NCBI GenBank assembly: GCA_024402565.1
Contig: JAKSTM010000016.1
Coordinates: 1 to 36,804, forward strand
Length of the DNA: 36,804 nt
Reading direction: 5' to 3'
Source: Treponema sp.
GTDB taxonomy: Bacteria > Spirochaetota > Spirochaetia > Treponematales > Treponemataceae
The notes under the pieces were generated by a model. It was not told where the DNA came from. It made no database searches and saw only the letters and a list, made by a program, of their open reading frames with translations. Numbering within the stretch: position 1 is the stretch's first letter; every line of letters starts with the position of its first letter. Shown here in pieces: positions 1-36,804 of the stretch. Position numbers and translations under genes: made by a program.

Positions 1-346
1 GCATTTCTGGATCTAACTTTTCTGGTACCTGAGCTGGATCTAAATGATGAGGACCTTTCTGGCCTTCAACAACCTGACGTACTGCATCAATAAGTTTTGT
101 TGGTTCAACCTGACGAGGGCAGCGTTCAAGACATGCAAAGCAGCTTAAACATGCATAAATTGATTTTGAAGCCATAAGCTTTTCAATTTCGCCATTTTCT
201 ACCAACTGAACAAACTGATGTGGGTGATATTCCATTGCATCGTAGTTAGGACATGTTCCTGAACATTTTCCACATACCATACATTTTTTAGGATTAACAC
301 CTGAACGCATTAAAACGGCTTCTTTCAAGAGTTCTTTATTTTCCAT
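1..346 (-). CDS. HdrC-like 4Fe-4S subunit, 3' end outside window
   Basis: Translating the minus strand from the ATG at 346 gives 115 open codons running off the left edge. Two ferredoxin-type cysteine clusters are visible: CMVCGKCSGTCP near residues 23-34 and CLSCFACLERCP near residues 66-77, the arrangement of heterodisulfide reductase subunit C and the related electron-transfer subunits of non-methanogens. Such subunits pass electrons between a flavoprotein and the CCG-domain HdrB subunit in the cytoplasm. The start lies 2 nt after the stop of the HdrB-like gene, and an AAGGAGG ribosome site sits inside the end of that gene, so the two are co-transcribed and probably form one complex. The physiological disulfide or other acceptor cannot be told from sequence. 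Family call is firm; pathway is open. Confidence 0.85.
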   Translation of the reverse strand, partial: MENKELLKEAVLMRSGVNPKKCMVCGKCSGTCPNYDAMEYHPHQFVQLVENGEIEKLMASKSIYACLSCFACLERCPRQVEPTKLIDAVRQVVEGQKGPHHLDPAQVPEKLDPEM

Positions 347-348
347 AA

Positions 349-1143
349 TTAGTTAGCCTCCTTGAGACCAAGAGCTTCAGCCAATAATTCTGTAAAGTAA
401 ATTACATCGAGTTTAGAGTCGCCTTTGTTTTTAATGAGGTTATAGCGGCAGAGTGGACATGAAGTGATAAGGAAATCAGCTCCCATATCTTCTGCATTTG
501 TAAGGATTGCTTTTGTGCGGTTTTTAGGAATAGATTCATCTTCAAACATTGTGTAAGCACCACAACATTCGTTTCTCTGTGCATAAATAACCGGAGTTCC
601 CCCAATAGCTTTGATAAAATCTTCAAGAAGCTGTGGATTTTCAGGATCGTCCAGCTGAAGAACTTTACCAGGGCGGAGAAGAAGACAACCGTAATAAGCA
701 CCGATTTTTTTACCAGTGAAAGGCTTTTTAACTGCCTTTTTAACGTTGTCCCAGCCAACAACATCACGAAGAATTTCAAGGTAATGAACTACTTTTGCTT
801 CGCCGTGATACTCAATACCATCTTCTTTCAGATAGTTGTTCATCTTGAAGGCTGTGTTTTCGTCATTCTGTACTGAATCGTTAGTCTGTTTGATAACGTT
901 GTAACAGGCAGAACAAAGAGTTACCAGATCCTGACCTTTGTCACGTGCATTAGCCAGTGCACGAACTGAAGGAAGCTTTGCAGCTATTTCATTTGTACCA
1001 AGTGGATATTCTCCACCACAGCACTGCCAGTCAGGAATTTCTTCAAGTGTGAACCCTAATGCTTCCGCAGAAATGCGCGCATAAGTATCAAGATCTTTAG
1101 CCTTGTTTTTCAGCGTACATCCAGGGAAATACGAATATGTCAT
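349..1143 (-). CDS. HdrB-like CCG-domain protein (heterodisulfide reductase subunit B family)
   Basis: 264 residues, the usual length for HdrB. It has two complete CCG cysteine motifs: Cys9, Cys41-Cys42, Cys77 and Cys80 in the N-terminal half, and Cys153, Cys193-Cys194, Cys229 and Cys232 in the C-terminal half. In HdrB these cysteines hold the noncubane iron-sulfur clusters that reduce a disulfide. In bacteria without coenzyme M/B, related proteins work in flavin-based electron transfer, methylene-THF reductase complexes or thiol:fumarate reductases. No signal peptide or membrane segment is seen, so it is cytoplasmic. The start is supported by an AGGAG site a few bases upstream. First gene of a pair with the HdrC-like gene. 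An HdrA-like flavoprotein would be expected beyond the left edge, but that is inference. Confidence 0.9.
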   Translation of the reverse strand: MTYSYFPGCTLKNKAKDLDTYARISAEALGFTLEEIPDWQCCGGEYPLGTNEIAAKLPSVRALANARDKGQDLVTLCSACYNVIKQTNDSVQNDENTAFKMNNYLKEDGIEYHGEAKVVHYLEILRDVVGWDNVKKAVKKPFTGKKIGAYYGCLLLRPGKVLQLDDPENPQLLEDFIKAIGGTPVIYAQRNECCGAYTMFEDESIPKNRTKAILTNAEDMGADFLITSCPLCRYNLIKNKGDSKLDVIYFTELLAEALGLKEAN

Positions 1144-1296
1144 ACTTGCTCCTATATAATATTTTTACCAATTTAGATATTTTGTTTAAAATATACCAAT
1201 ATCTAGGATACCGTATTTATGAGTTTTTGTGAATAAAGAATTCTTTCAAATAAGGTAAAAAAAATCATGTAAAATATTGTGAAATTTCCAAAAAAA

Positions 1297-1349
1297 TCCA
1301 CCTAAAAATCAAATTTTCCACCGACAACAGCAAATTCCAGATGTAGAAT
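1297..1349 (+). promoter_or_regulatory. Candidate GH127 promoter with AraC-type direct repeat
   Basis: CCGACA (1321-1326) and TAGAAT (1344-1349) are separated by 17 bp and lie 20 bp before the GH127 start. TCCACC occurs at 1297-1302 and again at 1317-1322, exactly 20 bp apart, the second copy overlapping the -35. Direct half-sites about two helical turns apart that abut a weak -35 are typical of activators of the AraC family, one of which is encoded just downstream. Read by eye only. Confidence 0.4.
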
Positions 1350-1369
1350 ATTACATTAAGAGGTGAAAA

Positions 1370-3160
1370 ATGATTAACTTGGAAAATAAAGCAGAAATTC
1401 GTGTTAATGGCGGTTTATTTAAAGAAAGAGAAAATGTAAATCGTTCCTACCTGATGGAACTTGATACAGATTGTCTTTTACAGAATTTTTATCTTGAAGC
1501 AGGTATCTGTACACCTAATTCACGTGTTCATAATCCAGAGACTGTAAAAATGCATTGGGGCTGGGAATCACCAAGTTGTCAATTACGCGGACATTTTCTG
1601 GGTCACTGGCTTTCCGCAGCCAGCCTTTTAATCAAACATTACAATGATCCACAGTTAAAACAAAAACTGGACTTTATTATTGATGAACTGGAAAGATGCC
1701 AGAAATTGAACGGGGGAAAATGGGTTGGTTCAATTCCGGAAAAATTCTTCTACCGCCTGGAAACTTATGAATACATCTGGTCACCTCAGTATACAATGCA
1801 TAAAACCTGTTTAGGACTTCTGGATTCTTACCGTTATGCAGGAAATAAAAAAGCCCTGAAAATTATGAACAACCTGGCTGACTGGTATGTATCGTGGGTA
1901 AATTATGAAAAGAAAAACTGTCCTAGAGCCATTTACAATGGAGAACAGGGTGGAATGCTTGAAATCTGGGCAACTTTATATGAAATTACCGGATTAAAAA
2001 AATACATGACACTTGCAGAAGCTTATTCTGGAAATGTTGAGTTTAATCTTCTTCAGGAAGAAAAAGATGCACTTTCAAATATCCACACAAATGCAAGTAT
2101 TCCTTTGGCCCACGGAGCTTGTAAAATGTACCAGGTTACAGGTGAAAAAAAATGGCTTAAAATTGCTGAACAGTTCTGGAGATGGGCTGTAGAAGAAAGA
2201 GGATATTTCTGTACAGGTGGAAGCAACTCCGGAGAATTCTGGATTCCATGCAAAATGGAAGGACAGTTTCTTAATGAAAGAGACCAGGAATTCTGTACAG
2301 TCTATAACATGGTAAGATTTGCCCGTTATATGTATGAACTTACCGGAGATGTAAAATATCAGGATTATATCGAACTGAATATTTATAATGGATTCTTTGC
2401 ACAGCAGAATAAAAACACAGGAATGCCTTCATACTTTTTGCCATTAAATGCCGGCGGAAAGAAAAGCTGGGGAAGTAAAACCCGTGACTTCTTTTGCTGC
2501 CATGGAACCATGGTTCAGGCTCATACACTTTATTGTTCTTTAGCCTATGCAGGGGATGAAAAAGAAAACCTTTATATTAACCAGTATATCCCTTCATCTT
2601 ATAAGGAAAATGCTTTTTCTCTAACTCAGTCAGTTGATATGAAATTCTATGATACTCAATCTACTTTTTCTCAGGCAGATCAAGGCGAAATGTCCAGATG
2701 GCAGCTTAAGTTTGTAATTCAGGGAGACGGAACATCTAAAAAACTTTACTTTAGAATTCCATCATGGTGTAAAAAAGAACCATTCTTTGCCCTGGATGGA
2801 AAGAAACTTAAAGTAAAAAATGAAAAAGGGTATTTCGTAGTAGAAAATAAATGGACATCAAATGAAATCAAGATTAATTTCCCTGTAGAACTTACCACAG
2901 TTGATTTACCTGGTGATGACGACAAAGTTGCATTTATGGAAGGTCCGGTTGTCCTTGCCGGATTAATTGACGGAGATTATGGAATAAAACTTAATTCCGA
3001 CCTTAAAAATAGTTTCATTAAGCAGCAGGAACATTTGTATTCTGCTTTTTCATGGAAACAAAGTACTTACAACACAAAAGGCCAGGATAGGAATTTCCAG
3101 TTTATCCCGCTTTATGATGTAGTGGATGAAAAATATACAGTATATTTTACAAAAAAATAA
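1370..3160 (+). CDS. GH127-type beta-L-arabinofuranosidase (DUF1680 family)
   Basis: 596 residues. The N-terminal (alpha/alpha)6-barrel signature, with several Trp/His-rich helices such as GHFLGHWLSAAS near residue 74, matches glycoside hydrolase family 127. In the characterised family member HypBA1 a zinc-thiolate centre uses Glu-X-Cys and a Cys-Cys pair, one of which is the nucleophile. Here the corresponding residues appear to be Glu307-Phe-Cys309 and Cys376-Cys377, with Glu289 in GGSNSGEF a candidate acid/base. These residue matches are by recalled motif, not alignment. No signal peptide is seen, so it should act in the cytoplasm on imported arabino-oligosaccharides. An AAGAGGTG ribosome site precedes the ATG. 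Its stop abuts the stop of the convergent AraC-type gene with no spacer. Exact substrate is uncertain because related families (GH137, GH142, GH146) differ in specificity. Confidence 0.85.
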   Translation: MINLENKAEIRVNGGLFKERENVNRSYLMELDTDCLLQNFYLEAGICTPNSRVHNPETVKMHWGWESPSCQLRGHFLGHWLSAASLLIKHYNDPQLKQKLDFIIDELERCQKLNGGKWVGSIPEKFFYRLETYEYIWSPQYTMHKTCLGLLDSYRYAGNKKALKIMNNLADWYVSWVNYEKKNCPRAIYNGEQGGMLEIWATLYEITGLKKYMTLAEAYSGNVEFNLLQEEKDALSNIHTNASIPLAHGACKMYQVTGEKKWLKIAEQFWRWAVEERGYFCTGGSNSGEFWIPCKMEGQFLNERDQEFCTVYNMVRFARYMYELTGDVKYQDYIELNIYNGFFAQQNKNTGMPSYFLPLNAGGKKSWGSKTRDFFCCHGTMVQAHTLYCSLAYAGDEKENLYINQYIPSSYKENAFSLTQSVDMKFYDTQSTFSQADQGEMSRWQLKFVIQGDGTSKKLYFRIPSWCKKEPFFALDGKKLKVKNEKGYFVVENKWTSNEIKINFPVELTTVDLPGDDDKVAFMEGPVVLAGLIDGDYGIKLNSDLKNSFIKQQEHLYSAFSWKQSTYNTKGQDRNFQFIPLYDVVDEKYTVYFTKK

Positions 3161-3997
3161 TTATTGATTAATATTTTGAAGGGAGAATGCCTGCTTATAT
3201 TCAGTAGGTGTAATCCCTTCATTTTTTTTAAAGACCTTCATAAAATATTTTTCATCCTGAAATCCACAGGAATAAGCTGTTTCTTTTACTGAAAAATTTG
3301 GTAACAAGTTTTTGGCGGCTTGAATTCTTAATTCTGTAGTATATTGAATTATAGATTTTTTCATGGTGGTTTTAAAAATTTTTGAAAGGTAATTACTTTG
3401 AAGATTAAAGTTTGAGGAAAGTTCTTCTAAAGAAAAATCATTTTGAAAATTCAATTTAAGCCAGTTACAGATGTCATTTATTATTGAATTATTTTTATTA
3501 GTTTTCTTATGAGTTGAATTTGCTTCTTTTGAAAATTCCATCATAAAAATAGAAAGAGAAAAATTTAAAATCTTTTTATTTTGGTTCCATTCTTCAAGAG
3601 AAAAATCCATCATTTGACGAAAAAGCAAAATCAATCTTGAAGAATTATATATGGTTCCTGTTTCTGGAAAAAAGTAATCTAAATCTTGCTGAAAAGGCAA
3701 TTCATCTTCACTCAATTCCTGTAATTCATCCTTAAAATGAACCCAAAAATATTTTAATTCCCCAGGACTTTCCCTATATCCAAAATGTTCTTCTTCCGCT
3801 TTTAAGAAAATAAACTGGTTTTCAGAAATTTCAAAATTTTTATTATTTGAATTAATATAAAGTTTTCCTTGCTGAACAAAAATAAGAACATTTTCATTTA
3901 TTTTTCGCTTCATATGAAGAAAATTTTCTTTACTTATTAATTGTCCGCAAACTGAAAAATTCAAAGTTTTTTCATCTTTAATAGTAAATCTTCTCAT
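3161..3997 (-). CDS. AraC-family transcriptional regulator
   Basis: 278 residues. The N-terminal ~150 residues look like the cupin sugar-sensing domain of AraC proteins, and the C-terminal ~100 residues hold the two helix-turn-helix units: FSLEELSSNFNLQSNYLSKIFK and, in the second, the family signature ending in CGFQDEKYFMKVFKK followed by GITPTEYK. It probably controls the convergent GH127 gene, responding to arabinose or an arabino-oligosaccharide; this is inference from position and from the direct repeat upstream of GH127. No Shine-Dalgarno sequence is found before the ATG; instead an extended -10 element lies 16 nt upstream (see 4014-4022). Confidence 0.9.
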   Translation of the reverse strand: MRRFTIKDEKTLNFSVCGQLISKENFLHMKRKINENVLIFVQQGKLYINSNNKNFEISENQFIFLKAEEEHFGYRESPGELKYFWVHFKDELQELSEDELPFQQDLDYFFPETGTIYNSSRLILLFRQMMDFSLEEWNQNKKILNFSLSIFMMEFSKEANSTHKKTNKNNSIINDICNWLKLNFQNDFSLEELSSNFNLQSNYLSKIFKTTMKKSIIQYTTELRIQAAKNLLPNFSVKETAYSCGFQDEKYFMKVFKKNEGITPTEYKQAFSLQNINQ

Positions 3998-4013
3998 AAA
4001 AATATCAGGAATA

Positions 4014-4022
4014 ATTATATCA
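4014..4022 (-). promoter_or_regulatory. Extended -10 promoter of the AraC-type gene
   Basis: The minus strand reads TGATATAAT, a perfect extended -10. A convincing -35 is absent, as is common for extended -10 promoters. Transcription would start about 10 nt before the ATG, leaving no room for a normal ribosome site. Confidence 0.5.
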
Positions 4023-4082
4023 TCTGCATTCTAAAATTAAAATTATTATGTTTTTAGGCAATTTATAAAAAAATGAAAAACG

Positions 4083-4126
4083 TGAGATTTTTTTACCGTT
4101 GAGTTAATACAGTTTTCAAAATCTCA
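4083..4126. repeat. Inverted repeat upstream of the AraC-type gene
   Basis: TGAGATTTT (4083-4091) and AAAATCTCA (4118-4126) are perfect 9-bp inverted arms 26 bp apart. They lie between the AraC-type promoter and the fumC terminator. This could be a regulator site for autoregulation or chance in AT-rich DNA. Confidence 0.3.
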
Positions 4127-4133
4127 TTTAGGT

Positions 4134-4167
4134 TAAAAAAATAAACACCCCTAGAAGGGGTGTTTAT
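4134..4167 (-). terminator. Rho-independent terminator of fumC
   Basis: A perfect 12-bp stem (4141-4152 with 4156-4167, arms ATAAACACCCCT / AGGGGTGTTTAT, 3-nt loop) lies 28 bp beyond the fumC stop and is followed on the minus strand by a run of seven T. Confidence 0.9.
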
Positions 4168-4195
4168 GATTAATATTTCTTATGTAAAAAAAGTA

Positions 4196-5587
4196 TTACT
4201 TACCCTGAGGAAAAGCCATTGCTTCAGGTTTGAATACTTCGTCAAACTTTTCAGCTGTAAGGAAGCCAAGTCCAACACATGCTTCTTTAAGTGAAATGTT
4301 TTCATCGTATGCTTTGTGTGCTGTTTTTGCAGCATTTTCGTATCCGATGTAAGGGTTAAGAGCAGTAACCAGCATAAGTGAGTTATACAGGTTGTGGTGC
4401 ATCTTGTCTTTGTTTGCTGTAATTCCAACTGCACAGTTGTTGTTGAAAGAAATGATTGATTCAGCAAGAAGACGTGCAGACTGGATGAAGTTGTAAGCGA
4501 TTACAGGCATAAATACGTTCAGTTCGAAGTTACCCTGTGATGCTGCAAATCCGATTGCTGCATCGTTACCCATAACCTGAACAGCAACCATAGTTGCCTG
4601 TTCACACTGTGTAGGGTTAACTTTTCCAGGCATGATTGATGAACCCGGTTCGTTTTCAGGAATGTGGATTTCTCCAAGACCGTCACGAGGACCAGAAGCG
4701 AGCCAGCGAACGTCGTTGGCAATTTTCATCATATCTGCTGCCAGGGCTTTGAGAGCTCCGTGAGCGTATACAAGTTCGTCTTTAGAAGTAAGAGCATGGA
4801 ACTTGTTAGGTGCTGTAACGAATTTTTTTCCTGTAAGTTCAGAAACCTGTTTTGCAACTTCCTTGTCGAAACCTTTTGGTGCGTTCAGTCCAGTTCCTAC
4901 AGCAGTTCCACCAAGAGCCAGCTGTTTAAGGTAAGGAAGTGAAGATTTGATCATTTCAGCATCGCGTTCAAGAGAAGTTCTCCATCCTGAGATTTCCTGT
5001 CCGAATGAAACAGGAACTGCATCCTGGAGGTGTGTACGTCCTGACTTTACAATTCCTTTGTTTTCTTTTTCAAGGCGTTTGAAAGTTGAAACCAGTACGT
5101 CAATTGCAGGAAGAACTTTGTCTTCCAGAACCAGAACTGAAGAAATGTGAAGTGCTGTTGGGAATGTGTCGTTTGAAGACTGTGACATGTTGATGTCATC
5201 ATTAGGGTGACACAGTTTTTCTTTTGCAATTTCGTTAGCGCGGTTAGCAATAACTTCGTTTGCGTTCATGTTTGACTGTGTACCTGAACCTGTCTGCCAT
5301 ACAACCAGAGGGAAGTGGTCATTAAGGCTTCCTGAAATAACTTCGTCACAAGCTTTAGAGATAGCCTTAACTTTTTTAGCAGTCATTTTTTCAGGTTTGA
5401 GAGTATTGTTTGCAAGAGCGGCAGCTTTTTTCAGGATTCCGAATGCATGTGTGATTTCACGTGGCATTGTTTCCTGTCCCATACCGATCTGGAAATTGTT
5501 GCGGCTGCGTTCTGTCTGGGCTGCCCAGTATCTGTCTGCAGGTACTTTTACTTCACCCATTGAGTCATGTTCAATTCTGTATTCCAT
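4196..5587 (-). CDS. fumC: Fumarate hydratase, class II
   Basis: 463 residues from the chosen start, the normal length for class II fumarase (iron-independent tetramer interconverting fumarate and L-malate). The superfamily signature GSSIMPGKVNPTQCE is intact, as are SGRTHLQDAVPVSFGQE and the substrate-loop TGSGTQSNMN. A longer open frame begins at 5632, but the ATG at 5587 is preferred: it starts the typical MEYRIEHDSMGEVKVP N-terminus and has AGGAGG upstream. That ribosome site lies in a perfect hairpin (5591-5614). The gene follows a lactate/malate dehydrogenase-family gene, separated by a terminator-like hairpin, and ends at a strong terminator. Together the two enzymes would run oxaloacetate to malate to fumarate in an anaerobic succinate-forming branch; that role is inferred. 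Confidence 0.95.
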   Translation of the reverse strand: MEYRIEHDSMGEVKVPADRYWAAQTERSRNNFQIGMGQETMPREITHAFGILKKAAALANNTLKPEKMTAKKVKAISKACDEVISGSLNDHFPLVVWQTGSGTQSNMNANEVIANRANEIAKEKLCHPNDDINMSQSSNDTFPTALHISSVLVLEDKVLPAIDVLVSTFKRLEKENKGIVKSGRTHLQDAVPVSFGQEISGWRTSLERDAEMIKSSLPYLKQLALGGTAVGTGLNAPKGFDKEVAKQVSELTGKKFVTAPNKFHALTSKDELVYAHGALKALAADMMKIANDVRWLASGPRDGLGEIHIPENEPGSSIMPGKVNPTQCEQATMVAVQVMGNDAAIGFAASQGNFELNVFMPVIAYNFIQSARLLAESIISFNNNCAVGITANKDKMHHNLYNSLMLVTALNPYIGYENAAKTAHKAYDENISLKEACVGLGFLTAEKFDEVFKPEAMAFPQGK

Positions 5588-5590
5588 TGT

Positions 5591-5614
5591 AATGTTATCC
5601 TCCTGGATAACATT
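5591..5614 (-). promoter_or_regulatory. Perfect dyad enclosing the fumC ribosome site
   Basis: AATGTTATCC (5591-5600) and GGATAACATT (5605-5614) are perfect 10-bp inverted arms around a 4-nt loop. On the mRNA the loop plus 3' arm supply the AGGAGG ribosome site of fumC, so the folded form would hide it; as DNA it could be a repressor site. Confidence 0.6.
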
Positions 5615-5616
5615 GC

Positions 5617-5664
5617 AAAAAACATCTGTCAAGGCTTTAAGTTTGCGTGCCTTGACTGATGTTT
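5617..5664 (-). terminator. Terminator or attenuator between the dehydrogenase gene and fumC
   Basis: Arms 5620-5635 and 5649-5664 pair over 16 bp with one mismatch around a 13-nt loop, followed on the minus strand by six T. It lies 38 bp after the dehydrogenase stop and immediately before the fumC leader. Part of the stem (5659-5664) could instead pair with a TGATGT just upstream (5669-5674), giving two exclusive folds. Confidence 0.65.
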
Positions 5665-5701
5665 ATACATCAACAATGTCACCCAGATTTAATGTTTTAT
5701 T

Positions 5702-6646
5702 CTAAAAGTTGATCTGTTTGATTACGTCTTTCAGACATTCAGCACTGTGCTGGAGAGAAGCAACTTCTGCATCTGTCAAAGGTGTTGCTACATGTCCTTT
5801 GATACCGTTGCATCCAACGATTGTTGGGATAGAAAGACATACATCAGAGATTCCGTATTCACCGTTGAGCATAGAAGAAATTGTGAGAACTGAGTCAGTA
5901 GAGTAGTTCAGTGCTTCTACGAGAGTTGCTGTTGTTACACCAATACCGTAGTTTGTACATTTCTTTGCAGCAATGATGATTCCGCCTGATTTGCGGATGT
6001 AATCTTCAACATCGTTTTTGTCGAATGTCGGGAGAACATCTTTTCCTGTGTATGATTTTGCAAAGTTGTCTACAGGGATAGAACCGATGTTTGCAAGAGA
6101 CCAAGGAACGAAAGAAGAATCTCCGTGTTCACCGAATACGTATCCGTGAACATTTTCCTGACATACTTTATATGTTTCTGCAATACGAGCGCGGAAACGT
6201 GCTGTATCAAGCATTGTACCTGTACCGAAAATGCGGTTTGCAGGGATTCCAGATGATTTAATGAACTGATATGTAAGGATATCAACAGGGTTGGCAACGA
6301 TTACATAAAGTGCATTTGGACATGCTTTTGTGATTGTAGGGATAACAGATTTTGCAATATCAACGTTTGTCTGTGTAAGATCAAGACGAGACTGTCCAGG
6401 TTTTCTTCCAACACCTGAAGTGAAGATAACGATATCTGAACCTTTAGCATCTTCATAATCTCCGTCACGAACGTTTACAGGCCCGATGAATGGAGTACCC
6501 TGACGGATATCCATAGCTTCACCCATAGCTTTGTCTTTAATAATGTCAATAATTACAATTTCAGAAGCAAGCTGTTTTAATGTTAAAGCATAAGCAACTG
6601 TTGAACCAACCTGTCCGGCACCAATAATGGTAATTTTGTTTGCCAT
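5702..6646 (-). CDS. Lactate/malate dehydrogenase-family protein; specificity residue suggests malate
   Basis: 314 residues, NAD-dependent 2-hydroxyacid dehydrogenase of the L-LDH/MDH family. Visible are the Rossmann GAGQVGS (9-15), Asp34 for NAD ribose, catalytic Asp148/Arg151 in LDTARFR and His174 in GEHGDSSF. Overall wording (GTGTMLDTARFR, LNGEYGISDVCLSIPTIV) resembles L-lactate dehydrogenase. However, the mobile loop reads GVGRKPGQSR: Arg81 falls at classical position 102, where lactate dehydrogenases carry Gln and malate dehydrogenases Arg. Position next to fumarase also favours malate. An automatic annotation would probably say lactate dehydrogenase; I regard oxaloacetate/malate as more likely but unproved. 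GGGGAG precedes the ATG and a good promoter lies upstream (6717-6745). Confidence 0.85.
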   Translation of the reverse strand: MANKITIIGAGQVGSTVAYALTLKQLASEIVIIDIIKDKAMGEAMDIRQGTPFIGPVNVRDGDYEDAKGSDIVIFTSGVGRKPGQSRLDLTQTNVDIAKSVIPTITKACPNALYVIVANPVDILTYQFIKSSGIPANRIFGTGTMLDTARFRARIAETYKVCQENVHGYVFGEHGDSSFVPWSLANIGSIPVDNFAKSYTGKDVLPTFDKNDVEDYIRKSGGIIIAAKKCTNYGIGVTTATLVEALNYSTDSVLTISSMLNGEYGISDVCLSIPTIVGCNGIKGHVATPLTDAEVASLQHSAECLKDVIKQINF

Positions 6647-6716
6647 AAATATAACTCCCCGGAAATGAATTCCGTGTTTATAAGTTAATAAAATTTGCGA
6701 TATTAATCAGTTCAAT

Positions 6717-6745
6717 ATTATAAAAGAAATCTTTTAATTCTTCAA
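6717..6745 (-). promoter_or_regulatory. Promoter of the lactate/malate dehydrogenase gene
   Basis: On the minus strand TTGAAG (6745-6740), 17-bp spacer, TATAAT (6722-6717), about 70 bp before the start codon. The leader also has a small CGGAA/TTCCG hairpin (6660-6674) touching the ribosome site. Confidence 0.65.
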
Positions 6746-6764
6746 TTGAAACTTTATGCACCTA

Positions 6765-6793
6765 TTGAACTTAATTGAAAAAAACTGTATTTT
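6765..6793 (+). promoter_or_regulatory. Candidate rpsU promoter
   Basis: TTGAAC (6765-6770), 17-bp spacer, TATTTT (6788-6793). The predicted start point is close to 6800, so the dyad at 6802-6819 would form the very 5' end of the mRNA. Confidence 0.45.
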
Positions 6794-6801
6794 TTAATGA
6801 C

Positions 6802-6830
6802 TTACGAAAACTTTCGTAATTAAGGAGGTG
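6802..6830 (+). promoter_or_regulatory. rpsU leader: perfect dyad and full-length Shine-Dalgarno
   Basis: TTACGAAA (6802-6809) and TTTCGTAA (6812-6819) are perfect inverted arms with a 2-nt centre. They are followed at once by AAGGAGGTG, complementary to the 3' end of 16S rRNA over at least nine bases, the longest such match in the window. Confidence 0.55.
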
Positions 6831-6837
6831 AATTCGA

Positions 6838-7044
6838 ATGGCAACAATCAACGTTGATGAAACAGAAAACCTTGAAAAGGCAATCAAACGTTTCAAGCGC
6901 ATGGTAGAAAAAGAAGGTATCATCCGCGAATACAAAAAACGAGAATACTTCGTAAAACCATCAGCCATCCTTCACCAGAAGAATACAACTCTGGAACGCA
7001 AACTTCTTAATAAGAAACGCAAGACAGAGAAAAAAGACTACTAA
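6838..7044 (+). CDS. rpsU: 30S ribosomal protein bS21
   Basis: 68 residues, very basic, matching bS21 in length and wording: ATINVDETENLEKAIKRFKR, then the VEKEGIIREYKKREYFVKPS segment and a Lys/Arg-rich tail. bS21 sits at the small-subunit platform near the anti-Shine-Dalgarno end of 16S rRNA and aids initiation on mRNAs with long leaders. The gene is single, with its own promoter, an unusually strong ribosome site and its own terminator. The leader dyad and exceptional SD suggest translation-level or transcription-level autoregulation, but that is inference. Confidence 0.95.
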   Translation: MATINVDETENLEKAIKRFKRMVEKEGIIREYKKREYFVKPSAILHQKNTTLERKLLNKKRKTEKKDY

Positions 7045-7049
7045 GTCTT

Positions 7050-7082
7050 AAAAAAAGGCAGAACTCCGGTTCTGCCTTTTTT
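7050..7082 (+). terminator. Rho-independent terminator of rpsU
   Basis: A GGCAGAAC / GTTCTGCC stem extended by A/T pairs, 4-nt loop TCCG, ending in six T. It lies 6 bp after the rpsU stop. Confidence 0.9.
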
Positions 7083-7087
7083 GTTTA

Positions 7088-7222
7088 ACAAGAAGATGTC
7101 GTTTAAGAGTGGCAGAAGGTAGGGAGCGTTAAAAAAACAGTCCGGTGGACTGTTTTTAGCGAGTCTGGGGCAAAATCTATGATTTTGCCGTCGAACCCTC
7201 GTAGAGGGCTTGCTTCTGCCGC
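7088..7222. repeat. Hairpin-rich element resembling an interrupted tRNA-Gly copy
   Basis: No coding potential. An outer 10-bp stem (7109-7118 with 7213-7222, core GGCAGAAG/CTTCTGCC) encloses three tri-loop hairpins: 7133-7143 with 7147-7157 (AAAAACAGTCC), 7169-7177 with 7181-7189 (GGCAAAATC) and 7196-7200 with 7204-7208 (CCCTC). GTCGAACCCTCGT at 7190-7202 is identical to part of the T-arm of the nearby tRNA-Gly, and GGCAGAAGG matches its 3' end. The 13-mer ACAAGAAGATGTC occurs at 7088-7100 and again at 7273-7285 in the tRNA-Gly terminator. The simplest reading is a duplicated 3' part of tRNA-Gly with its flank, interrupted by about 70 bp of foreign hairpins. A structured small RNA or a dispersed repeat are alternatives. 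Confidence 0.6.
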
Positions 7223-7256
7223 AAATATTTCTCATACATTAAAATATCGTTAAAAC

Positions 7257-7292
7257 AAAAAAGACATCCTCTACAAGAAGATGTCTTTTTTT
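7257..7292 (-). terminator. Terminator of tRNA-Gly
   Basis: AAGACATC / GATGTCTT stem with flanking A/T runs (7257-7268 with 7280-7291) and an 11-nt loop, just past the tRNA 3' end on the minus strand and ending in a T run. Confidence 0.8.
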
Positions 7293-7294
7293 CG

Positions 7295-7367
7295 AGCGGC
7301 AGAAGGGAGTCGAACCCTCGTCTCCAGCTTGGAAGGCTGGGATAATGAGCCGTTATATGACTGCCGC
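7295..7367 (-). tRNA. tRNA-Gly (anticodon UCC)
   Basis: 73 nt. Acceptor GCGGCAG/CTGCCGC, anticodon loop CTTCCAA with TCC anticodon, T-arm GAGGG-TTCGACT-CCCTT and discriminator U, normal for glycine. CCA is not encoded. A 13-bp match links its terminator to the damaged copy at 7088-7222. Confidence 0.95.
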
Positions 7368-7399
7368 ATGTATCAGTTGCTTTCGCTCTTGATGGTTAT

Positions 7400-7428
7400 A
7401 ATATATATTTTTACAAAAATTTGGTCAA
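7400..7428 (-). promoter_or_regulatory. Promoter of tRNA-Gly
   Basis: Minus strand TTGACC (7428-7423), 17-bp spacer, TATATT (7405-7400), about 33 bp before the tRNA 5' end. Confidence 0.7.
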
Positions 7429-7445
7429 TAGTTTATGAAAAAAAA

Positions 7446-7474
7446 GTGAAAAAAAATTCAAAAAGTTTTATAAT
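7446..7474 (+). promoter_or_regulatory. Candidate promoter of the purine permease gene
   Basis: GTGAAA (7446-7451), 17-bp spacer, TATAAT (7469-7474), 38 bp before the ATG. The leader is too short for a purine riboswitch, and no such motif is seen. Confidence 0.45.
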
Positions 7475-7512
7475 ATTTGTTATATTTTCCAGATTAAAAA
7501 AGGAGAAGAAAA

Positions 7513-8823
7513 ATGGAAAAATTATTTAAATTACAGGAAAAGGGTACTACTGTAGGACGTGAAATCGTTGCAGGTATTACTACATTCCTGGCCATGGCTT
7601 ACATTCTGGCAGTAAACCCTGGAATGCTTGGTTCAATCGGAAACGGAATGACTTTCGGTTCTGTATTTACAGCAACAGCAATTGCTTCTGCAGTTGCAAC
7701 ACTGGTTATGGCTTTCTGGGCAAATCTTCCAGTTGCTCTTGCACCAGGTATGGGTCTTAACGCATTCTTCACATACACAGTATGTTTCGGAATGGGATGT
7801 TCATGGCAGTTGGCTCTGACAGCTGTTTTTGTTGAAGGTATTATCTTCATCGTACTGTCACTTTTCGGAATCCGTGAAAAAATCATCACAGCAATTCCTT
7901 CAGGAATGAAAAAAGCAGTTGCTGTCGGAATTGGTCTTTTCATTGCTCTTATCGGACTTGCAAACGCAGGTGTAGTTTCATCTGAAACAGGAACAATCAT
8001 CGGATTTGTAAACTTCAACATGTCTGCAAAACCTGCAGTCGTTGCAATGATCGGTCTGATTATTACTGTTGTTCTTTACCTTCTTAAAGTTCCAGGTGCA
8101 ATTCTTCTTGCTATTATTGCTACAACAATCATCGGTATTCCTTTCGGAGTTACAACAATTCCAGAAGGATGGAAACCATTCAGTCTTCCAGAAGCACCAC
8201 TTCTTTGTAAATTCGAATGGGCTGGTGTTCTTTCAGTAAAATTCTTTATCATCATGTTTACATTCCTTTTCACAGATCTTTTCGATACAATCGGAACTCT
8301 TATGGGTGTAACACAGCAGGCTGGCCTTGTTGATAAAGAAGGAAACATTCCAAACGCAAAAGCTGCTCTTATGTCAGACTCTATCGGTACAGTAGTAGGT
8401 GCATGTCTGGGAACATCAACAGTTACATCTTTTGTTGAATCAAGTTCTGGTGTTGCAGCAGGCGGACGTACAGGTCTCACATCAGTTACAACTGGTGTGC
8501 TTTTCCTTCTGGCTCTGTTCATGACACCACTTTTCGCTCTGATTCCAAGTGCTGCTACAGCTCCAGCTCTTATCTTTGTTGGATTCCTTATGATGCAGCA
8601 GGTTGTTGATATCGACTGGAAAGATCCTACAGAAGGTATTCCTGCATTCGTTACAATCATTGCTATGCCATTTGCATACTCAATTTCTAAAGGTATTTGT
8701 CTTGGTATGATTGCTTACGTAATTGCAAAATGTGCAGGAAAGAAAGTAAAGGATATTCCTGTTGCTACATGGATCCTTGCTGTAATCTTTGTTGCTGATA
8801 TTATTTTCGAAGCAGTAAAATAA
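7513..8823 (+). CDS. NCS2-family (AzgA/PbuG-type) adenine/guanine/hypoxanthine permease
   Basis: 436 residues, nearly all hydrophobic helices, the length and character of the AzgA-like branch of NCS2 purine permeases (14 membrane segments, proton-coupled). Family motifs seen are VAGITTFLAMAYILAVNP (residues ~19-36), ALAPGMGLNAFF (~76-87), the TDLFDTIGTLMG helix and GTSTVTSFVESSSGVAAGGR (~299-318), where substrate-binding acidic residues lie. It would import purine bases for salvage. AAGGAG precedes the ATG. The gene stands alone, with its own candidate promoter and a strong bidirectional terminator. Exact base preference cannot be read from sequence. Confidence 0.93.
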   Translation: MEKLFKLQEKGTTVGREIVAGITTFLAMAYILAVNPGMLGSIGNGMTFGSVFTATAIASAVATLVMAFWANLPVALAPGMGLNAFFTYTVCFGMGCSWQLALTAVFVEGIIFIVLSLFGIREKIITAIPSGMKKAVAVGIGLFIALIGLANAGVVSSETGTIIGFVNFNMSAKPAVVAMIGLIITVVLYLLKVPGAILLAIIATTIIGIPFGVTTIPEGWKPFSLPEAPLLCKFEWAGVLSVKFFIIMFTFLFTDLFDTIGTLMGVTQQAGLVDKEGNIPNAKAALMSDSIGTVVGACLGTSTVTSFVESSSGVAAGGRTGLTSVTTGVLFLLALFMTPLFALIPSAATAPALIFVGFLMMQQVVDIDWKDPTEGIPAFVTIIAMPFAYSISKGICLGMIAYVIAKCAGKKVKDIPVATWILAVIFVADIIFEAVK

Positions 8824-8842
8824 TTTAGTTAGTAAGTAAATT

Positions 8843-8882
8843 AAAAAAAGGTGGTTTAGAAAAAACTAAACCACCTTTTTTT
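8843..8882. terminator. Bidirectional terminator between permease and diguanylate cyclase genes
   Basis: AAAAAAAGGTGGTTTAG (8843-8859) pairs with CTAAACCACCTTTTTTT (8866-8882) around six A. T runs on both strands serve the two convergent genes; the last base overlaps the cyclase stop codon. Confidence 0.9.
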
Positions 8883-10261
8883 TACATCAAGTAATTGTTA
8901 CGGCCGTTTTCTTTTACCTGATAAAGTTTTTCGTCGGCCACTTTCAGCATGTTGCTGTATGATTTGTCTACTACATTTTCAGGAATTGCCACACCCATAC
9001 TTATAGTGAGTTTTAAATCAGGAATATCATCAAATCTGATTTGTTCTACGGCGGAAAGAATATCCTGGAATTTGATTCGTAAAGTTTTTCTTTCAATATT
9101 ACTGAAGAAAATAATAAATTCATCACCACCAAAACGAACAATTCTGTCTTTGGCTGGATTCGAAATACTCTTTTTTAAGATGTCGGCAATACAGGTTAGG
9201 GCACGGTCGCCAGTTGTATGTCCAAATGCATCATTAATATGTTTAAAATTATCTACATCAACAATAGCCACAGAATATTTATTTTCAGGATATCGCCAGT
9301 CACCGGTAACAGCATCCAGCATATTTGAATTCAAATAATAACGTGAATAGCAATTTGTAAGATTATCCTGTTCGGCAAGAACCTTCATTTTATTTCCATC
9401 ACGCCGGATACGGAAAACAAGAAGTATAAAACCTGAGAATAAAATAGAAATCAGAAAAATTACAATATGAGCAAGCTTATCGATATTTTCATTTTTCCAT
9501 CCTTTACTTGGAGCAACGTCCAGATACCAGAACAGATTATTAAATGTAACTTTCTCGGAAATAGCCCCTTGAATATCATTATTGTTAGAACTTAATATCA
9601 CTTTATTTCCATTTAGGTCGTAGTGCCATAAACAATAATCAATATGCATTTTTGTAAGGTTTTCAAATTCAAAGGCTTTAATCAGGTCATCAAAATCAAT
9701 TGTGACTGAAACGAGTCCCCAGTATTCGGACTGTTTTCCGTTTTGTATATAAACAGGTGTTCTGGCAGACATACCGATTCCACCCTGAACCAAAGAAAAT
9801 GGATTTGTTAAAATGGTACGGGCTCTGATATTTGCTTCAACGGCTTCTTTGTTCCCATCGTAGCTTTCATCAGACAAATCAAAACCGATTAATCCTTCAT
9901 TATTGATCAATGGTTCAACTTTAGAAACAATTCCTTGAGGTGCTAAAAGAAGATTTCTAACCTGTATTCCGGTATCTTCTTTAATTGAATCCATTATTTT
10001 AGGTGCCGCTTTTTCAAAGAAATCAGTATTTCCCTGATTTTCATACAGCATTTCCCGAAGAGTATAAGTCCGAACGACCACTTTATCGACACAGTTGGAA
10101 ATATAATTTGCTTCATTTATGGCTATGTATTTGTAACGGTTTTTATCTTCGTTGACAGTAAGATTTTGAACATATCCATAACATAGATTTAATATAACGA
10201 GATGAACTATAAAAGAAATAAAACCAAAAATAAAATCTCTAATTTTTTTCGACAATTTCAA
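8882..10261 (-). CDS. Membrane-bound diguanylate cyclase with CHASE-like sensor
   Basis: 459 residues: membrane helix at ~8-29, a periplasmic sensor of ~230 residues with CHASE-type wording (NLLLAPQGIVSKVEPL, NPFSLVQGGIGMSARTPVY, EYWGLVSVTIDFDDL), a second helix at ~263-285, and a C-terminal GGDEF domain. The active-site motif RFGGDEF (GGDEF at 378-382) is intact, as is the metal-binding Asp in VAIVDVDNFKHIND, so it should make c-di-GMP. The inhibitory RxxD site expected five residues before GGDEF reads PAKD, so product inhibition through the I-site is probably lost. The start codon is TTG. The first TTG (10261) has GGGG only one base away; the TTG two codons on (10255) has better spacing and may be the true start. 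Ligand unknown. Confidence 0.9.
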   Translation of the reverse strand: MKLSKKIRDFIFGFISFIVHLVILNLCYGYVQNLTVNEDKNRYKYIAINEANYISNCVDKVVVRTYTLREMLYENQGNTDFFEKAAPKIMDSIKEDTGIQVRNLLLAPQGIVSKVEPLINNEGLIGFDLSDESYDGNKEAVEANIRARTILTNPFSLVQGGIGMSARTPVYIQNGKQSEYWGLVSVTIDFDDLIKAFEFENLTKMHIDYCLWHYDLNGNKVILSSNNNDIQGAISEKVTFNNLFWYLDVAPSKGWKNENIDKLAHIVIFLISILFSGFILLVFRIRRDGNKMKVLAEQDNLTNCYSRYYLNSNMLDAVTGDWRYPENKYSVAIVDVDNFKHINDAFGHTTGDRALTCIADILKKSISNPAKDRIVRFGGDEFIIFFSNIERKTLRIKFQDILSAVEQIRFDDIPDLKLTISMGVAIPENVVDKSYSNMLKVADEKLYQVKENGRNNYLM

Positions 10262-10413
10262 TCCCCATTAAAGTAAAATTATAAATTCAAATTCTCCAAA
10301 TTAACATTTTTTTATTTTTAATTTCTATAGAAACTATAATAAACTATTATTGAGGTTACAATGGTATTTTTTCTTATCTTTTCAATTATCTTTTTTTGTA
10401 GTTCAGCAGGTTG

Positions 10414-10450
10414 AAAAAAAAAAGCTTCGCAATTGCGAAGCTTTTTTTTT
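10414..10450 (-). terminator. Terminator of thrC
   Basis: AAGCTTCGC/GCGAAGCTT stem with AATT loop, extended by A/T runs (10414-10430 with 10435-10450), 14 bp past the thrC stop. Confidence 0.9.
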
Positions 10451-10463
10451 CAATTATTTCAGA

Positions 10464-11861
10464 CTACAGATTAGCAAGGAGCCATGCCTTGAACTGTTCG
10501 TAATCATTTTCCATGGAAACTGCCTGATCAGGAAGATTCATGATGTCGATAAGGCGCTGTGGAACTGGTGGTTCACGACCGATTGCATCACAAACTACGT
10601 TTCCGAATTTTGCAGGGTTTGCAGTTTCAAGGATAACACCAACGGCAGTTTTGTTTTCAACTGAAGAAGCCCATGCAGGTTTGTTTGCTGTAACACCTGG
10701 TTTTTCATAATCAGCTGAAGCAGGGAATCCTTCGTTCTTGATTGCTTCCCAAGCCTGGTATCCGATAGCTCCGTGAGGATCGATGATGTATCCTGTTTTT
10801 TCGTTACATTTCTTGATACCGTCTTTGATACCTTCGTTATCTGTCCAGTAAGAACCGAACATTTCACGAACCTGATCCAGAGTATACATAGCTTTGATAC
10901 GTTCGTAGTTACTTGGAGCTCCTACGTCCATTGCGTTTGCGAATGTTTCTACAGAAGGGCGGGCATTGTAATCGCCTGTTGCGATCCAGTCTGGGATTGT
11001 ACGGTTAGAGTTTGTTGCTGCAACAAAACCAGCGATTGGAGCACCCATTTCTTTTGCGATAAGGCCTGAAGTAAGGTTTCCGAAGTTTCCAGAAGGAACA
11101 ACCATTACAACATCAGGATTTTCGATTTTTGTGTCCAGTGCTGAGCGGTTCTTTACTACAAGTGACGAATACATGTAGTAGAAAGCCTGTGGCAGAAGAC
11201 GTGAAATATTGATTGAGTTTGCTGATGAAAGACGGAGTTTTGCACGAAGTTCTTCATCTGTAAATGCTGTTTTTACAAGTTTCTGACAATCATCGAATGT
11301 ACCTTTTACTTTAAGGGCACGAACGTTCCCTGTGAATGTAGAAAGCTGTTTTTCCTGAATGTGGCTGATTTTTCCCTCAGGGTAGAGGATTGTAACATCA
11401 ATACCAGGAACATTGTGGAATGCAGAACCTACAGCCGACCCTGTGTCACCTGAAGTTGCAACCAGAATGTGAAGGTTCGAACCTTCATCTTTATTGAAAT
11501 ATGACATTACACGTGCCATGAAACGTGCACCAAAGTCTTTGAATGCACATGTTGGTCCGTGGAAAAGTTCAAGAACGTAAGAGTTTTTATCCAGTGGAAC
11601 AACTTTTGGGTTGAAGTTGTAAGCATCCTGAATGATAGCCATAAGATCTTCGTCTGGGATTTCGCCATCAACATAAGGCTTTGCCATCTGGAAAGCAACT
11701 TCGCGGAAAGAAGGTTCCGGATTTTTGTTCAGGAAATCCTGGTCAAGTTTTGGGAATGAAACAGGAATATAAAGACCGCCTGTTTCTTTGTTCATACCGC
11801 TTAAAACAGCATTTTTGAAAGTTGTTTTAACTGATGAATCACGTGTATCTGTATAAATCAT
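10464..11861 (-). CDS. thrC: Threonine synthase
   Basis: 465 residues from the preferred start. PLP-dependent conversion of O-phosphohomoserine to threonine. The PLP lysine lies in HGPTCAFKDFGARFM, the substrate loop is ATSGDTGSA and the cofactor phosphate loop is PSGNFGN; length and the N-terminal YTDTRD block fit the longer bacterial/yeast-type enzyme. A frame start exists at 11873, but GGAG overlaps that ATG and is well spaced for the ATG at 11861, so 11861 is preferred. Single gene with its own promoter (11910-11938) and terminator. No T-box or attenuator-like leader is seen. Confidence 0.95.
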   Translation of the reverse strand: MIYTDTRDSSVKTTFKNAVLSGMNKETGGLYIPVSFPKLDQDFLNKNPEPSFREVAFQMAKPYVDGEIPDEDLMAIIQDAYNFNPKVVPLDKNSYVLELFHGPTCAFKDFGARFMARVMSYFNKDEGSNLHILVATSGDTGSAVGSAFHNVPGIDVTILYPEGKISHIQEKQLSTFTGNVRALKVKGTFDDCQKLVKTAFTDEELRAKLRLSSANSINISRLLPQAFYYMYSSLVVKNRSALDTKIENPDVVMVVPSGNFGNLTSGLIAKEMGAPIAGFVAATNSNRTIPDWIATGDYNARPSVETFANAMDVGAPSNYERIKAMYTLDQVREMFGSYWTDNEGIKDGIKKCNEKTGYIIDPHGAIGYQAWEAIKNEGFPASADYEKPGVTANKPAWASSVENKTAVGVILETANPAKFGNVVCDAIGREPPVPQRLIDIMNLPDQAVSMENDYEQFKAWLLANL

Positions 11862-11909
11862 TTTTAACTCCATAAAAGCCTAAAAAAGGCAGAATTAAAG
11901 GGATATTTA

Positions 11910-11938
11910 ATTATATTGAAAAAAAAGAGTATTTACAA
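11910..11938 (-). promoter_or_regulatory. Promoter of thrC
   Basis: Minus strand TTGTAA (11938-11933), 17-bp spacer, TATAAT (11915-11910), about 50 bp upstream of the start. Confidence 0.7.
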
Positions 11939-11964
11939 TGTATATACAGAAGTTTAGTAGGACT

Positions 11965-11993
11965 AAAGAAAGCCCCGCCTTGATGGGCGGGGC
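11965..11993 (-). terminator. GC-rich terminator closing the surface-protein operon
   Basis: GCCCCGCC (11972-11979) and GGCGGGGC (11986-11993), 6-nt loop, followed on the minus strand by TTTCTTT. The stem is conspicuously GC-rich in AT-rich surroundings. Confidence 0.75.
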
Positions 11994-12002
11994 GGGGGGA
12001 AA

Positions 12003-15000
12003 TTATTCAAAAATAATATTATCTATAAGACATTTTTCATTATCAGCAGTAGTACTTCCATCTTTACTAAATTTCCACGTAAATGTATGAATTCCGTTAG
12101 AAAGGCCGGTTACTTTTCTTGTAGTCCATCCTGAAGTATTACCACTAATTGTCGTTTTTGCTAAACCATCTACAATCAATTCTAATTTATCATAATTAGA
12201 TTCAGATATAACATTACAATCAAAAGAAATCGATGTTGCCGTAGTTTTATAAGTAATTGAACTTGATGAAGTATGAATACCTAAATTGCCGGCTGAAAGA
12301 GAATAGTTACCTTTATTTCTTTCAGTAGAATAATTTACCCATGGGTAAGTTGTATCATTTGTAACTTCAACTTTATAACTTTTTATTGAAACTTGATTTG
12401 ATTCAATATTATAACAATCCCGTAATTTGAAAAAATAAGACTCCCCACCAGTTTTAGTGGTGCTAACTGATTTTGTCATTATAGTATTTGCAGAAAGGTT
12501 ATAAGTCCCATCATTAGTAATAACAAATTTAAAACTATTATTAGGATTATCGAATAAATCAGTTAAAGAACTATAACTCTGATCAGTAGCCTTCATTCTT
12601 AAATTGACAGATGTAGTAGAAGGAGCTCCATAAACGTAAATAATTCCATTCTTAGAATAGACCATAGTTGATTCAGGGAATTCACCAACTCTTTGTATAT
12701 TTTGATCGGTCAAATTATAATTGACGAAAGAGCCATTATTATTACTGATACTTACTAATTTTGGAGCATTTTTATCCTCTACATAGAAAACACTTGTATT
12801 TCCAATAGCATCATCAATAGATATATGAAATTCTGGGAATTTACCGGAAGTTATAACTTTTAACCAAACAGATTTTGTTTTAGGAAATTTTAAATATCCT
12901 TCATCAAAAGAGATTTTATATATTCCTTCAGAATAATCATAATCAATATCTTCGTATGAACTTCCTGAGTTCAATGAATATTTTACTGATTTATGTCTTG
13001 ATAACAAATTTAAATGATTTAAGCCAGAAATAGAATCTTTAAGATCAAGTTTTAATAAAAACTCATTTTGAGTGGTTGAAGAACTTTGAGTTCCCTCGAA
13101 ACTTTTTAATGTAATTTCAGGAGGAATATTATCAAGCACAACTGTAATCTTATCAGAATATGAGTTTCCAACTTTATCTAAAGCTACATAATGCCAGACT
13201 GTTCCAGTCGAATCAATACTGTAATCTTTTAAGAAAGCATTCTCGAGATCTTCTGTATAAAACGAATGTTTTCCATCTTCTGTATAAAAGGATACAGACT
13301 TAAAAATATTTTCTGGATGATAGCGCTCTAATTCAACAGCTACACCATCATCATTTCTATAATGTTTTATAAGACCTGTATGTTTTTCAGAGACAAATGA
13401 TAAGTGAGGGCCTTCACTATCATCATAAAAATTAAGGTAATAATTTCTTGAATTTCCAAAAATATCACTTACTTTTACAATAAACGAATTACTTTTTTCG
13501 GAAGAAAATGAAGGTAAATAAACTGAGTGAGAGGTCCAGTTATCAGAAATAATATTATCTGGGAATATATTGTTTATTGATGTATAAGTAGAGTCATTTT
13601 TAGGATCGAAGTACATATATCTATTATTCTTTTTATAATAAATATAATTATTACTATCATAACGATACTCAGAATCAACATAAATTTCGATAAAAGCCTT
13701 TCTAACTCCATTATCTTCTGCTTTGTAAGTAGAAGATAAATCATTTTTATTTGATACTGCATTAGGGAAAGCAATTAAACTTTGAATTTCATTATAAATT
13801 GCCTCGCCATTATTTTGTTTGAAATAAAGTATTTTTGATACATCAGTAGAAGAATACCAGCTTTGAGTATCATTTGAATTGCCAAGACATAATTCAGGAG
13901 GTGTAGTATCAAGAATAATGGAATCAATATCGGAACTTTCATCATTTAATCCATCTGAAACATATACTTCAACAAAATAATCTCCATCAGCAATATTATC
14001 AGAGTCATCCTTTCTTGGAATTAATTCTCCTTTAACCCGATATTTTGTATTATTATTAATTGTTCCATCTGTAACTGGAATACAAGTATAAGGACCGTAA
14101 TATCGGTCTATTTCATTATCAAAGATCTTTAAGTTATCATATGGAATTTCAGGACCATCATCAATTTGTATAGAAGAAATTTTTATATTAGTTATTTTAA
14201 TTCCATTTTCAACAATTCCATGTCCAGTTTCAGTTACGGTAAAATCAAGAACAACTTTTCCATTAGTATAAGTTGTAGTTCTGCCATTTGAAGAAGATCC
14301 AGAACTTTGTTGTTTCAAATCATAATCAAAACCATCACCAACACCTACGGTAAATGAAAAATCTTCATAGGTAATATCCTGATTAAAAGGATCTCCCGTA
14401 TATAATAATCCGCTAAAGGAATTATTATATTCAGGGTTTAATCCTGTAATTTCGACATGAGGAGGAGTTGTATCAAATAATGCATTAAATACTATTTTTT
14501 CAGAAATATTTCCAAGTAAATCTTCAGCATAAATTTCATAACTTTTTCCAGTATTTACTGTTAAAGAATAACCTGCCGGTTCGATTATTTGGCTATTTTC
14601 CTTAACTACAAGTTTTGGATAAGTTTCAATTCCTATAGAGGATTGGTCTTCGAGTCTCCAATTAGTAGTAACGGAAGTTTTATTTAATGTTAAAATATCT
14701 TTATTTAAATTCATGAAATATTCATCTGAATTATCAATTAAGACAGGAACTTTTGGGGAAGTAACATCTATATACAAAAGCTGACCATTATCACAAAAAC
14801 CAGTTCTAATTAAACCGTTTTCATCCTTTAAAGAAATCCAAGGATAAATAATACAATCTTCGGGATGTGAAGCAAAATATGAATCAGGAATTAGAGTTTT
14901 CTGAATAGAAGATGCTTCTTTCCATGAGGTCCAGCTAGATACCATAGTAGTTGAATCAAACACTGTTTTCGAAGTAGCTAAAGCTACTCGCCAGAATACT

Positions 15001-16766
15001 TTATCACTTGCACCCGCAATTTTTGGTTTTTCTTGAACACCAAAATCGTAAAGAGTTTCATTATTTACTCTAAAAGCAACTGAACTTTTATTTTTTCCAA
15101 AATAACGTTTATTGTTATAAGAAATTCCACAATCATCAGTAAAAGAGATGTTATGCTGGTTATCTATTATTCTTGGAGCAGTTGTATCTCTGACAAAATA
15201 ATAGAAAACCGAATTGTCTGCACGATTATAAAGTTCATCACATGCTGTAAGTTCAATTTGGAAAAAACCGTCTACAGGAAGAGGAATTGTATCTGATGTG
15301 AAAAAAGAGTTTAAATCAAATGTACAAAGATTATCGTCGGAAATTGCGATATTATCATTTCCTGAATAAGGAACTACAATTTCTTTATAGAAATCTTTTT
15401 CAAGATAACCTGCTTCATAAAGCCAGTTTCCTTTTTCATCAAATAATCTTAAATTTTTAGGAGCTTTTTGCTTTGCGTTTGGAATATTTCCACCTTCAGG
15501 AACATATAATAGACGCAAAACAGCAATAAAGTTTTTAATTTTCGAATCACGGTCACTAGCACTAACTTTAAATTTGAACATCTGATCTTTTACAACATGA
15601 ATAGAATCCGCATATGTATGATTTGGATCAGGTGAATCTGAAGGTTCAAAATCTCCCCAAATGGTAACTGGAATTTCCTCATCAGGAGTTTCGGAATCAC
15701 CTTTAAGGAAAAGTTTAGTATCTTCTTGTGACAAAATAGGTCCTGTTGAATCTCCTTTAGTACCAATGGTATATGTGAAATAATAATCCTCTAATAATGG
15801 AATACCTGCTTCATCAGTGAAAGTCTTGTCAATTGAAACACGAACTTCACTTCCTGATTTCATCCATAAAGGTTCATCTGTATTATTAACAGGACTAATC
15901 ACAACTTGATAATTGTTTTCTTTTAATTCAGGATTTTTGAAATATCTTGGGTGAGCATCCGTACCACTTAATATTTCCTGGAAAACATTTTCGCCATTTC
16001 CATTTAAGACCCCAGCATTATCACAGCGCATAACATTAAAATAATTTAAATAAGCTGTCGAATCAGCACCAAAAGATTTCATAGGTTTTGAAAAACGAAT
16101 TGTAATAGGAGCGGTTCGCATTACATCTTTTTCAAATGAGTAAGGATCTGTACTTTGAATGAAAGGACGTATTTTAGTTTCTACTACAATGGAAATTGTC
16201 TGACTATTTGACTCTTCCACAAAAAGAGTACCTGAAAATTTGGAAAGATTTGATTCAAGCTTTGCGTTTTTTATGCTTACAATATTTTCTCCAGAATTAT
16301 TAACCAAAAACAGATTTTCTGGAACAAATGTTTTTCTAGCCATTTCATATCTACAAAGAACATTCTCTGATGCATCTTTAATTAAAACTGCTGAAATAGC
16401 ATACTGATCTATGGCATTAATTGAAAACTGAACTCCATTTGAAGAAAGAGTTTTCACCTCGCCAGAAGGAGAAATAGAAGATTCAGAAGAGGATACAAAA
16501 TTTACAGTTTTCTTAAATACTGAAACAGGGGATATTGTAAGATTTGAATCTGTTTCATTAATAAGTCTAAATTTTAAGGATGCATTTGTAACAGATTCAT
16601 AATTATTTCCTTCACTAGTCAAAATTGAAACATCATAAACAGCTAAAAGTGAATTTAATACCGCTTCCGAAGAAGTATTGAAACTGGAATTAAGGGAATA
16701 AAAAGCGTAAGTTCCAGGAGAAGGTTTTATCCAATTGTATTCATCTTCTGTGTATAGAGGAACCAA
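12003..16766 (-). CDS. Giant Ig-like surface lipoprotein, C-terminal part (frameshifted from 17087-18526)
   Basis: 1,587 residues from the first ATG, but the frame is open and protein-like up to 17159 and continues the product of the upstream frame, so this is the C-terminal ~1,720 residues of one ~2,174-residue lipoprotein. After more of the N-terminal ~130-residue modules comes an SbsA-like Ig domain (MRTAPITIRFSKPMK) and then a series of Ig-like units each opened by a DTTPP-type linker: DTTAPRIID, DTTPPHVEI, DTTPPELCL, DNIPPEITL, DKNAPKLVS. The last ~90 residues resemble a jelly-roll carbohydrate- or protein-binding end domain (SGWTTRKVTGLSNGIHTFTW, then CLIDNIIF). Likely cell-surface adhesin or scaffold. 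As it stands this part has no signal peptide or ribosome site of its own. Last gene of a three-gene operon. Confidence 0.8.
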   Translation of the reverse strand: MVPLYTEDEYNWIKPSPGTYAFYSLNSSFNTSSEAVLNSLLAVYDVSILTSEGNNYESVTNASLKFRLINETDSNLTISPVSVFKKTVNFVSSSESSISPSGEVKTLSSNGVQFSINAIDQYAISAVLIKDASENVLCRYEMARKTFVPENLFLVNNSGENIVSIKNAKLESNLSKFSGTLFVEESNSQTISIVVETKIRPFIQSTDPYSFEKDVMRTAPITIRFSKPMKSFGADSTAYLNYFNVMRCDNAGVLNGNGENVFQEILSGTDAHPRYFKNPELKENNYQVVISPVNNTDEPLWMKSGSEVRVSIDKTFTDEAGIPLLEDYYFTYTIGTKGDSTGPILSQEDTKLFLKGDSETPDEEIPVTIWGDFEPSDSPDPNHTYADSIHVVKDQMFKFKVSASDRDSKIKNFIAVLRLLYVPEGGNIPNAKQKAPKNLRLFDEKGNWLYEAGYLEKDFYKEIVVPYSGNDNIAISDDNLCTFDLNSFFTSDTIPLPVDGFFQIELTACDELYNRADNSVFYYFVRDTTAPRIIDNQHNISFTDDCGISYNNKRYFGKNKSSVAFRVNNETLYDFGVQEKPKIAGASDKVFWRVALATSKTVFDSTTMVSSWTSWKEASSIQKTLIPDSYFASHPEDCIIYPWISLKDENGLIRTGFCDNGQLLYIDVTSPKVPVLIDNSDEYFMNLNKDILTLNKTSVTTNWRLEDQSSIGIETYPKLVVKENSQIIEPAGYSLTVNTGKSYEIYAEDLLGNISEKIVFNALFDTTPPHVEITGLNPEYNNSFSGLLYTGDPFNQDITYEDFSFTVGVGDGFDYDLKQQSSGSSSNGRTTTYTNGKVVLDFTVTETGHGIVENGIKITNIKISSIQIDDGPEIPYDNLKIFDNEIDRYYGPYTCIPVTDGTINNNTKYRVKGELIPRKDDSDNIADGDYFVEVYVSDGLNDESSDIDSIILDTTPPELCLGNSNDTQSWYSSTDVSKILYFKQNNGEAIYNEIQSLIAFPNAVSNKNDLSSTYKAEDNGVRKAFIEIYVDSEYRYDSNNYIYYKKNNRYMYFDPKNDSTYTSINNIFPDNIISDNWTSHSVYLPSFSSEKSNSFIVKVSDIFGNSRNYYLNFYDDSEGPHLSFVSEKHTGLIKHYRNDDGVAVELERYHPENIFKSVSFYTEDGKHSFYTEDLENAFLKDYSIDSTGTVWHYVALDKVGNSYSDKITVVLDNIPPEITLKSFEGTQSSSTTQNEFLLKLDLKDSISGLNHLNLLSRHKSVKYSLNSGSSYEDIDYDYSEGIYKISFDEGYLKFPKTKSVWLKVITSGKFPEFHISIDDAIGNTSVFYVEDKNAPKLVSISNNNGSFVNYNLTDQNIQRVGEFPESTMVYSKNGIIYVYGAPSTTSVNLRMKATDQSYSSLTDLFDNPNNSFKFVITNDGTYNLSANTIMTKSVSTTKTGGESYFFKLRDCYNIESNQVSIKSYKVEVTNDTTYPWVNYSTERNKGNYSLSAGNLGIHTSSSSITYKTTATSISFDCNVISESNYDKLELIVDGLAKTTISGNTSGWTTRKVTGLSNGIHTFTWKFSKDGSTTADNEKCLIDNIIFE

Positions 16767-17086
16767 AGAATTCGGAGTAGAAACTCTAATGGAATCAAAG
16801 TTATAAGTATTATCAGAAGAAAACTTTACAGAATATTCTTTTCCTGGATGTGCAATAATTTTACCGGAAGGAGTATTAACAGTATTCTTAACATAAGTAT
16901 CTGCCTGTATCTTAAGTTTTTTTGCGTAACCTTTTTTTACCCTAATTTTAAATGTGGCACGAACTTCTCCAGAATCTTCATCAAGAGTTGGATTAAAGTT
17001 ATAAACAGCAAAAAGGGATTTTTTAACAGATTCAAGACTTTCATCAAGTATTTTACTGTCAGTTATATAAATATAATTTATAGGCT

Positions 17087-18526
17087 TTACTTCAGAGGAA
17101 TCATATTTTGTCTGGTTATATGTATATATGATTGAATTTGATTCATCCGTAAAAATAAATCATTTAAGTTATACCCAGGAACTGAAGAAACTGTAAAAGT
17201 GTAATCTTTTCCCGGATGGAATCTTACTTCGCTTACCATTGGGTCAATAGAATTTTCATTTTTCTTTGAAACTGGTATCAAAATAGAATTTATATTTAAT
17301 ACAGGTTTTATAATTACTGTTTCAGAAAAACCATTAATCGATTTTACATTAAACGAAACTGTTGTTTTTGTTTCATAAGCGTTTGAGTCGGTTGTTTCTA
17401 CATAAAGGGAATAAATAGCAAAAGCGGCAGATTTAACTTCTTCAAGTGTTTCATCTACAGTATCTGAATCAGATATATATACGTCAGGTACAGCTCCTGA
17501 TTCTGTAGAAAATGAAAGAGAGTCATAACTATACTGATCAGGAATTGAAATTTTAAAGCTTAAGTCTTTTGATGGAAGTACTACTTTTGGAGCATTCGGA
17601 GTGATAGTTGTATTTTCATATCCTTCAACGTTACCTAAAATCTTCAAATATGAATCAACTTTTGGTTTTACATAAACCATACTTTCAAGGTTATGGAAAA
17701 GACATGCATTGAATGAAACTTTTACTGCACCTTCTGGTAAATTATTTTCAGTTACATTAAAAAGACATAAAAGAGAATTTGTTACGGCAGAAGAATAATA
17801 ACTTCCGTCGTTATCGGACTTTGTTTCCGGGTTTCCGTCTTCACAATTTATGATATATGTATAAGGTTCAGGAATGTTTTCTCCCAAAGCATAGAATTGA
17901 TCTAGTGTATAAACTGGAATATCAATTTCTTCAACTCCATCACTTGAAATAAATTTAATACGGCCAAAACTGATTCCATAATCATTAGTTGTCTGAATAA
18001 CAAAATTCTGATAAGAAAAACTTTCATTTCCTGTAAGTCTTACCTGATTTGCGATAAGGCTTTTTGCTTCACTAGTTGAGTTCTTAGAATAGAAGTCAAT
18101 ATTGTCATAGGAAATACTGAGAACAGGGTTTTCATGTACTTTTGCAACAACATAAACACCTCTTATTTCTTTCAGAAGGGTTACATTTGTTTTCAGACTG
18201 TTTTCATTTTCAAAAATTATATCATCGGAAGTTAGGGGAGTTTCGTTATTATCTTTATCACGGACAACAGCGTACCACTTTTCAAACACTCCGGAATTTT
18301 TAGGAAGACTAAGTTCAATCTCAAAAGGAATACCAACACGGGCATCTCGGTTGAAACCTGTTACTACAGTTCCGTGATCACTTACTACTGAAACAAGGAT
18401 TTGTGCGGCTGTATTATAACGGACTTCTTCAGCCATTTTATTTGCGGTATCAAGGTTTCCTGTCAGAAAATTTTCACATGAAGCAAATAATAAACATGTA
18501 AAAATAATCCCTAAAAACTTTTTCAT
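17087..18526 (-). CDS. Giant Ig-like surface lipoprotein, N-terminal part
   Basis: 479 residues to the present stop, of which ~457 are the real N-terminus. The signal peptide MKKFLGIIFTCLLFASC ends in a lipobox with Cys17, so the product should be lipid-anchored. AAGGAGAT lies just before the ATG. Repeating modules are visible, each with a PGK-YTFTV-like strand, a Y-x-x-(D/N)-S/L block and an Asp/Ser-rich loop (YSYDSLSFSTESG, YNFDSIRVSTPNS further on). The final ~22 residues (RMNQIQSYIHITRQ onwards) are out of frame; the correct continuation is in the other frame (TDESNSIIYTYNQ) and joins the downstream part. It follows the transglutaminase-fold gene by 52 bp, apparently in the same transcript. 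Confidence 0.85.
   Translation of the reverse strand: MKKFLGIIFTCLLFASCENFLTGNLDTANKMAEEVRYNTAAQILVSVVSDHGTVVTGFNRDARVGIPFEIELSLPKNSGVFEKWYAVVRDKDNNETPLTSDDIIFENENSLKTNVTLLKEIRGVYVVAKVHENPVLSISYDNIDFYSKNSTSEAKSLIANQVRLTGNESFSYQNFVIQTTNDYGISFGRIKFISSDGVEEIDIPVYTLDQFYALGENIPEPYTYIINCEDGNPETKSDNDGSYYSSAVTNSLLCLFNVTENNLPEGAVKVSFNACLFHNLESMVYVKPKVDSYLKILGNVEGYENTTITPNAPKVVLPSKDLSFKISIPDQYSYDSLSFSTESGAVPDVYISDSDTVDETLEEVKSAAFAIYSLYVETTDSNAYETKTTVSFNVKSINGFSETVIIKPVLNINSILIPVSKKNENSIDPMVSEVRFHPGKDYTFTVSSVPGYNLNDLFLRMNQIQSYIHITRQNMIPLK
17151..17155 (-). other. Frameshift site in the giant lipoprotein gene (A5/T5 tract)
   Basis: On the minus strand GATTTATTTTTACGG carries five T where six would give D-L-F-F-T-D-E-S and keep one frame across 12003-18526. 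The total length, 6,524 nt, becomes a multiple of three with one added base. Either a real mutation, a phase-variable tract or a sequencing error. Confidence 0.75.
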
Positions 18527-18578
18527 TTTTATCTCCTTATTAATTCCTTTTTGATAATAAAAAACTTTTCTAACTCTC

Positions 18579-20255
18579 TTAATAATTTAAATTAATCTGC
18601 TTACGGAAAGCGGAAAGCAATTCCTCTTCAGAAGGAATTTCAACAATAAAATCTTCTCGTGGTGGACAAACTGATTTATAGTTGTATTCATTCCATGAAG
18701 TTCGGGTAGGGTAAATCATAGCCTGATTTGTCTCCATAGCTTCGGCTTTTTTCCATTCAGTCATACCGAAACGAACAGCGGCATTGAATCCATCTTTTAT
18801 CATAGTAATTTCAACTGGAATCCAGGCTTTGTCTTCTGCAATTATCAGAATATCAGTTGAGAACACAGAACGGGCTTCTTCTTCTGAAAGACCTGTACAG
18901 AAGGCTGTATAAATATGTCCTGGAACAGTAATAAAGGCCGATTCAATTCCAAGTGTTTCCAGAAGGGAACAATAAAGAATGGAAAGGTCATCACAGTCTC
19001 CACCGCGGAAACGAAGAGTCTGGAATGGGAATTGAAGGAAGTCTACTGAAGCAGAACCAACGTTATCTGAATAAGCACTGGTAGGGTCAATTACATAGTT
19101 CATTCCATAAAGCTTAACCGCTTCAAAAAGTCCTGCAGCATACTGAAGGTTTGTATTTTTTCCTTCTACAAGGCTGTGACGAACCATGGTTTCAATTTGC
19201 TTTGCAAAGTCGTTTGTCTGTGAGTCCTTACTTGAAACAAAAACAGCAGCCCGGCGGTCATCTTCCCAGGACATTGCATTACGATTATATACTGGAACTT
19301 TTACCGGAATTTCGGCAGATTCTTTTCGTCCAAGTCGCTTGTATTCAAGAATAACACGGGCATTTGCATCAGATTGTTCCAGAAGCTTAAGTGTAGATTC
19401 ATTGAAGAATGCTGTAAGGTTTACAGAAACTGTTTCATTCTTTTTTATATAAGGGATTTTTTCGCAGAACTTACTGTGACTCATATATTGTTCACAATAG
19501 AAATAAACATTTACATCTGTGATAGCAGTATCTTCGCCATTATAAATATCAACAGTACCAAAAGAGTTTGTGTTATACCATGAATAAAGAACTGGGAAAA
19601 CAGGATTCAGACTGGATAATTCTCCGCTGATTTTTATTTTTGGAGAAAAGGCTTCTTTCATATTAATTGAAAAGCCAGCCTTTATAGAAAAATCACTTGG
19701 TGAAAAAACTTCGTTATATCGTGATTTATATCCAACAGTTATATCTGCATTAAGCCACGGGAAAATTCTTATTTGAGTTCCTACATCCACTCCATAAGAA
19801 ACACCGGATAAATTGACGTTGTTAATATCACTGGAATTAGTTTCTGAAGCGATTTTATGACTTGCAGAAAAAAGTCCTCCGTAAAGGTCACCTTTTAGAA
19901 CTACACGGTCATGAACAGGATAAAGAAAAGAAACTCCAAGGGAACCATCAATAACATCAAAACCATTCAGTTTACTTTGTGAATTATTAGGATTTACAGT
20001 CTGAGCGTAATGAGAAAATCCTCCGCCAACGAAAATACCAAGAAATGGAAAAGGTCTGATTTCCAAGTCCAATTCTGCCCCAAGAGGAGCTTTTAAAACC
20101 GAAAGAGTTTCAATGCTTTTCTGATCCTGAATTGGAATACCCGTATTGAAACCAGCCCCTAAAAGGATGCTGGTTTCTGCATAAAGTCCTGAAGACAAAG
20201 AAAGTACAAAACAAGCGGAAAGGACACTTAAAAAGGATTTTTTATTTAATCTCAT
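18579..20255 (-). CDS. Exported barrel protein with active-looking transglutaminase-like domain
   Basis: 558 residues. Signal peptide of ~26 residues ending GLYA. Residues ~28-205 alternate in the manner of outer-membrane beta strands (repeated Gly/aromatic girdles, PFLGIFVGGGFSHY, LNADITVGYKSRY). Residues ~230-325 look like a beta-sandwich, and ~350-520 carry a transglutaminase/cysteine-protease fold: Cys421 in RGGDCDDLS, His447 in VPGHIYTAF and Glu482 in WIPVEIT. That is the Cys-His-acid triad in the right order and spacing, with Glu replacing the usual Asp. Possible roles are cross-linking or cleaving an envelope protein; the obvious candidate is the giant lipoprotein encoded next. AAGGA precedes the ATG, 15 bp after the upstream paralogue. 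Substrate unknown. Confidence 0.75.
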   Translation of the reverse strand: MRLNKKSFLSVLSACFVLSLSSGLYAETSILLGAGFNTGIPIQDQKSIETLSVLKAPLGAELDLEIRPFPFLGIFVGGGFSHYAQTVNPNNSQSKLNGFDVIDGSLGVSFLYPVHDRVVLKGDLYGGLFSASHKIASETNSSDINNVNLSGVSYGVDVGTQIRIFPWLNADITVGYKSRYNEVFSPSDFSIKAGFSINMKEAFSPKIKISGELSSLNPVFPVLYSWYNTNSFGTVDIYNGEDTAITDVNVYFYCEQYMSHSKFCEKIPYIKKNETVSVNLTAFFNESTLKLLEQSDANARVILEYKRLGRKESAEIPVKVPVYNRNAMSWEDDRRAAVFVSSKDSQTNDFAKQIETMVRHSLVEGKNTNLQYAAGLFEAVKLYGMNYVIDPTSAYSDNVGSASVDFLQFPFQTLRFRGGDCDDLSILYCSLLETLGIESAFITVPGHIYTAFCTGLSEEEARSVFSTDILIIAEDKAWIPVEITMIKDGFNAAVRFGMTEWKKAEAMETNQAMIYPTRTSWNEYNYKSVCPPREDFIVEIPSEEELLSAFRKQINLNY

Positions 20256-20270
20256 ATTTTAGTTTCCTTA

Positions 20271-22262
20271 CTAGTTTCCCTGTTCATTAGCAATGCGTTC
20301 AAGACCTTTTTTTGCACCTGAATGTTCAGGATTAATTTCAAGAACTTTGTTGTACCAGCTTTTTGCATCTGCATAATTCTTTTCCAGAAGTGCAATATTA
20401 GCAAGGTTAGACATAGCAGAAACAGATCCAAGTTTTGCTGATTTGTTATATGCATCTTTTGCATTTTTATAATCACCGGAACGTACATAAAGAAGTCCAA
20501 GTGCATTAAGGTTTGCTTCAGTAGGATTAGACTGAGCAAGTGCTGCCTGAGTTCGTATTTTCGGTTGAATTTCATTCTGAAGATATTCAGACAAATCTTT
20601 ATCGGCTCTTTTTTTCAAGGCGGCAGTTTCATATTTTACATTCTGAGCATTTCCTGAAATTCCGACAGGTGCATAACTTGCCCAGGCGTCACGAAGAATA
20701 ATCATTTCTGAACCTTCTTCTTCTGCAGCAATTGCTTCAAGGGCAGATTTCCATGATGCATTAAATCCGTTCTTAATATTTTTCATAGAAAGTGGAAGCC
20801 AGACTTCATCGTTATAAACAATTACACTTTCAGGATTATTTACAAGAGAAGCAACGCCTTTTTCAGTAGCATTCATTGAAAGGGCCACAACAAAATCGTC
20901 TGTAAGAGGAATCAATGCAGTATCAATTCCGACAGCCTGCATAAGGGAAGAAGTAAGAACTGCCAGATCATCTACATCGCCACTTTTGTATGTTAGGGTC
21001 TGGAAAGGGAACTGAATAGAATCAACAGCATCCATATCCAGATGATATGTTGAATATGGTGTGTTTACACCTGGAACATAATCGATTCCAATTGTATTAA
21101 TAGCTTCAACAATCCACATGGCAAACTGCATGTTACGGTTCAAACCTGTTCTAAGACTGTCACGGGCAAGGCCAACAATAGACTTAGAAAGTTCAAGAAC
21201 TTCATTTGAGTTTGGTGAAATAAACATTGCTATAATTGCCGGATCTACCCATTTCATTGCATTGCGGTTATAGACATCAAGAATGAAAGTATCTTCGGCA
21301 GTCATTGGTTTTCCAAGAAGGGTATATTCAATAATTATTTCGCCAGGAATCTGACCGTCTTCAGTGATAGATGAAAGGTTTTCAGAAAAGTCTGCAAGAA
21401 GAGGAATATCTACATATTTGTTTTTACGAATCATAGGAACTTCACCACAAGAGAAAAGAGATGAAGTATACTGGTCGGCACGGAAATAAACTTTTACATC
21501 ACGGATTTCTGCAGATTCGTAGTTTGAAACACGAGCATAGGCAAAACCGTTTTCTTTATAGATATTTGCATATACAGGATAAACTGGTTCATCCTGAAGA
21601 CATTCACTGTCGATCTTTTTTGAAATCTTGGAAGTATTAATTGTATATTTAAGGCTTAATCCAAATTCAGGACCGCTTATCATACAATCTGTAAAACTGA
21701 ACTTATCAAGAAATGAAACAGAGTATCCTAATTCTGCACCAAGCGACAAAGCCGGAGAAAGGCGGAAAGAAGCATCCATGAAAGCACGCATATACATACT
21801 TCTCATTAAATACTGTTCAGGTTTTATTTCATAATCGTTACCTGTGGCATCCTTAATTCCCGGAAAATCATAAATACCTAAGTGCATGCCACCCGCAAGT
21901 CCCCCCTGAAGTTCAAGACGAGAAATAGGGTAGAAAAAAGCAGACACATTCAGACCACCAAAGTAATCCATGAAGTAAGTAGGATTTCCTTCCTTCTGAA
22001 TATATTTAAGACCAAATTCAGGACCTACAGAGATAAGGTCAAAAAGATTAATCCCAAAACTTCCAGTAACACCAAATGCAGGATTTACTATTATTTTTTT
22101 ATCGTTTTTATCTACCATGGAGCCAACAGGCGCCAGAAGATTTGGAGTGAGTCGAAAATTCAGTTCAACGGCAGAAAGGGCCGACATAACCGCAAAAGCC
22201 GCACATAAAACAGATACTTTCTTTAAAGCTCGACTATTCAAATTCAATAAAACATTTTTCAT
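20271..22262 (-). CDS. Exported barrel/transglutaminase-fold pseudoenzyme with TPR tail
   Basis: 663 residues, colinear with the next gene's product over barrel, sandwich and transglutaminase-like parts; both share VYNRNAM, QFPFQTL and the (D/N)GFNA block. Signal peptide ~31 residues ending ALSA. The catalytic positions are all replaced: KSGDVDDLA has Val430 for Cys, Asp456 stands for His, and Ser492 for the acidic residue. It adds a C-terminal TPR-like region (~580-660, LGLLYVRSGDYKNAKDAYNKS and ANIALLEKNYADAKSWYNKV) that the paralogue lacks. Probably a non-catalytic partner or scaffold rather than an enzyme; this is inference. First gene of the operon, with a weak GAGAT ribosome site and a dyad overlapping its likely promoter. 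Confidence 0.75.
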   Translation of the reverse strand: MKNVLLNLNSRALKKVSVLCAAFAVMSALSAVELNFRLTPNLLAPVGSMVDKNDKKIIVNPAFGVTGSFGINLFDLISVGPEFGLKYIQKEGNPTYFMDYFGGLNVSAFFYPISRLELQGGLAGGMHLGIYDFPGIKDATGNDYEIKPEQYLMRSMYMRAFMDASFRLSPALSLGAELGYSVSFLDKFSFTDCMISGPEFGLSLKYTINTSKISKKIDSECLQDEPVYPVYANIYKENGFAYARVSNYESAEIRDVKVYFRADQYTSSLFSCGEVPMIRKNKYVDIPLLADFSENLSSITEDGQIPGEIIIEYTLLGKPMTAEDTFILDVYNRNAMKWVDPAIIAMFISPNSNEVLELSKSIVGLARDSLRTGLNRNMQFAMWIVEAINTIGIDYVPGVNTPYSTYHLDMDAVDSIQFPFQTLTYKSGDVDDLAVLTSSLMQAVGIDTALIPLTDDFVVALSMNATEKGVASLVNNPESVIVYNDEVWLPLSMKNIKNGFNASWKSALEAIAAEEEGSEMIILRDAWASYAPVGISGNAQNVKYETAALKKRADKDLSEYLQNEIQPKIRTQAALAQSNPTEANLNALGLLYVRSGDYKNAKDAYNKSAKLGSVSAMSNLANIALLEKNYADAKSWYNKVLEINPEHSGAKKGLERIANEQGN

Positions 22263-22295
22263 ACAATAATCTCATTTTTAAATATGAAGTCTATC

Positions 22296-22323
22296 TTGAT
22301 AGTTTAATGTATAAGATTATACA
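22296..22323 (+). promoter_or_regulatory. Candidate alr promoter
   Basis: TTGATA (22296-22301), 16-bp spacer, TATACA (22318-22323), 44 bp before alr. The -10 lies inside the dyad at 22306-22325. Confidence 0.4.
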
Positions 22324-22325
22324 TT
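22306..22325. promoter_or_regulatory. 20-bp palindrome between alr and the surface-protein operon
   Basis: AATGTATAA and TTATACATT are perfect inverted arms with a 2-bp centre. The dyad contains a TATAAT -10 for the minus-strand operon (22321-22316), for which no good -35 is seen, and overlaps the candidate alr -10 on the other strand. One bound regulator could affect both. Confidence 0.5.
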
Positions 22326-22367
22326 GTAAAGAAAATGTTTTTGTTCTAAAGTAATAGTGGTGGGACT

Positions 22368-23531
22368 ATGAAAAACGAAACAACTCGTGCAATTATCTAC
22401 AAAAAAAACATTGAAAATAATATTTCTGAAATAAAAAAACTCTTAAAATCTGAAACAAAAATGTGCGTTGCCGTAAAAGCAGACGGATACGGAACAAGTG
22501 CTCTGGAAACTGCAAGGCTCTGTGAAAAGCTTGGCGTTGATATGCTTGCAATCGCCCGTGTAAGTGAAGGTATTGAACTTCGTGAAGATGGAATCAAACT
22601 TCCGCTTCTTCTTTTAAGTCTCTGCTGTCCTGAAGAATTTTCTGATTTAGTAAAATATAACATCACTCCATTCATTTTCGGAAAAGAACATATTCTAAAG
22701 CTTGATGAAACTCTTGAATCTCTTGGCCTTACCGAAAAGTTCAGTGTTCATCTTGCTGTTGATACTGGTATGGGGCGAATCGGTTGCTATAAGGAAGAAG
22801 CGGCTGAACAGGCAAAACTTATCGCTTCATCAAAACACCTTAAACTTACCGGTATGGGAACTCATTTTGCTTTAAGTGATTGCATTGAAGAAAAAGGAAT
22901 TGATTACACAAACCAACAGTTTGAAAATTTTTCAGAAGCAGTGAAAGCGGTAAAGGACGCAGGAATTAATCCCGGCATCTGTCACGCAGGGGCTTCCGCC
23001 ATTGCCTGTTCAAGACCTGATATCCATTTTGATATGGTGCGTCCGGGAATTATTGTTTACGGATATTATGCAGATCAGGTAGATAAAAAATATCTTGAAT
23101 CAAAAGGCATTAATCTAGAACTGAAACCTGTAATGCAGTTTGAAACAAAAGTTTCTGCAATCCGTCGCTTTATGCCAGGTCAGACTGTTTCTTACGGAAG
23201 AACATGGACCTGCGAAGAAGAAACAGATATTGCGGTTCTTCCTGTGGGATATGCCGACGGACTTCTGCGCCGTTTCAGCCCGGGAATAAAAGTTGCAATT
23301 AATGGGAAAGAATATCCTGTTGTCGGAAGAATCTGCATGGACCAGTGTATGGTAAATATCGGAAAAGACAACAAAGAAATTAAATGCTGGGACAAGGCAG
23401 TTCTTTTCGGACCTGTTGGTCAGGACGGAGCTTGTCAGGATGCTGAAACTTTAGCAGCCCTTGGGAACACAATTTCTTATGAAGTTATGACTTCTATAAG
23501 TAAACGTGTTCCACGTATTGTAGTTGATTAA
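22368..23531 (+). CDS. alr: Alanine racemase
   Basis: 387 residues, the usual length. PLP-dependent interconversion of L- and D-alanine for peptidoglycan. The PLP lysine lies in VAVKADGYG (Lys38), and the catalytic tyrosine is in SYGRTW. DTGMGRIG, HAGASAIA, DMVRPGIIVYG and GRICMDQ are all recognisable family blocks. The PLP motif reads KADGYGT rather than the common KANAYGHG, a mild variation. GGTGGG precedes the ATG. It runs toward folC, leaving an 18-bp gap with no convincing terminator. Confidence 0.95.
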   Translation: MKNETTRAIIYKKNIENNISEIKKLLKSETKMCVAVKADGYGTSALETARLCEKLGVDMLAIARVSEGIELREDGIKLPLLLLSLCCPEEFSDLVKYNITPFIFGKEHILKLDETLESLGLTEKFSVHLAVDTGMGRIGCYKEEAAEQAKLIASSKHLKLTGMGTHFALSDCIEEKGIDYTNQQFENFSEAVKAVKDAGINPGICHAGASAIACSRPDIHFDMVRPGIIVYGYYADQVDKKYLESKGINLELKPVMQFETKVSAIRRFMPGQTVSYGRTWTCEEETDIAVLPVGYADGLLRRFSPGIKVAINGKEYPVVGRICMDQCMVNIGKDNKEIKCWDKAVLFGPVGQDGACQDAETLAALGNTISYEVMTSISKRVPRIVVD

Positions 23532-23549
23532 TTATTATTTTCTGGAAAC

Positions 23550-24893
23550 TTAGTTCCAGAGCCCCAGAGCTTTTTTCACTTCCGCTACAAGATAGAAACT
23601 TCCTGTTACAAGAAGAATAGCACCGTCGCGTGCGGTCTGTTTCATAACATGAGGAATAAATTTTCCGAAATCTTCTTCGTAGATAAAATCGAGTCCGTTT
23701 TCTTCAAAGGCTTCACGAGCGCGTCCGATATCACTTTCTTTTACATTTCCGGGTTTTGTAAGGAAGATGTGATTGAAGTTTCCTTTGAATAATGGAGCCA
23801 TATCTTTTACATCTTTGTCTGCGGCACAGGCAAAAAGAAGGTTTACTTTTCTCTCAGGGTAAACTTCTTTAAGAGTATTGATTGTAAGGTTTACGGAATT
23901 TACTGTATGGGCACCGTCCAGAATTAATGTTTCAAGTTCCGGAAAATTTCTTACAGAATGAAGAATTTCAAAACGGCCAGGAAGCATAGAATTTGAAAGT
24001 CCACGTTCAATAGTTTTTACATCAACTTCAGGAAGAATAAATCTGACAGCAAGAGCGGCAAGGGCAGCATTCTGAAGCTGCATTGAACCAAGCATAGGCA
24101 TGTAAGTATGAACAGGACGCGGAAAATATTTTGATGAAATATTAACTTCCATTAGGCCCATTTCGGTATAACGGTAATTCATTTCGTCAATCATGTCGTC
24201 AACAAAATAAATAGGAGCATTTTTTTCAGCGGCAACTTTTCTGAATACTTCATTTGCTTCTTCGTATTTCTGATGTCCGATTAAAACCGGCACGCCTTCT
24301 TTTATGATGCCCGCTTTTTCGTAAGCGATTTTTTCAATTGTGTCACCAAGGTATTCTGTATGTTCAAGTTCAATTACGTTTATACAGCAGATTTTTGGTG
24401 TAATAATATTTGTGGAATCAAGGCGTCCACCCATACCAACTTCAAAAACACCCCAGTCAATTTTTGCCTGACGAAAGCAAAGAAATCCGAAAAGAGTTAC
24501 AAGTTCAAACCATGTAAGGCTGCGGCCACCAGGAAGCTGACCGGGGAGGATAGATTCGATTTTTGGAACCATCTCACGAATTGCCTTTTCATAAATTTCT
24601 TCAGGAAAAAAGCCTTCGGGAGTTTCAATTCTTTCGCGGAAATCGATTATGTGAGGAGATGAATAAACGCCAGTGTTGAATCCGTTTTTGTCCAGGATAC
24701 AGGAAATCATGCGGGAAACTGAACCTTTTCCTTTACTTCCTGCAATGTGAACAGAGTTGAATGCCTGTTCCGGATTCTGAAAACGGTCGCAGAGAAATTT
24801 GATTGTATCGAGCCAGAAAATACCTTTCTTTGGATTGTGTTCAAAATTAAGATACTGGTCCAGCCAGTCCTGAAAAACTTCTACTGCGTTCAT
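23550..24893 (-). CDS. folC: Folylpolyglutamate synthase / dihydrofolate synthase
   Basis: 447 residues of the Mur-ligase-like FolC family, which adds glutamate to folates with ATP. The P-loop reads GSKGKGSVS (usually GTNGKGS). Other blocks seen are SSPHIIDFRERI, FEVGMGGRLDSTN, EKAGIIKEGVPV and LDGAHTVNS. No ribosome site precedes the ATG; instead an extended -10 ends seven bases before it, so the mRNA may start at or near the start codon. Divergent from trpS with only 65 bp between them. Confidence 0.92.
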   Translation of the reverse strand: MNAVEVFQDWLDQYLNFEHNPKKGIFWLDTIKFLCDRFQNPEQAFNSVHIAGSKGKGSVSRMISCILDKNGFNTGVYSSPHIIDFRERIETPEGFFPEEIYEKAIREMVPKIESILPGQLPGGRSLTWFELVTLFGFLCFRQAKIDWGVFEVGMGGRLDSTNIITPKICCINVIELEHTEYLGDTIEKIAYEKAGIIKEGVPVLIGHQKYEEANEVFRKVAAEKNAPIYFVDDMIDEMNYRYTEMGLMEVNISSKYFPRPVHTYMPMLGSMQLQNAALAALAVRFILPEVDVKTIERGLSNSMLPGRFEILHSVRNFPELETLILDGAHTVNSVNLTINTLKEVYPERKVNLLFACAADKDVKDMAPLFKGNFNHIFLTKPGNVKESDIGRAREAFEENGLDFIYEEDFGKFIPHVMKQTARDGAILLVTGSFYLVAEVKKALGLWN

Positions 24894-24900
24894 GTAATAT

Positions 24901-24909
24901 AGAATATCA
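24901..24909 (-). promoter_or_regulatory. Extended -10 element abutting folC
   Basis: Minus strand TGATATTCT, with seven bases before the folC ATG. Predicted transcription start is within a base or two of the start codon, consistent with the missing ribosome site. Confidence 0.45.
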
Positions 24910-24958
24910 TCGATTTTTGTGTTATTCTAGAGATTAATATTAAACAAAGGAATTCAAA

Positions 24959-26050
24959 ATGAGCGAAATCGAATATACAGATATTAACAAAAGCTTTGAA
25001 GCCGCAGTTGAACGCAGTAAAAAAATTGAAGCCGATATTCAGGTTAATCCTAAAAAATACAGAGTACTTACAGGAGACCGTCCTACAGGCCAGCTCCACG
25101 TAGGTCATTATTTCGGGTCTCTCCAGAACCGTGTACGCCTTGCAAATATGGGCGTTCCAACAATGATCCTCATTGCTGACTACCAGGTTCTTACAGACCA
25201 CGATGCATTTGATAAAATCAGCCAGAATACAAAACAGCTGGTAATTGACTACATCGCAGCAGGAATCGATCCTGAAAAACAGGATGTAATCATCTATCCA
25301 CATTCATACGTTCCAGAATGTAACCAGCTTATGCTGCCATTTTTGACACTGGTTTCAAATGCCGAACTTTCAAGAAACCCAACTGTAAAAGAAGAAATTG
25401 AATCAGCTGGCCTTAAGAACGTAAACGCAGGTATGTACACATACCCGATTCACCAGGCCTGTGACATTCTTTTCTGTAAGGGAAACGTAGTTCCAGTTGG
25501 AAAAGACCAGCTTCCACACCTTGAAATGACACGCAATATTGCAAGCCGTTTCAACAACAAATTCTGTAAAGGAAAAGACCCTGTATTCCCAGAACCACAG
25601 GCACTCCTTGCAAAAACACCAATGATCCTGGGCCTTGACGGCACACAGAAAATGTCTAAATCCCGCAATAACGCAATCATGCTTGCATGGAATGAAGACG
25701 AAACTGCAAAGGCTATCAAAAAAGCTACAACAGACTCAGACCGCAACATTACATACGATCCTGTAAACAGACCGGCTGTTGCAAACCTGATTACTCTTAT
25801 TTCTCTTTGTACAGGAGAAGAACCAACAGCAATCGCTGCCCGTATTGGTGACGGTGGTGGTGGCGGACTCAAAGCTGCTCTTACAGAAGCAGTAAACGAA
25901 AAGCTCCGTCCTCTGCGTGAAAAACGCCGCCAGCTTGAAGCTGATCCTGAATACATCCGTCAGGTGCTTCTGAACGGTGCTGAAAAAGCCCGTGAAATCG
26001 GTATCAAAACTCTGGACGAAGTTCGCGAAGTAATGAACATGAAAATTTAA
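24959..26050 (+). CDS. trpS: Tryptophanyl-tRNA synthetase
   Basis: 363 residues, class I synthetase charging tRNA-Trp. The HIGH-type motif is in PTGQLHVGHYFGS and the KMSKS motif in GTQKMSKSRNN. Characteristic blocks DYQVLTDHD and IHQACDILF are present. There is an N-terminal extension of about 33 residues before the usual RVLTGDRPTG start, and AAAGGA is well placed for that longer start. No T-box leader is seen. The end runs into a heptamer repeat tract shared with the convergent cca gene. Confidence 0.95.
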   Translation: MSEIEYTDINKSFEAAVERSKKIEADIQVNPKKYRVLTGDRPTGQLHVGHYFGSLQNRVRLANMGVPTMILIADYQVLTDHDAFDKISQNTKQLVIDYIAAGIDPEKQDVIIYPHSYVPECNQLMLPFLTLVSNAELSRNPTVKEEIESAGLKNVNAGMYTYPIHQACDILFCKGNVVPVGKDQLPHLEMTRNIASRFNNKFCKGKDPVFPEPQALLAKTPMILGLDGTQKMSKSRNNAIMLAWNEDETAKAIKKATTDSDRNITYDPVNRPAVANLITLISLCTGEEPTAIAARIGDGGGGGLKAALTEAVNEKLRPLREKRRQLEADPEYIRQVLLNGAEKAREIGIKTLDEVREVMNMKI

Positions 26051-26099
26051 ATAATTCATAATTCATAATTCATAATTCATAATTGATAATGGACAATTA
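26051..26099 (+). repeat. Tandem heptamer repeat after trpS
   Basis: Seven contiguous 7-mers begin directly after the trpS stop: four identical ATAATTC, then ATAATTG, ATAATGG and ACAATTA. A related array in inverted orientation lies at 26124-26158. Confidence 0.9.
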
Positions 26100-26122
26100 G
26101 TCGTTTGAGAAAGATACCTTTT

Positions 26123-27538
26123 TTAATTGTCAATTTTCCATTGTCCATTGTCAATTATTTTAAGCAGTTTCTCTTTTGTGTTCATTTCCGGGTCTTCGAG
26201 GACGGTTTCAAAAAGTTCATTAAGAATAAGTCCAAGCTTTTTGCCCGCCGGAATGCCGTGTTCTATAAGATCTTTTCCGTTCACAGCTAAATCTTTAAGT
26301 GAAAGGGCATTTTGTTTTTCCGTGATTTTCTGAATACGTTCTTTAAGTTCAAGGAGATTTTCGCTTGTCTGAGAACATCTTAAATCTACGGAATTGTTAT
26401 GCATGCCGTAAACATCTGCGATCCGTAAATCAAATAAATCATCCATGTAGGAAAGTCCAACACGAACTATAAATCTGCGGACTGCAGCGTCGGTCCATGA
26501 ACTTTCATAATGAAACATATGATTTTTTACAAGATGCGAAACATCTGCAATTTCTTCATTTGAAAACTTTAATCGGCGAAGAATTGTTTCTGTTACTTTT
26601 GCTCCAAGGTTGTCATGATTATAAAAAGTAAACTGTTCTATATCATCATCACCATCTTGGCCCCGAACAATCTTCCGAACCTGAGGTTTTGCAATATCAT
26701 GAAAAAGGGCAGCAAGTCTCACTTTATATTTAGGTGGCTCTGAAGGAGCACCGTCGCATGCGTAAAACAGATGATCCAAAACATCAAAGTCATGGAAACC
26801 ACGACCATCGCCTTGTATACATCCACGGCAAGCTTCAAATTCAGGAATAAAAAGTTTCAAAATACCAGTCTCTTCCATAAGCTTCAAACCAACAGAAGGT
26901 TTTTCGGTTTTAAGCATTTTCAAAAACTCGTCCCTAAAACGTTCAATGCTGATTGATGTTATCTTTTTCTGCACATCAGTTTTTTCAATTTCTGAGAATG
27001 TATCTTTTTCTATACTGAATTTTAACTGAGAAGCAAATCGTAAAGCCCGAATCGGGCGTAATCCGTCTTCCATGAAACGTTCATTTGGATTTCCTACAGT
27101 TCGGATTATTTTTTTCTTTATATCTTTCTGACCGCCAAAAGGATCAACTAATTTTCCGTCTTTAAGATTTACTGCAATGGCATTCATTGTAAAATCTCTT
27201 CGGGAAAGATCTTCTTCAATTGTTGCAGCATATTCAATTTTATCCGGATGCCTGCCATCTGAATAATCACTTTCTGTTCGGAATGTTGTAACTTCGATTT
27301 CTTCTTTTTTTTCACCTTTTCCAAAATGAACTGTAACGGTACCGTGAGCTATACCAGTTGGAATCACAAATTTGAACATTGACATAACCTGTTCAGGAGT
27401 AGCATTAGTAGCCACGTCCCAGTCTGAACAAGGTTTGTTTAAAAGAATATCGCGGACAGCACCGCCTACTAAATATGCTTCAAAGCCATTTTCTTCAAAT
27501 ACTTTGCCGAACTTTTTTAGGATCGGATCTAAAATCAT
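26123..27538 (-). CDS. cca: CCA/poly(A) tRNA nucleotidyltransferase with HD domain
   Basis: 471 residues from the ATG at 27538; a longer frame starts at 27565, but GGAGGG is well spaced for 27538. Class II nucleotidyltransferase: head motif LVGGAVRDILL, catalytic DWDVAT, RRDFTMNAIA, and the ERFMEDGLRPIRALRFASQ nucleotide-selection block. An HD domain follows (AALFHDIAKP). It should add or repair the CCA end of tRNAs, consistent with the window's tRNA genes lacking CCA. A CCA-adding versus poly(A)-polymerase role cannot be separated by eye. The last ~12 codons (KIIDNGQWKIDN) are encoded by heptamer repeats. One base follows the stop of the small membrane protein gene, so the two are co-transcribed. 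Confidence 0.9.
   Translation of the reverse strand: MILDPILKKFGKVFEENGFEAYLVGGAVRDILLNKPCSDWDVATNATPEQVMSMFKFVIPTGIAHGTVTVHFGKGEKKEEIEVTTFRTESDYSDGRHPDKIEYAATIEEDLSRRDFTMNAIAVNLKDGKLVDPFGGQKDIKKKIIRTVGNPNERFMEDGLRPIRALRFASQLKFSIEKDTFSEIEKTDVQKKITSISIERFRDEFLKMLKTEKPSVGLKLMEETGILKLFIPEFEACRGCIQGDGRGFHDFDVLDHLFYACDGAPSEPPKYKVRLAALFHDIAKPQVRKIVRGQDGDDDIEQFTFYNHDNLGAKVTETILRRLKFSNEEIADVSHLVKNHMFHYESSWTDAAVRRFIVRVGLSYMDDLFDLRIADVYGMHNNSVDLRCSQTSENLLELKERIQKITEKQNALSLKDLAVNGKDLIEHGIPAGKKLGLILNELFETVLEDPEMNTKEKLLKIIDNGQWKIDN
26124..26158 (-). repeat. Inverted heptamer repeat forming the 3' end of cca
   Basis: On the minus strand: ATAATTG, ACAATGG, ACAATGG, AAAATTG, ACAATTA, five contiguous 7-mers of the same family as 26051-26099 but opposite in orientation. 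They encode the last residues and stop of cca. Confidence 0.85.
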
Positions 27539-27539
27539 T

Positions 27540-27896
27540 TTACAAACCCTCCGTAAGAACCCCAAGTATAAGGCTCATAGAAAGAAAAGAAATGGAAAGA
27601 ACAAGGCAGATAATCATCAGAATAAGGAAAAGAATATTGCCCCGAACAGAAACAGCTTCCTTAATAAAAAACATTACGATTGATTCCACAATCCCTATAA
27701 CAGACGAAATGGCAAAGAAAATAGACGATATTCCCAATGCGGAAAGAATCATTGACTGGGTGGAATCCTGGAAATTCTGAAAATTTCCTGTAATGAAAAA
27801 AAGAACAAGGAAAAGAGAAAAAAGACCTGCGAGAGCTACCATATTTTTTGTAAGATTAAAAAGAAGATGCGAGCTGTTCCTGTTTTTTTCGTTCAT
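27540..27896 (-). CDS. Small membrane protein of unknown function
   Basis: 118 residues, not recognised. Three hydrophobic stretches are clear: ~18-37 (MVALAGLFSLFLVLFFITG), ~50-77 and ~88-113, separated by short polar loops, with a charged N-terminus (NEKNRNSS) likely in the cytoplasm. No enzyme motif. It is translated just ahead of cca, with a one-base gap to its start, and diverges from the SPFH-like gene through a 47-bp region holding overlapping promoters. Only a weak AAGTGA lies before the ATG. Confidence 0.65.
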   Translation of the reverse strand: MNEKNRNSSHLLFNLTKNMVALAGLFSLFLVLFFITGNFQNFQDSTQSMILSALGISSIFFAISSVIGIVESIVMFFIKEAVSVRGNILFLILMIICLVLSISFLSMSLILGVLTEGL

Positions 27897-27904
27897 GTTG
27901 TCAC

Positions 27905-27933
27905 TTGTTTTATTATACTTAATAAATTATTAT
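27905..27933 (+). promoter_or_regulatory. Candidate promoter of the SPFH-like/aroH/glgA operon
   Basis: TTGTTT (27905-27910), 17-bp spacer, TATTAT (27928-27933), only 10 bases before the ATG at 27944, which has no ribosome site. Predicted leader is about 4 nt or none. Confidence 0.45.
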
Positions 27934-27941
27934 AAAGTCCA
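27912..27941 (-). promoter_or_regulatory. Candidate promoter of the membrane protein/cca operon
   Basis: Minus strand TGGACT (27941-27936), 18-bp spacer, TATAAT (27917-27912). It overlaps the divergent promoter on the plus strand almost completely, so the two probably compete. Confidence 0.45.
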
Positions 27942-27943
27942 TT

Positions 27944-28603
27944 ATGAAGAAATTTTTGGGTTGCCTTATTATTCTCGCTCTTTTCGGCGGGTTTGTTTTT
28001 TTTAAAGGCTGGACTCAAATCAAAATCCCTTCAGATTCCATTGGTATCGTTGTTTCCAAACTTCACGGTATAGACGAAAACTATGTGGAAAAAGGAAAAT
28101 TCACTTTTCACAAAGATTTCTTGATTCCCGGCAACGCACAAATCATTACTTTCAAAAACTGTTCATTTTCTTCGGAAAAACATATAAACGGAAGTCTTCC
28201 ATCAGGCGATTTTTACAAGGGTTCAAGTCTTTACACTTTTGATTATGCCTTTGACTTTCAGCTTGAAGCTCATGTAACTCCAGAAAATATCCTGAACCTT
28301 ATGAAAGACAACACCATTTCCGACTCTGAAAGTCTGGAAAATTACGTTGATTCTGTTTTCCAGGCAGTAACCCAGCAATGTGCAGGTTATTACCTTAATT
28401 GTGCTTCTATATCATCGGAATTTATTCCCGAAACCATAACCATTGTAGACTTATATAAAGGCTGTCGTTTTGACCAGAAATATCCTGATATAAATCTGGA
28501 TATTATAGCCCTTAAGTCTTCAAAAATACCTGATTACGAACTTTACCGAATGGCAAAAGCCAGAACAATACAAAACTTTTCTGAACAAGAGGTAACAGAA
28601 TGA
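27944..28603 (+). CDS. Membrane-anchored protein, possibly SPFH/band 7-like
   Basis: 219 residues. One N-terminal hydrophobic helix (LGCLIILALFGGFVFFKGW, ~5-23) followed by an extracytoplasmic domain beginning IPSDSIGIVVSKLHGI, which resembles the opening of SPFH/band 7 (prohibitin-like) domains. The match is to a short pattern only, so function is a guess. The C-terminal part is helical and polar. Its stop overlaps the aroH start by four bases (ATGA), so they are translationally coupled. No ribosome site before the ATG; possible leaderless mRNA. Confidence 0.6.
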   Translation: MKKFLGCLIILALFGGFVFFKGWTQIKIPSDSIGIVVSKLHGIDENYVEKGKFTFHKDFLIPGNAQIITFKNCSFSSEKHINGSLPSGDFYKGSSLYTFDYAFDFQLEAHVTPENILNLMKDNTISDSESLENYVDSVFQAVTQQCAGYYLNCASISSEFIPETITIVDLYKGCRFDQKYPDINLDIIALKSSKIPDYELYRMAKARTIQNFSEQEVTE

Positions 28604-28974
28604 AACGCCTTTTTGCTATCCGCGGAGCTACCACCTGCGAAAATAATTATGATTCAATTTTAAAAGCTGTCCACGAAATGTGTGACGATATTTTCATTAA
28701 AAACAAAATCAAAAGTGAAGACATGGTTTCCATCCAGTTTTCCATGACAAAAGATCTTACAGCCTTAAATGCCGCCGCCGCAGTTAGAAAGGGAGGACCT
28801 GCTATTGACTGTTCAAAAGTTGCACTTTTCTGTACTCAGGAAGCTGAAATAGAAGGAGGCATGGAAAAAGTTATTCGAGTTATGGTAACTACATACCTGC
28901 CACGAAAAGCTGAAATCATAAATGTTTATAACAATGGTACCGACGCTTTAAGACCTGACAGAAAAAAGAGCTGA
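28600..28974 (+). CDS. aroH: Chorismate mutase, AroH type
   Basis: 124 residues, typical of monofunctional AroH-fold chorismate mutase (chorismate to prephenate for Phe/Tyr). Key positions of the Bacillus subtilis enzyme are recognisable: Arg8 in AIRGATT, Arg63, Cys78, Glu81 in FCTQEAEIEGG, Arg93 in KVIRVMV, Tyr110 and Arg118. It overlaps the previous gene by four bases and precedes glgA by two bases, an unusual mix of functions in one transcript. Confidence 0.9.
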   Translation: MKRLFAIRGATTCENNYDSILKAVHEMCDDIFIKNKIKSEDMVSIQFSMTKDLTALNAAAAVRKGGPAIDCSKVALFCTQEAEIEGGMEKVIRVMVTTYLPRKAEIINVYNNGTDALRPDRKKS

Positions 28975-28976
28975 TT

Positions 28977-30542
28977 ATGATGAATATCTGGATTGCTAGT
29001 CACGAATGTTCCGGAATAGCCGAAGCCGGTGGTGTAAAAAATGTTACTTTTTCTTTGTGCAAAGAACTTCAGGCTTGCGGAAATAATACAGTTCTGTTTA
29101 TGCCCGAATTTGGATGCACAAGCTATTCTCACATTAAAGACCTTGAGAAAAATATTTTTAACGCCGAAATCAATATAGCTGAAAAAACAGAGCTTGTATC
29201 ATACTCAAAGGCAGTTTCTACAGACTATGGATTTACAATTATATTTGTAAACCACCTGTGTTTCACATCAAAAGAAGCTGTCTATACTTACACCGAAAAT
29301 GAAGAAAAACTGAATCCGGAACATAAAAAAGGATGGGGCCATCTTGATGCTAAATTTATCGACACTCTTTTTGCAAAAAGTGTGGATGCTTTCAGTAAAT
29401 ACACAAGAATTGAAGATTTACCTCATATAATTCATTGTCAGGATGCTTCTACAGCAACAATTCCATTATATACTTCAAATAATCCTCTGTTAAAATCGGC
29501 AAAAACTATTGTCACAATTCATAATGCAGGTCCTTATTACCACCATGAATATGCTGACACAGACGAAGCAGTTTTTTATACAGGTTTTCCACCAAAAACT
29601 TTTGAAAAGTGCCTGAATAAAGGAAAGCCGGAGCCATTTCTTATTGCGGCAGAAACAGGAACTCTTTTAACGACGGTTTCTCCGTTTTACGCAGAAGAAC
29701 TTACAGATCCTGAAAATAATGATACAACTGACGGACTGGCAGGGATTTTCGCAGAAAAAAATATCCCGATTACAGGCATAACAAATGGAATTGATGTAGA
29801 TTTATATGAACCTAAATACACATCTATTTCACATCTTCCTTACGATTTTTCACCGGAAAAAGGAGATCTTCAAGGGAAATACCTTTCCAGAATGTACTTT
29901 CTGGAAAAACTTTCAAAAAATGATCCTGAAATTCTGGTTGATATAAAAAAATATGGAAATCTGAAGGAACCTGATTCAGAAACAATATTCCTGGTTTACC
30001 AGGGACGACTTGCTTCTCAAAAAGGATTAAAAGTCCTTTCAGATACTCTTCCTGCAATACTTTCAAAAAATGAAAATATCAGAGTTATTGTTACAGGGCA
30101 GGGAGAAAGTGAACTGGAAAAAAGCTTTACCTTACTTTCAGAAAACCCGGATTTTTCCGGAAGATTTGTGTTCTTAAACGGCTACAACAGAAAAGCAGCA
30201 AGACTTACAGTAGCTTCGGGAGACTTCATTATTCTTCCAAGCTTTTTTGAACCTTGCGGACTGGAAGATTTTATAGCAGAACTTTATGGAACTCTGCCTG
30301 TTGCAAGCCGAACAGGAGGTCTTCAGAAAATACTGGACGGAAAAACAGGATTTTTATACAGTCCGAACACTGCAGAAAAACTGGAAGAAAAGATTCAGGA
30401 AGCAATCAACATGCAGATTTCTGAAAAAGACAGAATTTATGAAATGATAAAATATGGTGCTTCATATACAAGAACAGAATATGCCTGGGACAAAGTGGTA
30501 AAAAACGAATATATACCGCTTTTTGAAGCTCTGGTAAAATAA
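28977..30542 (+). CDS. glgA: Glycogen/starch synthase, GT5 family
   Basis: 521 residues in two Rossmann-like halves, adding glucose from an ADP- or UDP-sugar to glycogen. C-terminal signatures are clear: TNGIDVDLYEP, YQGRLASQKGL, SFFEPCGLEDF and SRTGGLQKIL. The N-terminal sugar-nucleotide loop reads IAEAGGVKNV where the E. coli type has K-T-G-G, so the conserved lysine is Glu16. This may mark a subfamily or different donor use. Two consecutive ATG codons start the gene; only a weak GAG lies upstream. No clear terminator follows before the tRNA promoter at 30568. Confidence 0.88.
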   Translation: MMNIWIASHECSGIAEAGGVKNVTFSLCKELQACGNNTVLFMPEFGCTSYSHIKDLEKNIFNAEINIAEKTELVSYSKAVSTDYGFTIIFVNHLCFTSKEAVYTYTENEEKLNPEHKKGWGHLDAKFIDTLFAKSVDAFSKYTRIEDLPHIIHCQDASTATIPLYTSNNPLLKSAKTIVTIHNAGPYYHHEYADTDEAVFYTGFPPKTFEKCLNKGKPEPFLIAAETGTLLTTVSPFYAEELTDPENNDTTDGLAGIFAEKNIPITGITNGIDVDLYEPKYTSISHLPYDFSPEKGDLQGKYLSRMYFLEKLSKNDPEILVDIKKYGNLKEPDSETIFLVYQGRLASQKGLKVLSDTLPAILSKNENIRVIVTGQGESELEKSFTLLSENPDFSGRFVFLNGYNRKAARLTVASGDFIILPSFFEPCGLEDFIAELYGTLPVASRTGGLQKILDGKTGFLYSPNTAEKLEEKIQEAINMQISEKDRIYEMIKYGASYTRTEYAWDKVVKNEYIPLFEALVK

Positions 30543-30567
30543 TTTAAAAAAAAAATGAATTCTGCTA

Positions 30568-30596
30568 TTGACTCTTTTTTTAGAAACATATAATAT
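30568..30596 (+). promoter_or_regulatory. Promoter of the tRNA-Thr/tRNA-Tyr operon
   Basis: TTGACT (30568-30573), 17-bp spacer, TAATAT (30591-30596); a TATAAT overlaps at 30589-30594 with a 15-bp spacer. About 50 bp before tRNA-Thr. Confidence 0.7.
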
Positions 30597-30645
30597 AACA
30601 ATCATTCAACGCAACAAGTTTTGAACAAGTTGCACCGAATAATCT

Positions 30646-30718
30646 GCTGCCTTAGCTCAGCTGGTAGAGCACGTGATTTGTAATCTCGGGGTCGTGGGTC
30701 CAAATCCTACAGGCAGCT
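30646..30718 (+). tRNA. tRNA-Thr (anticodon UGU), with unusual T-loop
   Basis: 73 nt. Acceptor GCTGCCT/AGGCAGC, D-arm GCTC/GAGC, anticodon loop TTTGTAA (TGT). CCA not encoded, discriminator U. Two oddities: the anticodon stem CGTGA/TCTCG has a central U-U mismatch (29-41), and the T-loop is TCCAAAT, with C where the nearly universal U55 (pseudouridine) should be. Confidence 0.9.
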
Positions 30719-30723
30719 TTTTC

Positions 30724-30805
30724 GGGGAGTTTCTAGAGTGGTCAAATAGGACAGACTGTAAATCTGTTGCCTCCGGCTTCTGAGGTTCGAATCCTCAACT
30801 CCCCA
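30724..30805 (+). tRNA. tRNA-Tyr (anticodon GUA)
   Basis: 82 nt, class II with a long variable arm (about TTGCCTCCGGCTTC). Acceptor GGGGAGT/ACTCCCC, anticodon loop CTGTAAA (GTA), normal T-arm TGAGG-TTCGAAT-CCTCA, discriminator A. CCA not encoded. Five bases after tRNA-Thr, in the same transcript. Confidence 0.95.
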
Positions 30806-30814
30806 TTAAGATTC

Positions 30815-30846
30815 AAGAGTTAGAGACCATCTAACTCTTTTTTTTT
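30815..30846 (+). terminator. Terminator of the tRNA operon
   Basis: AAGAGTTAGA (30815-30824) pairs with TCTAACTCTT (30830-30839), 5-nt loop, then a run of T to 30846. Confidence 0.9.
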
Positions 30847-30886
30847 GCGAAAAAAATAATTTTGATTTAAATTAAAAGGGAAAAAG

Positions 30887-31822
30887 TTGGATATTTCGTT
30901 TTGGGGAGTAAGAGGTTCACTTCCAACTCCTATTACTCCACAGCAGATTCAGTCAAAAATCATCGCAGCAGTTCAGCGCATTACACCTGCCGATATTGAA
31001 TCAGCAGAAACACGCCAGAAATTTCTTTCAAACCTTCCCGAATGGATTTTCGGTACAACAGGTGGAAATACACCTTGTGTCGTTATTACTGACGGAAATA
31101 CAAAAATAATTCTAGACTGTGGTACAGGTCTCCGTGTTTTCGGAAAAGAAGAGATGAAGACTAATAATCACAATTATCATATTTTGCTTTCTCATTTCCA
31201 TTGGGATCATATTCAGGGGCTTCCGTTCTTTGATCCTGCTTATTGTAAAGATACAAACATTGATTTTTACACACCTTTTCCTGCAGCAAAACAGCTTCTG
31301 GAAAAACAGATGTCTAAACCATATTATCCGGTTACTTTTGACAGTTTCACAAAAAATTTCAACTTTCACACAATCCAACGTGGGGAAACTTTCACAATCG
31401 GAGATATTCAGGTTGATTTCTGTAAAATGAGTCACCCTGGAAACTCATACAGCTACGCTTTTTCTAAAAACGGAAAGAAGGTTGTATACGCAACTGATGT
31501 TGAATTAAAATCACAGGATTTTGACAGAAACGAACAGAGTGAAAAGGTTTTCAAAGATGCAGATGCCATCATTCTGGATTCACAATATACGGTTGAAGAA
31601 GCATATAAAAAAGTAAACTGGGGACATTCGGCTTTCTGCTATGCAATTGATTTTGCTGTCCACTGGAATATAAAAGAACTTTACCTTTTCCATCATGAAC
31701 CAACTTATGATGACAAAAAGCTTAGTTCAATTCTTCAAGCTGCCAGATGGTATGCACAATATATTAACCATTCTGACATCAAGATATATCTGGCAAAAGA
31801 GTCAAAATCCTTCACTCTTTAA
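30887..31822 (+). CDS. Metallo-beta-lactamase-fold hydrolase
   Basis: 311 residues. The start is TTG, placed 7 bases after AAGGG. Metal ligands are visible: the HxHxDH motif in SHFHWDHIQG, a further His in KMSHPGNSYSY, the bridging Asp in YATDVE, and His in LFHHEP. The opening WGVRGSLP and the GGNTPCV block are shared with a group of MBL proteins related to RNase Z, PhnP and cyclic-phosphate phosphodiesterases. A phosphodiesterase activity on a nucleotide or nucleic acid is likely, but the substrate is unknown. Cytoplasmic. First of four plus-strand genes ending with rpoD. Confidence 0.85.
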   Translation: MDISFWGVRGSLPTPITPQQIQSKIIAAVQRITPADIESAETRQKFLSNLPEWIFGTTGGNTPCVVITDGNTKIILDCGTGLRVFGKEEMKTNNHNYHILLSHFHWDHIQGLPFFDPAYCKDTNIDFYTPFPAAKQLLEKQMSKPYYPVTFDSFTKNFNFHTIQRGETFTIGDIQVDFCKMSHPGNSYSYAFSKNGKKVVYATDVELKSQDFDRNEQSEKVFKDADAIILDSQYTVEEAYKKVNWGHSAFCYAIDFAVHWNIKELYLFHHEPTYDDKKLSSILQAARWYAQYINHSDIKIYLAKESKSFTL

Positions 31823-31838
31823 AACCCTTACATAAACT

Positions 31839-31844
31839 TATAAA
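31839..31844 (+). promoter_or_regulatory. -10-like hexamer abutting mltG
   Basis: TATAAA nine bases before the mltG ATG; the -35 region is poor. With no ribosome site in the 31-bp gap, a nearly leaderless mRNA is possible. Confidence 0.3.
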
Positions 31845-31853
31845 ATTACAAAT

Positions 31854-32942
31854 ATGAAAAGAATTTCAATTTTTCTTTGTTCTCTTCTTTTTCTGGTAAT
31901 ACTGATAGTAGGCGGAAGCCTTGCATTCGTATATTCTCAAAGCCGTCCTGTAATTTCAAAAACTTCTAGTTCTTCCAGTTCCTCAAATCAAATTGAAAAA
32001 ACAAGAATTGAAATCCATTCAGGCGATTCAGTAAAAAAAACTGCATTACTTCTTAAGGAAAAAAATCTTATAAAAAATGATATGGTGTTTTACGCTTTTG
32101 CAAGAAAACCAGAATTAATGAAATTCTTTTTCAAAAATACAGAAACTGAAAACAGCATTTCAAATTTTGTATTAAAAAGCGGAATGTATTACGTAAGTCC
32201 TGATATGGATATTCCTGAAATTCTTTCACTTCTTTCTTCCGGCCAGCAGGAATATGTTTCGGTTTCAATTCCTGAAGGATGGACCATTTCAAAAATCGGT
32301 AACTTACTGGAAGAAAAAGAAATCTGTCCAAAAGAAGACTTTATAAAAATCTGTCATGATACAAATTTCCTTATAAAAAATCATATCAGCCTGGATTCAG
32401 CAGAAGGTTTCCTTTTCCCTGATACTTATTTCTTCATCCCAAATTCCGACGCTGAAAAAATTGCTTCGGAAATGATCACTACGTTTTACAAAAAAATCAG
32501 TACATTATTGGACGTAAACAGTATCACTCAAAAGGAACTTGAAGATATCGTAATTCTTTCGTCAATCGTTGAACGTGAATACAGAGTTGCTGAAGAAGCA
32601 CCGCTGATTGCAAGTGTTTTCAAAAACAGACTCCGCCACAACATCGGCCTTTATTCATGCGCAACTGTTGTTTACGTCCTTACCGAAATTGAAGGAAGAC
32701 CTCATCCGTCAAGAATTCTAATTGAAGATACAAAAATTGACAGTCCTTATAACACTTATAAGTGGGCAGGATTGCCGCCGGGAGCTATTTCGAACCCGGG
32801 ATTAACGTCTTTGAATGCAGTGATCAATGCACCAAAGACTAACTACTACTTTTTCCAGGTAAAAGATGTAGCAAAAGGAACTCATGTATTTACATCAACA
32901 TTTGATGAGCATGTGGAAAATCACAATCTAACGACAAAGTAA
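31854..32942 (+). CDS. mltG: Endolytic murein transglycosylase (YceG family)
   Basis: 362 residues. N-terminal membrane anchor (~4-28), a Ser-rich linker, a LysM-like region (~50-140) and the YceG catalytic domain. Family blocks seen are AEGFLFPDTYFF, SSIVEREYRV with the catalytic Glu, LYSCATVVYVL, SPYNTYKWAGLPPGAISNPG and the near-terminal KGTHVFTSTFDEH. It cleaves nascent glycan strands at the inner membrane and so limits their length. No ribosome site before the ATG. Twelve bases before dnaG. Confidence 0.92.
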   Translation: MKRISIFLCSLLFLVILIVGGSLAFVYSQSRPVISKTSSSSSSSNQIEKTRIEIHSGDSVKKTALLLKEKNLIKNDMVFYAFARKPELMKFFFKNTETENSISNFVLKSGMYYVSPDMDIPEILSLLSSGQQEYVSVSIPEGWTISKIGNLLEEKEICPKEDFIKICHDTNFLIKNHISLDSAEGFLFPDTYFFIPNSDAEKIASEMITTFYKKISTLLDVNSITQKELEDIVILSSIVEREYRVAEEAPLIASVFKNRLRHNIGLYSCATVVYVLTEIEGRPHPSRILIEDTKIDSPYNTYKWAGLPPGAISNPGLTSLNAVINAPKTNYYFFQVKDVAKGTHVFTSTFDEHVENHNLTTK

Positions 32943-32954
32943 TAGAAAAGGATT

Positions 32955-34790
32955 ATGGCAGGACGTATTTCTAAAGAAACTGTTTCTCAGATTTACAACC
33001 AGACAGATATCGTTGCACTCATTGGCGAAACCACAAAACTGGAACGCCGTAGTGGAAACGACTGGTGGGGCTGCTGTCCTTTTCATCACGAAAAAACTGC
33101 TTCTTTTCATGTAGATGGTGATAAACGCATGTTTTACTGTTTTTCCTGCCATAAATCAGGAAATGCTGTGGGCTTTGCCATGGAAACCCAGAGCCTGAAT
33201 TATCTGGAAGCTTTACAGTATCTGGCAAAACGTTCCGGAATCACTATTCAATATGAAGAAGGTTATGGAAACAATAACGAAAAGTATGAATATGACGATA
33301 CGAAAGACCGTCTTATTGAACTTTACGAAAGAACTGCAAATATGTTCAATTATTTCCTTCTGGAAACTCAGGAAGGAAAAGAAGCACTTGATTATCTTAC
33401 AAAGCGAGGACTCACAAGGGAAACCATCGAAAAATTCCGTCTGGGTTACGCTCCAAAAAATTATAAGTGGCTTAAACAATTTCTGAAATCAAAGAACTTC
33501 AGCGATGAATTTCTTGCTCAGTCAAAACTTTTCAGCAAGAATTATCCTGACATTGCTTTTTTCAGTGACCGAGTTATGTTTCCGATTTTTAACAGGCACG
33601 GACAAACAGTTGCATTTTCGGGAAGAATTTTACATTCAAAAGACCCGAAAACAGACAGAAAGTACATGAATACACCAGAGATGATTCAGTACAAAAAAAG
33701 AGAAACACTTTTTGCCTTCAACTTTGCCCGAAATGCCATAAGAACTTCCAAAACCATAATTTTCTGTGAAGGAAATATGGACGTTATTGCATACCATCAG
33801 GCGGGTGTGGAGAACGCCGTGGCAACTTGTGGAACAGCCCTGACAGAAGACCATCTTAAAATGATCAAAGGTTTAGCAGAAACTATTATCCTGGCCTTTG
33901 ACTCAGATGATGCAGGGCAGGAAGCAAACAAAAAATCAATATACATGTGCCGCCGCCAAGGTTTTACAGTTAAAGTTTTACAACTTAAAGGAGGAAAAGA
34001 TGCATCCGAGATTCTTCAGAATTTCGGTAAGGAAAACTTGACGAACCAGGTGGCAAATAGTATATTAGATTCCGACTATCTTTTGAATAGATTGGGAGAA
34101 TTATACCTTCTTGATACTCCTGAGGGAAAATCAAAGGCTGCTTTTGAGTTCTTTGATTATGTAGATTCTCTTCAGTCATATTCACACAAAGAGTCCAGTC
34201 TGGACCAGTTATGCCAGACTTTAAATTTAAGTCCGGAGGCTGTCAGAAAAGACTTCCAGAATCGCAAACAAACAAAACCCCAGAATACAATTCAGCCAGT
34301 CCGGCAGACAAATATCCAGAAAGTACAAAATCCTAAAATCCAGATGAATGCTGAGATGAGAGGAATTCTTGCCGTTGTATGTAATCTTGAAAAGTTTTCT
34401 GAACTTCAGGGAAAAGTTTCCGAAAGTGATTTCAAAAATCCTGCAGCCATTGAACTATACAATATTCTTAAGGAGTGTTACGAAGAAAATCTTTTGTCAC
34501 TGCCGATTATTTTGGACCGATGTAAAAATGAAGAACTGGTTCCAATTATAACACAGGCGGTATCTTCTAATGCATATGCAGTAGAAGACTCTAAATTTGT
34601 TGCAGATTTTGTAAAATTTTTGAACAAGAATAAACTTGAATCAAGAATATCTGAACTTCAGGTTTTAATTCGTAATTTTACAATTTGTTCCGAAGAAGAC
34701 AAAGAGGTTTTGAATACACTTTTAAAGGATAAAATGCAGCTCGAAGCCGAGAAATTACAACTCGAAAAAGAGATGCGGAACAATATTTAA
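32955..34790 (+). CDS. dnaG: DNA primase
   Basis: 611 residues, normal length. N-terminal CHC2 zinc finger (Cys41-x2-His44, Cys62-x2-Cys65), RNA polymerase core with the TOPRIM domain (CEGNMDVIAYHQAG and FDSDDAGQEA), and a C-terminal helicase-binding region after ~residue 440. It makes RNA primers at the fork. AAGG precedes the ATG. Adjacent to rpoD as in the macromolecular-synthesis operon of many bacteria, but here with mltG ahead rather than rpsU, which stands alone at 6838. Confidence 0.96.
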   Translation: MAGRISKETVSQIYNQTDIVALIGETTKLERRSGNDWWGCCPFHHEKTASFHVDGDKRMFYCFSCHKSGNAVGFAMETQSLNYLEALQYLAKRSGITIQYEEGYGNNNEKYEYDDTKDRLIELYERTANMFNYFLLETQEGKEALDYLTKRGLTRETIEKFRLGYAPKNYKWLKQFLKSKNFSDEFLAQSKLFSKNYPDIAFFSDRVMFPIFNRHGQTVAFSGRILHSKDPKTDRKYMNTPEMIQYKKRETLFAFNFARNAIRTSKTIIFCEGNMDVIAYHQAGVENAVATCGTALTEDHLKMIKGLAETIILAFDSDDAGQEANKKSIYMCRRQGFTVKVLQLKGGKDASEILQNFGKENLTNQVANSILDSDYLLNRLGELYLLDTPEGKSKAAFEFFDYVDSLQSYSHKESSLDQLCQTLNLSPEAVRKDFQNRKQTKPQNTIQPVRQTNIQKVQNPKIQMNAEMRGILAVVCNLEKFSELQGKVSESDFKNPAAIELYNILKECYEENLLSLPIILDRCKNEELVPIITQAVSSNAYAVEDSKFVADFVKFLNKNKLESRISELQVLIRNFTICSEEDKEVLNTLLKDKMQLEAEKLQLEKEMRNNI

Positions 34791-34817
34791 TTTAAAACTT
34801 TAAAAAAGGAATTATAA

Positions 34818-36659
34818 ATGAGTCAGACAGAAAAAACAGACAATCCTGCCGTGGAAAAAGTCCTTGCTTTCTTAAAAGACAAAAAAGTTGTTTCATGGGA
34901 TGAAATGACTGATGTTCTTGGAATGGATTTTATCAACTCACCAGAAATGGAAGGCGTTTTAAAATCTCTGGAAGACAAAAAAATCACAGTTATTGAAACT
35001 GATATAATTGGTGAAGAACCAGAACCTGAAGAGGAACCAGATGACGAAGATGAAGACGACGAAGCTGGAATCCTTGATGATGACGAAGACGGAGTAGGCG
35101 GCGATAACGAAGTTGCTGAAATTGAACAGACAGAAAAGAAACTGGCTGCTTCAAAATCACGTCTTGTAAACAATGACAAAGAATCTTCTGTAGACGATCC
35201 TATCCGTTATTACCTTCGTGAAATCGGACGCGAAAACCTTCTTACCGCTGAACAGGAAGTTATTCTTTCTAAGCAGATGGAAGACGGAAAAAATATCATT
35301 AAAGATGTTATCCGCAATGCTGGGATAATGATTCCTGAATTCTTTACAATTGCACAGAAAGCATTCACAAGAATTGATGTTCATGAGCAGGGAAAAGCCC
35401 GTAAAGAAATCAATGAAGAAATGGCTGAAAAACGCCGTTTGAAGAGTGCTTACGGTGAATATATCAAACCTGTTCTTGCAGAAATGAAACAATATATTCC
35501 GCTTAAGAAACAGCTTTTCGAAACTGAAGGAACAATTAAAATCCTTCAGAATGAAGAACTTTGCGAACTTCGTGCAATTATCCAGCCAAAACTGGCAGAA
35601 ATCGATATTCAGACTGAAGAACTTGATAAACTTACACAGAAATTCCGTGATGCAACACGCAAAATTGACGAATATCATCTGAAACAGGAAAAGAAAATGA
35701 AAGATCTGCGCATCAAAAATGCTGCAGAACTTCGTGCTCTTGGACGCAAGATTTCAATTAAGTCTCAAGCAGCAAAACTTGAAGCTGAACTTAACATGAG
35801 TTCTGATGAAATCCGTAATGTTTATACAGAAATCCAGAAAATCGACCGAAAACTCCGCAAACTGGAATTTGACTTTGAAAATTCAGTAGATGATATTTTG
35901 GAAATGGCCCGTAAAATTGAAGAAGGCCGTGTAATGATGGAAAAAGCAAAGAACAAACTTATCGAAGCAAACCTTCGTCTGGTTGTTTCTATTGCAAAAA
36001 AATATACAAACCGCGGTCTTCAGTTCTTTGACCTGGTCCAGGAAGGAAATATCGGCCTTATTAAGGCAGTTGAAAAATTCGAATATCGTAAAGGTTTCAA
36101 ATTTTCTACATACGCTACATGGTGGATTCGTCAGGCAATTACACGTTCAATTTCTGACCAGGCTCGTACAATCCGCGTTCCAGTCCATATGATTGAACAG
36201 ATTAACAAAGTTGTACGTGAAAGCCGTCAGCTTATGCAGAAGCTTGGCCGCGAACCAACCGACGAAGAAATTGCACAGCAGCTTGGATGGCCACTTGCCC
36301 GTGTTAAGCAGGTTAAGAATGTTGCACGTGAACCTATTTCTCTGGATACACCAATCGGAGAAGAAGAAGACTCATTACTGGGAGACTTCATCGAAGACAA
36401 AGACGTTGAAAATCCAGCAAATGCAACAGCATACACAATGCTTCAGGAGCAGCTTAAAAAGGTTCTTTCAACACTTCCTCCACGTGAACAGGAAGTTCTT
36501 AAAATGCGTTTTGGTCTTGAAGACGGTTACAGCCTTACACTGGAAGAAGTTGGTCTTTACTTTGACGTAACTCGTGAACGTATCCGCCAGATTGAAGCAA
36601 AAGCTTTAAGACGTCTCCGTCACCCACGTCGTGCAAACGAACTTAAAGATTACATGTAA
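34818..36659 (+). CDS. rpoD: Primary sigma factor (sigma-70)
   Basis: 613 residues. Region 1.1 (~1-60), a strongly acidic stretch (~67-95, rich in Glu/Asp), region 1.2 ([11 protein letters not shown]), a long charged non-conserved region (~170-365), region 2 ([34 protein letters not shown]), region 3, and region 4.2 ([20 protein letters not shown]). It should recognise TTGACA/TATAAT promoters, consistent with the promoters proposed in this window. AAGGA precedes the ATG; terminator follows. Confidence 0.97.
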
Positions 36660-36667
36660 TAACATCT

Positions 36668-36704
36668 ACCTTCTCTGTCTCAATAGACAGAGAAGGTGTT
36701 TTTT
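36668..36704 (+). terminator. Terminator of rpoD
   Basis: ACCTTCTCTGTCT (36668-36680) pairs perfectly with AGACAGAGAAGGT (36685-36697), 4-nt loop, followed by G and six T. Confidence 0.92.
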
Positions 36705-36743
36705 AATATAATTTAGCGATTAAAATTTTATAAGGAAATATTA

Positions 36744-36804
36744 ATGGTAACAGCAGATATTTTTGAAAAATTAAAGGACTTACAGGACATTCTGGTAAAC
36801 AAAT
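36744..36804 (+). CDS. Start of a further gene, possibly a zinc-ribbon coiled-coil protein
   Basis: TAAGGAAATATTAATG gives a good ribosome site and start; 20 codons are visible (MVTADIFEKLKDLQDILVNK) before the window ends. The opening and its position after rpoD recall the treponemal zinc-ribbon/coiled-coil protein encoded there, but 20 residues are too few for a firm call. Confidence 0.55.
   Translation, partial: MVTADIFEKLKDLQDILVNK

Follow-up and report, generated by a model that had tools for sequence, protein, structure and literature searches.

A putative outer-membrane enzyme and its predicted inactive paralogue encoded beside giant Ig-like lipoproteins in Treponema

The analyzed window, a stretch of 36,804 nucleotides from Treponema sp. 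(contig JAKSTM010000016.1, assembly GCA_024402565.1), belongs to a MAG of 119 contigs. It contains three minus-strand genes in series, encoding two paralogous proteins (P1 and P2) and a large Ig-like lipoprotein, with gaps of 15 and 52 bp. The order and gaps given in the original prediction were reproduced, and a hairpin and T-run (11993-11972) directly follow the last stop. All eight pairs of its stem are G-C (8/8), and the region contained five terminator-like sites compared with 4.6 expected in shuffles. The features of the locus were as follows:

20271..22262, minus strand: P1, 663 aa; predicted barrel, Ig-like domain, dead transglutaminase-like domain and C-terminal TPRs
18579..20255, minus strand: P2, 558 aa; predicted barrel, Ig-like domain and transglutaminase-like core with Cys421, His447 and Glu482
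18993..18995, minus strand: P2 codon for Cys421, the predicted active-site Cys, within the motif G-D-C-D-D
17087..18526, minus strand: N-terminal lipoprotein frame (479 aa), with residue 17 as the lipobox Cys and a match to the N-terminal module profile
18407..18478, minus strand: conserved lipoprotein tag, spanning the lipid Cys through the A-N-A position, which reads N-T-A in this gene
17087..17159, minus strand: overlap of both lipoprotein frames, with the frame change here or close by
12003..17159, minus strand: remainder of the giant lipoprotein in the other frame (1,718 codons between stops)
11972..11993, minus strand: terminator-like hairpin and T-run 3' of the lipoprotein gene

The third gene had been predicted to encode one protein of about 2,174 residues. 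This reading failed, as the interval 12003-18526 comprises 6,524 bases, which is no multiple of three, and is covered by two overlapping frames. In two sister loci the gene is intact in a single frame, and both pieces matched its products there in order; this is one gene broken by a change of frame, unless the MAG sequence is in error here. At its C-terminal end the downstream frame gave a match below the cut-off (CE2_N, E 0.033) that may mark a carbohydrate-binding-like domain. Export of the products and lipid anchoring of the third, both previously proposed, agreed with export-signal-like N-termini and with a lipobox (ASC-ENF), as judged by eye.

AlphaFold2 models of the two paralogues (mean pLDDT 85 and 90) support an architecture of OmpA-like eight-strand barrel, Ig-like domain and transglutaminase-like core in both, so that the barrel-like N-terminus and transglutaminase-like domain anticipated from sequence were each recovered by structure prediction. 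The modelled barrel strands span residues 33-209 in P1 and 29-198 in P2, the latter followed by the Ig-like domain at 208-324. Foldseek matched the P2 barrel to OmpA (1bxw, E 6.6e-8) and the P1 barrel to the same structure (E 8.3e-5) and to an OmpA model (E 3.5e-6), in agreement with VIA, which also matched the barrel to OmpA; the transglutaminase-like core of P2 was absent from the best 50 VIA matches, where the barrel and Ig-like domain were present. Transglut_core (PF01841) scored 18.6 bits in P2, below its curated cut-off of 23, and was found at E 0.01 in only 15 of 61 relatives. Members of the transglutaminase-like superfamily carry the Cys at the start of a helix and the His and acid on subsequent strands, an arrangement that Cys421, His447 and Glu482 fit in the P2 model (helix 421-434; strands 439-444, 447-457 and 476-481). 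Searched as a profile against solved structures, the alignment of active proteins (A4: 59 of 60 relatives, L056 omitted, plus the window and L011) gave nothing significant (best E 0.13); for the inactive proteins (A5: all 60 relatives plus the window, L011 and L013), TPRs, which lie at the C-terminal end of P1 (residues 546-660), were the best stretch among the best 60 of 178 matches. The C-terminal end carried a SPOR domain in the P2 of one relative, and a hydrophobic helix with a charged tail in 19 of 31 long P2 relatives. Since an eight-strand barrel has its two termini on the periplasmic side, these domains were taken to be periplasmic. The predicted eight-strand transmembrane barrel is shared with OmpA-like barrels, yet the cargo of the OmpA barrel is a peptidoglycan-binding domain, while here it consists of Ig-like and transglutaminase-like domains, plus TPRs in P1.

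The two paralogues had been regarded as a pair of active enzymes, which does not apply to P1, where all three catalytic residues are replaced (Cys by Val430, codon 20973-20975; His by Asp; Glu by Ser); by its residues P1 is a putatively catalytically dead paralogue, or pseudoenzyme, of the P2 enzyme. The same division was observed among the 160 family ORFs of the related and own-genome loci: 82 had the complete Cys/His/Glu site, 77 had neither His nor Glu, and one was partial. Every ORF with the His (82/82) also had Cys and Glu. Asp occupied positions -1 and +1 of the Cys in 81 of the 82 complete-site ORFs each, and these flanking residues were kept in 76 and 77 of the other 78 (the partial one included), in which Asp or Glu replaced the His in 77 and the Glu was never present. 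As the active and inactive classes were defined by the residues themselves, only the split counts as evidence. Relatives numbered 77 active and 70 inactive, and the alignments drew on 60 of each.

The active proteins fall into two clades, and in the first the lipoprotein gene was a regular neighbor of the pair. Thirty rows of this clade had 1.5 kb or more of downstream sequence; a large lipoprotein-type ORF followed in 29 of them (L030, assigned by hand, among these), and the 30th had a 598-aa lipobox ORF truncated by the contig end. In the second clade, however, 14 of 27 testable loci were without a lipoprotein within the flanks examined; the expectation that homologues would not occur without a large surface protein nearby thus had a mixed outcome, and the lipoproteins of those 14 loci may be encoded elsewhere in the genome. 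In these counts large ORFs without a profile match were accepted as lipoproteins from a length of 700 aa downstream or 900 aa upstream. Contig ends cut 21 of the 81 rows, and the tree labels of L030 and L085 were set by hand (the L030 lipoprotein lies 1.1 kb on, beyond a 392-aa ORF). The window's own genome contained two further pairs, one of them inferred across two contig ends, each adjoining a large Ig-like lipoprotein gene (4,206 and 1,093 aa). T. bryantii B25 likewise carries two pairs or more.

The association was also evident at the genome level. Among 200 genomes of the same genus, 62 had P2 relatives and 65 the lipoprotein module; 61 had both, one a P2-type protein only, four the module only and 134 neither (phi 0.94, with shared descent not factored in and the lipoprotein profile built from genes found near pairs). 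A control, the GH127 gene of the window, occurred in 63 genomes, of which 29 were common to the 62 P2 genomes (phi 0.22). Together with the adjacency, the 61 shared genomes support the functional tie to giant Ig-like lipoproteins that had been suggested. Across the phylum, 57 genomes had P2 relatives, and the module was detected in only 23 of these; the four survey searches (phylum and own genus) scored at most 3, 9, 7 and 18 candidates per genome.

The lipoproteins form a fast-diverging multigene family. Module profile matches reached at least 18 per genome in the genus, frames extended up to 9,431 codons, and 18 of 20 scattered lipoprotein genes examined had no pair nearby in the listed data. 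Between the window and its sister L015, identity was 99% for thrC, 85% for P1 and 82% for P2, and 30-33% for the lipoprotein, over alignable parts only. The modules matched Big_5 weakly, and direct repeats in the lipoprotein DNA were short and weak. What the proteins share is a tag in which the lipid Cys is followed, about 20 residues on, by A-N-A, conserved in 37, 32 and 35 of 39 sequences, respectively (alignment A6, 39 of 46 profile hits). Leptospira Lig proteins are likewise long Ig-like spirochaete lipoproteins, from which the present family differs in its conserved post-lipid tag and dedicated enzyme pair.

We tentatively favor a reading in which the pair is an outer-membrane-anchored maturation station, P2 cutting the giant lipoproteins near the tag while P1 holds the substrate. 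The P2 domains would hang into the periplasm from the OmpA-like barrel and use Cys421-His447-Glu482 to cut lipoproteins close to the tag beside the lipid anchor; P1, in which none of the three residues remains, would keep the substrate in place, A-N-A may be the cut or docking site, and the giants would end up at the surface. Many of the lipoprotein genes are dispersed across the genomes, so that a single pair, or a few, would act in trans on a large number of lipoproteins. Counted against this reading are N-T-A at the A-N-A position in the window and in sister L015, the broken lipoprotein gene of the window, Glu rather than Asp as the third triad residue, the Transglut_core score below its cut-off, the missing core among the VIA matches, and the incomplete association with the lipoprotein across the phylum and in the second clade. 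Outer-membrane anchoring, part of the original prediction along with cleavage, cross-linking or export of the lipoprotein, gains from the barrel fold, while export loses from the barrel having eight strands.

By analogy, the closest working model is a protease of the LapG/DvhG type, which P2 resembles in its transglutaminase-like Cys-His-acid site and in its genetic pairing with a giant surface protein; a further parallel is that DvhG alone serves two adhesins. The top PDB match of P2 in phmmer was 4fgo ('Periplasmic protein'), which we take to be Legionella LapG; the match was not significant (E 0.63), with GGDCED aligned on GGDCDD. In DvhG, the acidic residues D316 and E318 flanking C317 bind calcium (PMC13090378); acidic residues likewise lie on both sides of the Cys in the P2 family, where they may bind calcium by analogy. 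The catalytic triad of LapG/BTLCP is described as C-H-D (PMC3032545, PMC13090378), whereas the third residue is Glu in all 82 His-bearing ORFs. LapG cuts its giant adhesin at an Ala-Ala bond, after a helix, and LapG/BTLCP adhesins are secreted by type I or Vb systems and are not lipoproteins, whereas the partners here carry a lipobox. P2 differs further in its own predicted barrel, Ig-like domain and dead paralogue, and in having a lipoprotein family as partner. The recurrent cyclase neighbor is here a CHASE2 and class III cyclase; of c-di-GMP genes, the survey of the loci covered GGDEF ORFs, and no LapD tie was evident from it. An extended version, in which a calcium-dependent, barrel-tethered protease and its dead twin release scattered hypervariable giants (up to ~9,400 residues) by cutting at the shared A-N-A, 20 residues from the lipid, with the CHASE2 cyclase and a small secreted protein sensing, is unlikely as a whole.

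P2 could instead be a true cross-linking transglutaminase that joins the giants to peptidoglycan, to barrels or to each other and thereby anchors them in the envelope, with P1 presenting the acceptor. We consider this unlikely, as a Cys flanked by acidic residues recalls the protease motif of LapG/DvhG, and we favor LapG-like cleavage. An improbable alternative is a structural envelope bridge, formed by the outer-membrane barrel, the inner-membrane tail helix and giants held by lipid and helix, with a core that only binds. The helix and charged tail of the long P2 relatives are in line with it, as is the same ending in all 13 complete giants that adjoin clade-A pairs in genomes of the own genus or titled Treponema. 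However, no such helix ends the giants of the window, of its sisters or of the second clade, nor eight complete downstream giants from more distant spirochaetes; the catalytic site is complete in 82 ORFs and lacks both His and Glu in 77, an all-or-none pattern not expected of a mere binder; and chains of thousands of residues far exceed the width of the periplasm.

Quite improbable, too, is that the pair and the lipoproteins do not act on each other and were co-inherited, both serving the host-associated life style of one lineage. Both are concentrated in part of one genus and the counts ignore kinship, but tight adjacency also occurs outside the genus (e.g. L018, L019, L091, L092 and L137) and the control gene of the same frequency coincided with P2 relatives in only 29 genomes. 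Export of the lipoproteins to the surface by the pair, as by Slam, is very doubtful: a barrel and TPR are encoded beside lipobox proteins in both cases and one relative matched TPR_Slam (E 0.00036, weak and below the cut-off), yet this leaves the catalytic site unexplained, and export through the pair is unsupported as we know of no export lumen in an eight-strand OmpA-like barrel. According to PMC5449769, Slam has N-terminal TPRs and a 14-strand barrel (DUF560), the opposite of the layout modelled here, with eight N-terminal strands in both paralogues, C-terminal TPRs in P1 and a catalytic core.

Three further roles were set aside. The gene at 8882-10261 encodes a CHASE-GGDEF protein, lies beyond thrC and is syntenic in sisters L015 and L016; since GGDEF ORFs occurred in seven of 80 related loci (L015, L016, L034, L044, L052, L082 and L084), two of them the sisters, at distances scattered from 0.7 to 8 kb from the pair, c-di-GMP control by this gene looks incidental, consistent with the earlier caution that the diguanylate cyclase may be a coincidence. 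In the own-genome C39 locus a GGDEF ORF lay 3.7 kb from the active gene. An anti-phage role was discarded as NF058533 ('antiphage_ProA') matched P2 residues 235-507 (E 4.6e-10) with 37.6 bits, far below its cut-off of 1500, and matched seven of 14 control genomes, over the cut-off in none; PADLOC assigned no family to P1 or P2, and a literature search on antiphage_ProA found nothing. For sortase-like C-terminal sorting, considered in view of the helix and charged tail that terminate the giants of one clade, no motif was evident by eye before the helix, and other C-terminal types exist.

To our knowledge, little is established on how spirochaetes place and turn over outer-membrane surface proteins, and their membrane is fragile. 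Literature searches returned no description of such a pair and lipoprotein system, and a surface system of this kind is apparently undescribed. Across 200 genomes of one genus, an enzyme, its dead paralogue and a whole gene family for very long proteins are present or absent largely as a set, and the short shared tag makes the enzyme-lipoprotein link directly testable. If confirmed, the mechanism would be a second, differently built solution to the problem of cutting giant surface proteins that LapG solves. It would also be a clear example of an enzyme and its pseudoenzyme working side by side in the outer membrane of a bacterium. According to record titles, many of the spirochaetes concerned were recorded from rumen and gut samples.

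The window carries three minus-strand genes in series, as the original prediction held: P1 and P2, paralogues modelled as an OmpA-like eight-strand barrel followed by an Ig-like domain and a transglutaminase-like core, and a large Ig-like lipoprotein gene, with measured gaps of 15 and 52 bp.

20271-22262, minus strand, P1 (catalytically dead), 663 aa
18579-20255, minus strand, P2 (active type), 558 aa
18526-12003, minus strand, lipoprotein gene, in two frames
11993-11972, minus strand, G-C hairpin and T-run after the lipoprotein gene

The third gene had been read as a single frame, but it is split: a first frame of 479 codons starts at the lipobox and stops at 17087, and the remainder is open in a different frame from 17159 to 12003. 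Both pieces matched, collinearly, single-frame lipoproteins of 1,537 and 1,686 aa from two Treponema MAGs from horse faeces (sister loci L015 and L016), which occupy the corresponding position, flanked by an alanine-racemase-like gene and thrC. The break, seen in a MAG of 119 contigs and 85.6% completeness, may be real or a sequence error. Identity between the window and L015 was 85% for P1, 82% for P2 and 99% for thrC, and 30-33% across the alignable parts of the lipoproteins. A second split of this kind was observed in an active-type gene (L147:49-5149, the same locus as L030), whose membrane-helix tail sits in a second, overlapping frame. Past thrC, a CHASE-GGDEF diguanylate cyclase gene (8882-10261) is syntenic in both sister loci (66-68% identity).

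The pairing of an active enzyme with a dead twin recurred within the genome and beyond it. Three pairs were found in the own genome: that of the window, that of contig C98, and one pieced together by inference from the ends of contigs C103 (L013) and C39 (L012). In every pair one member carries Cys-His-Glu, and its partner lacks all three residues. C103 and C39 probably adjoin, forming the third pair, because their ends share common sequence inside one active-type gene; this pair is followed by a convergent 1,093-aa Ig-like lipoprotein at 2 bp and then by a 1,227-aa GGDEF ORF. A scan of one genome per species (84,980 species) gave 107 relatives, and the record titles of the best 80 were all Treponema, Spirochaetales, Spirochaetaceae, Spirochaetes or Spirochaetota. 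Among the 160 ORFs of the core profile (these 80 loci plus the own-genome loci), the catalytic His was present in 82, all of which also had Cys and Glu; 77 had neither His nor Glu, and one was partial and gapped at these sites. In the 78 dead ORFs the Asp preceding the lost Cys was kept in 76 and the one following it in 77, while the Cys position was occupied by Tyr (31), Lys (14), Val (10) or still Cys (5); Asp or Glu replaced His in 77, and Ser replaced Glu in 62. Judged by these retained aspartates and recurrent substitutions, the dead copy is an ancient, conserved type rather than the product of fresh decay. A few deep loci, such as L091 and L092, have an active gene with a giant lipoprotein downstream and no dead partner.

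The position of the giant lipoprotein gene differed between clades. A midpoint-rooted IQ-TREE phylogeny of 81 active cores resolved clade A (45 rows), clade B (33 rows) and the window trio, in which the giant lies downstream. For the 30 clade A rows with at least 1.5 kb of downstream sequence, a large lipoprotein-type ORF was found there in 29 (28 by a 700-aa rule, and L030 set by hand); in the remaining row, L087, a 598-aa lipobox ORF runs off the contig. Clade B active proteins are mostly 507-563 aa, and in the 27 testable loci the giant was directly upstream in nine (L085 by hand), farther upstream in three and convergent at 2 bp in one (own C39), with no giant within the fetched flanks of the other 14. 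Clade B provides the chief evidence against any simple operon rule.

At the genome level the association was close. The same 200 own-genus genomes were searched for the active protein (profile A4) and for the N-terminal module of the lipoproteins (profile A6, whose 39 rows came from genes close to pairs); these occurred in 62 and 65 genomes, respectively, and together in 61 (phi 0.94, ignoring descent). As a control, the window GH127 gene (1370-3160) was matched at E 1e-30 or better, many matches being distant, in 63 of the 200 genomes, 29 in common with the active protein (phi 0.22, ignoring descent). Across 392 genomes of the phylum, again ignoring descent, P2 relatives (profile A2) were detected in 57, the module in 25 and both in 23, so that 34 genomes with P2 relatives had no A6 match. 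The lipoproteins are multigene: the top genome had at least 18 module matches, some within one gene. Module-bearing open frames reach 9,431 codons (G512 contig C5, near 92432-92983), to our knowledge among the longest bacterial frames known. Of 20 scattered lipoprotein copies that were fetched, two adjoin a pair (L157, inside the stretch, and L154, about 0.8 kb beyond it); the other 18 had no pair in the stretch or nearby among the matches listed, and the pair would therefore have to serve most lipoproteins in trans.

The lipoproteins share a constant start and have variable ends. The lipid Cys opens a C-x-[NS]-[WF]-[ML] motif, followed by a stretch closing in V or I and then by Ala-Asn-Ala (conserved in 37, 32 and 35 of 39 sequences, respectively), here called the tag; of the 68 sequences in which a lipobox was recognised, 61 have A-[NSTR]-[AST] or N-T-A beginning 19-21 residues past the Cys, the window version being Asn-Thr-Ala. 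The module after the tag gave Big_5 matches in 21 of 39. All 13 complete giants observed beside clade A pairs (own-genus or Treponema-titled genomes, with near copies L026/L027 and L132/L133 among them) end in a hydrophobic helix and a mostly basic tail, which are absent from eight complete downstream giants of distant spirochaetes (L018, L019, L046, L063, L090, L091, L092 and L137). In 25 proteins, seven of them profile seeds, a domain ending in HFADGT..M..V.QK lies at most two residues from the end, and might be a sorting domain; it marks many scattered lipoproteins (L012:5037-8318, L141 and, from the set of 20 loci L150-L169, 14). The window and sister lipoproteins have a C-terminal domain that is possibly carbohydrate-binding-like.

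Regarding mechanism, LapG and DvhG are described as calcium-requiring Cys-His-Asp proteases of transglutaminase-like fold that act on giant adhesins, LapG cleaving at an Ala-Ala bond behind a helix (PMC3032545, PMC13090378) and DvhG having its Cys flanked by calcium-site residues (PMC13090378). By analogy they would be the nearest working model for P2, which has an acid-Cys-acid motif too. The best PDB sequence match of P2, not significant and aligned on this motif, was 4fgo, presumably Legionella LapG. However, the third residue is Glu in P2 and Asp in LapG/DvhG, the partners of P2 are lipoproteins, and we know of no LapG with a barrel, an Ig-like domain and a dead twin; for these reasons P2 is not a LapG member. 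The likeness favours cleavage, and we tentatively predict that the pair acts through P2 cutting lipoproteins near the tag; cross-linking by P2 ranks next and seems rather improbable. Since both ends of an eight-strand barrel lie on the inner side, the core of the active protein would face the periplasm. Among the long active proteins, 19 of 31 end in a hydrophobic helix and charged tail behind a long linker, which window P2 does not have, and one, that of L039, has a C-terminal SPOR domain (E 5.3e-5, above its cut-off). Residues 235-507 of P2 weakly matched the N-terminus of NF058533 (antiphage_ProA; E 4.6e-10, far under cut-off), suggesting that other large proteins may contain the Ig-like and core unit. 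Among the papers listed by searches of the mainly open literature on spirochaete transglutaminases and lipoproteins, LapG, surface lipoprotein assembly, ProA, CHASE2/FecR and Slam, none was recognised as a description of such a system.

Two further genes accompany many loci. A CHASE2 and class III cyclase type gene (CHASE2 by Pfam in all five tested, L014, L060, L079, L083 and L131, the others being assigned through similarity to L079) follows the pair in 10 clade B loci of the scan, out of 26 that could be tested. Where the sequence continues past the giant (12 loci), this gene stands no more than about 5 kb behind it in 10 (L014, L046, L129, L131, L133, L135, L136, L137, L147 and L148; on the opposite strand in L046, L129, L133 and L137). 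It was not found after the giant in L128 or in L149, where only 2.8 kb is shown, and in the window neither the cyclase nor the small secreted protein that accompanies it in all these 20 loci adjoins the genes. Small secreted proteins with the cyclase were observed, for instance, at L014:12807-16517 (own C98), L079, L131, L147 and L148; the three tested had no Pfam family, and several end in a tail like TASSRASEAKED.
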